48,281 bases of DNA. It comes from SAR86 cluster bacterium (GTDB lineage: Bacteria; Pseudomonadota; Gammaproteobacteria; Magnimaribacterales; Magnimaribacteraceae). The translations under genes and the position numbers were made by a program. Of this stretch, positions 1-48,281 are shown piece by piece; the stretch's first letter is position 1; each line of letters opens with the position of its first letter. The DNA lies in contig JADHSF010000001.1 of NCBI GenBank assembly GCA_016777005.1, forward strand, positions 169,029 to 217,309, read 5' to 3'. Below the pieces are notes generated by a model. It was not told the DNA's origin and ran no database searches. It saw nothing but the letters and a program-made list of their open reading frames with translations.

Positions 1-55
1 TAAGAACCGTTTTCCTTCTTCTTTCTTCTCTTGCTTTCATTGATGTTTTTGCCAT
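1..55 (-). CDS. rpsN: 30S ribosomal protein S14 (5' end only)
   Basis: Only the first 18 codons lie inside the window. The visible N-terminus, MAKTSMKAREERRKTVL, matches the start of long-form (zinc-free) bacterial S14, which begins MAKxSMKARE. The gene follows rplE by 10 nt in the usual spc order L14-L24-L5-S14. It continues beyond base 1, so its length and integrity cannot be judged. This ORF is too short for ordinary ORF calling here. Confidence 0.9.
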   Translation of the reverse strand, partial: MAKTSMKAREERRRKTVL

Positions 56-65
56 ATCTTTACCT

Positions 66-605
66 TTAAGTTTTGAAAGGGAATTTTAGTGCTCTGAGAA
101 GAGCCTCTCCAGACTTATCATCAGCAGCTGAAGTGGATATGCAGATATCCATTCCTCTTATTTTATCTACTTTGTCATAATCTATTTCAGGAAAAATGAT
201 GTGTTCTTTGATACCCATTGAGTAATTACCCCTTCCGTCAAAGGATTTAACTTCCAGTCCTCTGAAATCTCTTTCCCTTGGAATAGCGATACTAATAAGC
301 CTCTGAAGAAACTCGTACATCCTATCGCCTCTAAGGGTTACCTTACAGCCAATTGGCATTCCATCTCTGATTTTGAAGTTGGCTACAGATTTTCTAGCTT
401 TCGTGACTAGTGGTTTTTGTCCAGCTATTAGAGTCATATCTTCAACAGCTCGTTCAAGAACTTTTTTGTCATTCATTGCCTCACCTACTCCCATATTGAG
501 GGTTACTTTTGTAACCTTCGGAACAGCCATTACTGATGCAAGCCCTAAACTATCTTTCAACTCTTGAACAATAGTATTTTTATAATGATCTTTTAATGGA
601 ATCAT
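66..605 (-). CDS. rplE: 50S ribosomal protein L5
   Basis: L5 binds 5S rRNA and forms part of the central protuberance and an intersubunit bridge of the 50S subunit. The 179-residue product is the usual length for the family. It opens with [14 protein letters not shown] and carries the conserved stretch around [20 protein letters not shown] and the C-terminal half [18 protein letters not shown]. It sits 2 nt after rplX and 10 nt before rpsN, so it is almost certainly co-transcribed with both in the spc part of the ribosomal block. Nothing unusual is seen. Confidence 0.98.
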
Positions 606-607
606 GA

Positions 608-919
608 CTATATTTCCTTACCTGAAGATTTGAATACTCTTATTTTTGAACCATCTTCTAGAGATTTAATCTGCACTTTATCTGCCTTCTTAGTGGAAGG
701 ATTGAAGATTGATATATTTGAAACGTTAATTGATGCTTCTTTTTCTACAACGCCTCCGGCAATGCCTGCATTAGGGTTAGGTTTTGTGTGTCTCTTAACC
801 ATTTGAACGCCTGAGACATAACATCTACCGTTATTTAAAAGTTTTGTTACAGAACCTTGTTTACCTTTATCTTTTCCAGCAATTACGATTACTTGATCGC
901 CTGTTTTGATCTTCTGCAT
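608..919 (-). CDS. rplX: 50S ribosomal protein L24
   Basis: L24 is an early assembly initiator protein of the 50S subunit that binds the 5' domain of 23S rRNA. The 103-residue product has an N-terminal KOW motif (roughly residues 5-35, [20 protein letters not shown]), followed by the typical [21 protein letters not shown] segment near residues 42-62. Length matches the family. It lies 2 nt after rplN and 2 nt before rplE, consistent with tight translational coupling. Confidence 0.98.
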
Positions 920-921
920 AA

Positions 922-1290
922 TTAAATTACCTCCGGAGCTAAAGAAACAATTCTCATGAACTCTTCACTTCTTAATTCTCTTGATACTGGGCCGAATACT
1001 CTTGTTCCTATTGGTTGTTTTTGAGCATTAATTAACACAGCTGCATTATCATCAAATCTTATGGACGAGCCATCAGATCTACGAAGCTTATTCTTAGTTC
1101 TCACTATGACAGCGTCAACAACCTCTCCTTTCTTTACCTTGCCTGTTGGGATAGCTTCTTTGATGGAAACTTTTATTACATCTCCCACTTTCGCAAACTT
1201 TTTCTTAGATCCGCCTAGCACTCTTATACACATGAGCTTCCTGGCACCACTATTGTCTGCAACTTCTAAATAACTTAACTCTTGTATCAT
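922..1290 (-). CDS. rplN: 50S ribosomal protein L14
   Basis: L14 is a universal 23S rRNA-binding protein at the 50S interface, near helix 95 and bridge B8. The 122 residues are the standard length. The N-terminus [20 protein letters not shown] and the C-terminus [20 protein letters not shown] are strongly conserved in the family. It begins 6 nt after rpsQ stops and ends 2 nt before rplX. Nothing unusual is seen. Confidence 0.98.
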
Positions 1291-1296
1291 CTTTTT

Positions 1297-1557
1297 TTAT
1301 ATTTCTTGTGTTTTTTGCTCTATCTTAAGTAGATTCCATGATTTACTTTTCGAGATTGGCTTACACTCTTGAATAGTAACTAAATCTCCTGAGCTACATA
1401 TATTTTCTTGATCATGTGCGTGAAGTTTTGTTGACCTTCTTATAATCTTTTTATACAGAGGATGCTTAACTTTCCTTTCAACAAGAACTGTTATCGTCTT
1501 ATCTCTAGAAGAGCTGATCACCCTACCTGTTTCTGTTCTTGTTCTTTTATCCGTCAT
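1297..1557 (-). CDS. rpsQ: 30S ribosomal protein S17
   Basis: S17 is a primary-binding 16S rRNA protein with an OB fold that helps start 30S assembly. The 86-residue product shows the typical [20 protein letters not shown] core (about residues 12-31), then [18 protein letters not shown] and [18 protein letters not shown]. Its start codon lies inside the end of rpmC: the two genes overlap by 11 nt, which suggests translational coupling. Confidence 0.97.
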
Positions 1558-1762
1558 TCTTTTCTTGTTTATGTTGTTCTTTATTTAAAGTTTTTAGTTG
1601 TGCAATTGATCTTCTAATTTCTCTAATTTTGTGAGTTTCTTTCAACTGCCCAGATGAATGTTTTATCTTTAACTCAAGTAACTCTTTTCTGAGTTTTCCT
1701 TCTTCATCCGTAACGTCTGTAGATTTATTTCTTAATTTATCTAGAAAGCTTTCTTTAGCCAT
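1547..1762 (-). CDS. rpmC: 50S ribosomal protein L29
   Basis: L29 sits near the peptide exit tunnel next to L23 and helps form the docking site for trigger factor and SRP. The product has 71 residues, a little longer than the 63 of E. coli, with extra residues at both ends. The central helical hairpin ([20 protein letters not shown], then [13 protein letters not shown]) identifies it. Its ATG overlaps the rplP stop by one base (TAATG), and its 3' end overlaps rpsQ by 11 nt. Confidence 0.95.
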
Positions 1763-2169
1763 TAGACTCTCCTAATAAAAGTTGTTGCTATAGGCATTTT
1801 TGCAGAGGCAAGTGCGAAGGCCTCTTTGGCTAACTCCTCATCCACTCCTTCCATCTCATATAAAATCTTTCCAGGTTTAATGGGACATACCCAATATTCT
1901 ACATTTCCTTTACCTTTTCCTTGTCTTACTTCAAGAGGCTTTTTTGTTATTGGCTTATCAGGAAAAACTCTTATCCAAATCTTCGCACCTCTTTTGACAT
2001 GACGCGTCATAGCTCTTCTTGCTGCCTCAATCTGCCTTGACGTGAGTTGCCCTCTCTGAGTAGCCTTTAAGCCAAAAGTTCCAAAGCTTAAGGTTGCGCC
2101 TCTTTGAGCATTACCAGTATTTCTACCTTTCTGCTGTTTTCTGTATTTTGTTCTCTTAGGTTGAAACAT
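1762..2169 (-). CDS. rplP: 50S ribosomal protein L16
   Basis: L16 contacts the A- and P-site tRNAs near the peptidyl transferase centre and organises 23S rRNA there. The 135 residues start [19 protein letters not shown], as expected for the family, and carry the conserved Gx[18 protein letters not shown] and [19 protein letters not shown] segments. It lies 11 nt after rpsC and overlaps rpmC by one base. It is an ordinary core gene in the usual S3-L16-L29 order. Confidence 0.98.
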
Positions 2170-2180
2170 TTATTTGCCTT

Positions 2181-2831
2181 CTAGTCTGAGTCTTTATTTT
2201 GGTTATCAAGAACTTCGCCTCTAAAAACCCAGGCTTTAACTCCAATAACGCCGTATGTTGTATTTGCTTCGGCCAAACCATAATCTACGTCAGCTCTTAG
2301 CGTATGCAGAGGTACCCTTCCTTCTTTTTGAATTTCAGCTCTTGCAATCTCAGCTCCACCTAGCCTACCGGCAACTCTAATCTTTACGCCTTCAGCACCT
2401 TGTCTCATTGCATTCTGAACAGCTCTTTTCATAGCTCTTCGGAACATAACTCTTCTTTCAAGTTGCTGAGCTACACTTTCTGCTAAAAGTTTTGCGTCGA
2501 GATCTGGTTTTCTTATCTCTTGTATGCTGAGAGTGACAGGTATTCCCATTCTCTGAGTAATATCCTCTCTCATTCTATCGATATCTTCACCTTTTTTTCC
2601 TATGACAATACCGGGTCTTGCAGTGTGAATAAGTACTCTCGCATTATCTGCTGTTCTTTCTATCTCTATTCTGCTTACTGATGCGTGAGAGAGTTTATTA
2701 GTTAGATGCTCTCTTACCTCAATGTCTTTGAGAAGATTTTCCGTATACTCAGATTTTTCAGCATACCAATTAGAGGTGTGTTGAGTGGTTATTCCTAATC
2801 TAAAACCTATTGGGTGTACCTTTTGTCCCAT
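2181..2831 (-). CDS. rpsC: 30S ribosomal protein S3
   Basis: S3 forms part of the mRNA entry channel of the 30S head and contributes to the ribosome helicase. The product has 216 residues, slightly shorter than the 233 of E. coli because the C-terminal tail is shorter. It has the [13 protein letters not shown] start, a type-II KH domain with the GKKG loop (about residues 78-81), and the C-terminal S3 domain with [15 protein letters not shown]. Its ATG shares one base with the rplV stop. Confidence 0.98.
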
Positions 2832-3172
2832 TATTTTCCTTTTTCCTGAACCGTTAACGCAATATTGCAGCTTCTCTTAAAAAATCTATCAGCTCTTCCT
2901 CTGGCCCTAGGTCTTACACGTTTCATTGTGAAGCTCTCATCTACAGCTATAAAAGAGACAAATAATGTATCTATATCTAATCCTTGATTATGCTCAGCAT
3001 TCGCAATAGCAGACTCTAGAATCTTCTTGATGATATGAGCAGATTTTTGTGGAGCAAAAGAAAGAATGCCTAAGGCTTCTTCAATGTGTTTGCCTCTTAT
3101 CTGATTAGCAACTAGTCTAGCTTTCTGGCTAGAAACTCGAGCGCTTCTTAGTTTTGCAGTAGCTTGACTCAT
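2831..3172 (-). CDS. rplV: 50S ribosomal protein L22
   Basis: L22 lines the nascent peptide exit tunnel with an extended beta-hairpin. The 113 residues are a typical length. The N-terminal [19 protein letters not shown] and the hairpin region with [14 protein letters not shown] (about residues 83-96) are family signatures. The hairpin shows none of the deletions associated with macrolide resistance, as far as can be judged by eye. It lies 3 nt after rpsS and overlaps rpsC by one base. Confidence 0.98.
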
Positions 3173-3175
3173 TTT

Positions 3176-3442
3176 TTACTTCCTATCTCCAGAATGCATT
3201 TTAAATGTTCTTGTTAAAACAAACTCACCAAGCTTATGACCAACCATATCTTCTTGAATGAAAATAGGAACATGTTGTCTTCCGTTATGCACGGCTATAT
3301 TTAGTCCTACCATATCAGGAGTAATCATTGATCTTCTTGACCAAGTCTTTATTGGTTTCTTGTCGTTAGTTGCAACTGCTTGATCCACTTTTTTTAACAA
3401 GTGTAGATCTACAAATGGTCCTTTTTTTAATGATCTAGGCAT
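3176..3442 (-). CDS. rpsS: 30S ribosomal protein S19
   Basis: S19 lies in the 30S head, binds 16S rRNA together with S13 and contacts the A-site finger. The 88 residues start [12 protein letters not shown], the hallmark of the family. They carry [20 protein letters not shown] (residues 33-52) and the [13 protein letters not shown] box near the C-terminus. It lies 2 nt after rplB and 3 nt before rplV. Confidence 0.98.
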
Positions 3443-3444
3443 TT

Positions 3445-4275
3445 TTAATTTCTTCTTCTTACAATCATTCGATTGCTTGGTTTATTTTTCTTGCGAGTTT
3501 TATATCCCTTAGTCGGAACTCCCCATGGTGTAACTGGATGTCTACCTCCAGATGTCTTTCCTTCACCGCCACCATGTGGGTGATCTACTGGGTTCATTGC
3601 CACACCTCTAACAGTCGGTCTTATGCCCAACCATCTTTTTGCTCCTGCTTTTCCTATAGATCTCAAAGAATGCTCTGAATTAGATACGCTACCAATAGTA
3701 GCTCTACACTCAGACAGAACTCTTCTTACTTCGCCACTTCTTAATCTTAAAGTTGCATACCTACCTTCAATAGCTAAAATTTGGGCTGAAGCTCCTGCAC
3801 TTCGTGCCATCTGAGCCCCCTTTCCAGGAAATAACTCTATACAGTGAACCACTGTACCTAATGGCATGTCCTTGAGAGACATACAATTTCCAGATGATAT
3901 AGGCGATTCTTTTCCAGATAGAATTGTTGAACCTAGCTCCAATCCATCAGGTGCTATTATGTAAGTTCTTTCTCCATCAGCATATAAAAGAAGAGCAATA
4001 TTGGCTGATCTGTTAGGATCATATTCCAAGGTCTCTACCTTGGCAGGGATGTTGTCTTTCAACCTCTTAAAATCAATAATTCTATAATGCTTTTTATGAC
4101 CACCACCACGATGTCTTGTAGTGATTCTTCCCTGATTATTTCTGCCTGACTTTTGTTTTTTAGGTTCTAAAAGTGGTGCATGTGGTTCACCCTTGTGAAG
4201 ATCATCTCTTGAAACCCAAGATCTGAATCTTCTTCCCGGCGAAGTAGGTTTTGATTTCTTTATTTGAGTAGCCAT
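3445..4275 (-). CDS. rplB: 50S ribosomal protein L2
   Basis: L2 is among the most conserved ribosomal proteins. It is needed for subunit association, tRNA binding and peptidyl transfer. The 276 residues show the N-terminal RNA-binding OB fold, the SH3-like domain and the C-terminal tail [20 protein letters not shown] (about residues 227-246), which contains the conserved histidine close to the catalytic centre. Its first base overlaps the rplW stop, and it is followed 2 nt later by rpsS. The length is close to the 273 of E. coli. Confidence 0.99.
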
Positions 4276-4565
4276 TATTCTGAAGTCACCTCAATTGATT
4301 GACCTTCTGCAAGCCTTACATAGGCTTTCTTCCAATCTGATTTTTTTCTGATTCTAAACTTAGATCGTTTAGTCTTTCCTTTAACTTTTATGATATTTAC
4401 ATTCTCTACATTGACAGAGAAATAACCTTCAACTGCTTTCTTAACTTGGAGTTTTGTTGCATTGATATCAACCTTAAAGGCATATTGATTTGAATCACCC
4501 ATTAGAGCAGAAACTTTTTCTGTTAAATAAGGCGCTTTGATAACTTTATATAGCTCTGTTTTCAT
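4275..4565 (-). CDS. rplW: 50S ribosomal protein L23
   Basis: L23 sits at the tunnel exit and docks trigger factor and SRP. The 96 residues include the family-typical [13 protein letters not shown] start region, the basic loop [20 protein letters not shown] (about residues 61-80) and an EGQSIEV ending. One-base overlaps with both rplD and rplB (TAATG) indicate coupled translation. Confidence 0.97.
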
Positions 4566-5188
4566 TAGGATAGAGCCTCAGTTAGTTTTTCAATAGTTTC
4601 AGAAGTAAGAATGACATTCTCAGCTTTGATTAACGCCGAAGGGTCAATCGAATTTATAGAAAGCACATTACATTGAGTTAAGTTTTTTGATGCCTTGATT
4701 AAATTATCATTATTACTGCTGAGGACTATGAGAGCACTGTTTAATCCAAGATTAGACAGAATAGTTTTAACTTGAGATGATTTTACTGGTTCATCGATTT
4801 TTAATTCATTAACAGCAACTATTTTATTTTCTTCAGCTATCTTTGACCATATTGATCTCATGGCTGATCTATACATTTTCTTATTTATTTTCTTGGGGTT
4901 AATATTTTGATATGTGGCTGCAAAAGTGACACCTCCACCTCTCCATATTGGAGATCTTATGGTTCCCGCTCTAGCCCTACCTGTTCCTTTCTGCTTCCAA
5001 GGTTTTCTTCCGCCACCCCTTACTGCAGACCTATTTTTTTGAGCTTTAGTTCCCTGATGACTATTATGAATATAAGTAGTAACAAGTTGATGCACTAAGT
5101 CTTGGTTGAACTCTTGCTTAAAAACCTCATCAGCCAGAGAAATTTTCGATTCTCCGGAGCCATTTTGATTTAATACTTCTAATTCCAT
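4565..5188 (-). CDS. rplD: 50S ribosomal protein L4
   Basis: L4 binds 23S rRNA early in 50S assembly and sends a loop into the exit tunnel. In E. coli it also represses its own operon by acting on the S10 leader. The 207 residues contain the tunnel loop with RGGGRKPWKQKGTGRARAGT (about residues 58-77) and SPIWRGGGVTFA. It lies 1 nt after rplC. Whether autoregulation exists here depends on the leader at 6148-6269, which is structured but not demonstrably an L4 site. Confidence 0.98.
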   Translation of the reverse strand: MELEVLNQNGSGESKISLADEVFKQEFNQDLVHQLVTTYIHNSHQGTKAQKNRSAVRGGGRKPWKQKGTGRARAGTIRSPIWRGGGVTFAATYQNINPKKINKKMYRSAMRSIWSKIAEENKIVAVNELKIDEPVKSSQVKTILSNLGLNSALIVLSSNNDNLIKASKNLTQCNVLSINSIDPSALIKAENVILTSETIEKLTEALS

Positions 5189-5189
5189 T

Positions 5190-5825
5190 TTATTTTAGTG
5201 CTGGTTTGAGAACAACATTGGAACCCGTTGATCCTGGTATAGGTCCTTTAATAAGTAGTAGATTATTCTCTGAGTCTATAGAAGCAATTTTAAGATTTTG
5301 AATTGTTTTCTTCTCATCCCCCATATGTCCTGACATTTTCTTACCTTTCCAAACTTTACCTGGAGTTTGGCATTGGCCTATAGATCCGGGTGCCCTATGT
5401 GAAATGGAATTACCATGCGTTGCATCTTGCATCTTAAAGTTCCATCTTTTTACAGTTCCAGCAAAACCTTTACCTTTTGATTTACCTTGAACATCAATTT
5501 TTTGCCCTTCTTGAAATATATCGATATTTATTTGACTGCCCACCTCTAGGTCAGCCAGATCTTCAGCATCTACTTTAAATTCCCATAATCCGTCTCCAGG
5601 ATTGACAGATCCTTTTTTATAATGGCCTGCTAAAGGCTTAGAAAGATGCTTTTCTTTCTTGATTCCGGTAGTTACCTGAATAGAAGAGTAACCATCTACT
5701 TCTTCTGATTTAATTTGAGTGATTGTATTTGGATCCACACTTACTACACTCACAGCAAAGGAATCCCCTTCTGGAGTGAATAACCTCGTCATTCCTTGTT
5801 TTTTTCCAATTAGTCCTAAGCTCAT
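5190..5825 (-). CDS. rplC: 50S ribosomal protein L3
   Basis: L3 starts 50S assembly and reaches into the peptidyl transferase centre. The 211 residues start [16 protein letters not shown] and hold the signature [14 protein letters not shown] (about residues 117-130) and the central extension [20 protein letters not shown]. The Gln of GQCQTPG corresponds to the residue methylated by PrmB in E. coli, by family knowledge. It is placed 1 nt after rpsJ and 1 nt before rplD. Confidence 0.98.
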
Positions 5826-5826
5826 C

Positions 5827-6147
5827 TTATTTATTCTCGTCTAGGCTTATTTGAACGACCACACCGGCTGAAAGTTCAAGTTTGGTTAAAGCATCTAATG
5901 TTTTCTCTGAAGGTTCAAGGATATCTAGAGTTCTTTTGTGGGTTCTTATTTCGTACTGGTCTCGAGCGTCTTTATCTTTGTGAGGAGAAATGAGGATAGT
6001 TGTTTTGTGTTTCTTGACAGGCATAGGGATAGGACCCTTCACTTTGGCTCCTGTTCGCTTGACCGTCTCAACTATCTCTTTAGCAGAGCGATCAATAAGC
6101 TTATGATCAAAAGCTTTTAATCTAATTCTAATGCTTTGATTTTGCAT
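5827..6147 (-). CDS. rpsJ: 30S ribosomal protein S10
   Basis: S10 is a 30S head protein and, as NusE, a partner of NusB and NusG in antitermination. The 106 residues carry [20 protein letters not shown] and [20 protein letters not shown], both typical. It is the first gene of the S10 series and is preceded by a structured leader and a good sigma-70 promoter (6276-6304). The AAGGA at about 12-8 nt before the ATG serves as ribosome binding site. Confidence 0.98.
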
Positions 6148-6269
6148 ATTCTTCCTTTTAAGCTCAATAAATAGAGCGTAAAACCACCCCCCTACAGTGT
6201 AGGTTGATAAATTAATTAATTTGCCTTTTACCTGTATTCACCAGGATAAAGGCCCCTCCAACAAAACGA
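6148..6269 (-). promoter_or_regulatory. Structured leader of the S10 operon
   Basis: About 120 nt lie between the predicted S10 promoter and rpsJ, far longer than any other gap in the block. Two inverted repeats are visible. At 6223-6253 a 6-bp plus 4-bp stem separated by a 2x2 internal loop has a 7-nt loop (GCCTTT/AAAGGC and CCTG/CAGG). At 6191-6203 a 5-bp stem CCTAC/GTAGG has a 3-nt loop. In E. coli the S10 leader is the target of L4 autoregulation, so a similar role is inferred here. No sequence match to the E. coli leader was established. Confidence 0.5.
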
Positions 6270-6275
6270 GCGGTG

Positions 6276-6304
6276 ATTCTAGTTTTGTGACCACTATGTG
6301 TCAA
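6276..6304 (-). promoter_or_regulatory. Sigma-70 promoter of the S10 operon
   Basis: On the minus strand a perfect -35 box TTGACA (6299-6304) is followed by 17 nt and a -10 box TAGAAT (6276-6281, 5 of 6 to consensus). It lies just past the terminator-like hairpin after fusA and upstream of the S10 leader, so the S10 series can be transcribed separately from the str genes. Confidence 0.75.
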
Positions 6305-6315
6305 CTAAAAAAGTA

Positions 6316-6345
6316 GAAAAAACCTATATAAAAAGGGGTTTTTCT
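6316..6345 (-). terminator. Terminator-like hairpin after fusA
   Basis: An inverted repeat AAAAACC (6318-6324) and GGTTTTT (6337-6343) flanks a 12-nt loop. Read on the minus strand it ends in a T-rich stretch, as in an intrinsic terminator. The stem has only two G-C pairs, so termination may be partial, letting some transcription pass from fusA into rpsJ. It lies about 20 nt after the fusA stop codon. Confidence 0.5.
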
Positions 6346-6363
6346 ATCTACCTAACTAAATTA

Positions 6364-8472
6364 CTAGTCGTTTTTACTTATTATAGCTTCAGCAACATTT
6401 GATGGTACTTCTGAATACTTCAGAGGTTCCATTGTAAAAGTAGCTCTCCCTTGAGACGCAGACCTGATATCAGTTGCATAACCAAACATTTCAGCTAATG
6501 GCACTTCACCGGAAACTATTTTTCCTGAAGGTCCATCTTCCATACCTTGAACAACACCTCTTCTTCTGCTCAAATCTCCTACTACATCACCCATGTACTC
6601 TTCTGGTGTGACTATTTCAATACTCATAATAGGCTCTAACAGCACAGGGTCTGCTTTCTGAGCGCCCCCTTTAAATGCCATTGATCCAGCAACCTTAAAA
6701 GCAACTTCACTAGAATCAACATCATGGTAAGAACCATCATAAAGTGTCACTTTGACTTTAACCAGAGGATAGCCAGCTATTACGCCTGCTTCCATCTGTT
6801 CTTTACAGCCTTTGTCTACTGCACCAATAAATTCTCGAGGTATTGCTCCTCCAACAATTTCATTAACAAATTGATAATTCTGATCTTTTTCCTCATCAGG
6901 TTCAATTAGAGGCTCCATTTTTATGTAGACATGACCATACTGACCTCTGCCACCTGATTGACGAACGAATTTAGCTTCTTCTTCAATATATTTTTTTATA
7001 GATTCTCTATACGCAACTTGAGGTTTGCCAACATTTGCCTCTACACCAAATTCTCTTCTCATTCTGTCAACTAAGACGTCCAAATGAAGTTCACCCATAC
7101 CTGACATAATTGTTTGACCTGATTCTTCGTCTGTTCTTAATCTAAATGAGGGATCTTCTTGAGCTAACCTCCCAAGTGCAATGCCCATCTTTTCCTGATC
7201 TTCTTTTGTCTTTGGCTCTACCGCTACTGAAATCACTGGTTCAGGGAAGTTCATGGATTCCAACGTAATTTTATTCTTTTCATCACAAAGGGTTTCACCA
7301 GTTATTGCTTCTTTTAGTCCTATAACTGCGCAAATATCTCCGGCCCTTGCTTCTGTTATTTCATCTCTCTTGTTTGAATGCATTTGTAACATTCGCCCTA
7401 TCCTCTCTTTCTTTCCTTTGATAGGTAGATATACTGAATCTCCTGTACTTAGAACTCCAGAGTAAACTCTGACATATGTAAGGGATCCTACAAATGGATC
7501 TGTTGCGATTTTAAAGGCAATTCCTGAAAAGGGTTCAGCATCATCTGATTCTCTGCTTCCTTCTTCTTCATTATCAAGTATACCTGTCACTGCTTTAACT
7601 TCATTAGGGGCTGGCATGAAATCAACGACCGCATCAAGCATTGTTTGAACGCCTTTATTCTTGAAAGCAGAACCGCAAAGACAAGGGACTATTTCGCTTC
7701 CTAATGTTCTTTCTCTAAGCCCTATTTTTATATCTTCTTGTGACAGATCTCCTTCTTCGAGATATTTATCCATGAGTTCTTCATTAGCTTCGGCAGCTGA
7801 CTCAACCATTTTTTCTCGCCATTCTTCAGCTAGATCTTGTAAATCTTCTGGTATATCTTCTTCTGTGAAGGTTGTACCCATGTCATCACCATTCCAATAG
7901 ATTGCCTTCATTTTTACAAGGTCAATAAGACCTTTAAATTCATCTTCTGCACCAATTGCTAGCTGTATAGGCACTGGATTTGCACCCAACCTCGTTTTCA
8001 TCTGGTCAACAACCTTAAGGAAGTCTGCACCAGCTCTATCCATCTTGTTGATGAAAGCTATTCTTGGTACTTCGTACCTATTGGCTTGTCTCCAGACAGT
8101 TTCAGATTGAGGCTCGACTCCAGAACTTCCGCAGAAGACTACTACTGCACCATCTAAAACCCTCAAAGAACGTTCAACTTCAATAGTAAAGTCAACGTGA
8201 CCAGGAGTATCAATTATGTTGAATCTATGTTGCTTATACTGTTTTTCAGTACCTTCCCAGAAGCATGTAGTTGCAGCCGAAGTGATAGTTATACCTCTTT
8301 CTTGCTCTTGCTCCATCCAGTCCATAACAGCAGCACCATCGTGCACTTCTCCAATTTTGTGAGATATTCCCGTATAAAATAAAATTCTTTCTGTTGTTGT
8401 GGTTTTACCTGCATCTACGTGTGCACATATACCAATATTTCTATACAGGTCTAACGGTGTAGTTCTGGCCAT
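6364..8472 (-). CDS. fusA: Elongation factor G
   Basis: EF-G is the translocation GTPase of the ribosome and, with RRF, recycles it. The 702-residue length is normal. The G domain carries AHVDAGKT (residues 17-24), DTPGHVDF (88-95) and the NKMD box near 142-145. Domains II-V follow, ending with the [20 protein letters not shown] type of C-terminus. It follows rpsG by 20 nt in the usual str order. In E. coli tufA comes next, but here the next gene is rpsJ after a hairpin and a promoter. Confidence 0.99.
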
Positions 8473-8492
8473 AATTTTTTAAAAATTTGTAA

Positions 8493-8963
8493 TTAAAATC
8501 TGAAATGGGAGAAAGCTCTGTTTGCTTCAGCCATTCTGTGAGTATCTTCTTTTTTCTTGACTGCCTCACCTCTTCCCTCGCAAGCATCCAAAAGTTCATT
8601 GGCTAATCTAAGTGTCATATTCTTTTCAGATCTAGATCTTGAATAGGTAGCAATCCAGCGCATTGCAAGAGCACTTCTTCTAGCAGGTCTAACTTCCATT
8701 GGGATTTGATAAGTAGCTCCACCAACTCTTCTAGCTTTGACCTCTACCATTGGACCTACTTCGTCTAGTGCTTTCTCAAATACTTCTATAGGTTCTTTAT
8801 CAGATTTCTTAGAAATCTCATCAAAGGCGCCGTAGATAATTTTTTCGGCTACAGATTTCTTTCCATGTGACATTATTTGATTCATGAACTTTGCGACTTT
8901 AAGATTACCAAATTTTGGATCTGGTAATATTTTTCTTTTTGGTGCTGCTTTTCTTCTAGACAT
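8493..8963 (-). CDS. rpsG: 30S ribosomal protein S7
   Basis: S7 nucleates assembly of the 30S head and lies at the E site near the anticodon of exiting tRNA. In E. coli it represses the str operon. The 156 residues start [19 protein letters not shown] and include [20 protein letters not shown] and [20 protein letters not shown]. It lies 2 nt after rpsL. Because this gap is so small, the E. coli-type S7 operator, which lies in a longer rpsL-rpsG spacer, cannot be present in the same form. Confidence 0.98.
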
Positions 8964-8965
8964 AT

Positions 8966-9337
8966 TTACTTAGGTTTTTTTGTGCCATATTTAGAACGAC
9001 GTTGTTTTCTATCATCTACTCCAGACGTATCTAGAGTTCCTCTTACTGTGTGATAACGCACACCGGGCAGATCTTTTACTCTTCCGCCCCTAATCAGTAC
9101 AACTGAGTGCTCTTGAAGGTTATGACCTTCACCCCCAATGTATGATATGACTTCAAATCCTGTAGTCAGTCTCACCTTACAAACTTTTCTCAAAGCTGAA
9201 TTGGGTTTTTTAGGAGTGGTTGTATAGACTCTTGTACACACACCTCTTCTTTGGGGTGATCCTTTTAAGGCAGGCACGTCTGTTTTCGTGACCTTTCTTT
9301 TACGTGGTTTTCTTACTAATTGATTAACTGTTGCCAT
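8966..9337 (-). CDS. rpsL: 30S ribosomal protein S12
   Basis: S12 is at the decoding centre and controls accuracy; changes in it give streptomycin resistance. The 123 residues show [18 protein letters not shown] (about residues 41-58), with lysine at the position equivalent to E. coli K43, and [17 protein letters not shown], with lysine at the K88 equivalent. It therefore looks like the streptomycin-sensitive type. It is the first gene after the str promoter at 9362-9390. Confidence 0.98.
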
Positions 9338-9361
9338 ATTTATTTCTTATAAAGGTCGCGG

Positions 9362-9390
9362 ATTGTAAAGAGGCAAAGTATCCACGTCAA
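9362..9390 (-). promoter_or_regulatory. Sigma-70 promoter of rpsL-rpsG-fusA
   Basis: In the 57-nt gap between rpoC and rpsL the minus strand shows TTGACG (9385-9390), a 17-nt spacer and TACAAT (9362-9367), each 5 of 6 to consensus, followed by a short GC-rich discriminator (CCGCG). This is a typical growth-rate-controlled promoter arrangement and would give the str genes their own start point downstream of rpoC. Confidence 0.75.
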
Positions 9391-9394
9391 CGTA

Positions 9395-12300
9395 TTACTC
9401 AGCTTCATTTAATGCCTCACTTAAAGCTTTCTCTAAATCTATCTCAAACTCTTCTTCAACATTTTCAACTTCCGAAGTGAGCATAGCCAAACCTGATCCT
9501 GCAGGAATTAATCTGCCAACGACTACATTTTCTTTAAGCCCTCTTAAATGATCGATTCTTCCCGTTGTAGCAGCTTCTGTCAAAACTCTTGTTGTTTCTT
9601 GGAAAGAAGCAGCGGATATGAAAGATTCAGTAGCTAAAGATGCTTTTGTTATTCCTAACAAAATTCTTTCAAATACTATCTCAGCTTTCTTGTCTTCTCG
9701 TAAAGCTAAGTTAGTTTCTTTAACCTTTGAATACTCTGCCTGCTCTCCAATGATGAATTCTGAATCGCCCGGTTCAGTGATAACAACCTTTCGAAGCATC
9801 TGATTAAGAATTACCTCTATATGCTTGTCATTAATACTGACACCTTGCAACCTATAAACTTCCTGGATTCCATCAACTATATAGTCTGTAAGCTCTTCTA
9901 ATCCTCTTAAGGCAAGAATATCATGGGGACTCATAGCTCCATCTGAGACAATATCACCCCTCTCAACTCTCTCTCCCTCAAAGACATTTATATGTCTTGT
10001 CTTTGGAATAAGAGTAGCCAGATCTTTGCCATCTTCATCTGTGATAATTAATCTTTCTTTTCCTTTAGTTGGTTTTCCCCAAGAAACAATTCCGGAAGCT
10101 TGAGCTAATAGTGCAGGCTCCTTTGGTTTTCTTGCTTCAAATAAATCAGCAACCCTAGGAAGGCCACCAGTAATATCTTTTGTCTTAGTTGAGGCTTGAG
10201 ATATTCTTGCTATTACTCCACCCACTTCAATGTCTTGGCCGTCGGTTAACTGCAAAAATGCATTACCTGGAAGAGTATATGTTGCAGGAGCTTCAGAATC
10301 AGGAAGGGTTTTTTCCTTACCCCTGCCATCAACTATCTGAATTGAAGGGCGTTTTTCTTGCGCCTCTCCCTTTGGTCTTTCTGTAACATCTATAATCTCG
10401 ATATTACTCAATCCTGTAAGTTCATCTTGCTTTACTCTAGCAGTAATTCCATCTTCGATATCTACGAATCTTGCCTTACCCGCAACTTCAGCTATAACTG
10501 GCCTAGTTAAAGGATCCCATTTGGCTAAAACATCTCCAGGAGCGACTTTACTATCAGTAGGAAAATTAAGGACTGTTCCGTAAGGTACTTTATGACTTTC
10601 AACAACCATACCCCTGTCATCAATAACATTAACTTCTGATGATTGGGCTAGAGAGATGAAAGTTCCATCTTTTTTCTTAACAGTTCGAGTGTTGTATACA
10701 ACCTTGCCTGGAAGATTTGTTTCTATGTTGTCTTCTGCAGATGTACCGGAGGCAGCGCCACCTATATGAAACGTTCTCATAGTAAGCTGAGTTCCTGGTT
10801 CACCAATCGATTGTGCTGCTACAATACCTACAGATTCTCCAATATCAACCTTATGACCTCTTCCAAGATCTCTACCGTAACATTTAGCACAAATGCCATG
10901 AATTGTGTCGCAATGAATTGCTGATCTTACGTTAATCTCGTAGATATTTTTATCATCTAAAGTATCAACTATATCTTCATCTATGAGCGTTCCATTTTTC
11001 AAAAGAACCTCAGTTCCATCCTGCGACATTACATCGGTTGCAACTGTTCTACCTAATACTCTATCCCCTAGAGCCACAAGTACTTGACCTCCATCAATGA
11101 TGGGTCTCATTAATATACCATTGCTTGTTCCACAATCTTCTTCGCTAACCACCATATCCTGAGCCACATCAACCAACCTTCTGGTCAAGTAACCAGAGTT
11201 AGCGGTTTTTAGTGCGGTGTCTGCAAGTCCCTTCCTGGCTCCATGAGTAGAGATGAAATATTCCTGTGCAGTTAATCCTTCTCTAAAATTTGAAGTAACT
11301 GGTGTTTCAATGATAGATCCATCAGGTTTAGCTAATAAACCTCTCATTCCGGCCAACTGTCTTATTTGAGCGGGTGATCCTCTAGAACCAGAATCTGCAT
11401 ACATAAATACTGAATTAAAAGAGTCAGACATTATTTTAGTACCGTCAGCTGTTTCAATTTCTTCTTGCGAAATATTATCCATCATGGATTTGGCAATCAT
11501 TTCGTTTGCTCGTGTCCATATGTCGATTGCTTTATTATATTTTTCGCCTTTGGTCACTAGACCTGAAGCAAATTGAGATTCTATATCTTTCACTTCTTGT
11601 TCTGCTTCACTAACTATTCTTTGCTTATCATCAGGAATAACAAAGTCGTCTATTCCTATGGAAGATCCAGACTTAGTAGAAAACTCATAACCCTTGTACA
11701 TCAAACGGTCAGCAAAAATAACTGTAGCTTTAAGTCCAGCTTTTCTGTAACAAATATCTATTAATGCAGATATTTGCTTGCTATCAAGTGTTCTATTAAC
11801 TAAATCAAAGGACATTCCTTCAGGAAGAAGTTCATACAAGAGAGTTCTTCCAGTTGTTGTCTCAACTATCTGTAAAGGCTCATCATCTAGTTTATTAGGC
11901 TTAAGTCTTACTTTAATTTTAGCTTGTAATCCAACAGTTCCAGAATAATAAGCTCTGTTTACTTCATCTGGAGAAGACATTATTCGCCCTTCGCCTAAGT
12001 CATTTATTTTTTCTCTTGATGCATAGTAAAGTCCTAAGACTACATCTTGGGAAGGATCAATAATTGGCTTTCCGTTTGACGGCGAAAGAATATTATTCGT
12101 TGCCATCATTAAAGCTCTACACTCTAGTTGAGCTTCTAAAGTAAGAGGAACATGAACTGCCATTTGATCACCATCAAAGTCAGCGTTATAAGCCTTACAC
12201 ACTAAGGGGTGCAATTGAATTGCCTTGCCTTCTACAAGAACTGGTTCAAAAGCTTGTATACCTAACCTGTGAAGAGTAGGTGCACGATTTAGCATGACAG

Positions 12301-13558
12301 GATGTTCTCTAATCACTTCATCCAAAATATCCCAAACCTCTGGCTCTTCTCTATCAACCATTCTTTTAGCTAATTTGATAGTATTTGCCAGTTCTAATTG
12401 TTGTAACTTTCCAAACACAAAAGGTTTGAACAATTCAAGAGCCATTTTTTTAGGAAGACCACATTGATGAAGCTTTAAAGTTGGACCTACAACTATTACA
12501 GAACGACCCGAGTAATCTACTCTTTTTCCAAGAAGATTTTGCCTAAATCTTCCCTGCTTACCTTTAATCATATCTGCTAAAGATTTTAGAGGTCTTTTAT
12601 TTGAGCCTGTAACAGCTCTGCCTCTTCTTCCGTTGTCTAAAAGAGCATCTACAGATTCTTGCAACATTCTTTTTTCATTACGAGTAATAATATCAGGCGC
12701 GTTCAAGTCAAGAAGCCTCTTAAGCCTGTTATTTCTATTGATAACTCTTCTGTAGAGATCATTAAGATCAGAAGTAGCAAAACGACCTCCCTCTAGTGGA
12801 ACCAATGGTCTAAGATCTGGCGGTAAGATAGGTAAAACTTCTAGCACCATCCATTCAGGTCTATTTCCTGATTCATTGAAAGACTTAAGTAACTTGAGTC
12901 TTTTAGCATATTTTTTGAGCTTAGCCTCTGATTTAGTTAGAGGCATTTCCTCTTGTATGTCTTTAATTGCAGCTTCTAGATCTAAATCTTTCAAAAGGGT
13001 TTGTATTGACTCAGCTCCCATTCCTGCTTCAAATTCATCACCCCAAGTCTCTAATGCTTCATAATATTCTTCGTCTGTTAATAGCTGTCCCACTTCAAGG
13101 TCAGTCATACCAGGTTCCATTACTATAAAAGATTCAAAATAAAGGACTCTTTCAAGATCTTTTAGTGTAAGGTCTAATGCGAGTGCCAATCTGGAAGGTA
13201 AAGATTTTAAGAACCAAATATGAGCTACAGGAGCTGCCAGCTCTATATGCCCCATCCTTTCTCTTCTAACCTTCGATAAAGTTACTTCTACTCCACATTT
13301 TTCGCAAACTACACCTCTGTGTTTCATTCTTTTGTATTTTCCACAAATACATTCGTAATCTTTAATTGGACCAAATATCTTTGAGCAGAAAAGACCATCC
13401 CTCTCTGGTTTAAAGGTTCTGTAATTTATAGTCTCTGCTTTTTTGACCTCTCCATATGACCAAGATCTGATCTTCTGAGGAGACGCCAAGCCGGCCCGAA
13501 TTGAGTTATATTCAACTCCATGGCCTTGTTGTTTTAATAAATCTACTAAATCTTTCAA
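9395..13558 (-). CDS. rpoC: DNA-directed RNA polymerase subunit beta'
   Basis: Beta' is the catalytic clamp subunit of RNA polymerase. The 1387 residues are close to the 1407 of E. coli. The N-terminal zinc ribbon uses Cys70, Cys72, Cys85 and Cys88 ([19 protein letters not shown]). The absolutely conserved [12 protein letters not shown] loop, which holds the three Mg-binding aspartates, lies near residue 460. The second cysteine set ([15 protein letters not shown]) lies about two thirds along. The trigger-loop region FHIGGAASG is intact. It starts 9 nt after rpoB stops. Confidence 0.99.
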
Positions 13559-13567
13559 GTTTTTCTC

Positions 13568-16500
13568 CTAGTCAATCTGTTCTAATTCTAAATCTATTCC
13601 TAATGATCTAATTTCTTTCGTAAGAACATTAAATGATTCAGGAACACCTGTTTCCATTTCAAAATTACCTTCAACTATATTCTTATAAACCTTAGTTCTA
13701 CCGGCAACATCATCGGACTTCACTGTCAGCATTTCCTGTAAAGTATGGGCAGCGCCATAAGCTTCTAATGCCCAAACCTCCATTTCACCAAATCTTTGAC
13801 CTCCAAACTGCGCCTTGCCTCCTAGAGGTTGTTGAGTAACCAGACTATAGCTTCCAGTAGATCTAGCATGCATCTTATCTTCGATCAAATGGTTCAATTT
13901 GAGGATATACATGTAACCCAGAGTTGTTTTACGATCAAATTTCTCTCCAGTTCTTCCGTCAAATAATTGTGTTTGCCCACTAGAAGGTAAGTCTGCCAAT
14001 TCAAGCATAGCTTTTACTTCAGATTCTTTGGCTCCATCAAAGACAGGAGTAGCCATTGGAACTCCTTCTCTTAAGTTTTCTGCCAAATCTAGAATTTCAT
14101 TGTCCTTCAAAGAACTCAAATCCTGAGATCCATCTTTTTCATAAATATCAGATAAGAAACCTCTTATCTCTGATGCTCTCGCTTCGGAATCGATCATGTT
14201 ACCTATCTTGGTACCTAACTCTTTAGCGGCCCACCCTAAATGAGTTTCAAGAACCTGTCCTACGTTCATACGAGACGGAACTCCTAAAGGATTTAATACA
14301 ACATCAACCGGTTCTCCGTTCTCATCATATGGCATATCTTCTTCGGGCATAATCACTGAGATAACACCTTTATTACCATGTCTTCCAGCTAATTTGTCTC
14401 CAGGCTGGATTCTTCTTTTTATAGCCAAGTAAACTTTAACTATTTTTAAGACACCCGGGGCTAAATCATCTCCATCAGTTACTTTTGATCTTTTCTTTCC
14501 AAATAGCACCTCGAGGTCTTCCTTATACTCTTTCAAGCTTTTAGAAATATTCTCTATTTGCTTATTTGAAGCCTCATTATCAACTCTGACCTTGAACCAA
14601 TCATCTTGATCTATTTCTTCTAAATCAGACAACTTAATTGTAGATCCTTTTTTTAGACCCTTACCAGATGCAACTTTCTTGCCTACTAAAAGGTTTTCTA
14701 GTCTTGATAAAGCAGCTTGTTCTAGTATTTTTAGTTCGTCTTTGATGTCTTTTTGAATTTCTGACAGTTGAGATTCTTCAATTGACTCTGCTCTACCATC
14801 TTTTTCAATTCCATCTCTAGTAAAAACATGGACATCAATGACCGTTCCATCAGCTCCGGAAGAGACACGTAGTGAACTGTCTTTTACATCAGAAGCCTTT
14901 TCTCCAAAAATAGCTCTTAAGAGTTTTTCTTCAGGGCTTAATTGAGTCTCACCTTTAGGAGTAACTTTACCGACCAAGATATCACCAGCTTTCACTTCTG
15001 CACCGATATAAACTATTCCGAATTCATCAAGCTTAGAAAGAGCATTGTCACCAACATTAGGAATATCACCAGATATTTCTTCGGGCCCCAATTTAGTGTC
15101 TCTAGCAACACAGGTTAATTCTTGAATGTGAATGCTTGTAAATTTATCATCCCTAACGAGTCTGTCAGAAATTAAAATTGAATCTTCAAAATTGTAACCA
15201 TGCCAAGGCATAAAAGCTATCCTCACATTCTGTCCGAGAGATAACTCTCCTAGATCTATTGAAGGTCCATCAGCCAAAATATCGTTTTTATTTATCTTAT
15301 CTCCTTGTGAGACTATAGGCCTTTGATTAATGCATGTATTTTGATTGGAACGTGTGTACTTAATCAGGTTATATATGTCTACGCCTGAATCTCCAGCTTG
15401 GATTTCTTTCTCATTGACTCTAACGACAATCCTGCTTGCATCTATACTTTCAATTGAACCACCTCTTGAAGCAGTTACACAGGATCCAGAATCTCTGGCA
15501 ACGAGTCTTTCCATACCAGTTCCTACAAGTGGTTTCTCAGCTTGAAGTGTTGGAACTGCTTGTCTCATCATGTTTGAGCCCATTAATGCTCTATTAGCAT
15601 CATCATGTTCTAAAAAAGGAATTAGTGATGCTGCAACTGAGAAAGCTTGTTGAGGAGATACATCCATGAAATCAACTCTTTCTGGAGGCATAAATGAGAA
15701 TTCATTTTTATACCTGACAGGAACAAGTTCTTCGGTAAATTTATCATTAGAATCTAAAAGTGCACTCGCTTGTGCAATTACAAAATCTCCTTCCTCAATG
15801 GCAGAGAGATAATGAAAATCCATTGAAACTTTACCATTTTCTGCTTTCCTAAAAGGACTTTCTAGAAATCCGTATTCATTAGTTCTAGCGTAAGCTGCAA
15901 GGGAATTTATTAAACCGATATTTGGTCCTTCAGGCGTTTCAATTGGACAAACCCGTCCGTAATGAGTTGGATGAACGTCCCTAACCTCAAAACCTGCTCT
16001 CTCTCTTGTTAAACCGCCCGGCCCAAGTGCCGAAACTCTTCTTTTGTGAGTGACTTCAGAAAGAGGATTATTCTGGTCCATAAACTGTGATAGCTGACTG
16101 GAGCCAAAAAATTCTTTAACCGCAGCAGAAACAGGCTTAGCATTAATAAGATCTTGAGGGCCTAGATCGTCTGCCTCAGCTGTTGCAAGCCTCTCTCTTA
16201 CGGCTCTTTCAACTCTTACAAGACCTATTCTGTATTGGTTGGAAACCATTTCTCCAACTGACCTAATTCTTCTGTTACCAAGATGATCAATGTCATCAAC
16301 TGTACCTTGACCATTTCTTATAGAGACTAATGTTTTAAGAGTGCTTAGGATGTCATCATCACTTAAGATGCTGTTACCTTCTGATCCTTCAATACCAAGT
16401 CTTTTGTTGAATTTCATTCTACCGACCGCAGAAAGGTCATAACGTTCTGCATTAAAGAAAAGATTATTAAACAGTGTAGTTGCTGCTTCCTTTGTAGGAG

Positions 16501-17632
16501 GTTCACCAGGTCTCATCATCCTATAGATCTCTACAAGAGCTTCTATTTCATTAGTTGTAGAGTCTGCTCTTAAGGTATCCGCAATGTAAGGACCAGATTC
16601 AATATCATTTATATATAAAGTTTCTATTTCAGTCAGATTGAGTTCTTCAAGAATAGGTAGAGTCTCTTCGTCAATAATAGTGTTAGCCTCTATTACAATT
16701 TCACCAGTAGATTTATCTAGAATATCTTTAGCTATAACTTGACCGTATAGTGCTTCCTTGGGTACATCAAGTGACTTGATCTTTCCGCCTTCAATTTTTC
16801 TAATATGCCTTGCGGTGATTCTTTCTCCCTGCTTAACGATTACTTCGCCTTGAGCTTGAATATCAACAGGTGCGATTCTTCCCATTAATCTTCTTGCTAT
16901 AACTTGTAATTGGTATGTTTCGTTCTTTTTGTTTTTATAAATTTCCGTCTCGTAAAATCTATCAAGAATATCTTGATTGGTAAGTTTAAGAGCCTTTAAG
17001 AGGATTGTTGCGTAAAGTTTTCTTCTTCGGTCTATACGAACATATACTAAGTCTTTGGCATCAAATTCAAAGTCTAACCAAGATCCTCTGTAAGGAATAA
17101 CACGTGCTCCGTACAAAACCTTTCCAGAAGAGTGACCTTTACCTTTGTCATGATCAAAGAATAATCCTGGTGATCTATGAAGTTGAGATACAACTACTCT
17201 TTCGGTCCCATTTATTATGAAAGTCCCATGAGCGGTCATTAAAGGAACAGTTCCCATATAAACACTTTGAGATTTACCTTCTTTCAATTTTCCTGAATCT
17301 TTATCGATAAAGAAAAGATCACAATTTATATGAAGTGATATCTCGTAAGTTATACCTTTAAGCTTACATTCTCTTTCATCAAATATAGGTTCTCCTAAAG
17401 TAAAACCAGAGTATTCCATTCTGGCAAAACCATTGTGACTTTCGATAGGGAAGATTGAATTTAGGACTTGTTCTAAGCCTGCATTCAATCTTTTATCCGA
17501 ATCCACATATCTTTGCAGAAAAGCATCATAAGACTGAACTTGAGTTGCAAGTAAATTTGGAAGCTCCATAACGCTGGAGATTTTCTCAAAACTCCTTCTT
17601 ACTCTTTTTTTCTCAGTATATGAAAAACTCAT
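13568..17632 (-). CDS. rpoB: DNA-directed RNA polymerase subunit beta
   Basis: Beta forms the other half of the polymerase active-site cleft. I place the start at 17632 ([15 protein letters not shown]), giving 1354 residues against 1342 in E. coli. AAAGAGG stands 5 nt upstream, and the E. coli protein begins MVYSYTEKKR. A longer in-frame ORF reaches back to 17704 but would run into rplL. The rifampicin region [20 protein letters not shown]...[10 protein letters not shown] looks wild type. C-terminal motifs include [10 protein letters not shown] and [20 protein letters not shown]. The gap to rplL is only 43 nt, against several hundred in E. coli. Confidence 0.98.
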
Positions 17633-17675
17633 AAAGACCTCTTTATTTGATTTAAATTTATATTTTTTTGTTAGA

Positions 17676-18059
17676 TTATTTAAGCTCAGCTTTTGCGCCT
17701 GCATCTTCTAAAGCTTTAGCGTGCTCTTCAGCCTCTGCTTTATTAACACCTTCTTTGATAACTGAAGGCGCTTCATCTACTAATGCTTTCGCATCTTTTA
17801 GACCTAATCCTGTTATAGCTCTTACCGCTTTTATAACATCAACTTTTTTGTCTCCAACTTCTGAAAGATGGATATCAACAGGTGCGTCATCAGCTTCTGC
17901 TTCACCACCGGCATCACCAGCAGCAGCAGGAGCAGCAGCGGCTACGGGAGCTGCAGCAGATACTCCAAATTTTTCTTCCATTGCTGATATTAAATCAACA
18001 ATTTCTATAACGCTCATTTCCGATATCGCGTCTAATATTTCTTCTTTACTTAGTGCCAT
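17676..18059 (-). CDS. rplL: 50S ribosomal protein L7/L12
   Basis: L7/L12 forms the flexible multimeric stalk that recruits translational GTPases. The 127 residues show the N-terminal dimerisation helices ([20 protein letters not shown]), an alanine-rich hinge (about residues 34-52) and the C-terminal domain with [20 protein letters not shown] and [22 protein letters not shown] about 9 nt before the ATG serves as ribosome binding site. It lies 34 nt after rplJ. The open frame on the opposite strand here is only a shadow of the alanine codons. Confidence 0.98.
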
Positions 18060-18093
18060 TTTTTATTCTCCAAATGTTTTTTTTAAATTAAGG

Positions 18094-18621
18094 TTAAGCC
18101 GATTCTTTTTGTTCCTTCACAGCTTGTAGTGTTCTGACAAGCTTCGAAGGGACTTGATTAAGAATAGTTACGAATTGACTCATAGGTGCATTGAGTAAAC
18201 CTGCCAGTTGGGCTAAAGCCTGATCTCTGGAAGGCATATTTGCAATCGCGGAAAGTTTTGAAAGTTCAAGTAATGAATCTCCAAGTGATAATCCTTTTAC
18301 TGCAAATTTACTATTCACTTTTGTGAAGTCATTCACTAACTTTGCCGCACTAGTAGGATCCTCAAGTGAGAAAGCCAACATAGTAGGTCCAACTAGTAAA
18401 TCTTCAAAACAAGAAAATTTAGTATCAGTCAAAGCTTTTTTAGCAAGCGTATTTCTAATAATCTTCAGATGAACTGATGTATCTCGTGCATCTTTTCTAA
18501 GTTTGGTTAACTCAGTTACAGATGCGCCATGATAGTCAGCAGCTACAGCTGAAGTTGCTTTATTAGCTACATCTTTAAGCTCTTGTACAGCAACTTTCTT
18601 GTCGTCAATGCGCATTGGCAT
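18094..18621 (-). CDS. rplJ: 50S ribosomal protein L10
   Basis: L10 anchors the L7/L12 dimers to the ribosome and, as the L10-L12 complex, represses its own mRNA in E. coli. I choose the ATG at 18621 (MPMRIDDKKVAVQELK, 175 residues) because GGAGG stands 8 nt upstream. The longer frame would have to start at a TTG that overlaps this ribosome binding site. The N-terminal rRNA-binding domain (DYHGASVTELTKLRKDARD) and the C-terminal L12-binding helix are present. A structured leader precedes it. Confidence 0.97.
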   Translation of the reverse strand: MPMRIDDKKVAVQELKDVANKATSAVAADYHGASVTELTKLRKDARDTSVHLKIIRNTLAKKALTDTKFSCFEDLLVGPTMLAFSLEDPTSAAKLVNDFTKVNSKFAVKGLSLGDSLLELSKLSAIANMPSRDQALAQLAGLLNAPMSQFVTILNQVPSKLVRTLQAVKEQKESA

Positions 18622-18636
18622 TTTCCTATCCTCCAA

Positions 18637-18653
18637 ATACCAATAATTGGTAT
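18637..18653 (-). promoter_or_regulatory. Perfect inverted repeat just upstream of the rplJ ribosome binding site
   Basis: ATACCAAT and ATTGGTAT flank a single base, a perfect 8-1-8 palindrome ending 3 nt before the GGAGG of rplJ. As RNA it would form a hairpin of six to seven pairs next to the ribosome binding site. This could modulate initiation or mark the base of the L10 leader; it is not known from the E. coli leader. Confidence 0.45.
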
Positions 18654-18665
18654 TATCTTTTGGTG

Positions 18666-18683
18666 TTAACTAATAATAGTTAA
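18666..18683 (-). promoter_or_regulatory. Perfect AT-rich hairpin within the rplA-rplJ leader
   Basis: TTAACTA and TAGTTAA flank a 4-nt loop, a perfect 7-4-7 inverted repeat. It lies between the L10-type core element and the palindrome before rplJ. No T-run follows, so it does not look like a terminator. Its role is unknown. Confidence 0.4.
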
Positions 18684-18686
18684 TTA

Positions 18687-18766
18687 CCATCTGCGTAGGC
18701 CGAAATAATTAAGTAAGGAACCCTTCCTTACACCTACGGTCTCCGATGGGCGATAAATCGCACCAT
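18687..18766 (-). promoter_or_regulatory. L10-type autoregulatory leader core
   Basis: On the minus strand the order is: a stem of 4 plus 4 bp with one bulged T (18746-18766); GGAGA; a 6-bp stem CGTAGG (18733-18738) with CCTACG (18694-18699) that encloses a perfect 8-3-8 hairpin (18713-18731); then GCAGATGG. The paired CGTAGG/CCTACG with flanking GGAGAC and GCAGA-GG resembles the conserved L10 leader (kink-turn RNA bound by L10-L12) known upstream of rplJ in many bacteria. The position is exactly right. A covariance search is needed to confirm it. Confidence 0.75.
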
Positions 18767-18795
18767 ACTCAAGAAACTTTTGTGTCTCTAAACGT

Positions 18796-19482
18796 TTAAA
18801 ACGTTAATGAAGACAAATCTATCTCTACTCCAGCTCCCATTGTGGAAGATAAAGTCGCTTTCTTAATGAAAACGCCCTTTGCTGAAGGGGGTTTATTCCT
18901 CTTCAAATCATCTAATAGAGTCTCTAAATTCTGTTGTATTTGTTCAGGTGTGTAGCTTATGTCTCCGATTCTTCCATGGATAATCGCACCTTTTTCAGTT
19001 CTGTATCTTATTTGTCCTGCCTTAGCATTCTTTACCGCAGTGGCGACGTCTTTAGTGACAGTTCCTGTCTTAGGATTTGGCATAGTTCCTTTTGGACCTA
19101 GTACTTTTCCTAGTGGGCTAACTATCTTCATAGTATCTGGAGTTGCGATTATGACGTCGTAATCAACTTCACCTTTTTTTATTTCTTCTGCTAAATCTTC
19201 CATGCCGACAGCATCTGCTCCGGCTTCTTTTGCTGCTGTGGCTTGATCTCCCTCAACAAAAACAGCAACGTTGCATGGTTTTCCAGATCCTGCAGGAAGT
19301 GTAGTTGCTCCTCTAACATTTTGGTCAGATTTTGTAGGGTCAACTCCTAGGTTTATGGCTACATCTATTGATTCATTAAACTTCACTTTTGGAGAAGCTT
19401 GAATGAAATTCATGGCCTCAGTAACGTTATACTTTTTTTCCTCTAAAGTACTAATATATTGCTTTCTTTTGCTTTGACTCAT
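18796..19482 (-). CDS. rplA: 50S ribosomal protein L1
   Basis: L1 forms the mobile L1 stalk that guides tRNA out of the E site; in E. coli it also represses the L11 operon. The 228 residues are typical (E. coli 234). Seen are NVRGATTLPAGSGKPCNVAVF, the GKVLGPKGTMPNPKTGTVT signature (about residues 126-144) and the C-terminal GVEIDLSSL. It starts 2 nt after rplK. A 174-nt leader separates it from rplJ. Confidence 0.98.
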   Translation of the reverse strand: MSQSKRKQYISTLEEKKYNVTEAMNFIQASPKVKFNESIDVAINLGVDPTKSDQNVRGATTLPAGSGKPCNVAVFVEGDQATAAKEAGADAVGMEDLAEEIKKGEVDYDVIIATPDTMKIVSPLGKVLGPKGTMPNPKTGTVTKDVATAVKNAKAGQIRYRTEKGAIIHGRIGDISYTPEQIQQNLETLLDDLKRNKPPSAKGVFIKKATLSSTMGAGVEIDLSSLTF

Positions 19483-19484
19483 TA

Positions 19485-19913
19485 CTAACCTTCTACCTCT
19501 ATTCCTGCGCTTCTTGCACTACCAGATAATGTTCTTACAGCTGCATCCATATCTGCTGCAGTTAGATCTGGATCTTTGATTGTTGCTATTTCTTCTAATT
19601 GAGCTCTGGTAACTTTTCCAACTTTGACACTATTTGGTGTTCCGCTACCTGACTTAACTCCCGCGGCTTTTTTTATTAAGACAGCAGCCGGAGTTGTTTT
19701 GATTACGAAATCAAAACTTTTATCTTCATATACTGTAATGACAACTGGACAAGGCATACCCTGCTCCATGTCTTTTGTTCGTGCATTAAAAGCGTTACAG
19801 AAATCCATCAAAGGTAAACCGTGCTGTCCTAATGCCGGACCAACAGGTGGACTAGGAGAAGCCTGCGCTGCAGGAACTTGGAGTTTTATATACGTATCTA
19901 TTGCTTTTGCCAT
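19485..19913 (-). CDS. rplK: 50S ribosomal protein L11
   Basis: L11 is part of the GTPase-associated centre and is required for RelA activation and for thiostrepton binding. The 142 residues show the N-terminal proline-rich domain ([20 protein letters not shown]) and the C-terminal rRNA-binding domain with [20 protein letters not shown]. The ATG overlaps the nusG stop by one base (TAATG). There is therefore no room for the separate promoter and L1-binding leader that E. coli has before rplK. Confidence 0.98.
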
Positions 19914-20446
19914 TAGCCTTTCTCTATTTGGTTAAACTGTAATTCGACAGGTGTTGACCTACCAAAAATTAATACCGCAACCCGAACTTTGCTTTTTTCG
20001 TAATTCACTTCTTCAACAACCCCACTGAAATCATTAAACGGACCGTCTACAACTCTGACCATCTCACCAGGTTCAAATGAGATTTTTGGTTTAGTAATAT
20101 CTGAGCCCTGCTCTAATTGCTGCATAATGCCCTGCGCTTCAACATTTGATAGAGGAGACGGCTTATCCTTAGTGCCTCCTATGAAACCCATAACTCTTGG
20201 AGTATCCTTAACAAGATGCCAGCTATCATCGTTTAATTCCATATTTACTAAGACATAGCCAGGAAAAAATTTTCTTTGAGTTTTTCTTTCCTGTCCGCCT
20301 TTCATTTCGACCACTTCTTCTGAAGGAACCATGATTTCTCCGAAAAGATCATCCATCCCCAGTCTTTCTATTCTTTCTAGAAGGGCTTCTCTGACCTTCA
20401 TTTCATATCCAGAGTAAGCATGTATTACGTACCATTGTTTATCCAT
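19913..20446 (-). CDS. nusG: Transcription termination/antitermination protein NusG
   Basis: NusG binds the RNA polymerase clamp and links transcription to Rho or to the ribosome through S10. I start it at 20446 ([15 protein letters not shown], 177 residues) because E. coli NusG has RWYVVQAFSG near its start, and this leaves a normal 2-nt gap after secE. A 10-residue upstream extension would overlap secE. The NGN domain (to about residue 115) holds FFPGYVLV; the KOW domain holds [20 protein letters not shown]. The tail [13 protein letters not shown] is typical. Confidence 0.97.
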
Positions 20447-20448
20447 AT

Positions 20449-20808
20449 CTACCCCAGTAATGCCGCAGTTGCCCAACCGAATAAGGAATCAAGTCCCCAT
20501 AGAATTAATGCAGCAATCGTTATGGCTACCAAAACTATTAAGGTTGTTTGGGTTGTCTCAGTTCTTGTAGGCCACACAACTCTTCTTATTTCAGTCCTAG
20601 AGTCAATAACTGTTTTGAGTGCTTCGCTACCTTCTTGGGTTGTGGTTAGGACAAAAAGTCCTACGCTAGCTATTATAATTACGCCGATAACTCTATATAA
20701 AAGAGGTTCTTGAAAATAATAAGAATTTCCATATACAGCAGCAGCCACGAAGGCTAACCCTACAATCCAACGGATGTAATTTTGCATACTTATAGTCTTA
20801 TTTCCCAT
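20449..20808 (-). CDS. secE: Preprotein translocase subunit SecE
   Basis: SecE clamps SecY in the SecYEG channel of the inner membrane. The 119 residues have three hydrophobic segments (about residues 11-27, 37-55 and 88-108), as in the three-helix E. coli type. The conserved amphipathic stretch [18 protein letters not shown] (residues 72-89) precedes the last helix. It lies between tRNA-Trp and nusG, the usual place in gammaproteobacteria. Confidence 0.97.
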
Positions 20809-20836
20809 ATTTTAGGCTAAGCTTTTTTTGGCGGAG

Positions 20837-20912
20837 TGGCAGGCCAGGAGGGAATCGAACCCCCAACCTACGGTTTTGGAGACCGTCGCTCTGCCAATTG
20901 AGCTACTGGCCT
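20837..20912 (-). tRNA. trnW: tRNA-Trp (anticodon CCA)
   Basis: The minus strand folds into a full cloverleaf: acceptor AGGCCAG/CTGGCCT, D arm GCTC-AATTGGCA-GAGC, anticodon stem ACGGT/ACCGT with loop CTCCAAA (anticodon CCA), and T arm with GTTCGATTC. The 3' CCA is encoded (20837-20839). The 5' end lies one base after the tuf stop codon, so the tRNA must be cut from the tuf-secE transcript. Confidence 0.97.
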
Positions 20913-20913
20913 A

Positions 20914-22098
20914 CTATTCAATAATTTTTGTTACTACTCCAGATCCTACTGTTCTACCACCTTCTCTAATAGCGAAGTTCATTCCATCTTCCATCGCAAT
21001 TGGAGAGATCAATTCAACAGTCATATCTATATTATCTCCAGGCATAACCATCTCGACTCCCTCAGGAAGTTCAACGGCACCTGTCACGTCAGTAGTTCTA
21101 ACGTAAAACTGAGGTCTGTATCCTTTAAAGAATGGAGTATGACGCCCACCTTCTTCTTTAGATAAAACATACACTGTAGCTTCAAACTTAGTGTGTGGAT
21201 TTATAGCTCCAGGCTTAGTTAATACTTGACCTCTTTCAACAGCATCTCTTTCCGTGCCTCTTAAAAGTATACCTACGTTTTCACCCGCCTTACCTTCGTC
21301 TAGAAGTTTTCTGAACATTTCTACACCAGTACAAACAGTTTTTGTTGTTTCTCTTATGCCCACGATTTCAATTTCTTCGTTGACTTTTATCTCACCACGC
21401 TCAATTCTTCCAGTTACAACAGTTCCGCGACCTTGAATAGTGAATATATCTTCAATTGGCATTAAAAAAGGTTTATCAATATCTCTAACTGGCTCCGGAA
21501 TGAAATCATCTAGAGCTTGCACAAGCTCTTGAATTTTTGCTGAATATTCAGCGTCACCTTCTAGTGCCTTTAAAGCTGAACCTACTATCACAGGTGTGTC
21601 ATCACCCGGGAAATCATATTCAGATAAAAGTTCTCTTACTTCCATTTCAACAAGCTCAATTAATTCAAGATCATCAACCATGTCAGCTTTGTTTAAGAAA
21701 ACTACGATATGAGGCACTCCAACCTGTCTGGCTAAAATAATGTGCTCTCTAGTTTGAGGCATTGGACCATCAGCAGCATTTACTACCAATATAGCTCCAT
21801 CCATTTGAGCAGCACCGGTAATCATATTTTTGATGTAGTCAGCGTGACCAGGACAATCTACGTGGGCGTAATGTCTAGCTTCAGAATCATACTCAACGTG
21901 AGAAGTTGAAATTGTAATACCACGTTCTTTTTCTTCAGGTGCATTATCAATACCATCGAAGGCAATTGCTTCTCCACCGAGAGCTTCTGCTTGAACTTTT
22001 GTTATAGCAGCTGTTAAAGTTGTTTTGCCATGATCAACGTGTCCTATGGTTCCTACGTTGACGTGGGGTTTGGTTCTTTCAAATTTTGCTTTAGCCAT
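20914..22098 (-). CDS. tuf: Elongation factor Tu
   Basis: EF-Tu delivers aminoacyl-tRNA to the ribosome. The 394 residues equal the E. coli protein in length. GTP-binding motifs GHVDHGKT (residues 19-26), DCPGHADY and NKADM are present, and domains II and III are complete, ending [11 protein letters not shown]. The gene lies between tRNA-Thr and tRNA-Trp, the place of tufB in E. coli. No second copy is found after fusA in this window, so this may be the only tuf gene. Confidence 0.99.
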
Positions 22099-22129
22099 TT
22101 TTTGTTCCTAAATTTAAATTACTGTTACC

Positions 22130-22205
<76 letters not shown>

Positions 22206-22206
22206 A

Positions 22207-22385
22207 AAAATCTATATTTTTGCTGCTTTATTTAGGGTGTAAGAAGTTTTTTTCTGTCTTACCAGAAAAAAATTATCGATATTTATGTAACGAAATAAAC
22301 CTACAACCCAAAGCTCGGAGCGCTTTTATAGTATTTTTAGCCTCTTAATGCAAGCGTTTTTGAATCTTTAGGGTAGTTTTTTTAG
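22207..22385 (-). promoter_or_regulatory. Spacer between tRNA-Tyr and tRNA-Thr with promoter and hairpin
   Basis: No gene is found here; E. coli has tRNA-Gly in this interval, and it is absent. On the minus strand a promoter TTGCAT (22348-22353), 17 nt, TATAAA (22325-22330) with a GC-rich discriminator fits a stable-RNA promoter for tRNA-Thr-tuf. Downstream, at 22247-22272, a perfect 10-bp inverted repeat TTTTTTTCTG/CAGAAAAAAA with a 6-nt loop lies in the transcribed leader. It has T-runs inside its arms and could act as a weak terminator or processing site. Confidence 0.55.
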
Positions 22386-22470
<85 letters not shown>

Positions 22471-22499
22471 TAGATATAATGCCTAAAAAACAGCGCGCA

Positions 22500-22528
22500 A
22501 TTCTGTAACTGCAAGCTTATTATGTCAA
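22500..22528 (-). promoter_or_regulatory. Promoter of tRNA-Tyr
   Basis: The minus strand shows a perfect -35 box TTGACA (22523-22528), a 17-nt spacer and CAGAAT (22500-22505, 4 of 6), followed at once by a GCGCGC discriminator typical of stringently controlled stable-RNA promoters. It shares the short divergent region with the birA start. Confidence 0.65.
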
Positions 22529-22560
22529 CTTAAATTATAAAATTCGACAAATTTAACGAT

Positions 22561-23364
22561 ATGAAACAAACTCTTTCTCCTCTAGATTCATCTCAAATTA
22601 TAAATAATCTTAAAAAAAGTTTGCTAGATTACTCTCCTGAAATTTTGATAACCAAAACAACAGCATCAACAAATGAAGACGCTAAATCTTACCTAGAAAA
22701 ACAATCTTCGCCTTTATCTATTCATTTATCCGAACAACAAGTAGCAGGAAAAGGAAGAAATGGTAAAAAATGGGTTAGCCCTAAGGGAAAAAATATTTAC
22801 CTATCGATAGGATGGATATCTCCCCTTCAATATTCTGAACTAAATGGACTGAGTTTGGCTGTAGGCACAGTCCTAGCATCTACTTTGAATAAATATGCTG
22901 GAAATCTTATTAAAATCAAATGGCCTAATGATTTATTATTTAAAAAAAAGAAGATATCTGGAATTTTAATAGAGACTGTTGATCTTGGAGATAAGGTAGG
23001 AGTTGTTATAGGAATAGGTATTAACGTTCATATGACTAAAGAGGAAGGCAGAGATATCGATCAGTCCTGGATTTCTCTTGATGAAGCCACAGACTCTATA
23101 AACGACAGAAATGAAGTTGTAGCGAACTTATTAAATGAATTATTCAATCTCACCATCTCTTTTTCTCAAGAAGGCTTTAAGCCCTTTAAGGGAGATTTTG
23201 AAACCTTAGATCTCTTAAAGGGAAAAATGTGCAACGTAAGCATGGATGGTCATAACAGAGTAGTTGAAGTTATGGGCGTGAATGACAATGGGGAATTATT
23301 AGTTAAAGATAATTCAGAAAATCTTACTCTTCGATATGGCGAAGTTTCAATAAGAGAACTATAA
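22561..23364 (+). CDS. birA: Biotin--[acetyl-CoA carboxylase] ligase, monofunctional
   Basis: The enzyme makes biotinyl-AMP and transfers biotin to the carrier protein AccB. The 267-residue product has the catalytic core: TTASTNEDA near the start, the biotinyl-AMP loop GKGRNGKKW (residues 63-71), KWPNDL (120-125), KISGILIE and GIGINV, then a small SH3-like C-terminal domain. The roughly 60-residue N-terminal helix-turn-helix of E. coli BirA is absent, so it should ligate biotin but not repress bio genes. It diverges from tRNA-Tyr and runs into tRNA-Thr(UGU) 10 nt later. Confidence 0.93.
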   Translation: MKQTLSPLDSSQIINNLKKSLLDYSPEILITKTTASTNEDAKSYLEKQSSPLSIHLSEQQVAGKGRNGKKWVSPKGKNIYLSIGWISPLQYSELNGLSLAVGTVLASTLNKYAGNLIKIKWPNDLLFKKKKISGILIETVDLGDKVGVVIGIGINVHMTKEEGRDIDQSWISLDEATDSINDRNEVVANLLNELFNLTISFSQEGFKPFKGDFETLDLLKGKMCNVSMDGHNRVVEVMGVNDNGELLVKDNSENLTLRYGEVSIREL

Positions 23365-23374
23365 TGCTCATCGC

Positions 23375-23450
23375 GCTGGCGTAGCTCAGTTGGTAGAGCA
23401 GCTGATTTGTAATCAGCAGGTCGTAGGTTCAAATCCTATCGCCAGCTCCA
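23375..23450 (+). tRNA. trnT: tRNA-Thr (anticodon UGU)
   Basis: The cloverleaf is acceptor GCTGGCG/CGCCAGC, D arm GCTC-AGTTGGTA-GAGC, anticodon stem GCTGA/TCAGC with loop TTTGTAA (anticodon TGT), T loop TTCAAAT and an encoded CCA. It matches thrU, which in E. coli heads the tRNA cluster before tufB. Here it is on the opposite strand, right behind birA. Confidence 0.96.
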
Positions 23451-23463
23451 TTTTTCCATGGAG
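23446..23463 (+). repeat. Inverted repeat over the 3' end of tRNA-Thr
   Basis: CTCCAT and ATGGAG flank a 6-nt loop. The left arm includes the encoded CCA of the tRNA. In the precursor this would pair the CCA end with the trailer. It may be part of termination or 3' processing, or chance. No T-run follows. Confidence 0.3.
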
Positions 23464-23471
23464 ATATAAGA

Positions 23472-23948
23472 CTAATCAGTAGGTGGATTCTCTGCTTGCA
23501 GCAAAACTTCTTCCGGTAAATTAAAGGCACCTCTTTCTAGAGTCCATATATTTGCTATTTGATCTGTTCTAAGCTCAGAATATAAGTGAGGAAAAGCGCT
23601 TTTTCTTTTTCCTTCGTTCGGGTAAGGCTCTTCGAACAAAATCTTATCGTTATCAATCTTCCCTAAATCTAACTGAAGAAGAAAAACTTCATCAGAGTCT
23701 TGAAAATAAAAGGATAAAGTTGTCGCAAGCTGCACAGCAGTTGAAAGATGAATGAAACCGTCTTCATTATCTAAGTCAGTGATTATTTTTCCCGTATCCG
23801 AGGCAGCTTCCCACTCCTTTGCTCTTAGCACCTTGTAAACTTTATTCGTCATTGAAAATTCCTCATTAGTTCCTGGGTCCTCTGTCTCATAAGCCAAAAG
23901 AATAGATGAAATTAATAGGTTAATTAATAAAAGAGCTTTAATCCTCAT
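23472..23948 (-). CDS. DUF952 domain protein
   Basis: The core (about residues 36-150) has the DUF952 pattern: KVYKVLRAKEWEAASDTG, DGFIHLSTAVQLATTLSFYF, a central LLQLDLGKI strand and FPHLYSELRTDQIANIWTLE. The function of DUF952 is unknown. From this start there is a signal-peptide-like beginning (MRIK, about 15 hydrophobic residues, then AYETEDPG), and the ATG overlaps the end of the marR gene by 11 nt. However, a good GAGGA lies 8 nt before an internal ATG at 23852 (MTNKVYKV), which would give an ordinary cytoplasmic protein of 126 residues. The start is therefore undecided. Confidence 0.75.
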   Translation of the reverse strand: MRIKALLLINLLISSILLAYETEDPGTNEEFSMTNKVYKVLRAKEWEAASDTGKIITDLDNEDGFIHLSTAVQLATTLSFYFQDSDEVFLLQLDLGKIDNDKILFEEPYPNEGKRKSAFPHLYSELRTDQIANIWTLERGAFNLPEEVLLQAENPPTD

Positions 23949-24441
23949 TCAAGATTTCGTCTGGTGCTTCATTTAATCCGCCATAGTCTAGGATTGGAGC
24001 AGCATCAATTTCTTCTGCACCTATGAATTGGGCAACACGCTGTAAGCAAGAAACAATCATACTCTGCTCCCAATCATTCAAGCTTGAAAATTGTTCTTTA
24101 AATTTATCTTGTAAAACATCAGGTGAGGATTCAAGAATTTTGAAGCCCTGCTCAGTAATATTCAAATACTGAATTCTCTTATCATTGATACCTTTTTCTC
24201 TTGTGATTAAATCATTAGAAAGTAACTTATTAATCACGGTAGCAATGGTTGTATGCCTGAGAGTTGTTATATAAGAAATATGACTTGGAGTGGTATGCTT
24301 TTTATTGGCAATTATCTGTAAAACAATATGCTGCGTAGGGGTCAATTGTGATTTTTTAGCTAAAGAGAGTGAATTAATCTCAGTAGCGCGCATCACTCGC
24401 CTTATAGCAACCAAGGCCTCTTCAAGATGATTATCTTCCAT
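23938..24441 (-). CDS. MarR-family transcriptional regulator
   Basis: The 167-residue protein fits a winged-helix MarR regulator: an N-terminal dimerisation helix (LEEALVAIRRVMRATEINS), LTPTQHIVLQII, the recognition region HISYITTLRHTTIATVINKL (about residues 54-73), and the wing LITREKGINDKRIQYLNITEQG. The C-terminal tail (EEIDAAPILDYGGLNE) lies outside the fold. It overlaps the neighbouring small membrane protein gene and the DUF952 gene by 11 nt each, so it is part of this operon and may control it. Its ligand is unknown. Confidence 0.9.
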   Translation of the reverse strand: MEDNHLEEALVAIRRVMRATEINSLSLAKKSQLTPTQHIVLQIIANKKHTTPSHISYITTLRHTTIATVINKLLSNDLITREKGINDKRIQYLNITEQGFKILESSPDVLQDKFKEQFSSLNDWEQSMIVSCLQRVAQFIGAEEIDAAPILDYGGLNEAPDEILNED

Positions 24442-24664
24442 TAATTTCTATCCTTTTTTGCGGATCATAAATTTCTATATAGATGCCGCGCAATAAACTT
24501 ATAGTTGCAGCAATCAAAATAAATATAAAAGGTGCTGCCATATAAATTAATAATAAGCATATAGAAGCGCCTCCGAAGAGTGATATATTTTTGCTTGGTT
24601 TGAAGACCATTAAAAGACAGATAAGGAAAATTATTATTGATGCTAAGTAAAAACTAAATTCCAT
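24431..24664 (-). CDS. Small two-segment membrane protein, unknown
   Basis: I do not recognise this 77-residue protein. It has two hydrophobic stretches (about residues 4-20 and 30-58, the second long enough for one or two passes) joined by FKPSKN, and a charged tail EIYDPQKRIEINGR. The gene overlaps marR by 11 nt and follows the linalool dehydratase-like gene by 30 nt, which supports it being real. It probably sits in the inner membrane. Confidence 0.6.
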   Translation of the reverse strand: MEFSFYLASIIIFLICLLMVFKPSKNISLFGGASICLLLIYMAAPFIFILIAATISLLRGIYIEIYDPQKRIEINGR

Positions 24665-24694
24665 AATTAAAATTAAATTTTAAGATTGAGATAT

Positions 24695-26356
24695 TCAACA
24701 ACATGCACAAGAATTTAAACCAGAAGGAAGAATCAACCGTGTAGTTACTCCTGATGATTGTGATTGAGATTGTTGATTGATTTGTTCATTTATAACGAGT
24801 TGCTTACTAAGTCTCTGTTCTGATTCTTTTGACAAAAAGTAACCTGTTTCTATTTCAAACTGATGATGCCTAATATCAGTATGAATGAGTATTTCGGAAG
24901 AGCTTAATATTTCAAAATTTCTGAAGTCGATACCGTCGCATATAATTTTTATCTTACTGGTATCAGGGATATTAATTACTTCTATAGAAGTTAATTGATT
25001 TGATTTTGTTTTATCTCCATCAAGAATATTAAAGTAGAGCTTTCCTTTTTGATCATCATGGTTAGCTTTACTTATATATAAAGAAGGAAAATCAATGCCC
25101 TGAATACTTGGAGAATAATACTTAGTAAAATTTGGTTTATTAAAAAGATTTTCCCAAGAATCTACTTCGCAAACTTCTGCACACATCGCCAGAGCAGATA
25201 ACTGTCCTCTAGGCCAGCTCTCTCCAAGATTGAACCAAAAACCAAACTGGCTATCGTTTGGACCAAAAAAACGTGGTTCAAAGTTTTCTTCAGCATGTTT
25301 TTTTAGTCGCTCATAAGTAATCTGATCATCAAATTCTTTTGATACGGTTAGGCCTAAAGCAAACATACGTGGGTCAGGCATAAATTCATTTGATATAGGG
25401 ACTGCAGGATTATCCCAACCCAGAAATTTCACCGCTCCTCTATAGAGTAGTTCTGCAAATTGCGGATCTTGAGGTTTGGCATAGAAAGCAACTGCAAGGC
25501 CATGCGGAGGTAAAGTTCTGTGATGGTGATTCTTTATTTGATCAAAATACATGGTGACCCACTGCAAAGATCCATCTTTATCAAATCCGTAATATTTATC
25601 TTTAGTAAAAGAGAGCCAATCTGAGTAGGCGCTGTGATAATTATTACCAAAAACCTTGTCATACATCATCAAACCCAAGCCAGCAGCCGATAGACAAAAA
25701 GGCCAAGCTTTAGTATTTTCGCAATGAGGTCCCATTGGAGTCTTAGTCCACTGTTGATGAAGGTGATCAGCTAGCTGATGTTGGGTCCACTCAAATTTAG
25801 AACGGTAGGCTCCTGAAAGGCTAAATGGTGAAGACCATTTATCATACCCACTTACATAAGTATGAAGGGCTTGAGTTAGGTTTAGCCAACCTTTAAAAAA
25901 AAGATTTCCGTCAGCACCGATTGGATCCATTTGAAAACCCCATGGAGCTATTCCGTTTGCAGTCCATCCTGGTGCATCGTAATTTCCCCAAAATTCTTCA
26001 GGTATTAATGTGCCCTTCCAAGATTCAGGATAATCTTTTCTGTCAGGATCGTGACCAAATTGAGAGAGCCAATCAACAGCAGCCCAGTAAGTAATTGAGC
26101 GTTCGGCTATTTCATCAAGTATTTCAGAATAAATCTCTCTCCATGCAGGAGTTTTATCTGCCATTAGGCCTATTGCATAAGTAGATTCCTGAAGATCAAA
26201 TCGAGGAAATGAACACATAGGGGCAGTAGATGTTTGGTCCCACCATTCATTGGGGGTTCCATCTTCAGTCCAATCATCCGGCGTAGTGGCTTTGAGATAT
26301 AAAAAGTTTAACCATCCTTGAGCTCTTTCATTTAATTCAGGATGTTTACTTTGCAT
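24695..26356 (-). CDS. Linalool dehydratase/isomerase-like protein
   Basis: The 553-residue protein resembles, from memory, the (alpha,alpha)6-barrel of linalool dehydratase/isomerase (LDI) of Castellaniella. Matching stretches are DPIGADGNLFFKGWLNL (144-160), CENTKAWPFC (212-221) and MMYDKVFGNNYHSAYSDWL (about 230-248). LDI uses an Asp and a Tyr six apart, a His, and two Cys nine apart. Here D54/Y60 and C212/C221 keep those spacings, but the KGH histidine is KGW (W157). There is no signal peptide, unlike LDI. A C-terminal extension of about 130 residues ends in SCACC. It lies in an operon with a GST and an acyl-CoA ligase. The substrate is unknown. Confidence 0.65.
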   Translation of the reverse strand: MQSKHPELNERAQGWLNFLYLKATTPDDWTEDGTPNEWWDQTSTAPMCSFPRFDLQESTYAIGLMADKTPAWREIYSEILDEIAERSITYWAAVDWLSQFGHDPDRKDYPESWKGTLIPEEFWGNYDAPGWTANGIAPWGFQMDPIGADGNLFFKGWLNLTQALHTYVSGYDKWSSPFSLSGAYRSKFEWTQHQLADHLHQQWTKTPMGPHCENTKAWPFCLSAAGLGLMMYDKVFGNNYHSAYSDWLSFTKDKYYGFDKDGSLQWVTMYFDQIKNHHHRTLPPHGLAVAFYAKPQDPQFAELLYRGAVKFLGWDNPAVPISNEFMPDPRMFALGLTVSKEFDDQITYERLKKHAEENFEPRFFGPNDSQFGFWFNLGESWPRGQLSALAMCAEVCEVDSWENLFNKPNFTKYYSPSIQGIDFPSLYISKANHDDQKGKLYFNILDGDKTKSNQLTSIEVINIPDTSKIKIICDGIDFRNFEILSSSEILIHTDIRHHQFEIETGYFLSKESEQRLSKQLVINEQINQQSQSQSSGVTTRLILPSGLNSCACC

Positions 26357-26362
26357 AGGTCG

Positions 26363-26977
26363 TTATACCTTTGAACTGGCTCTGGATAGTATTTGGTTAT
26401 GCCACCTATATAGTTCCGTTAGGCTCTCAGAAGGTTTGAGATTAACCATGCTGGATGCAAAATCAATAGCTGAAAGCAGAGTAATATCCGCAACTGTATA
26501 TCTATCGCCAGCTGTAAATTCAGATGATGAAAATTCTTTATTTAATCTTTCGTAATAGACCTCAACATTCTTATCACTAGCCTTCTTGGCGTCAGGAATT
26601 TGATTAAAAATTCCCATTGCACCTACTATAGGTCCATTCACCCAAGAAGTTCCGATTTGGCTCCAGAGCTCGAGTTCTATGAATCGATTTCTACTCTCAA
26701 TAAAAGAAATTTCAAAAGGATCTTTTCCAAATAAATTAGGCTCAGGGACTAAGCTTTCAAGATATCTACAAATTGGAATTGATTCTGCAATACATCTACC
26801 ATCATCAAGCTCTAAAACTGGAATCTTTCCACTAGGATTTTTGCTTAAAAACTCTGGCGACTTATGCTCTCTTTTTGCCATATCGCAGTTAATCAGATCT
26901 AAGGTGATATTTTTTTCTTCAGCAAAAATTTTTACTCTTCTAGGATTAGGCGCTCCAGGAAAATCATATAGTTTCAT
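26363..26977 (-). CDS. Glutathione S-transferase family protein
   Basis: The 204-residue protein has a thioredoxin-like N-terminal domain (MKLYDFPGAPNPRRVKIFAEE, with NPSGKIPVLELDDG at about residues 47-60 and AESIPICRYLE, the glutathione gamma-glutamyl site) and an all-helical C-terminal domain with the GDRYTVADITLLSAIDF capping motif. It probably conjugates or isomerises a small electrophile using glutathione. It lies 6 nt before the LDI-like gene and 4 nt after the acyl-CoA ligase, so it is probably part of the same pathway, possibly handling an epoxide or unsaturated intermediate (inference). Confidence 0.9.
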   Translation of the reverse strand: MKLYDFPGAPNPRRVKIFAEEKNITLDLINCDMAKREHKSPEFLSKNPSGKIPVLELDDGRCIAESIPICRYLESLVPEPNLFGKDPFEISFIESRNRFIELELWSQIGTSWVNGPIVGAMGIFNQIPDAKKASDKNVEVYYERLNKEFSSSEFTAGDRYTVADITLLSAIDFASSMVNLKPSESLTELYRWHNQILSRASSKV

Positions 26978-26981
26978 ATTT

Positions 26982-28526
26982 TTAACTTATCGCCGGTGCA
27001 TCAGAGCCAATGAGCTCTTCTCTTAGAGTTCGCTTTAAAACCTTTCCGGTAGCATTTCTTGGCAATGCTTCAATAAACTTTACAGAATAAGGAACTTTAA
27101 ATTTAGCCAGGTTATCTATGCAGTGCTGAATAACATCTTTTTCATCAATACTTTCGCCTGCCTTTAAGCTAATGAATGCTACCCCCGTCTCCCCCCATCT
27201 GTCATCTGGAACTCCTATAATTGCTGCCTCTGCAATCTGAGGAAGTTGATAGAGAACATTTTCAATTTCAGCTGGATAAACATTTTCTCCTCCTGAAATA
27301 TACATATCCTTCCATCGATCTACTATATAAATAAAACCTTCATCATCAAATCTTGCGGCATCTCCTGTCTTCAGCCAATCTTCTTCGAAAGAACTTTTGG
27401 TAGCTTCAGGATTATTCCAATAGCCTGGAGTAATATTTGGCCCTCTTATATAAAGTTCTCCAACCTCCCCCCAGGGAAGCTCTTTGCCTTCTTCATCAAC
27501 AACTTTGACCTCAGTGTGCAGAAGTGGCTTGCCTGCAGACCCAAGTTTCCTCTCTGCATCTTCTGCGGGAAGCCCTATGCCTCCAGGGCTAGTTTCTGTC
27601 ATGCCCCACCCTTGAATCATTGATACCCCTCTGTCTGACCAGGTTTTTAAGATGGCCTCCGCGCAAGGTGCTCCACCAATTCCAGCTATCCTGAGACTAG
27701 ACAAATCCGTCTTGTCAAAATCAGGATGATTCATCATGAATTGATAAGGAGCCGGAACAGCAAAAAAATGAGAAACTTTATACTCTGAATTACCTAAAAT
27801 GGATAAAGCCTGTCCTGGATCAAACTCCCTGATAAGAATTAATTCACCACCGTTATGTAAAACGGGGTTAGCGTAACAATTCATTCCTCCAGTATGAAAA
27901 AGAGGCAGCACAACCAATTGAACGGAATCTGATGAAACGAAGGCTGGAGAGGCTAGATTGATTACATTATAAAGTTGCATTTGATGATTAATCATTGCTC
28001 CTTTAGGGTGGCCCGTCGTTCCGGAGGTATACATGATCATAATGAGGTCTTCTTGATCAATCTCAGGCTGGTCGTAAGTATGATTAGATTCAGAAAGTGT
28101 CAACTCGTATTGGCTATTTGGATCTTCCTTATTTATTTCTAAAGAATCAGAAATGCTGCAATCAGAGACAAGGTCATTAGATATTTCAGAAAAGGAGTGA
28201 TCATAGATAATTACTTTGGGGGTACTATCATTAATAATGTATTCAAGTTCTGGCTTTGTTAATCTCCAATTCAAAGGCAGTTCTATTGCACCTATCTTGG
28301 CACAAGCAAATTCAAGCTCAAAAAATTCTGCACAGTTTTGAGATAAGATAGCTACTCTATCACCTTTCTCCACTCCTGCTTTTTGTAACCAATTTGCTAA
28401 AAGACAAGCCCTATCATCAAGTTCTTTATAAGTAAGTAACTGATTTGAGCTCAAGTCTCTAATAGCTACTTTATTTGGCCTTACATAAGCATGATATGCA
28501 GACCAATCGTAATGTTTAACAGCCAT
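26982..28526 (-). CDS. Acyl-CoA synthetase (AMP-forming)
   Basis: The 514-residue protein activates a carboxylic acid to its CoA thioester through an acyl-adenylate. It shows the P-loop MYTSGTTGHPKGAMINH (about residues 164-180), GWGMTETSPGG (A5 motif), the hinge DEGFIYIVDRWKDMYISGGE and the C-terminal catalytic lysine in PRNATGKVLKR. The sequence type is that of medium- or long-chain fatty acid ligases; the exact substrate cannot be read. It is the first enzyme gene of this minus-strand operon, followed 4 nt later by the GST gene. Confidence 0.93.
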   Translation of the reverse strand: MAVKHYDWSAYHAYVRPNKVAIRDLSSNQLLTYKELDDRACLLANWLQKAGVEKGDRVAILSQNCAEFFELEFACAKIGAIELPLNWRLTKPELEYIINDSTPKVIIYDHSFSEISNDLVSDCSISDSLEINKEDPNSQYELTLSESNHTYDQPEIDQEDLIMIMYTSGTTGHPKGAMINHQMQLYNVINLASPAFVSSDSVQLVVLPLFHTGGMNCYANPVLHNGGELILIREFDPGQALSILGNSEYKVSHFFAVPAPYQFMMNHPDFDKTDLSSLRIAGIGGAPCAEAILKTWSDRGVSMIQGWGMTETSPGGIGLPAEDAERKLGSAGKPLLHTEVKVVDEEGKELPWGEVGELYIRGPNITPGYWNNPEATKSSFEEDWLKTGDAARFDDEGFIYIVDRWKDMYISGGENVYPAEIENVLYQLPQIAEAAIIGVPDDRWGETGVAFISLKAGESIDEKDVIQHCIDNLAKFKVPYSVKFIEALPRNATGKVLKRTLREELIGSDAPAIS

Positions 28527-28538
28527 AATCTTCTCCGG

Positions 28539-28697
28539 TTATAAAAATACAATCATGAGTAAGTAAAACACTATTACTGCTCCCCAGATATTCAATAAAA
28601 ATCCAATCCTTCTTCCAACTTGTTCCCCTTTTGAATATTGCCAAAGAAAAAAGAGTGCGCTAATAAACAGTAAAGAGATAATTATTCCTATATGCAT
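28539..28697 (-). CDS. Small two-helix membrane protein, unknown
   Basis: I do not recognise this protein of 52 residues from the ATG at 28697 (MHIGIIISLLFISAL...). An in-frame TTG at 28733 would add 12 residues. Two hydrophobic stretches (about residues 2-18 and 33-51) are joined by a polar loop YSKGEQVGRR, suggesting a helical hairpin in the inner membrane. It lies 12 nt before the acyl-CoA ligase gene and would be the first gene of that operon. No clear ribosome binding site precedes either start, so its reality is moderate. Confidence 0.5.
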   Translation of the reverse strand: MHIGIIISLLFISALFFLWQYSKGEQVGRRIGFLLNIWGAVIVFYLLMIVFL

Positions 28698-28769
28698 AGC
28701 TATAACTTTACTGACTAAGTAATTAGCAAGCAACCTCTACTAAATACAAAAATAACTTTAAATGAACTT

Positions 28770-28786
28770 AATCATTTAGAATGATT
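28770..28786. promoter_or_regulatory. Operator-like palindrome between divergent operons
   Basis: AATCATT and AATGATT flank TAG, a perfect 7-3-7 inverted repeat in the 127-nt region between the accessory operon (minus) and rnr (plus). Its size and symmetry fit a dimeric repressor site, and a MarR-type gene lies in the minus-strand operon. That the two belong together is inference. Confidence 0.4.
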
Positions 28787-28824
28787 GCTAAGAGTCATCC
28801 GAGAATAGTCCATATTAAAATAGT

Positions 28825-30762
28825 TTGAAAAAATCATCCAAACAAACACCACAAATCCTAAGAGGGATTGTCAAAAAGTCCAATAAATCAAAGGGGTTTT
28901 ATGTTGATGACCTTAAGTATGATTCTCAATATAAGCTAGGGAAAAAAGAGCTTTTTAAGGCGATGCCCGGAGATCTAGTTGAATTCTCTTTAACCGAAAA
29001 AGGATGGGCAAAAATCCTAAAAGTTAAAGAAGAAAATACGAAAGAGTTCATTGGTAAAATATTCAAAAGAGGTCAAAGGCTCTATACCAGCCCCTTAGGT
29101 TATGAATATGATTTGAAGATCTTGATCAGAGAGCCGCTACAGAAAACAGCCAAAGATGGCGGTATTGGAAAATTCACTATGCACAAACAACCTTCCGTAG
29201 ATGCTTTACCCGAAGCAAATATGACCTACCTATTTGACCAAGATAATGAATTTAATCTAGCGTATGAAATGTCTGTTACGAATCACCAGCTAAGAAGAGA
29301 TTGGCCAAAAGCTGTAATTAATGAATCCAAGCAGCTCAAAGAAAAGAAATTTGATATTGACTCAGTAGTTGATCTAAGAAATAAGACCTTTGTCACAATA
29401 GATGGAAAAAGCTCTAAAGATTTTGATGATGCCGTTCTGGGAGAAAAAGATGAGCAAGGAAATCTGATTCTTTATGTGGCCATTGCAGATGTAGGTCGTT
29501 ATATAGACAAGGGAAGTTGTCTTGATCAAGAGGCTCTTGAGAGAGGCACATCTGTTTACTTTTCTCAAAGAGTCATTCCTATGCTGCCTGAAGTATTAAG
29601 TAATGATTTATGTTCATTAAAACCCAATGAAGATAGATTTTGTTTAGTTTGCAAAACTACAGTAGATAGAGAGGGTAATCTTTCTGGAACCTCGTTTTTT
29701 GAAGCAATTATCAACTCTAAGTCACGACTCACTTATGGCACTGTCACAAGAGAAGTGGAGAGAAAGCAGTTTAAAAAACCTTACGATCACTCATTAAGGA
29801 TACTCATAGAGATTTACAATAGACTTAAAAGTAACAGAAGCCAAAGAGGTTCATTGGAACTCGATGTCCCTACCTTTATACCTAAAGTAGAAAATCAAAA
29901 GATATCTAAATTTGTAGATTCTCCTAGGGAGATCTCTCATATGATGATTGAAGAATTTATGCTCGCAGCAAATATCTCTGCAGCTGATCTGTGTTTAAAA
30001 TTTAATATTCCTTCGGTTTTTAGAGTGCATCCCAAACCAGATATTCTTAAGGTAAAAATATTGGAAGAATTCCTAAGAAGCCGAAAAATTAATGCATCTT
30101 TAGGAGATGGTAGTGATATTAAAAAATTAACCGCTTTAGCTCATATTGCCAAGGATAGGAAAGATAAAAATATCATTCATTCTCAGATCCTCTACTCAAT
30201 GAGTCTTGCAACTTATGAGTCAGAAATAGGTGGTCACTATGCTTTAAACTATGATTCATATTCCCACTTCACTTCCCCGATAAGAAGGTATCCTGACCTG
30301 CTAGTTCATAGAGTAATCAAATCTTTGATTCATGCAAATAATGGTGCTGTAACTATTGCAAATAAAAAACAAATCAATAATCCCATTTACACCTTTGATG
30401 AATTAGAGGAATTAGCAAAAGATTGCTCTACCAAAGAAAGAGTAGCTGAAAAAGCAGAACGAGAGGCTCTTAGTCATCTTAAGTGTGCTTTTGCAGCGGA
30501 GCATGTTGGCGAAACATTTGATGGACAAATAATTGGAGTAACAAATTTTGGATTATTTGTCCTGCTCAAGGGGATAAATATTGAAGGGCTTTGCCATATC
30601 AAATATCTTCCAAGAAAAGAATTCTATGTTTTTGATGAACATAGCAAGATGCTTCAGAGTAATAGTTCTCGACATTCATATTCTCTAGGTGACGAGGTCA
30701 AGGCTACGATTGACAAAGTCGAAGTCTTTTCAAAAAAAATAGACCTAAGGCTTTTAAAGTGA
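28825..30762 (+). CDS. rnr: Ribonuclease R (short form)
   Basis: RNase R is a processive 3'-5' exonuclease that degrades structured RNA, including defective rRNA. The 645-residue product starts with TTG and is clearly shorter than E. coli RNase R (about 810). It lacks the N-terminal helix-turn-helix region and has a short cold-shock part (about residues 10-110). The RNB domain starts near 180 with the Mg-binding aspartates D193, D199, D201 and D202 (IDGKSSKDFDDAV). It contains SHFTSPIRRYPDLLVHR and ends in an S1 domain (about 558-645). It overlaps rlmB by 4 nt. Confidence 0.93.
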   Translation: MKKSSKQTPQILRGIVKKSNKSKGFYVDDLKYDSQYKLGKKELFKAMPGDLVEFSLTEKGWAKILKVKEENTKEFIGKIFKRGQRLYTSPLGYEYDLKILIREPLQKTAKDGGIGKFTMHKQPSVDALPEANMTYLFDQDNEFNLAYEMSVTNHQLRRDWPKAVINESKQLKEKKFDIDSVVDLRNKTFVTIDGKSSKDFDDAVLGEKDEQGNLILYVAIADVGRYIDKGSCLDQEALERGTSVYFSQRVIPMLPEVLSNDLCSLKPNEDRFCLVCKTTVDREGNLSGTSFFEAIINSKSRLTYGTVTREVERKQFKKPYDHSLRILIEIYNRLKSNRSQRGSLELDVPTFIPKVENQKISKFVDSPREISHMMIEEFMLAANISAADLCLKFNIPSVFRVHPKPDILKVKILEEFLRSRKINASLGDGSDIKKLTALAHIAKDRKDKNIIHSQILYSMSLATYESEIGGHYALNYDSYSHFTSPIRRYPDLLVHRVIKSLIHANNGAVTIANKKQINNPIYTFDELEELAKDCSTKERVAEKAEREALSHLKCAFAAEHVGETFDGQIIGVTNFGLFVLLKGINIEGLCHIKYLPRKEFYVFDEHSKMLQSNSSRHSYSLGDEVKATIDKVEVFSKKIDLRLLK

Positions 30763-31523
30763 AACTAAAACCAGAAGAAGAATTGGTATGTGGCATTAAT
30801 GCTGTATCTCAAATCATCAAAACAAGACCGAGTTCGGTCCATAGTCTTTACATTAATAGGTCTAACAATGAAAGATTGAATGTCTTAGTAAGAGATGCAA
30901 CGGAAAATAAAATAGAGATCATTAAAGAAAGATCCTCATTCTTTGAAGATAATTTTGAGGGAGTTAATCATCAAAATGCTGCGATCATTTGCAATAAACG
31001 ATCTGAGGAATCTGAACAATTTCTAGATCCTATCCTCAATAAAGATGAAGTTAAAATATTAATTCTTGAAGGCCTTACTGATCCGCACAACGTAGGAGCA
31101 TGTTTGCGAAGTGCAGCAGGTGTAGATATAGATGCAGTCATTGTTCCAAAGAACCGATCTTGTCACCTCACTCCAACTGTAAGGAAGATATCCTGCGGAG
31201 CATCGGAACTAATTCCATTTGTAGTTGTCACAAATATTGTCAGAACGATTAATAAACTTCAAGAAAAAGGAGTAAGTGTTTACGGAAGCGATCTACAAGC
31301 CAATCAGTCTTATGAAAATGTAAATTATTCAAGCAAATATGCATTAGTAATTGGATCTGAAGATAAAGGAATTAGAAGATTAACAAGAGAAAACTGTGAC
31401 GAACTTATTAAAATAGATATGTCTGAAAAAATGGATAGTCTTAATGCTTCTGTAAGCACCGGTATCTTGTTATTCGAAATTTCGAGACAAATAAAATTAA
31501 CTGAAACAAATATAGTAAAATAA
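30759..31523 (+). CDS. rlmB: 23S rRNA (guanosine-2'-O-)-methyltransferase RlmB
   Basis: This SPOUT (TrmH) methyltransferase modifies Gm2251 of 23S rRNA in E. coli. The 254 residues start with GTG inside the end of rnr (GTGA overlap), as in E. coli where rnr precedes rlmB. An N-terminal substrate-binding domain ([11 protein letters not shown]...) is followed by the SPOUT motifs [16 protein letters not shown] (about residues 106-121), [18 protein letters not shown] and [13 protein letters not shown]. Assignment to RlmB rather than another TrmH member rests on the neighbour and the N-terminus. Confidence 0.92.
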
Positions 31524-31528
31524 ATTTT

Positions 31529-32449
31529 ATGCTAGCTCAACGCACTCTATCTAACTCTATAAAAGCTTTTGGAATAGGTCTTCACAGCGGTGAGCCTATC
31601 ATGTTGAAGTTAATGCCAGCTCCTCCTGATACAGGAATAATCTTCAGAAGAGTTGACCTTGATCCAGTGGTGGAAATAAAAGCCAGGGCAGAAAATGTTG
31701 GTGATACAACTATGTCGACATCACTGACCTGGAAAGATGTAAAAATATCCACGGTAGAACATCTTCTGTCTGCAATGGCTGGATTGGGGATAGATAATGC
31801 TTATGTTGAGGTAAATGCAGCTGAAATACCCATCATGGATGGTAGTGCTGGACCTTTTGTTTTTTTAATACAATCTGCAGGGTTGCACGAACAAGATGAA
31901 CCCAAGAAATTTATTCGAATTAAAGAAAAAGTGAGAGTGCCTTATAACGATGCATGGGCACAAGTCTCCCCTTTTGAAGGATTCAAAGTGGCCTTCACAG
32001 GAGTATGGAATCATCCAGTCTTAAAAAAACACGGTACAAAAGCATCTATCAACTTCAATAGTACTTCATTTGTGAAAGAAGTAAGTCGTGCTAGAACATT
32101 TGGATTTTTAAGTGATCTAGAGGAACTAAAAGAAAATAATTTAGTACTGGGTGGAAGTGAAAAAAATGCCATAGCTATTGGAGATGACGAGATTCTTAAC
32201 GAAGATGGTTTGAGATTAGAAAATGAAATGATTAAGCATAAAATTTTAGATGCTATAGGAGATCTTTATCTGCTTGGCCATAATCTAGTTGGCTCCTTTG
32301 AAGGATTTAAATCTGGTCATACTGTTAATAATGCTTTGCTAAGAGAACTGATAGCTAGACCAGAAACATGGGAAGTTGTCACTTATGACGATGCCAATAA
32401 CTCACCAATCACCTATCTAGATCCTATTATTGATCCTAGTTCTGGATAA
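31529..32449 (+). CDS. lpxC: UDP-3-O-acyl-N-acetylglucosamine deacetylase
   Basis: LpxC performs the committed, zinc-dependent deacetylation step of lipid A synthesis, so the organism makes lipopolysaccharide. The 306 residues are the E. coli length. Zinc ligands H78 (TVEHLL), H237 and D241 (HKILD) and the catalytic H264 (SGHTVNN) are all in place. It lies 5 nt after rlmB and 53 nt before secA. The lpxC-secA order is common in gammaproteobacteria, but the ftsZ end of the dcw cluster, normally before lpxC, is replaced here by rnr-rlmB. Confidence 0.97.
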
Positions 32450-32467
32450 ATTTTTTTAGATAAACTG

Positions 32468-32490
32468 TTTGCACCTGATAGAATTGCAAA
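32468..32490 (+). repeat. Inverted repeat in the lpxC-secA gap
   Basis: TTTGCA and TGCAAA flank 11 nt in the 53-nt gap before secA. The stem is short and AT-rich. E. coli has secM in this place; no secM-like frame fits here. The repeat may be chance or a weak control element. Confidence 0.25.
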
Positions 32491-32502
32491 TATCAAAAGT
32501 TT

Positions 32503-35184
32503 ATGGGTCTATTAGATAAAATCTTTGGTTCAAAAAACCAAAAAATATTAAAAAAAGTTCAACCTTTAGTGAATAAAATAAATTCACTCGAAGACGAATT
32601 TTCGTTGCTAAGCGACAATGATTTAAAGAGTAAAAGAAATGAATTTATAAAAAGATTTAAGGATGGAGAATCTCTAGACTCACTTCTTCCTGAGGCTTTT
32701 GCAACCGTCAGAGAGGTTAGCAAAAGACAGTTGGGTTTAAGACATTATGATTGTCAGCTTTTAGGCGGTATCGCTCTTCATAACTGCCAGATAGCTGAAA
32801 TGGCAACCGGCGAAGGAAAAACATTAGTTGCGACCTTACCTTCGTTCCTCAACTCAATTACTGAAAGAAAAGTGGTTCTTGTCACGGTTAATGACTACCT
32901 GGCTAAAAGAGATGCTGGCTGGATGGGACCAATCTATCAAAATTTAGATATGGAGGTTTCTTTCATTATTCCCGGTCAGAGCATGGAAGAGAGAAAGAAG
33001 GCCTATGAAGCTGATGTGATCTATGCAACAAATAATGAATTAGGTTTCGACTTCCTAAGAAATAATATGGTTGTAAATACTCAAGATAGATTAATGAATG
33101 ATTACTATTTTGCGATCATCGATGAAGTTGACTCTATTCTTATTGATGAAGCAAGAACTCCATTAGTCATATCTGGGCCAGCCGAAAATACAGCAGAAAT
33201 TTATCAAAAAATAAGTAAATTTATTCCACAACTGGAAGAACAAACAATTGAAGAAGAATCGGAAGAAGAAATAGAAAAAGTGAAATCGGGTCATTTCATC
33301 GTGGATGAAAAATCAAAACAAGTCGAGCTTACAGATCTTGGTCATGACTTTATCGAGACCCTTCTAAAAAAAGATGCTCTATTGGAGCAAGATCAAAGTT
33401 TATATTCATCAGGTAATCTAAGATTGCTTCACTATATTCAATCATCTTTGAGAGCTCACTTTCTTTTCAAAAAAGACATTGATTATATGGTTCAAGAAAG
33501 ACAGGTGGTTCTTATTGATGAGAATACTGGAAGAGCAATGCCAGGAAGAAGACTTGCAGATGGTCTGCATCAAGCAATTGAACAAAAGGAAGGGGTTCCT
33601 ATACAAATGGAGAGCCAAACTTTAGCTTCATGTACTTTTCAAAATTACTTTAGACAGTACGAGAAACTCTCAGGTATGACGGGAACCGCCTCCACTGAAG
33701 CAGAAGAATTTTCAGAAATTTACGGTCTGAATGTACTAGAGGTCCCTACCAATGAGCCAATGTTAAGAGATGATAAGAATGATCTTGTTTACTTAACTCA
33801 AGCTGAGAAATATAAAGCAGTAATTGAAGAAATAAAGGACTACCAAAATAAAGGCAATCCTATTCTTGTAGGAACAGCCTCCTTGGAAAGTTCGGAATTA
33901 CTATCCAATTTGCTCAAAAAAGAAAACATAGGGCATCAGGTCCTGAATGCCAAAAATCATGCGAAAGAAGCAGAAATTATTTCTCAAGCAGGGAAACCAG
34001 GAGTGATTACCATAGCCACAAATATGGCTGGTCGAGGAACAGATATTGTCCTTGGTGGAAATTGGGAAGCTGAAAACGAAAAACTTAATATCACTGATCC
34101 TGATAAAAAAGAAGCTTTAAAAGCTCAATGGCAAGAACTTAATACTAGCGTCCTAAATTCAGGAGGACTGCATGTAATTGGTACGGAAAGAAATGAATCA
34201 AGGAGAATGGATAATCAATTAAGGGGAAGATCGGGTAGGCAAGGCGATCCAGGATCTTCTAGATTTTATATATCATTAGAAGATAACTTGATGAGAATAT
34301 TTGCCTCTGATCAATTCAAAAATATTATGCAGCGAGTGGGTCTCGAGGATGGTGAATCCATCGAACACAGAATGTTAAGTGGTGCTATAGAAAGAGCTCA
34401 AAAAAGAGTTGAGGGAAGAAACTTTGATATAAGAAAAATGTTGCTTGAATATGACGATATGGCAAACGAGCAGAGGCAGATCATATATTCGCAAAGAAAC
34501 AATATATTAGAATCTGATGTCATTACCGAACTCCTAGATTCCATGAGAGAAACAGTTATTGCGGATGAAATTAACGCGGTGATTGAAAATGATTTAGAAC
34601 CTCACGAATGGAATACAGAAATACTAGAAAGTTCACTTTCAAATATATTTGGACTTCAGTTACCCATCAAAGAATGGATAAAAACTAACAGCAACATCAC
34701 TGTCGATGACATAGAAGAAAGAATATTAATTTCAGCCAAAGAGTCTTATAAAGAGAAAAGCAATACTGTTGGCTCCGTCATGAGAGATTTTGAAAAGCAG
34801 ATTCTTTTGCAAATTATTGATAGTGCCTGGAAAGATCATTTAGCAGAAGTAGATGCCCTTAGGCAAGGCATAGGCCTCAGGAGCTATGCAAGCAAAAATC
34901 CTAAGTTAGAATTTAGAAGAGAATCTTTCGAATTATTTGAAAGCCTTTTAAACAAAATAAGGGTTGAAGGTGTTAGATTTCTATCCAGGGTGGAAATAGA
35001 ACTAGAAGACTCAGGTGGGCTAAATTTACCTAAACAAGAGCAGCAACAGTCACTAGATCACCAAAGTCCACAATCTGCTTTAGAAACTCCTAAATCAGAA
35101 GAATCTTCATCTCAAGGACAAGGCAATAGAAGATTAAGAAGAGCTGAAGCTAAAATGGCCAAAAAGAATGCTAGAAAAAAATAA
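32503..35184 (+). CDS. secA: Preprotein translocase ATPase SecA
   Basis: SecA pushes preproteins through SecYEG. The 893 residues (E. coli 901) hold Walker A ATGEGKT (101-107), the DEVDSILIDEARTPL motif, NMAGRGTDIVLGG, GTERNESRRMDNQLRGRSGR and the helical scaffold with the IIDSAWKDHLAEVDALRQGI two-helix finger. The usual C-terminal zinc motif (CxCGSGKKYKxCH), which binds SecB and lipids, is missing. The protein instead ends in a Gln/Ser-rich linker and a basic tail, NRRLRRAEAKMAKKNARKK. Its TAA overlaps the argJ ATG by one base. Confidence 0.98.
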   Translation: MGLLDKIFGSKNQKILKKVQPLVNKINSLEDEFSLLSDNDLKSKRNEFIKRFKDGESLDSLLPEAFATVREVSKRQLGLRHYDCQLLGGIALHNCQIAEMATGEGKTLVATLPSFLNSITERKVVLVTVNDYLAKRDAGWMGPIYQNLDMEVSFIIPGQSMEERKKAYEADVIYATNNELGFDFLRNNMVVNTQDRLMNDYYFAIIDEVDSILIDEARTPLVISGPAENTAEIYQKISKFIPQLEEQTIEEESEEEIEKVKSGHFIVDEKSKQVELTDLGHDFIETLLKKDALLEQDQSLYSSGNLRLLHYIQSSLRAHFLFKKDIDYMVQERQVVLIDENTGRAMPGRRLADGLHQAIEQKEGVPIQMESQTLASCTFQNYFRQYEKLSGMTGTASTEAEEFSEIYGLNVLEVPTNEPMLRDDKNDLVYLTQAEKYKAVIEEIKDYQNKGNPILVGTASLESSELLSNLLKKENIGHQVLNAKNHAKEAEIISQAGKPGVITIATNMAGRGTDIVLGGNWEAENEKLNITDPDKKEALKAQWQELNTSVLNSGGLHVIGTERNESRRMDNQLRGRSGRQGDPGSSRFYISLEDNLMRIFASDQFKNIMQRVGLEDGESIEHRMLSGAIERAQKRVEGRNFDIRKMLLEYDDMANEQRQIIYSQRNNILESDVITELLDSMRETVIADEINAVIENDLEPHEWNTEILESSLSNIFGLQLPIKEWIKTNSNITVDDIEERILISAKESYKEKSNTVGSVMRDFEKQILLQIIDSAWKDHLAEVDALRQGIGLRSYASKNPKLEFRRESFELFESLLNKIRVEGVRFLSRVEIELEDSGGLNLPKQEQQQSLDHQSPQSALETPKSEESSSQGQGNRRLRRAEAKMAKKNARKK

Positions 35185-36383
35185 TGCCTAAAAAAATTCA
35201 TAATATTGAAGGCATAGAATTTGGCACTGCTTCGAGTAATACAAGATATGGACCTAGAGACGATAGTCTCGTGGTAAAACTGCCTGCAGAATCTAAGCTT
35301 AGCGGTAAATTTACTTCCAATAAGCTAAGAGCTGCACCTGTGAGCCTTGCAATAAATAATCTCTCACTGACTTCAAAAAAAAATAAAATTCTTTTAATCA
35401 ACGCAGGGAATGCAAATGCAGCTACCGGCCCAAATGGGCTTAAGGATGCTCAATCTTATTGCAGTGCAATAGCTAAGAATGTAGGTGTTAACAAAGAAAA
35501 TGTAATCCCCTTTTCAACTGGGGTGATTGGGCAATCATTACCTGTAAAAAATTATTTAGAAGCCTTTAAATCTGCGTTAAGCAAAATTGATTCTAGAAAT
35601 TGGAAACAAGCAGCAAGTGCAATCTTAACAACTGATACGAAGCCTAAAATTGTTTCCAAGGAAGTTAAGGTAGGTAATACTTCTTATTACGTTACAGGTT
35701 TTGCTAAAGGTTCAGGGATGATAAGACCAGATTTTGCTACCTTACTAAGTTTTGTTTTTATTGATGCCAACCTCAGCCAGAGTTCTTTAAATAAGATTCA
35801 CTCCACTGCTCTAAGTGAGAGCTTTGAGACAATTACTGTTGATGGAGATACTTCTCCTAATGATTCTTCTCTTTTAGCCACTAATGGTAATTCAACAAAA
35901 AATATCAAAAAAGGGTCAGCTGCTGAAAAAAAAGTTTCTAAAATTATTATTGAAATATTCAAGGAGCTTTCGGAACTCCTCATAGAAGATGCAGAAGGTA
36001 TAACTAAAAAAGTTATCATCCATGTGACCCAAGCAAAAGATCTTGAGCAAGCTAAATCAGTTGCCTTCACAATAGCCGAGTCTCCTTTAGTTAAAACAGC
36101 TATGTTTGGAAGTGATGCCAACTGGGGCAGGATTCTCTCAGCAATTGGAAGAGATAAGACCGTTATCAATATTGATAAAGTTAAAATTCAACTTAACAAA
36201 GAGCCTTTGGTAAAAAATGGATTTATTGATCCAAAATATTCTGAAAGGTTGGCCTCTAAGGCAATGAAAAAGAAAGAAATAAATATCGAGGTAAGCTTAG
36301 GTTTAGGCAAGGCAGCCTTTAGAGCGATGACTTCAGATCTTTCTGAAGATTATGTTTTGATAAATAGCGACTACAGGAGTTAA
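35184..36383 (+). CDS. argJ: Bifunctional glutamate N-acetyltransferase/ornithine acetyltransferase
   Basis: ArgJ recycles the acetyl group from N-acetylornithine to glutamate in arginine synthesis, and many members also make N-acetylglutamate from acetyl-CoA. The 399 residues carry LINAGNANAATGPNGLKDA, FSTGVIGQSLP, TTDTKPK and the self-cleavage site GSGMIRPDFATLLSF, where T186 would be the new N-terminal nucleophile. TVDGDTSPNDS and DANWGRILSAIGR are also typical. It is coupled to secA by a TAATG overlap and overlaps the converging yacG gene by 4 nt. Confidence 0.95.
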   Translation: MPKKIHNIEGIEFGTASSNTRYGPRDDSLVVKLPAESKLSGKFTSNKLRAAPVSLAINNLSLTSKKNKILLINAGNANAATGPNGLKDAQSYCSAIAKNVGVNKENVIPFSTGVIGQSLPVKNYLEAFKSALSKIDSRNWKQAASAILTTDTKPKIVSKEVKVGNTSYYVTGFAKGSGMIRPDFATLLSFVFIDANLSQSSLNKIHSTALSESFETITVDGDTSPNDSSLLATNGNSTKNIKKGSAAEKKVSKIIIEIFKELSELLIEDAEGITKKVIIHVTQAKDLEQAKSVAFTIAESPLVKTAMFGSDANWGRILSAIGRDKTVINIDKVKIQLNKEPLVKNGFIDPKYSERLASKAMKKKEINIEVSLGLGKAAFRAMTSDLSEDYVLINSDYRS

Positions 36384-36559
36384 TGTTCGGTGTCGTAATC
36401 CTCATCAATTTCGACCACATCTTCCCCGGCTATCTTTCTGCTCTCACTAGCCCAAGCACCTAAATCTAAAAGCTGACATCTACTAGAACAGAATGGTCTA
36501 TATTCATTTTTTTCAGAATATTCAGCTTGCTCTCCGCACTCTGGACACTTTACGTACAT
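36380..36559 (-). CDS. yacG: DNA gyrase inhibitor YacG (zinc-binding)
   Basis: This 59-residue ORF falls below common length cut-offs. It begins MYVKCPECGEQAEYSEKNEY and continues with FCSSRCQLLDLGAWASE, the four-cysteine CxxC...CxxxC zinc site and DLG-W motif of YacG, followed by an acidic tail (EDVVEIDEDYDTEH). E. coli YacG binds GyrB and inhibits gyrase. The ATG overlaps the coaE stop (TAATG), and the coaE-yacG pairing is known from other gammaproteobacteria. Its last 4 nt overlap the end of argJ on the opposite strand. Confidence 0.95.
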   Translation of the reverse strand: MYVKCPECGEQAEYSEKNEYRPFCSSRCQLLDLGAWASESRKIAGEDVVEIDEDYDTEH

Positions 36560-37146
36560 TATTTTTGAGAAAGGAATTTCTGATGTATATTTTTCACGGC
36601 CCTTTGCAAATCTTCCAGTGAGCCATCATTCACAATCACTTCATCGGCAAGATTTAACCTCTCTGAGCGAGAAATTTGAGCACTAATAATTGATTGAACT
36701 TGCTCTTTGGAGACACCATCTCTTTTGAGTGTTCTCTCAATTTGAATCTCGATTGGAACATCTATAACCAATACTTGAGAACAATAGTCCTTCTGATTGG
36801 TTTCCAGTAGCAAAGGAGAAACTAAAATTGTATAGGGGCTATTAGATGCTTCAAGTTCGTCTTTGATTTGATTGGCAATGGCCGGATGAAGTAAAGATTC
36901 CAACCATTCTTTTTCTTGATCTGATTGAAAGATAATTTCCCTTAGCTTGGCTCGGTCCAGCTCTTCGTCTTCATTAAGAATATCGTCTCCAAAGTGCTCT
37001 TGTATTTGAGCGAGGCAAGGCTTTCCTTTTTGCACAACCACTCTTGAAGCAAGATCAGCATCTACAATATCTATACCTAGAGCTTCAAAACTATCTGAGA
37101 CTGCAGTTTTGCCGCTGCCTATTCCACCTGTTAACCCTATAATCAT
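36559..37146 (-). CDS. coaE: Dephospho-CoA kinase
   Basis: CoaE catalyses the last step of coenzyme A synthesis, phosphorylating the ribose 3'-OH of dephospho-CoA. The 195 residues include the P-loop GGIGSGKT (7-14), the substrate region GIDIVDADLASRVVVQKG, LLHPAI and PLLLETNQKDYCSQVLVIDVP, and a LID region with RDG...IISAQISRSERLNLADEVI. The length is standard (E. coli 206). It is coupled to yacG. Confidence 0.97.
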   Translation of the reverse strand: MIIGLTGGIGSGKTAVSDSFEALGIDIVDADLASRVVVQKGKPCLAQIQEHFGDDILNEDEELDRAKLREIIFQSDQEKEWLESLLHPAIANQIKDELEASNSPYTILVSPLLLETNQKDYCSQVLVIDVPIEIQIERTLKRDGVSKEQVQSIISAQISRSERLNLADEVIVNDGSLEDLQRAVKNIHQKFLSQK

Positions 37147-37183
37147 GAATTTGATATTACCAAAAGCAGCAAAAGATTACCCC

Positions 37184-38017
37184 TTAATTTAGAGTCTTCT
37201 CCAAAAATCTGATCGCAGCATTTGCAAAGATATCGTTCCTATCGCCTGCAATCATATGGGCTGCTTTATCTATCTCAATAAACTCAGCATGGTTGATAGT
37301 TGTAAGAAAATCATCTACTTCGTCTTGAGTGACGACATTACTCAATGCACCACGAATTAGAAGCGTTGGGACAGAGATGTCATTAGCATAGACTCTTTGT
37401 TTTTCTCTATAAACAGACCTGTTGCCGGTTCTGGATTCAATAAATTTTGGGTCCCAATGCCAATAATATTTTCCATCACTTTTAAGCCTTAAATTCTTTT
37501 TTAACCCCGAAATATCTTTTGGCTTTTCTCTATGAGGAAGATAAGAAGATATAGCATTAGATGCCTCCTCTAAAGACTCAAAACCTTTAGAGCCTGAACT
37601 CATAAACTTAAGAATTTCATTGGAACCATCTTCATTAGGATAAATTCCAATATCAACCATCACCAAAGCATTGCAATAATCTTGATAGAGTTTGTCTCCC
37701 GCAGTGCTCAATGAGATCATGCCTCCTAGAGAAGCTCCAATCAGAGAAGCTGGTTTACCTATTTGCTTAATAATACTCAATAAATCCTCTCTATAGCTCT
37801 CTATTGCGTAATCACCCTCTTCACTCCAGTCACTGTCTCCATGGCCACGTAAGTCTATAGCCAGAGCATAAAATCCGGATTGTGAGAGTTTTTCAGCGGT
37901 TCCTCCCCAGGCATAACGAGTCTGACCTCCCCCATGAAGCAATATCACCAGAGGATCTGATGAATTGCCACAAGCAGTAGCCTCAATATTCAATCCAGAA
38001 CTGACCTTAAATTTCAT
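37184..38017 (-). CDS. Alpha/beta hydrolase
   Basis: The 277-residue protein has the hydrolase fold: oxyanion loop LLHGGGQTRYAW (about residues 27-38), IDLRGHGDSDW, nucleophile elbow GASLGGM with S96, an acidic residue candidate in SNVVTQDEVDD, and the catalytic His in DKAAHMIAGDRND near the end. It resembles esterase or epoxide-hydrolase-type enzymes of the peroxidase-like alpha/beta family. The substrate cannot be told. It stands alone, 37 nt upstream of coaE and divergent from the Nramp-like gene. Confidence 0.88.
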   Translation of the reverse strand: MKFKVSSGLNIEATACGNSSDPLVILLHGGGQTRYAWGGTAEKLSQSGFYALAIDLRGHGDSDWSEEGDYAIESYREDLLSIIKQIGKPASLIGASLGGMISLSTAGDKLYQDYCNALVMVDIGIYPNEDGSNEILKFMSSGSKGFESLEEASNAISSYLPHREKPKDISGLKKNLRLKSDGKYYWHWDPKFIESRTGNRSVYREKQRVYANDISVPTLLIRGALSNVVTQDEVDDFLTTINHAEFIEIDKAAHMIAGDRNDIFANAAIRFLEKTLN

Positions 38018-38040
38018 TTATTTATGTATTTGTAAAAAGA

Positions 38041-38077
38041 AAGGAGGAATTGTTCCATGTTTAGTGAGAAAATCTAG
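38041..38077 (+). promoter_or_regulatory. Strong ribosome binding site and six-codon ORF ending in amber, in frame with the next gene
   Basis: AAGGAGG (38041-38047) lies 9 nt before an ATG at 38057. This opens MFSEKI and stops at TAG (38075-38077). The TAG is exactly in frame with the ATG of the Nramp-like gene at 38093, which has no ribosome binding site of its own. The layout is seen directly. It could mean a leader peptide with reinitiation, amber readthrough, or a recent nonsense change. Confidence 0.6.
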
Positions 38078-38092
38078 AAAAGTTTTCAATTT

Positions 38093-39427
38093 ATGCAAAA
38101 AGCACCAAAAACCTTTCTTGAAAGAATTAAATATATAGGACCAAGTGTCATAGTAACTGGAAGTGTTGTGGGCAGTGGCTCTATAGTGATGACTCCATTA
38201 TTAGGTGCTGCAGCTGGCTTCGTATTACTCTGGTGGTTGCTATTAAGCATGTGGAGTAAACCAATCATTCAAGCTGAAATAAGCCGTTATGTGGTTGTAA
38301 CCAAGAAAACTTTTTTAGAAGCATTTGCTGATATGCCAGGCTTTAAGACAACCATTCAAGGGAAAACAACTTCCTGGTTAGTGTGGTTTATGTTCATAGG
38401 AGTCATACCTTCCATTGCTGGAATGGGTGGACTTGCAGGAGCGGTTGCAGAGGCTGGAAACTCTATGTTTCCTGTTTTTAGTGTAGAAATATGGGTAGCT
38501 ATCTGTTGTTTTGGTACATGGCTGTTGCTTTACTATGGATCTTATAAAAGTTTAGAAAAAACTTTATTAGTTATGGTGTTGTTTTTTTCCTTTATGACCA
38601 TGATTATTGCCATTGCAATGCAATTCACTGAATACCAGGTGAATGTTGAACAAATATCACGAGGGCTAACGTTCAAATTTCCAACCGAATACCTTCCTTT
38701 GGCATTAGCTGTTTTTGGGTTCACCGGTATTAGTTATGGAGAAATAATGGCTTATACCTATTGGTGTCTAGAAAAGGGATATGCAGATAATACAGGTAAT
38801 GATATTGAAGAGACCAAGCATTGGATAAAAACTATGCAAACAGATGTGTGGGTCACTGTTGGTTTTATTACCTTGGGCACACTGCCCTTCTTTTTTCTAG
38901 GGGCAAGTGTATTAAATACAGTTACGGAATTACAAACTTCTTTAGCGACAGGCTCATTCTGGGACATAGATGTTATTAGTGCCTTGCAAAATATGTTTTC
39001 TCTCGTATTGGGTGGCTGGGCAAAATGGCTATTCATTGTTTTGGCTTTCTTTGTCTTATTCTCAACTCTATTATCAGGGACAGCTGCCTTTACTAGGACA
39101 ATATCGGACTATCTGATATCAATGGGGTTGGTAAAAGAAAAAGAAGACACCAGAAAGAAACTGATTCAGATAGTTGCACTTGTCATACCTTTTTTATCTG
39201 GTCTATTTTATTTCATATTACCCAATCCTTTTACGCTATTACTAATAGCAGGAATTTGGGCCGCCATGGGCTTACCAATAGTTAATATTGGTGCAATTTA
39301 TTTAATCAATAAACTAGATGTTGAGCTTCAACCTAAACCTATAACAAAGATCTTTCTCTGGGTTAGTTTAATTTTACAATTAACAATGGCTTTGCTTATT
39401 ATTTATGACATGACAATAGGGTTTTAA
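38093..39427 (+). CDS. Divergent Nramp-family membrane transporter
   Basis: The 444-residue protein has about eleven hydrophobic segments and the overall layout of the Nramp (APC-fold) family, starting FLERIKYIGPSVIVTGSVVG. The metal-binding DPGN motif of helix 1 is replaced by GSVVGSGS, and the MPH motif of helix 6 by GFTGISYGEIMAYTYWCLEKGY. Divalent metal transport in the classic way is therefore doubtful. The start at 38093 has no ribosome binding site; a better-placed ATG at 38057 is separated from it by an in-frame TAG. The gene ends 1 nt before an aminotransferase gene, suggesting a joint role. Confidence 0.8.
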   Translation: MQKAPKTFLERIKYIGPSVIVTGSVVGSGSIVMTPLLGAAAGFVLLWWLLLSMWSKPIIQAEISRYVVVTKKTFLEAFADMPGFKTTIQGKTTSWLVWFMFIGVIPSIAGMGGLAGAVAEAGNSMFPVFSVEIWVAICCFGTWLLLYYGSYKSLEKTLLVMVLFFSFMTMIIAIAMQFTEYQVNVEQISRGLTFKFPTEYLPLALAVFGFTGISYGEIMAYTYWCLEKGYADNTGNDIEETKHWIKTMQTDVWVTVGFITLGTLPFFFLGASVLNTVTELQTSLATGSFWDIDVISALQNMFSLVLGGWAKWLFIVLAFFVLFSTLLSGTAAFTRTISDYLISMGLVKEKEDTRKKLIQIVALVIPFLSGLFYFILPNPFTLLLIAGIWAAMGLPIVNIGAIYLINKLDVELQPKPITKIFLWVSLILQLTMALLIIYDMTIGF

Positions 39428-39428
39428 G

Positions 39429-40751
39429 ATGAAAGAAATGGAATTAGTAAAATGGCCTTTTTTAAAACAAACCTGGGGGATTGAGTTTGAAAGATCTGAA
39501 GGCTCCTACTTGTATACAAAAGATGGAAGAAAAATACTTGATGCAGCGGGTGGAGCCATTGTTAGCAATATTGGGTATGGAAGAGAAGAAGTAGCAGATA
39601 CTATTGCTAAAGCAGTTAAAAACAATTCTTACATCTTGCCTCCCTTTTTGACACCTGAAAGAGAAGCATTATTAGATGAATTGAGAGAACACTGGCTTCC
39701 ACCTCATCTAACAAGAATTCATTTATCTTCTGGAGGTTCTGAGGCTAATGAATCTGCAGTTAAACTTGCCATTCAATATCAGTCGAGTAGAGGGAAAGCA
39801 GAGAAAAATATTATTTTAACTAGAAACCTGTCCTATCATGGCACCACTTTAAATATGTCAGGAATTTCTGGTCACGTAGCAAGAAAAAGAGGATTGGAGA
39901 GTTATGTCCCTAAACCAACAACCATAGAAACTCCTTACCCCTTAAGATGTCCTATAGGAAGCTTTCATCCTGAAGCAAAAGAATATTATTTAGATAATCT
40001 GAGAAAAACCCTAAAAAAAATTGGACCTGAGAATATCGCTGCTCTGTTGATGGAGCCTATCAATGGATCTAGTGGTGGAGCCATCACTCCACCAGATGGT
40101 TATTGGATAGAAGCACAAGAAATACTTAGGGAAAATGATATCTTATTGATTGCTGACGAAGTGATGACTGGATTTGGCAGAGTGGGTAGTGACTTCGCAA
40201 GCAACCTTTACGGACTAGAGCCTGATATTCTTATTGCTGGTAAGGGAATGGGTGGTGGCTATGCCGCTATAGGTGGAACTTATAGTACTGATAAAATTGC
40301 AGATTCAATTCAGGCTGCGGGCTATGAAGTCATGTTCCATACTTTTGCTGCACTTCCACAATCCTGTGCTGCATCTGCAGAAGTCCTAAGAATTCTTAGA
40401 GAAGAAAATCTATGTGAAAGAGTGAATCCATTAGGAGATCAGATCTTACAGAAACTAAACTCAGAAATTGGCCAACATCCAAACATTGCTGAAATAAGAG
40501 GAAAGGGATTATTGATAGGAATAGAAATTGTTGAGGATAAGTCTAGCCTAACACCCTTTGATGAGAGCGAAAAAATTACCAGCCGTATTATGCAACAAGG
40601 TCTTGAAGAAGGTGTATTTCTCTATCCTGGAGGAACGGGAGAGTACAGAGATATTATATGTATTGGTCCTGCATTCACTATCGGAGACGATGAGGTTGAT
40701 CTAATCGTGAAAGCAACTAAAGCAGCACTAACTACTGTTACTCAGAATTAA
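39429..40751 (+). CDS. Class III aminotransferase (PLP-dependent)
   Basis: This fold-type I transaminase of 440 residues shows LHLSSGGSEANESAVKLA-like phosphate binding (SGGSEANESA, 101-110), NLSYHGTTLNMSG, the PLP-stacking and pyridine-binding stretch IADEVMTGFGRVG (D243) and the Schiff-base lysine K272 in LIAGKGMGGGYAAIGG. The type resembles omega-amino-acid or amine:pyruvate transaminases; the amino donor is unknown. It lies 1 nt after the divergent Nramp-like gene, so the two are probably translated together. Confidence 0.9.
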   Translation: MKEMELVKWPFLKQTWGIEFERSEGSYLYTKDGRKILDAAGGAIVSNIGYGREEVADTIAKAVKNNSYILPPFLTPEREALLDELREHWLPPHLTRIHLSSGGSEANESAVKLAIQYQSSRGKAEKNIILTRNLSYHGTTLNMSGISGHVARKRGLESYVPKPTTIETPYPLRCPIGSFHPEAKEYYLDNLRKTLKKIGPENIAALLMEPINGSSGGAITPPDGYWIEAQEILRENDILLIADEVMTGFGRVGSDFASNLYGLEPDILIAGKGMGGGYAAIGGTYSTDKIADSIQAAGYEVMFHTFAALPQSCAASAEVLRILREENLCERVNPLGDQILQKLNSEIGQHPNIAEIRGKGLLIGIEIVEDKSSLTPFDESEKITSRIMQQGLEEGVFLYPGGTGEYRDIICIGPAFTIGDDEVDLIVKATKAALTTVTQN

Positions 40752-40778
40752 TTCTCTGACTTATCTAGAGGGAGAGTA

Positions 40779-40801
40779 GTTCTTTTCTGTAAAGACTTTT
40801 T
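40779..40801 (+). terminator. Weak intrinsic terminator after the aminotransferase
   Basis: GT-CTTT and AAAGAC pair over six base pairs with one bulged T and a 5-nt loop, followed directly by five T residues (40797-40801). The position, 28 nt after the stop codon and just before the converging tRNA-Ala, is right for a terminator. The stem is weak. Confidence 0.4.
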
Positions 40802-40814
40802 GCTATAAATAAAA

Positions 40815-40890
40815 TGGTGGAGCCTGTCGGGATCGAACCGACGACCTCATCCGTGCAAGGGATGCGCTCTCCCATCTGAGCTAAGGCCCC
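40815..40890 (-). tRNA. trnA: tRNA-Ala (anticodon UGC)
   Basis: The minus strand gives acceptor GGGGCCT/AGGCTCC (one G-T pair), D arm GCTC-AGATGGGA-GAGC, anticodon stem CATCC/GGATG with loop CTTGCAC (anticodon TGC), T loop TTCGATC and an encoded CCA (40815-40817). This isoacceptor often sits in the rRNA spacer; here it stands alone with no rRNA nearby. Confidence 0.96.
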
Positions 40891-40946
40891 ACTAAAGGAT
40901 GGGTAGATTACCAAAAACTTTGAACTAAGAAAGTATTTTTTTTTAT

Positions 40947-41639
40947 TTAGAAAGGATTAGCCATTTCAGCAATGGAATCATCAATTCTTTTAATGATATC
41001 TTTTTGATCGAGGTCCTTTGTAATTTTGTAGTGCGGATGGCTTAAAGTGGCCAGGTCTTTAGCTACTTCTAGGGCTTTAGCCATTAATTCCTCAGGGTCA
41101 ACAACCTCATCTAAATAACCAGCTGCAACTGAATCTGATATTGAATAAGCCTCAGCATTAAGTATTGCTCTGTACCAATGATTTTTTAAAATTCTAGATT
41201 TAGATATTTCTAGTATTGGAGTAGGAATAGACATGCCATTTCGTGTTTCATTAGCCTGAACAATGAAGTTACCAGTTGCACCTATTCTGTAGTCAGCACA
41301 ACACAAAAGAAAAGCACCGAGAGCGATAGCATGACCACTAGAGGCAGCTATGACAGGTCTGGGAAAACTATAGATTCTTGAAAGAAGCTTAAATCCTGCG
41401 GTAGTCATTTCCACAGCAGCCTTAGGGTCTCCTCCTTGAATAGTTTTTAAATCAAATCCAGCAGAAAAAAGGCCAGGTTTTCCAGTGATTAAAAGGGATC
41501 CTGAGTCTTCAGGCACCTCATCAAGAAGAGAATGAATTGTATTGCTCATGTTTGCAGAGAAAACATTGGCCTTGCCATCATTCAAAGTAATAATTGATAC
41601 TTCACCTTCCTTAGTTAATGTTGCTAATTGATCCGTCAT
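40947..41639 (-). CDS. Enoyl-CoA hydratase/isomerase family protein
   Basis: This crotonase-fold protein has 230 residues from the ATG at 41639 (MTDQLATLTKEG). I prefer that start to the one 30 nt upstream because AAGGA stands 8 nt before it. The oxyanion-hole segments are GLFSAGFDLKTIQG and ASSGHAIALGAFLLCCADYR. The catalytic glutamates of classical hydratases are not obvious at both expected places, so it may be an isomerase or a hydratase of other specificity. It diverges from the SDR gene and is followed by tRNA-Ala on the same strand. Confidence 0.88.
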   Translation of the reverse strand: MTDQLATLTKEGEVSIITLNDGKANVFSANMSNTIHSLLDEVPEDSGSLLITGKPGLFSAGFDLKTIQGGDPKAAVEMTTAGFKLLSRIYSFPRPVIAASSGHAIALGAFLLCCADYRIGATGNFIVQANETRNGMSIPTPILEISKSRILKNHWYRAILNAEAYSISDSVAAGYLDEVVDPEELMAKALEVAKDLATLSHPHYKITKDLDQKDIIKRIDDSIAEMANPF

Positions 41640-41709
41640 AGATTTTCCTTTTAATTTATATTTGGTCATATAATCTTATAAGTAGTTCAATAACTCAAAT
41701 ACTTTATAT

Positions 41710-42489
41710 ATGAAATTATTCAAAAATCTCTCTAGATCCGTAAAAGGAAAAGTGGCCATTATTACGGGTGCTGGAAGTGGCATGGGAGAAGCTACTGCAA
41801 AAGTTTTTGCCGAAGAAGGGGTTAAAGTAGTCGCAACAGATGTCAATCTTGAAGCAGTCAAAAGAGTTTCTGATGAAATTAATACTAACGGGGGAGTTTG
41901 TCATGCTTTGCATTTGGATGTAACTGACAAGAGAGAAATTGAAGATTGTCTTGAGGAAAGTATAAAAAAATTTGGGTCTTTAGATTTTGTTATAAATAAT
42001 GCAGGCATCTCCTCAGCAACTGCTCTTGAAGATGAAAACTATGAGAATTACTGGGACGATACTTTAAGCGTTGTACTCACTGGTCAAATTAAACTAATAA
42101 GAGCTGCTCTGCCTCATCTTCTAAAATCCAAAAATGCAAGAATAGTGAATATTTCATCAACGGAAGGTTTTGGTGCTTCTCCCTATCATAGTCCCTATAC
42201 AGCCGCTAAACACGGCGTGATTGGATTAACACGATCTTTAGCTTTAGAGCTAGGACCTAAAGGCATCACAGTAAATTGTATTTGTCCCGGTCCAATCAAT
42301 ACAAACATGACTGCAGCTATTGATGAAAAAGATAAAGAAACTTATGCTCGAAGGAGAGTAGGTTTAAAACGATATGGTGAGCCAGAAGAAGTTGCACATG
42401 CAACTTTAAATTTATGCCTTCCTTCTTCTTCGTATATTAATGGAGTTTATCTTCCTGTAGATGGAGGTTTGTCTATTAGACGAGCTTAA
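41710..42489 (+). CDS. Short-chain dehydrogenase/reductase
   Basis: This Rossmann-fold oxidoreductase of 259 residues has the nucleotide-binding TGAGSGMG (19-26), D45 after strand 2 (favouring NAD over NADP), NNAG (96-99), the active-site serine in VNISST (149 or 150) and YTAAK (Y163, K167), with CPGPINT and VDGG near the end. It resembles FabG-like 3-hydroxyacyl or alcohol dehydrogenases, but the substrate is unknown. It leads a two-gene unit with the nucleoside hydrolase and diverges from the crotonase gene. Confidence 0.92.
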   Translation: MKLFKNLSRSVKGKVAIITGAGSGMGEATAKVFAEEGVKVVATDVNLEAVKRVSDEINTNGGVCHALHLDVTDKREIEDCLEESIKKFGSLDFVINNAGISSATALEDENYENYWDDTLSVVLTGQIKLIRAALPHLLKSKNARIVNISSTEGFGASPYHSPYTAAKHGVIGLTRSLALELGPKGITVNCICPGPINTNMTAAIDEKDKETYARRRVGLKRYGEPEEVAHATLNLCLPSSSYINGVYLPVDGGLSIRRA

Positions 42490-42512
42490 ATAAAACAAAA
42501 TATATTTTAGGC

Positions 42513-43511
42513 ATGAAAATGAATGAAGAGAGCAGAAGAAAAATAATTATCGATACTGATCCTGCCATGGGGACTAAGGGCGGCGATCCTGAAGATTGTT
42601 TTGCAATTATGCTGGCCATGAATTCACCTGAATTAGAAATCTTGGGAATTACAACTGTTCAGGGCAATGTTCCTGTTGAACGAGGCTTTAGTAATGCAAG
42701 TTATCTAGTTAAAGAATTAAATCAGTCAATTCCTGTTCATACGGGAAGACCCGGGACTTTTGATAAAGAGAGAAACAAAAAAAGAGAGTGGCTAGGTCAA
42801 AGAGAACAGATGGAACAACTCACACCGATAAGACCGCTTGAAGATGATGATAAAGGTGCGCCATTATTTATTGTCGAGACTTGTAAGGAAAATAGTAAAG
42901 AAATAGAACTGGTAACTATAGGACCTCTAACGAATATTGCTCAAGCCTTAGAGATAGATCCAGAGCTATCGAAACATGTGAATAAAATTACTATGATGGG
43001 AGGCGCTGCTACCGTTCAAGGTAATGTGACTCCAGCAGCTGAATTTAATATCTGGGCAGATCCTGAATCAGCAGCAAATGTTTTTAAATCTGGTATTCCG
43101 ATAAGAATGGTTCCTTTAGATGTTTGTCATAAAACTAGGTTTGGTCGAGAGCAGTTAAATACTATTAAAGAAAATGAGCATCCATTTTGTCAATTTGTTC
43201 AAGAGTCAGTTGATCCATGGCTGAAAATAAACCCAAATAAAAATATAGAGGATCAAGGGCTGCATTTATATGACTCACTAGCAATGGCACTCAGTTTATT
43301 TCCAGATCTTGCAGAATATAAAGATGCTTATGTAACGGTTGAAACTAAAGGAGAATTTACAGACGGAGAAACTGTCTGCGAATTTAATGAATCAATTATG
43401 GGGCAGATTTTTAAACCTCAACCCAATGCAGAGATAGCCTTGGATATAGACGTTAATGGCTTTAATAAAATATTTGAAGAAAGAGTTTTAAACTTTTTAC
43501 TAAATTTATAA
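42513..43511 (+). CDS. Nucleoside hydrolase family protein
   Basis: This family cleaves the N-glycosidic bond of ribonucleosides to base and ribose. The 332 residues hold a DTDP motif (14-17) followed by an unusual short insertion before the remaining aspartates (DPED, 25-28), where classical members read DTDPGxDDA. ITMMGGAA, EFNIWADPESA and LDVCHKT match the calcium- and sugar-binding blocks. AGG stands only 1 nt before this ATG but 7 nt before the in-frame ATG at 42519, so the true start may be two codons later. It stops 1 nt before the end of the converging ligase gene. Confidence 0.9.
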   Translation: MKMNEESRRKIIIDTDPAMGTKGGDPEDCFAIMLAMNSPELEILGITTVQGNVPVERGFSNASYLVKELNQSIPVHTGRPGTFDKERNKKREWLGQREQMEQLTPIRPLEDDDKGAPLFIVETCKENSKEIELVTIGPLTNIAQALEIDPELSKHVNKITMMGGAATVQGNVTPAAEFNIWADPESAANVFKSGIPIRMVPLDVCHKTRFGREQLNTIKENEHPFCQFVQESVDPWLKINPNKNIEDQGLHLYDSLAMALSLFPDLAEYKDAYVTVETKGEFTDGETVCEFNESIMGQIFKPQPNAEIALDIDVNGFNKIFEERVLNFLLNL

Positions 43512-43512
43512 G

Positions 43513-45051
43513 CTACCAGAATCGCTTCTTTACAAGGTTCCTTTGAATTTTTCCAGTAGGTAGCCTTGGAAGCTCTTCACTCCAGAATTCAAATGTTTTG
43601 GGCTTTTTAAAACCTGACAACTTCTCATCTGACAACTTCACCAATTCTTTAAGCACTGTATCTTGATCTGCTCCTGATTCAAGATTGATAATGGCTTTTA
43701 TTTCTTCTCCCCATTCTTCATTTGGTACACCTACACAACAAACCTCTGCAACCGCATTATGCATAAGGAGAACATTATCAATTTCTTGAGGGTAAATGTT
43801 AGTACCTCCAGAAATTATCGTATCTGCGCTTCTACCAGTTAGAAAATGATAACCATCTGAATCACAATAACCTATGTCTCCCATCGTAAAATAATCTCCC
43901 CAATAGGCTCCAGATGTCTTTTCTTCAGCTTTGTAATATTCAAATCTTCCTGTTGAGGGAGCGCTAAAATAAATAGTTCCTTCTTGCCCTAGTTCGACTT
44001 CATTAAATTGTTCATCAAGAATTTTGACTTCAGTTCCTTCATTAGCCTGACCTACACTTCCAGGTTTATTGAGCCATTCTTCAGGCTGAATAAAACAGCC
44101 TCCCCCTTCAGTGGCGGCGTAATACTCATATACGATTGGTCCCATCCAATCGATCATGGCTTTTTTAACTTCCACCGGGCAAGGTGCTGCTCCATGTAAG
44201 ATCCATCGCATCGATGAAATATCATATTTAGATTTTATTTCTTCAGGAAGTCTAAGCACTCTGTGGAACATGGTGGCAACCATATGAGTATGAGTACATT
44301 TATACTCACTAATGAGCGATAGCATTTTCTCAGCATCCCATTTATCCATCAAATAAACTCCCACTCCTGCCATCAATGAGATGTTTATATTTAATCCTAA
44401 AGGCGCTGCATGATAAGCAGGACCTGGACAGATACTGAAGTCATTTACGGGATCAAATGAAGCAGTATCTAGGGTGAATTGTTCAGTCTTTGAAGGTGGA
44501 GGATTCTCTTTTCTAAAAACACCTTTCGGTCTACCCGTTGTGCCAGATGTATAAAGCATAGAACGTCCTGGTTCAGGAGTTTCAACATCGGATCCATCAT
44601 AGTTTTGAATGGTTTCTAGGAATGGTATTGCCAAAGGATTCTCTCCATCGACTGACATTAAAATAACATCAGGTAAATTTTTACTTATCTCCTCGAAGAA
44701 TTCTGAAAAGATTGCATCACAAAGAACTACTTTAGCTTCACAATTCTCTACGATGTAACACACCTCTTCTGCTGTGAGATGCCAATTGATTGGAGTAATT
44801 CGAAGCCCTACTCTTATAGGACCGAACAAACCTTCTAAAAATTCAGGTCTATTTTTGCATACGATCGCAACTGCATCACCGTTCTGCAAACCCTTTTCTT
44901 TTAGGAATTTTGCATAACGATTTGAGTTAGCATTTAATTCCATAAAAGTTCTTTCACCATACTCACTAACAATGGCTTTTTTATCAGGAATATTTTTTGC
45001 ATGGAAAGCGATTCCCATGCCTAAGGCTAAATGTTCTTGTAAGGTTTCCAT
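43513..45051 (-). CDS. Acyl-CoA synthetase (AMP-forming), second copy
   Basis: The 512-residue ligase of the ANL superfamily has the P-loop LYTSGTTGRPKGVFRKE (about residues 167-183), YYAATEGGG (A5), the hinge SDGYHFLTGRSADTIISGGT and the catalytic lysine in RLPTGKIQRN. It differs clearly from the ligase at 26982-28526 and so is not a recent duplicate. It starts directly after the oxygenase gene with no gap, so the acid it activates may come from, or be the substrate of, that oxygenase. Confidence 0.92.
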   Translation of the reverse strand: METLQEHLALGMGIAFHAKNIPDKKAIVSEYGERTFMELNANSNRYAKFLKEKGLQNGDAVAIVCKNRPEFLEGLFGPIRVGLRITPINWHLTAEEVCYIVENCEAKVVLCDAIFSEFFEEISKNLPDVILMSVDGENPLAIPFLETIQNYDGSDVETPEPGRSMLYTSGTTGRPKGVFRKENPPPSKTEQFTLDTASFDPVNDFSICPGPAYHAAPLGLNINISLMAGVGVYLMDKWDAEKMLSLISEYKCTHTHMVATMFHRVLRLPEEIKSKYDISSMRWILHGAAPCPVEVKKAMIDWMGPIVYEYYAATEGGGCFIQPEEWLNKPGSVGQANEGTEVKILDEQFNEVELGQEGTIYFSAPSTGRFEYYKAEEKTSGAYWGDYFTMGDIGYCDSDGYHFLTGRSADTIISGGTNIYPQEIDNVLLMHNAVAEVCCVGVPNEEWGEEIKAIINLESGADQDTVLKELVKLSDEKLSGFKKPKTFEFWSEELPRLPTGKIQRNLVKKRFW

Positions 45052-46047
45052 CTAATCGATTAGAGACTTTTGGTATTCACTCAAGATAGGTTTTTTGGGC
45101 CAAGTATATTTCTCCCTATCTTCGGCCTCTAAGATCAGTGGAAATTCATCTGCATTCCTAAAACTATTGGTCCAGTTTGTTGTGGAAATTAATTTATCTA
45201 CGGCCTCTCTCCTTTGCTCAAGGACATCCTCACTGGTTAAGTGTTTTGGCATCATACAGATTAAAGAAGCCGCTCTGATTAAAGTGTTTGTTTCCTGATC
45301 AAGGCTTGTACCAGAATTACTGCAATGAATTGTTCTAGAATCCCAAAGCAACATATCACCAGGCTCCATATGACACATCACTGCCTTATCTGAAGAGAGC
45401 TTAGGATCGTCATTGGGAAAACGGAAGTGGTCAATCTCTAAGGGTAGTTTGGATAATCTTTCATGGTATTCATCTGGTAAATCCTTAAAGAATTTATGAG
45501 ATCCCGGTATGATTACATTCCCTCCAATTTCTTTAGAAGTAGGTAATAAATTGACTAGACCTTGAATGCATTGCTTACCAGGCTTGGAGATAGGATGTTG
45601 ATCGATATGGAACCAGGATTGTCCAGATTCAGTTTTCCAATCAGGGTTTATATTCCATGGTCTCCATAAAGATACTCCGTCAAAACTTGTCAATAGATCA
45701 TCAGATTCCCATATTTTTGCAAAAGCTTTTTTGACGTTGGGTATGCCCCTCAAATACCATTGAGATTCTGAATGTCCGATACCGTAACTAGGCATTATTC
45801 CTCCATGAGCGCAGGTTGGCCATCTATCATCTTCCCAAGTAGATGGATTATTCCTATCTATACCTGTATTGAGCTCCTCTAGATAGTCCCAAAGGAGATC
45901 CAATGTTTTTGCTGCTTCGCTCTCACTTAAAGCATTCTTAATAACAACATATCCATGCTCTTCAAGATATTCGATACTTTCATCGGAACCAGACTCTAGT
46001 CTCGGAACATGTTTGTACTCTATTTCTATATTAAATTCACTACTCAT
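45052..46047 (-). CDS. Phytanoyl-CoA dioxygenase (PhyH) family protein
   Basis: This is a 2-oxoglutarate- and Fe(II)-dependent oxygenase of 331 residues. The iron ligands are readable: H147 and D149 in WFHIDQHP, and H241 in WDSRTIHCSNSG; R258 (LIRAAS) would bind 2-oxoglutarate. The family hydroxylates phytanoyl-CoA and many other small molecules, and marine bacteria carry several of unknown substrate. Between ribokinase-like and ligase genes, it is probably catabolic. The first 20 codons precede the fold and are variable. Confidence 0.9.
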   Translation of the reverse strand: MSSEFNIEIEYKHVPRLESGSDESIEYLEEHGYVVIKNALSESEAAKTLDLLWDYLEELNTGIDRNNPSTWEDDRWPTCAHGGIMPSYGIGHSESQWYLRGIPNVKKAFAKIWESDDLLTSFDGVSLWRPWNINPDWKTESGQSWFHIDQHPISKPGKQCIQGLVNLLPTSKEIGGNVIIPGSHKFFKDLPDEYHERLSKLPLEIDHFRFPNDDPKLSSDKAVMCHMEPGDMLLWDSRTIHCSNSGTSLDQETNTLIRAASLICMMPKHLTSEDVLEQRREAVDKLISTTNWTNSFRNADEFPLILEAEDREKYTWPKKPILSEYQKSLID

Positions 46048-46068
46048 AATTATCCCCTCTATTAAAGA

Positions 46069-46986
46069 TTAGAATGTTTGGAACCAATTTTCAACTTCAT
46101 CTTGGGTTGGCATTGATAAAGATGCACCCTTTTTTGTTGTTGAAAGCGCAGCTGCTTTATTGCCAAAAAGAGCTGCCTCATATAAATTTTCTGTTTCTAG
46201 ATAATTACTAGCAAGAGCACCTATAAAACAATCTCCAGAACCCGTCGTATCTATTGCATGAACTTCATGACCGTTAATCAATTCACCCTTCTGGTCTTGA
46301 CAGACATAAACACCTTGAGATCCTAAAGTGATGATGGCTGATTGATGATTTTTCAGAGATAAACCTTTAATAGAGGAAATAATTGAGTCTATATTTCGGC
46401 TCTCTAAAGTCTCACCGCTTAAAGTCTCAAGTTCCGTTTCATTCATAACTAATAAATCTGTATTCTTTATTAATTCTTCACTAATTGTTACTGCAGGAGC
46501 AGTGTTTAAAATCCTAAAACAACTCCCTTTTGCTCTTATGAATAAATCTTCAATCTGCTCTGGTGGAACTTCGAGTTGAGAGAGCAATATATCGATATGG
46601 TTTAATGACTCTTTAGAAACTTGTCGTGATTCAACAAAAGCATTTGCACCAGAAACAACGATAATCTGATTCTCGACTATGTCTTCAAAAACATTAATGA
46701 AAGCCACTCCAGATTCACCTTCATGCGAATAGAGCATTTCAACATTAACACTCTCAGAAATTAAATTTTCTTGGAGTTGTTTACCAAAAACATCATTGCC
46801 TACTTTGCCAATAAAAGAAACATCGGATCCTAGTCTTGAGGCTGCAACGGCCTGATTTGCTCCCTTACCTCCTTGAAAAGTTTCAAAACTATTTCCAAAA
46901 ATGGTTTCTCCCTCATTAGGCTTATGATTGCTATAAATCACAAGGTCCATATTGATACTGCCAAATACAGCAAGTGGAGAAGACAT
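46069..46986 (-). CDS. rbsK: Ribokinase (PfkB family)
   Basis: The 305-residue PfkB-type sugar kinase has the substrate-binding GGKGANQAVAASRLG (39-53), the NETE motif (182-185) and the second signature DTTGSGDCF (246-254), with catalytic base D252. It closely fits ribokinase, which makes ribose 5-phosphate. The symbol is a family-level guess, as no other rbs genes are here. It lies 5 nt after the ADP-ribosylglycohydrolase gene and 21 nt before the oxygenase gene, consistent with phosphorylating ribose released by its neighbours. Confidence 0.85.
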   Translation of the reverse strand: MSSPLAVFGSINMDLVIYSNHKPNEGETIFGNSFETFQGGKGANQAVAASRLGSDVSFIGKVGNDVFGKQLQENLISESVNVEMLYSHEGESGVAFINVFEDIVENQIIVVSGANAFVESRQVSKESLNHIDILLSQLEVPPEQIEDLFIRAKGSCFRILNTAPAVTISEELIKNTDLLVMNETELETLSGETLESRNIDSIISSIKGLSLKNHQSAIITLGSQGVYVCQDQKGELINGHEVHAIDTTGSGDCFIGALASNYLETENLYEAALFGNKAAALSTTKKGASLSMPTQDEVENWFQTF

Positions 46987-46991
46987 AAAAA

Positions 46992-48059
46992 TTAAGACAA
47001 ATCAGAAGAAGATGAGAATTTTTCTACTAACTGGCAAGTCCTACTGACGAGATACTCAAGATCTTGTTCTCCAACACCAGCAATAGTTGTTAAGACTCTC
47101 CCATTCCAAGGATCCGTCCAGCTCTCAGGTATGAAACCTTTATCTAAGCCAATTAAGCCTCCGACTGTAGCTCCAGTGCAATCTGTATCCCAACCACAAC
47201 AAATAGTTTCTCCTATGGCTTCATCAAAAGAATCTTGAAAGGAAAGAAATGCCCAGACTACAACTGCTAAATTATTTAAACTGTGAACAGGAGACATATC
47301 CCCATAATGATCATGCAATTCACTAGCGGGTTTATGTTTATTTTTAATACCAATCTGAACAGCCTCGTAAGCTTCAGAGTCTTTATCTATTAACTCTAGA
47401 GCGGACATTACAGCCTCTTCTCGACTAGAAGAGCAAGGAATAAGAGCACACAAAGCTGCTATGTAAGCTGAAGCCTCAACTGCACAAGCTCTATGAGATA
47501 AGATAGCATCTCTTCTTGCGAGATCTGCAGCAAGCTTTGGCTTCCCAGGTAAAACCCAACCATACATATCTATTCGTATTTGAGCGCCTATCCAATCGTT
47601 ATACTCTCCATCATTTATTTCATCCCAATCAAAACTGCGTGGTCCGCCAAACTGATAAGCCATATTAGATTTTTCGATGAGCTTAAGATAAGAATCTCGT
47701 TCAGCTGTGAAGGTTGCACCAACTGGCAATAAGCTTATCCATGATCTGGCGACATCATCTGTAGTCAGATCTAATCCATATTGTTCCATCATCATTAGTG
47801 CTAAAACTAAATAGGTTATATCATCATCTGCCTCAGCTTTATCCATCATTCCTAAGCAGCACTTTTTATTAGCACCCCTTAACATTTCATGGTCCATATA
47901 TTTGACATAATCTCTCAATGGCAAAGAGCCTGAATCTTTTAAAAAACTATGCAGGCCTTCTGGACCTTCACGCATTGAAATCATCTCTACAGGTTTACCC
48001 AGCAGACAACCAGATATTCTTCCCTGCCAAGCCGCTCTAATTCTCTCTTCATTCGTCAT
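46992..48059 (-). CDS. ADP-ribosylglycohydrolase family protein
   Basis: The 355-residue, mostly helical protein has the two Mg-binding blocks of the family: EADDDITYLVLAL (D78, D79, D80) and CCGWDTDCTGATVGG (D291, D293). An N-terminal RIRAAWQGRISGCLLGKPVE is also typical. Known members remove ADP-ribose from proteins or hydrolyse related N-glycosides; which substrate applies cannot be read. It lies 12 nt after def and 5 nt before the ribokinase-like gene, and a nucleoside hydrolase is near, so a role in ribose release is plausible. Confidence 0.88.
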   Translation of the reverse strand: MTNEERIRAAWQGRISGCLLGKPVEMISMREGPEGLHSFLKDSGSLPLRDYVKYMDHEMLRGANKKCCLGMMDKAEADDDITYLVLALMMMEQYGLDLTTDDVARSWISLLPVGATFTAERDSYLKLIEKSNMAYQFGGPRSFDWDEINDGEYNDWIGAQIRIDMYGWVLPGKPKLAADLARRDAILSHRACAVEASAYIAALCALIPCSSSREEAVMSALELIDKDSEAYEAVQIGIKNKHKPASELHDHYGDMSPVHSLNNLAVVVWAFLSFQDSFDEAIGETICCGWDTDCTGATVGGLIGLDKGFIPESWTDPWNGRVLTTIAGVGEQDLEYLVSRTCQLVEKFSSSSDLS

Positions 48060-48071
48060 AATTTTTCCTCG

Positions 48072-48281
48072 TCAATCTAAAACTTCTTCTTCTAATTCCT
48101 CAACAATCATCTCGTCTTCAAACATTAAAGTAGTAATATCTTTCATCCTATCCACATAGAGTTTACCTATTAAATGGTCTAGTTCATGCTGAAATACAGT
48201 AGCTAAAAAATCTTCAACCTCTATATATACAGACTCCGCATTTTCATCTAAATAGTCAACTCTTATACTTCTTGGTCTTTC
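48072..48281 (-). CDS. def: Peptide deformylase (C-terminal part)
   Basis: Only the last 69 residues are inside the window, beginning ERPRSIRVDYLDENAE. The metal-binding HExxH motif is seen as FQHELDHLIGKLYVDRM (about window residues 30-46), as in deformylases, which remove the formyl group from nascent N-terminal methionine. The upstream EGCLS cysteine motif lies beyond the edge. An acidic tail (EEELEEEVLD type) ends the protein. It is the first visible gene of the minus-strand operon and may be an extra copy, since it is not beside fmt here. Confidence 0.9.
   Translation of the reverse strand, partial: ERPRSIRVDYLDENAESVYIEVEDFLATVFQHELDHLIGKLYVDRMKDITTLMFEDEMIVEELEEEVLD

Follow-up and report, generated by a model that had tools for sequence, protein, structure and literature searches.

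A CxCC-tailed relative of linalool dehydratase/isomerase encoded beside glutathione S-transferase and acyl-CoA ligase genes in the marine lineage SAR86

In the literature that we met, the enzymes of linalool dehydratase/isomerase (LDI) type with demonstrated activity are LDI itself (LinD) of Castellaniella defragrans (EC 4.2.1.127 and 5.4.4.4; PDB 5i3t, 5hlr and 5g1u) and Lis of Thauera linaloolentis 47Lol. The available part of one account gives D38, Y44, H128, C170 and C179 as the active-site residues of LDI (PMC12455561), and that of another situates the active site between two subunits and describes an oxygen-sensitive enzyme that requires C170 and C179 in the reduced state (PMC6600392). 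Lis, as portrayed in the accessible portion of its description, has an LDI-like cytosolic domain that is active when reduced; it is about 20% identical to LDI and differs from it in dehydratase activity, yet still interconverts linalool and geraniol (PMC4791888). The fold and the cysteine pair, surrounded by other residues, also occur in SAR86, in other Gammaproteobacteria and in Streptomyces. SAR86 appears in no title of the literature found on linalool dehydratase, a weak indicator, as subscription papers lay mostly outside the search.

SAR86 is an abundant uncultivated marine lineage. The window analysed here, a stretch of 48,281 nucleotides, comes from a SAR86 assembly of 1.2 Mb in 51 contigs that is 82.6% complete (G000). 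It contains the following genes:

24695..26356, minus strand: LDI-superfamily protein gene, a single intact ORF of 553 codons (553 aa) plus stop
26363..26977, minus strand: glutathione S-transferase (GST) gene, 6 bp upstream of the LDI-like gene (Pfam GST_N, 2.3e-16)
26982..28526, minus strand: acyl-CoA ligase gene, separated by 4 bp from the GST gene downstream of it (Pfam AMP-binding, 2.9e-98)
23938..24441, minus strand: MarR-type regulator gene (Pfam MarR, 1.2e-7), the far operon end as seen in relatives
23472..23948, minus strand: neighbouring gene for a DUF952 protein (Pfam, 8e-20)

The nearest PDB match of the GST is yeast Gtt2 (7.1e-29) and that of the ligase is a fatty-acyl/feruloyl-CoA synthetase (about 1e-112). 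At 43513-45051 the window has a further ORF of this ligase type, which shares about 30% identity with the operon copy.

The 553-residue protein matches the Pfam family PF18566 (Ldi) at 50.8 bits, above the curated cut-off of 26.1, and an AlphaFold2 prediction as a single chain (pTM 0.82; low confidence at residues 29-51 and 124-150) divides it as follows:

25121..26356, minus strand: predicted (alpha,alpha)6 barrel of 12 helices, residues 1-412
24842..25120, minus strand: C-terminal beta-sandwich domain, residues 413-505
24710..24841, minus strand: linker, residues 506-549, probably disordered from about residue 521 (pLDDT about 30-43 from there on)
24698..24709, minus strand: CACC, the CxCC tail at the C-terminus

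The closest fold in the structure list is that of LDI, about 10 Z units above sugar enzymes, the LDI chains aligning to model residues 1 to about 413 with 18% identity over 326 aligned residues; the barrel fold is predicted with good support. By hydropathy the N-terminus is not hydrophobic (LDI, which is periplasmic, has a signal peptide) and no membrane-like stretch occurs in the 553 residues, hence no N-terminal anchor of four helices as in Lis; the protein is probably cytoplasmic. In these respects the preliminary description, which had proposed an LDI relative with a barrel, without a signal peptide and with an additional C-terminal region, is borne out, the barrel by prediction.

In a tree of 32 sequences, the deep branches of which are long and were flagged by the tree program, three groups are found, namely an LDI clade, a Lis-like group and a long form, the last split off with support of 99/99. 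Within the long form a group of 23 rows (98/95) unites all 18 SAR86 rows with those of the genomes G105, G978, G949 and G970 and of Streptomyces. Among 61 relatives the LDI-like protein is found in 21, all belonging to the window genome's own family f1 (21 of 35, three as short fragments), and in none of the 26 genomes from other SAR86 families. PF18566 is present in 18 of the 203 genomes from the order, 6 of 369 in a sample of the class and 3 of 398 in a sample of the phylum, each count including the window genome, and is absent from all 14 control genomes. In the order of the genome G150, 18 of 36 genomes match A1, and five of those have near-full-length long-form copies. Two loci are irregular: a contig of G034 (C14; L069, L014 and L023) holds two equal-scoring inverted copies of the locus, perhaps an assembly palindrome, and in two LDI-like genes of G233 (L062 and L063) the match is split across more than one reading frame, as in broken genes or through sequencing errors.

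Residues were compared in an alignment of 22 sequences, including five of the 18 SAR86 orthologs (the window protein among them), and the two cysteines and the tail were also checked in an alignment of 25 rows (A3). The positions that matter are these:

26195..26197, minus strand: D54, aligned with LDI S66
26177..26179, minus strand: Y60, opposite the final Tyr of KYSIAFYAYG in LDI and not opposite LDI Y44
25886..25888, minus strand: W157, aligned at the place of LDI H128
25721..25723, minus strand: C212, corresponding to LDI C170
25694..25696, minus strand: C221, corresponding to LDI C179

The proposed catalytic cysteine pair holds up well: C212 and C221 are Cys in 25 of 25 rows of A3 and, together with E213 (LDI E171), are kept in all 22 aligned superfamily sequences. 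The Asp/Tyr pair fared differently. D54 and Y60 had been likened to D38 and Y44 of LDI, a match that we reject, since D38 and Y44 precede the segment with which D54 and Y60 align and since hhalign and two MAFFT runs agree in placing D54 opposite S66; on these alignments the resemblance is a coincidence of spacing. The D54 place is instead a mark of the long form, being Asp in 14 of 14 such sequences (window protein included), Ser or Pro in the three of the LDI clade and Gln in the five Lis-like ones. At the D38 place the window protein has Ala in two MAFFT alignments; the register of helix 1 relative to LDI is uncertain, D38 facing N17 in a hand-made alternative and G14 in one that runs ungapped from W29, neither of them Asp. 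The predicted helix at 10-24 contains no Asp in the window protein or in any SAR86 row. An Asp does lie within helix 1 of L111, L112 and L114 (position 21, and in L111 and L112 also position 10), so that the register matters for those three. The Y44 place is occupied by Trp or Thr according to MAFFT and by Y20 in the ungapped register from W29, Y20 being His, Trp or Asn in several relatives. Both places aligned with LDI C48 and C101 are Thr, and the C48-C101 disulfide pair is accordingly absent.

A catalytic His-to-Trp change had also been suggested. Trp does stand at the LDI His place, although the direction of the change does not hold: that place is Trp in 10, Tyr in six, Phe in three and His in three of the 22 sequences, the three with His being LDI and its two nearest relatives. 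Since His is confined to the LDI clade, with Trp, Tyr or Phe in the other 19, the substitution is better read the other way round, and the idea of a unique mutation is rejected.

The CxCC tail is found near the C-terminus in 21 of the 25 A3 rows, in 20 of them at the exact chain end; the homologue of G105 has 12 residues beyond CACC, and the rows without the motif are L009 (which has RGCC), L061, L128 and L113. In the 23-row subclade the count is 21, the exceptions being L009 and the Streptomyces protein P0003. As the 18 SAR86 rows are close relatives, independent support for the tail amounts to SAR86 and four other genomes, and since three long-form homologues and the Streptomyces protein do without it, the family does not need it. 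Compared with the four non-SAR86 homologues that bear the tail, the barrel shows 49% identity and the sandwich 28%; the figure is 6% for the linker (506-536), 23% for residues 537-549 and 88% for the final four. A scan of the SAR86 genome (82.6% complete) for CxCC at ORF ends gave six pattern hits as against three for a reversed control pattern, and two of the six have a real stop, the LDI-like gene and an 86-codon frame. Among these hits the LDI-like gene is the sole plausible CxCC-ending ORF, and a genome-wide sorting signal is not supported.

In the SAR86 genus g1, eight of the ten LDI-positive genomes with a readable locus have acyl-CoA ligase, GST and LDI-like genes followed by SDR and VOC/glyoxalase genes, the last two of which do not follow the LDI-like gene in the window genome or in G001, a near relative of it. 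In g4 the same two genes follow ligase, GST and LDI in two of three loci, and the third locus ends inside the SDR gene at a contig end. Beyond the VOC gene, where the contig continues, come genes for a TonB receptor, a TPR-sulfotransferase, a BCCT transporter and a MarR regulator (readable to MarR in G004 and G018 and to BCCT in G011 and G017), which are absent at this place in G003; divergent on the other side of the operon are the genes for RNase R, RlmB, LpxC and SecA. In the window, between the LDI-like and MarR genes (24441-24695), the SDR-VOC-TonB-TPR/sulfotransferase-BCCT block of the relatives is absent. Of seven LDI-negative g1 genomes, three (G005, G010 and G015) run from the ligase directly into SDR-VOC-TonB-TPR-BCCT-MarR, lacking exactly GST and LDI; G008 lacks the ligase too, SDR following RNase R; the sequence of G006 ends inside GST; and G002 and G012 yielded no RNase R locus. 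The ligase is kept in three of the four readable loci without GST-LDI. With GST orthologs taken at 69% identity or more, 20 of the 35 f1 genomes have both genes, four GST only, one LDI only and ten neither (Fisher p 5e-5, uncorrected for relatedness and with most genomes incomplete), and within g1 the counts are 12, one, none and six (p 2.6e-4, likewise uncorrected). GST-LDI comes and goes as one unit inside the catabolic operon of g1. In the genera g2, g3 and g5 no GST was found beside the LDI-like gene, which lies at other sites with varied neighbours, among them, in g2, a CYP153-like P450. On a contig of G014 (L025) the ligase and GST are 98% identical to those at 24695-28526 of the window and the adjoining LDI-like protein 81%, a drop that possibly marks a recombination breakpoint.

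Outside SAR86 the neighbourhoods vary. The G105 homologue precedes a P450 whose nearest match is P450terp (1cpt, 4.7e-128), an epimerase/SDR and an alcohol dehydrogenase of the Zn type, and AtuA lies upstream in divergent orientation; in G978, G949 and G970 Pfam identifies FMO-like flavoproteins nearby, which we infer to be of Baeyer-Villiger kind. Such neighbours favour, by guilt by association, an isoprenoid catabolism; AtuA occurs in four of 11 homologue-bearing genomes searched (the SAR86 genome not among them) and in one, G105, of the four non-SAR86 tail-bearing genomes. Streptomyces and three gammaproteobacterial genomes encode, immediately ahead of the LDI-like gene, a family of about 200 aa, for which no PDB hit and, for three of the four members tested, no Pfam hit was found:

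L058:14336-14953, L148:8036-8623, L149:4756-5367 and L150:8465-9067: members of the family of about 200 aa

In G150 a gene for a CobW-type GTPase (L061:7230-7862), a type that is often a metal chaperone, comes directly after the tailless LDI-like gene.

The explanation that we prefer, tentatively and at a little short of an even chance, is that of a cytoplasmic LDI-superfamily enzyme that would apply cofactor-free cysteine acid/base chemistry to a hydrophobic alcohol or alkene of isoprenoid type, in a catabolic module with GST and acyl-CoA ligase. The protein would catalyse dehydration/hydration or a hydroxyl shift, C212 and C221 acting as C170 and C179 do in LDI, D54 (or E213) giving the acid that D38 supplies there, and W157 shaping the pocket without taking part in proton transfer. 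The active-site thiols would need to be kept in reduced form, and the CxCC tail, carried by its long linker, could help to re-reduce them with glutathione or thioredoxin, comparable to the C-terminal cysteines of ribonucleotide reductase (RNR), which, in the available part of the source, pass electrons to the active site (PMC5704485). The basis of this swinging-arm idea is the need of LDI for reduced C170 and C179 together with its oxygen sensitivity, and by analogy the tail may serve in this way. In its boldest form, as a self-protecting cysteine hydro-lyase of the surface-ocean cytoplasm with D54 as a new catalytic acid and the arm re-reducing the active-site cysteines through glutathione or thioredoxin, the proposal is speculative and on the whole unlikely. 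As for the changed chemistry or substrate put forward earlier, the change of active site stands (the His, Asp38 and disulfide places of LDI all differ), and, with no like residue for D38 and H128, the chemistry may differ too. The SAR86 operon also has TonB genes and genes of BCCT (betaine/carnitine/choline) type, which would be a better fit for a substrate that is polar or zwitterionic than for a plain monoterpene.

An enzyme that is LDI- or Lis-like in all respects, interconverting linalool, geraniol and perhaps myrcene, its residue changes being neutral drift, would agree with the common superfamily and fold, with the linalool/geraniol interconversion retained by Lis at its low identity to LDI (PMC4791888, in the part available) and with the Trp or Tyr that five of five Lis-like homologues have at the His place. 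Such an enzyme is nevertheless distinctly unlikely, given a long-form clade split from both the LDI and Lis-like clades (99/99, on long branches) that has an invariant Asp (D54) and further conserved blocks of its own, and operon genes among which, as far as scanned in SAR86, none bears a linalool-pathway name. Rather unlikely, too, is a (de)hydratase/isomerase acting on isoprenoids that are larger or cyclic, such as alpha-terpineol/limonene or side chains of sterols or other isoprenoids. The P450terp-type P450 beside the G105 homologue and the putative Baeyer-Villiger monooxygenases near those of G949, G970 and G978 speak for it, as does the acceptance by LDI of longer alkenols up to C13 (accessible portion of PMC12455561); yet this context varies by genome, none of it comes from the SAR86 operon, and the substrates of the neighbours follow from family only.

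The tail might alternatively bind a metal or anchor the protein to a membrane or partner. Zn, Cu or an Fe-S cluster can be bound by three cysteines lying so close together, turnover in class II RNRs is mediated by a zinc finger domain rich in Cys (PMC5704485, available part), the 'CXCC motif' literature, as partly accessible, is largely on metal proteins such as COG0523 chaperones, and the CobW-type GTPase follows the tailless G150 homologue. We consider this role unlikely: a short tail at or near the chain end behind a non-conserved linker suits a swinging arm, and a motif ending one plausible ORF in the SAR86 genome argues against a general sorting or lipidation signal. Least probable is a barrel descendant that is no dehydratase, for instance a non-catalytic binder of hydrophobic ligands or a sugar isomerase-like enzyme. 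D38 and H128 are indeed not kept and the structure list includes many (alpha,alpha)6 barrels that belong to sugar epimerases or glycosidases, but the CE...C signature is invariant across the superfamily sample and LDI far outscores the sugar enzymes.

Were the preferred reading of terpenoid (de)hydration true, it would suggest that isoprenoids are used in the ocean and would offer a source of cytoplasmic alkene-hydration enzymes. The CxCC tail makes testable how a thiol-dependent, oxygen-sensitive catalyst survives in aerobic cells, and if the swinging arm is real, a reaction type of anaerobic terpene degraders would run in the cytoplasm of a surface-ocean bacterium.

Compared with known systems, the window protein shares with LDI the barrel (predicted here), C170/E171/C179 in the form of C212/E213/C221 and the K-G-x-L-N-L segment. 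It departs from LDI in lacking a signal peptide, in having W157 at the H128 place and D54 at the S66 place, in the absence of Asp from helix 1, in Thr opposite C48 and C101, and in an extra C-terminal beta-sandwich, linker and CxCC tail; LDI is a homopentamer with its active site between subunits, whereas the window protein was modelled as a single chain only. The four membrane helices that anchor Lis at its N-terminus have no counterpart in the window protein. The Lis-like proteins L030, L031, L056, L116 and L118, which, compared without the sequence of Lis itself, are presumably its orthologs, resemble the window protein in that Trp or Tyr stands where LDI has His, and differ from it in having Gln at the D54 place and, for those followed to the chain end (L030, L031 and L056), no CxCC tail. 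A homologue on two Streptomyces megaplasmids (NZ_CP108633.1, annotated 'hypothetical protein', and NZ_CP109560.1, without annotation) is 39% identical over 500 residues and has RGWLNL and both cysteines, but no CxCC tail, and the protein of about 200 aa precedes it in the place of GST. Ribonucleotide reductase, in which a C-terminal cysteine pair serves the active site, is comparable in mechanism only, the window protein being unrelated and CxCC not a pair. Lacking His128, Asp38, the disulfide and the signal peptide, the window protein is not LDI proper; it likely works in a way related to LDI.
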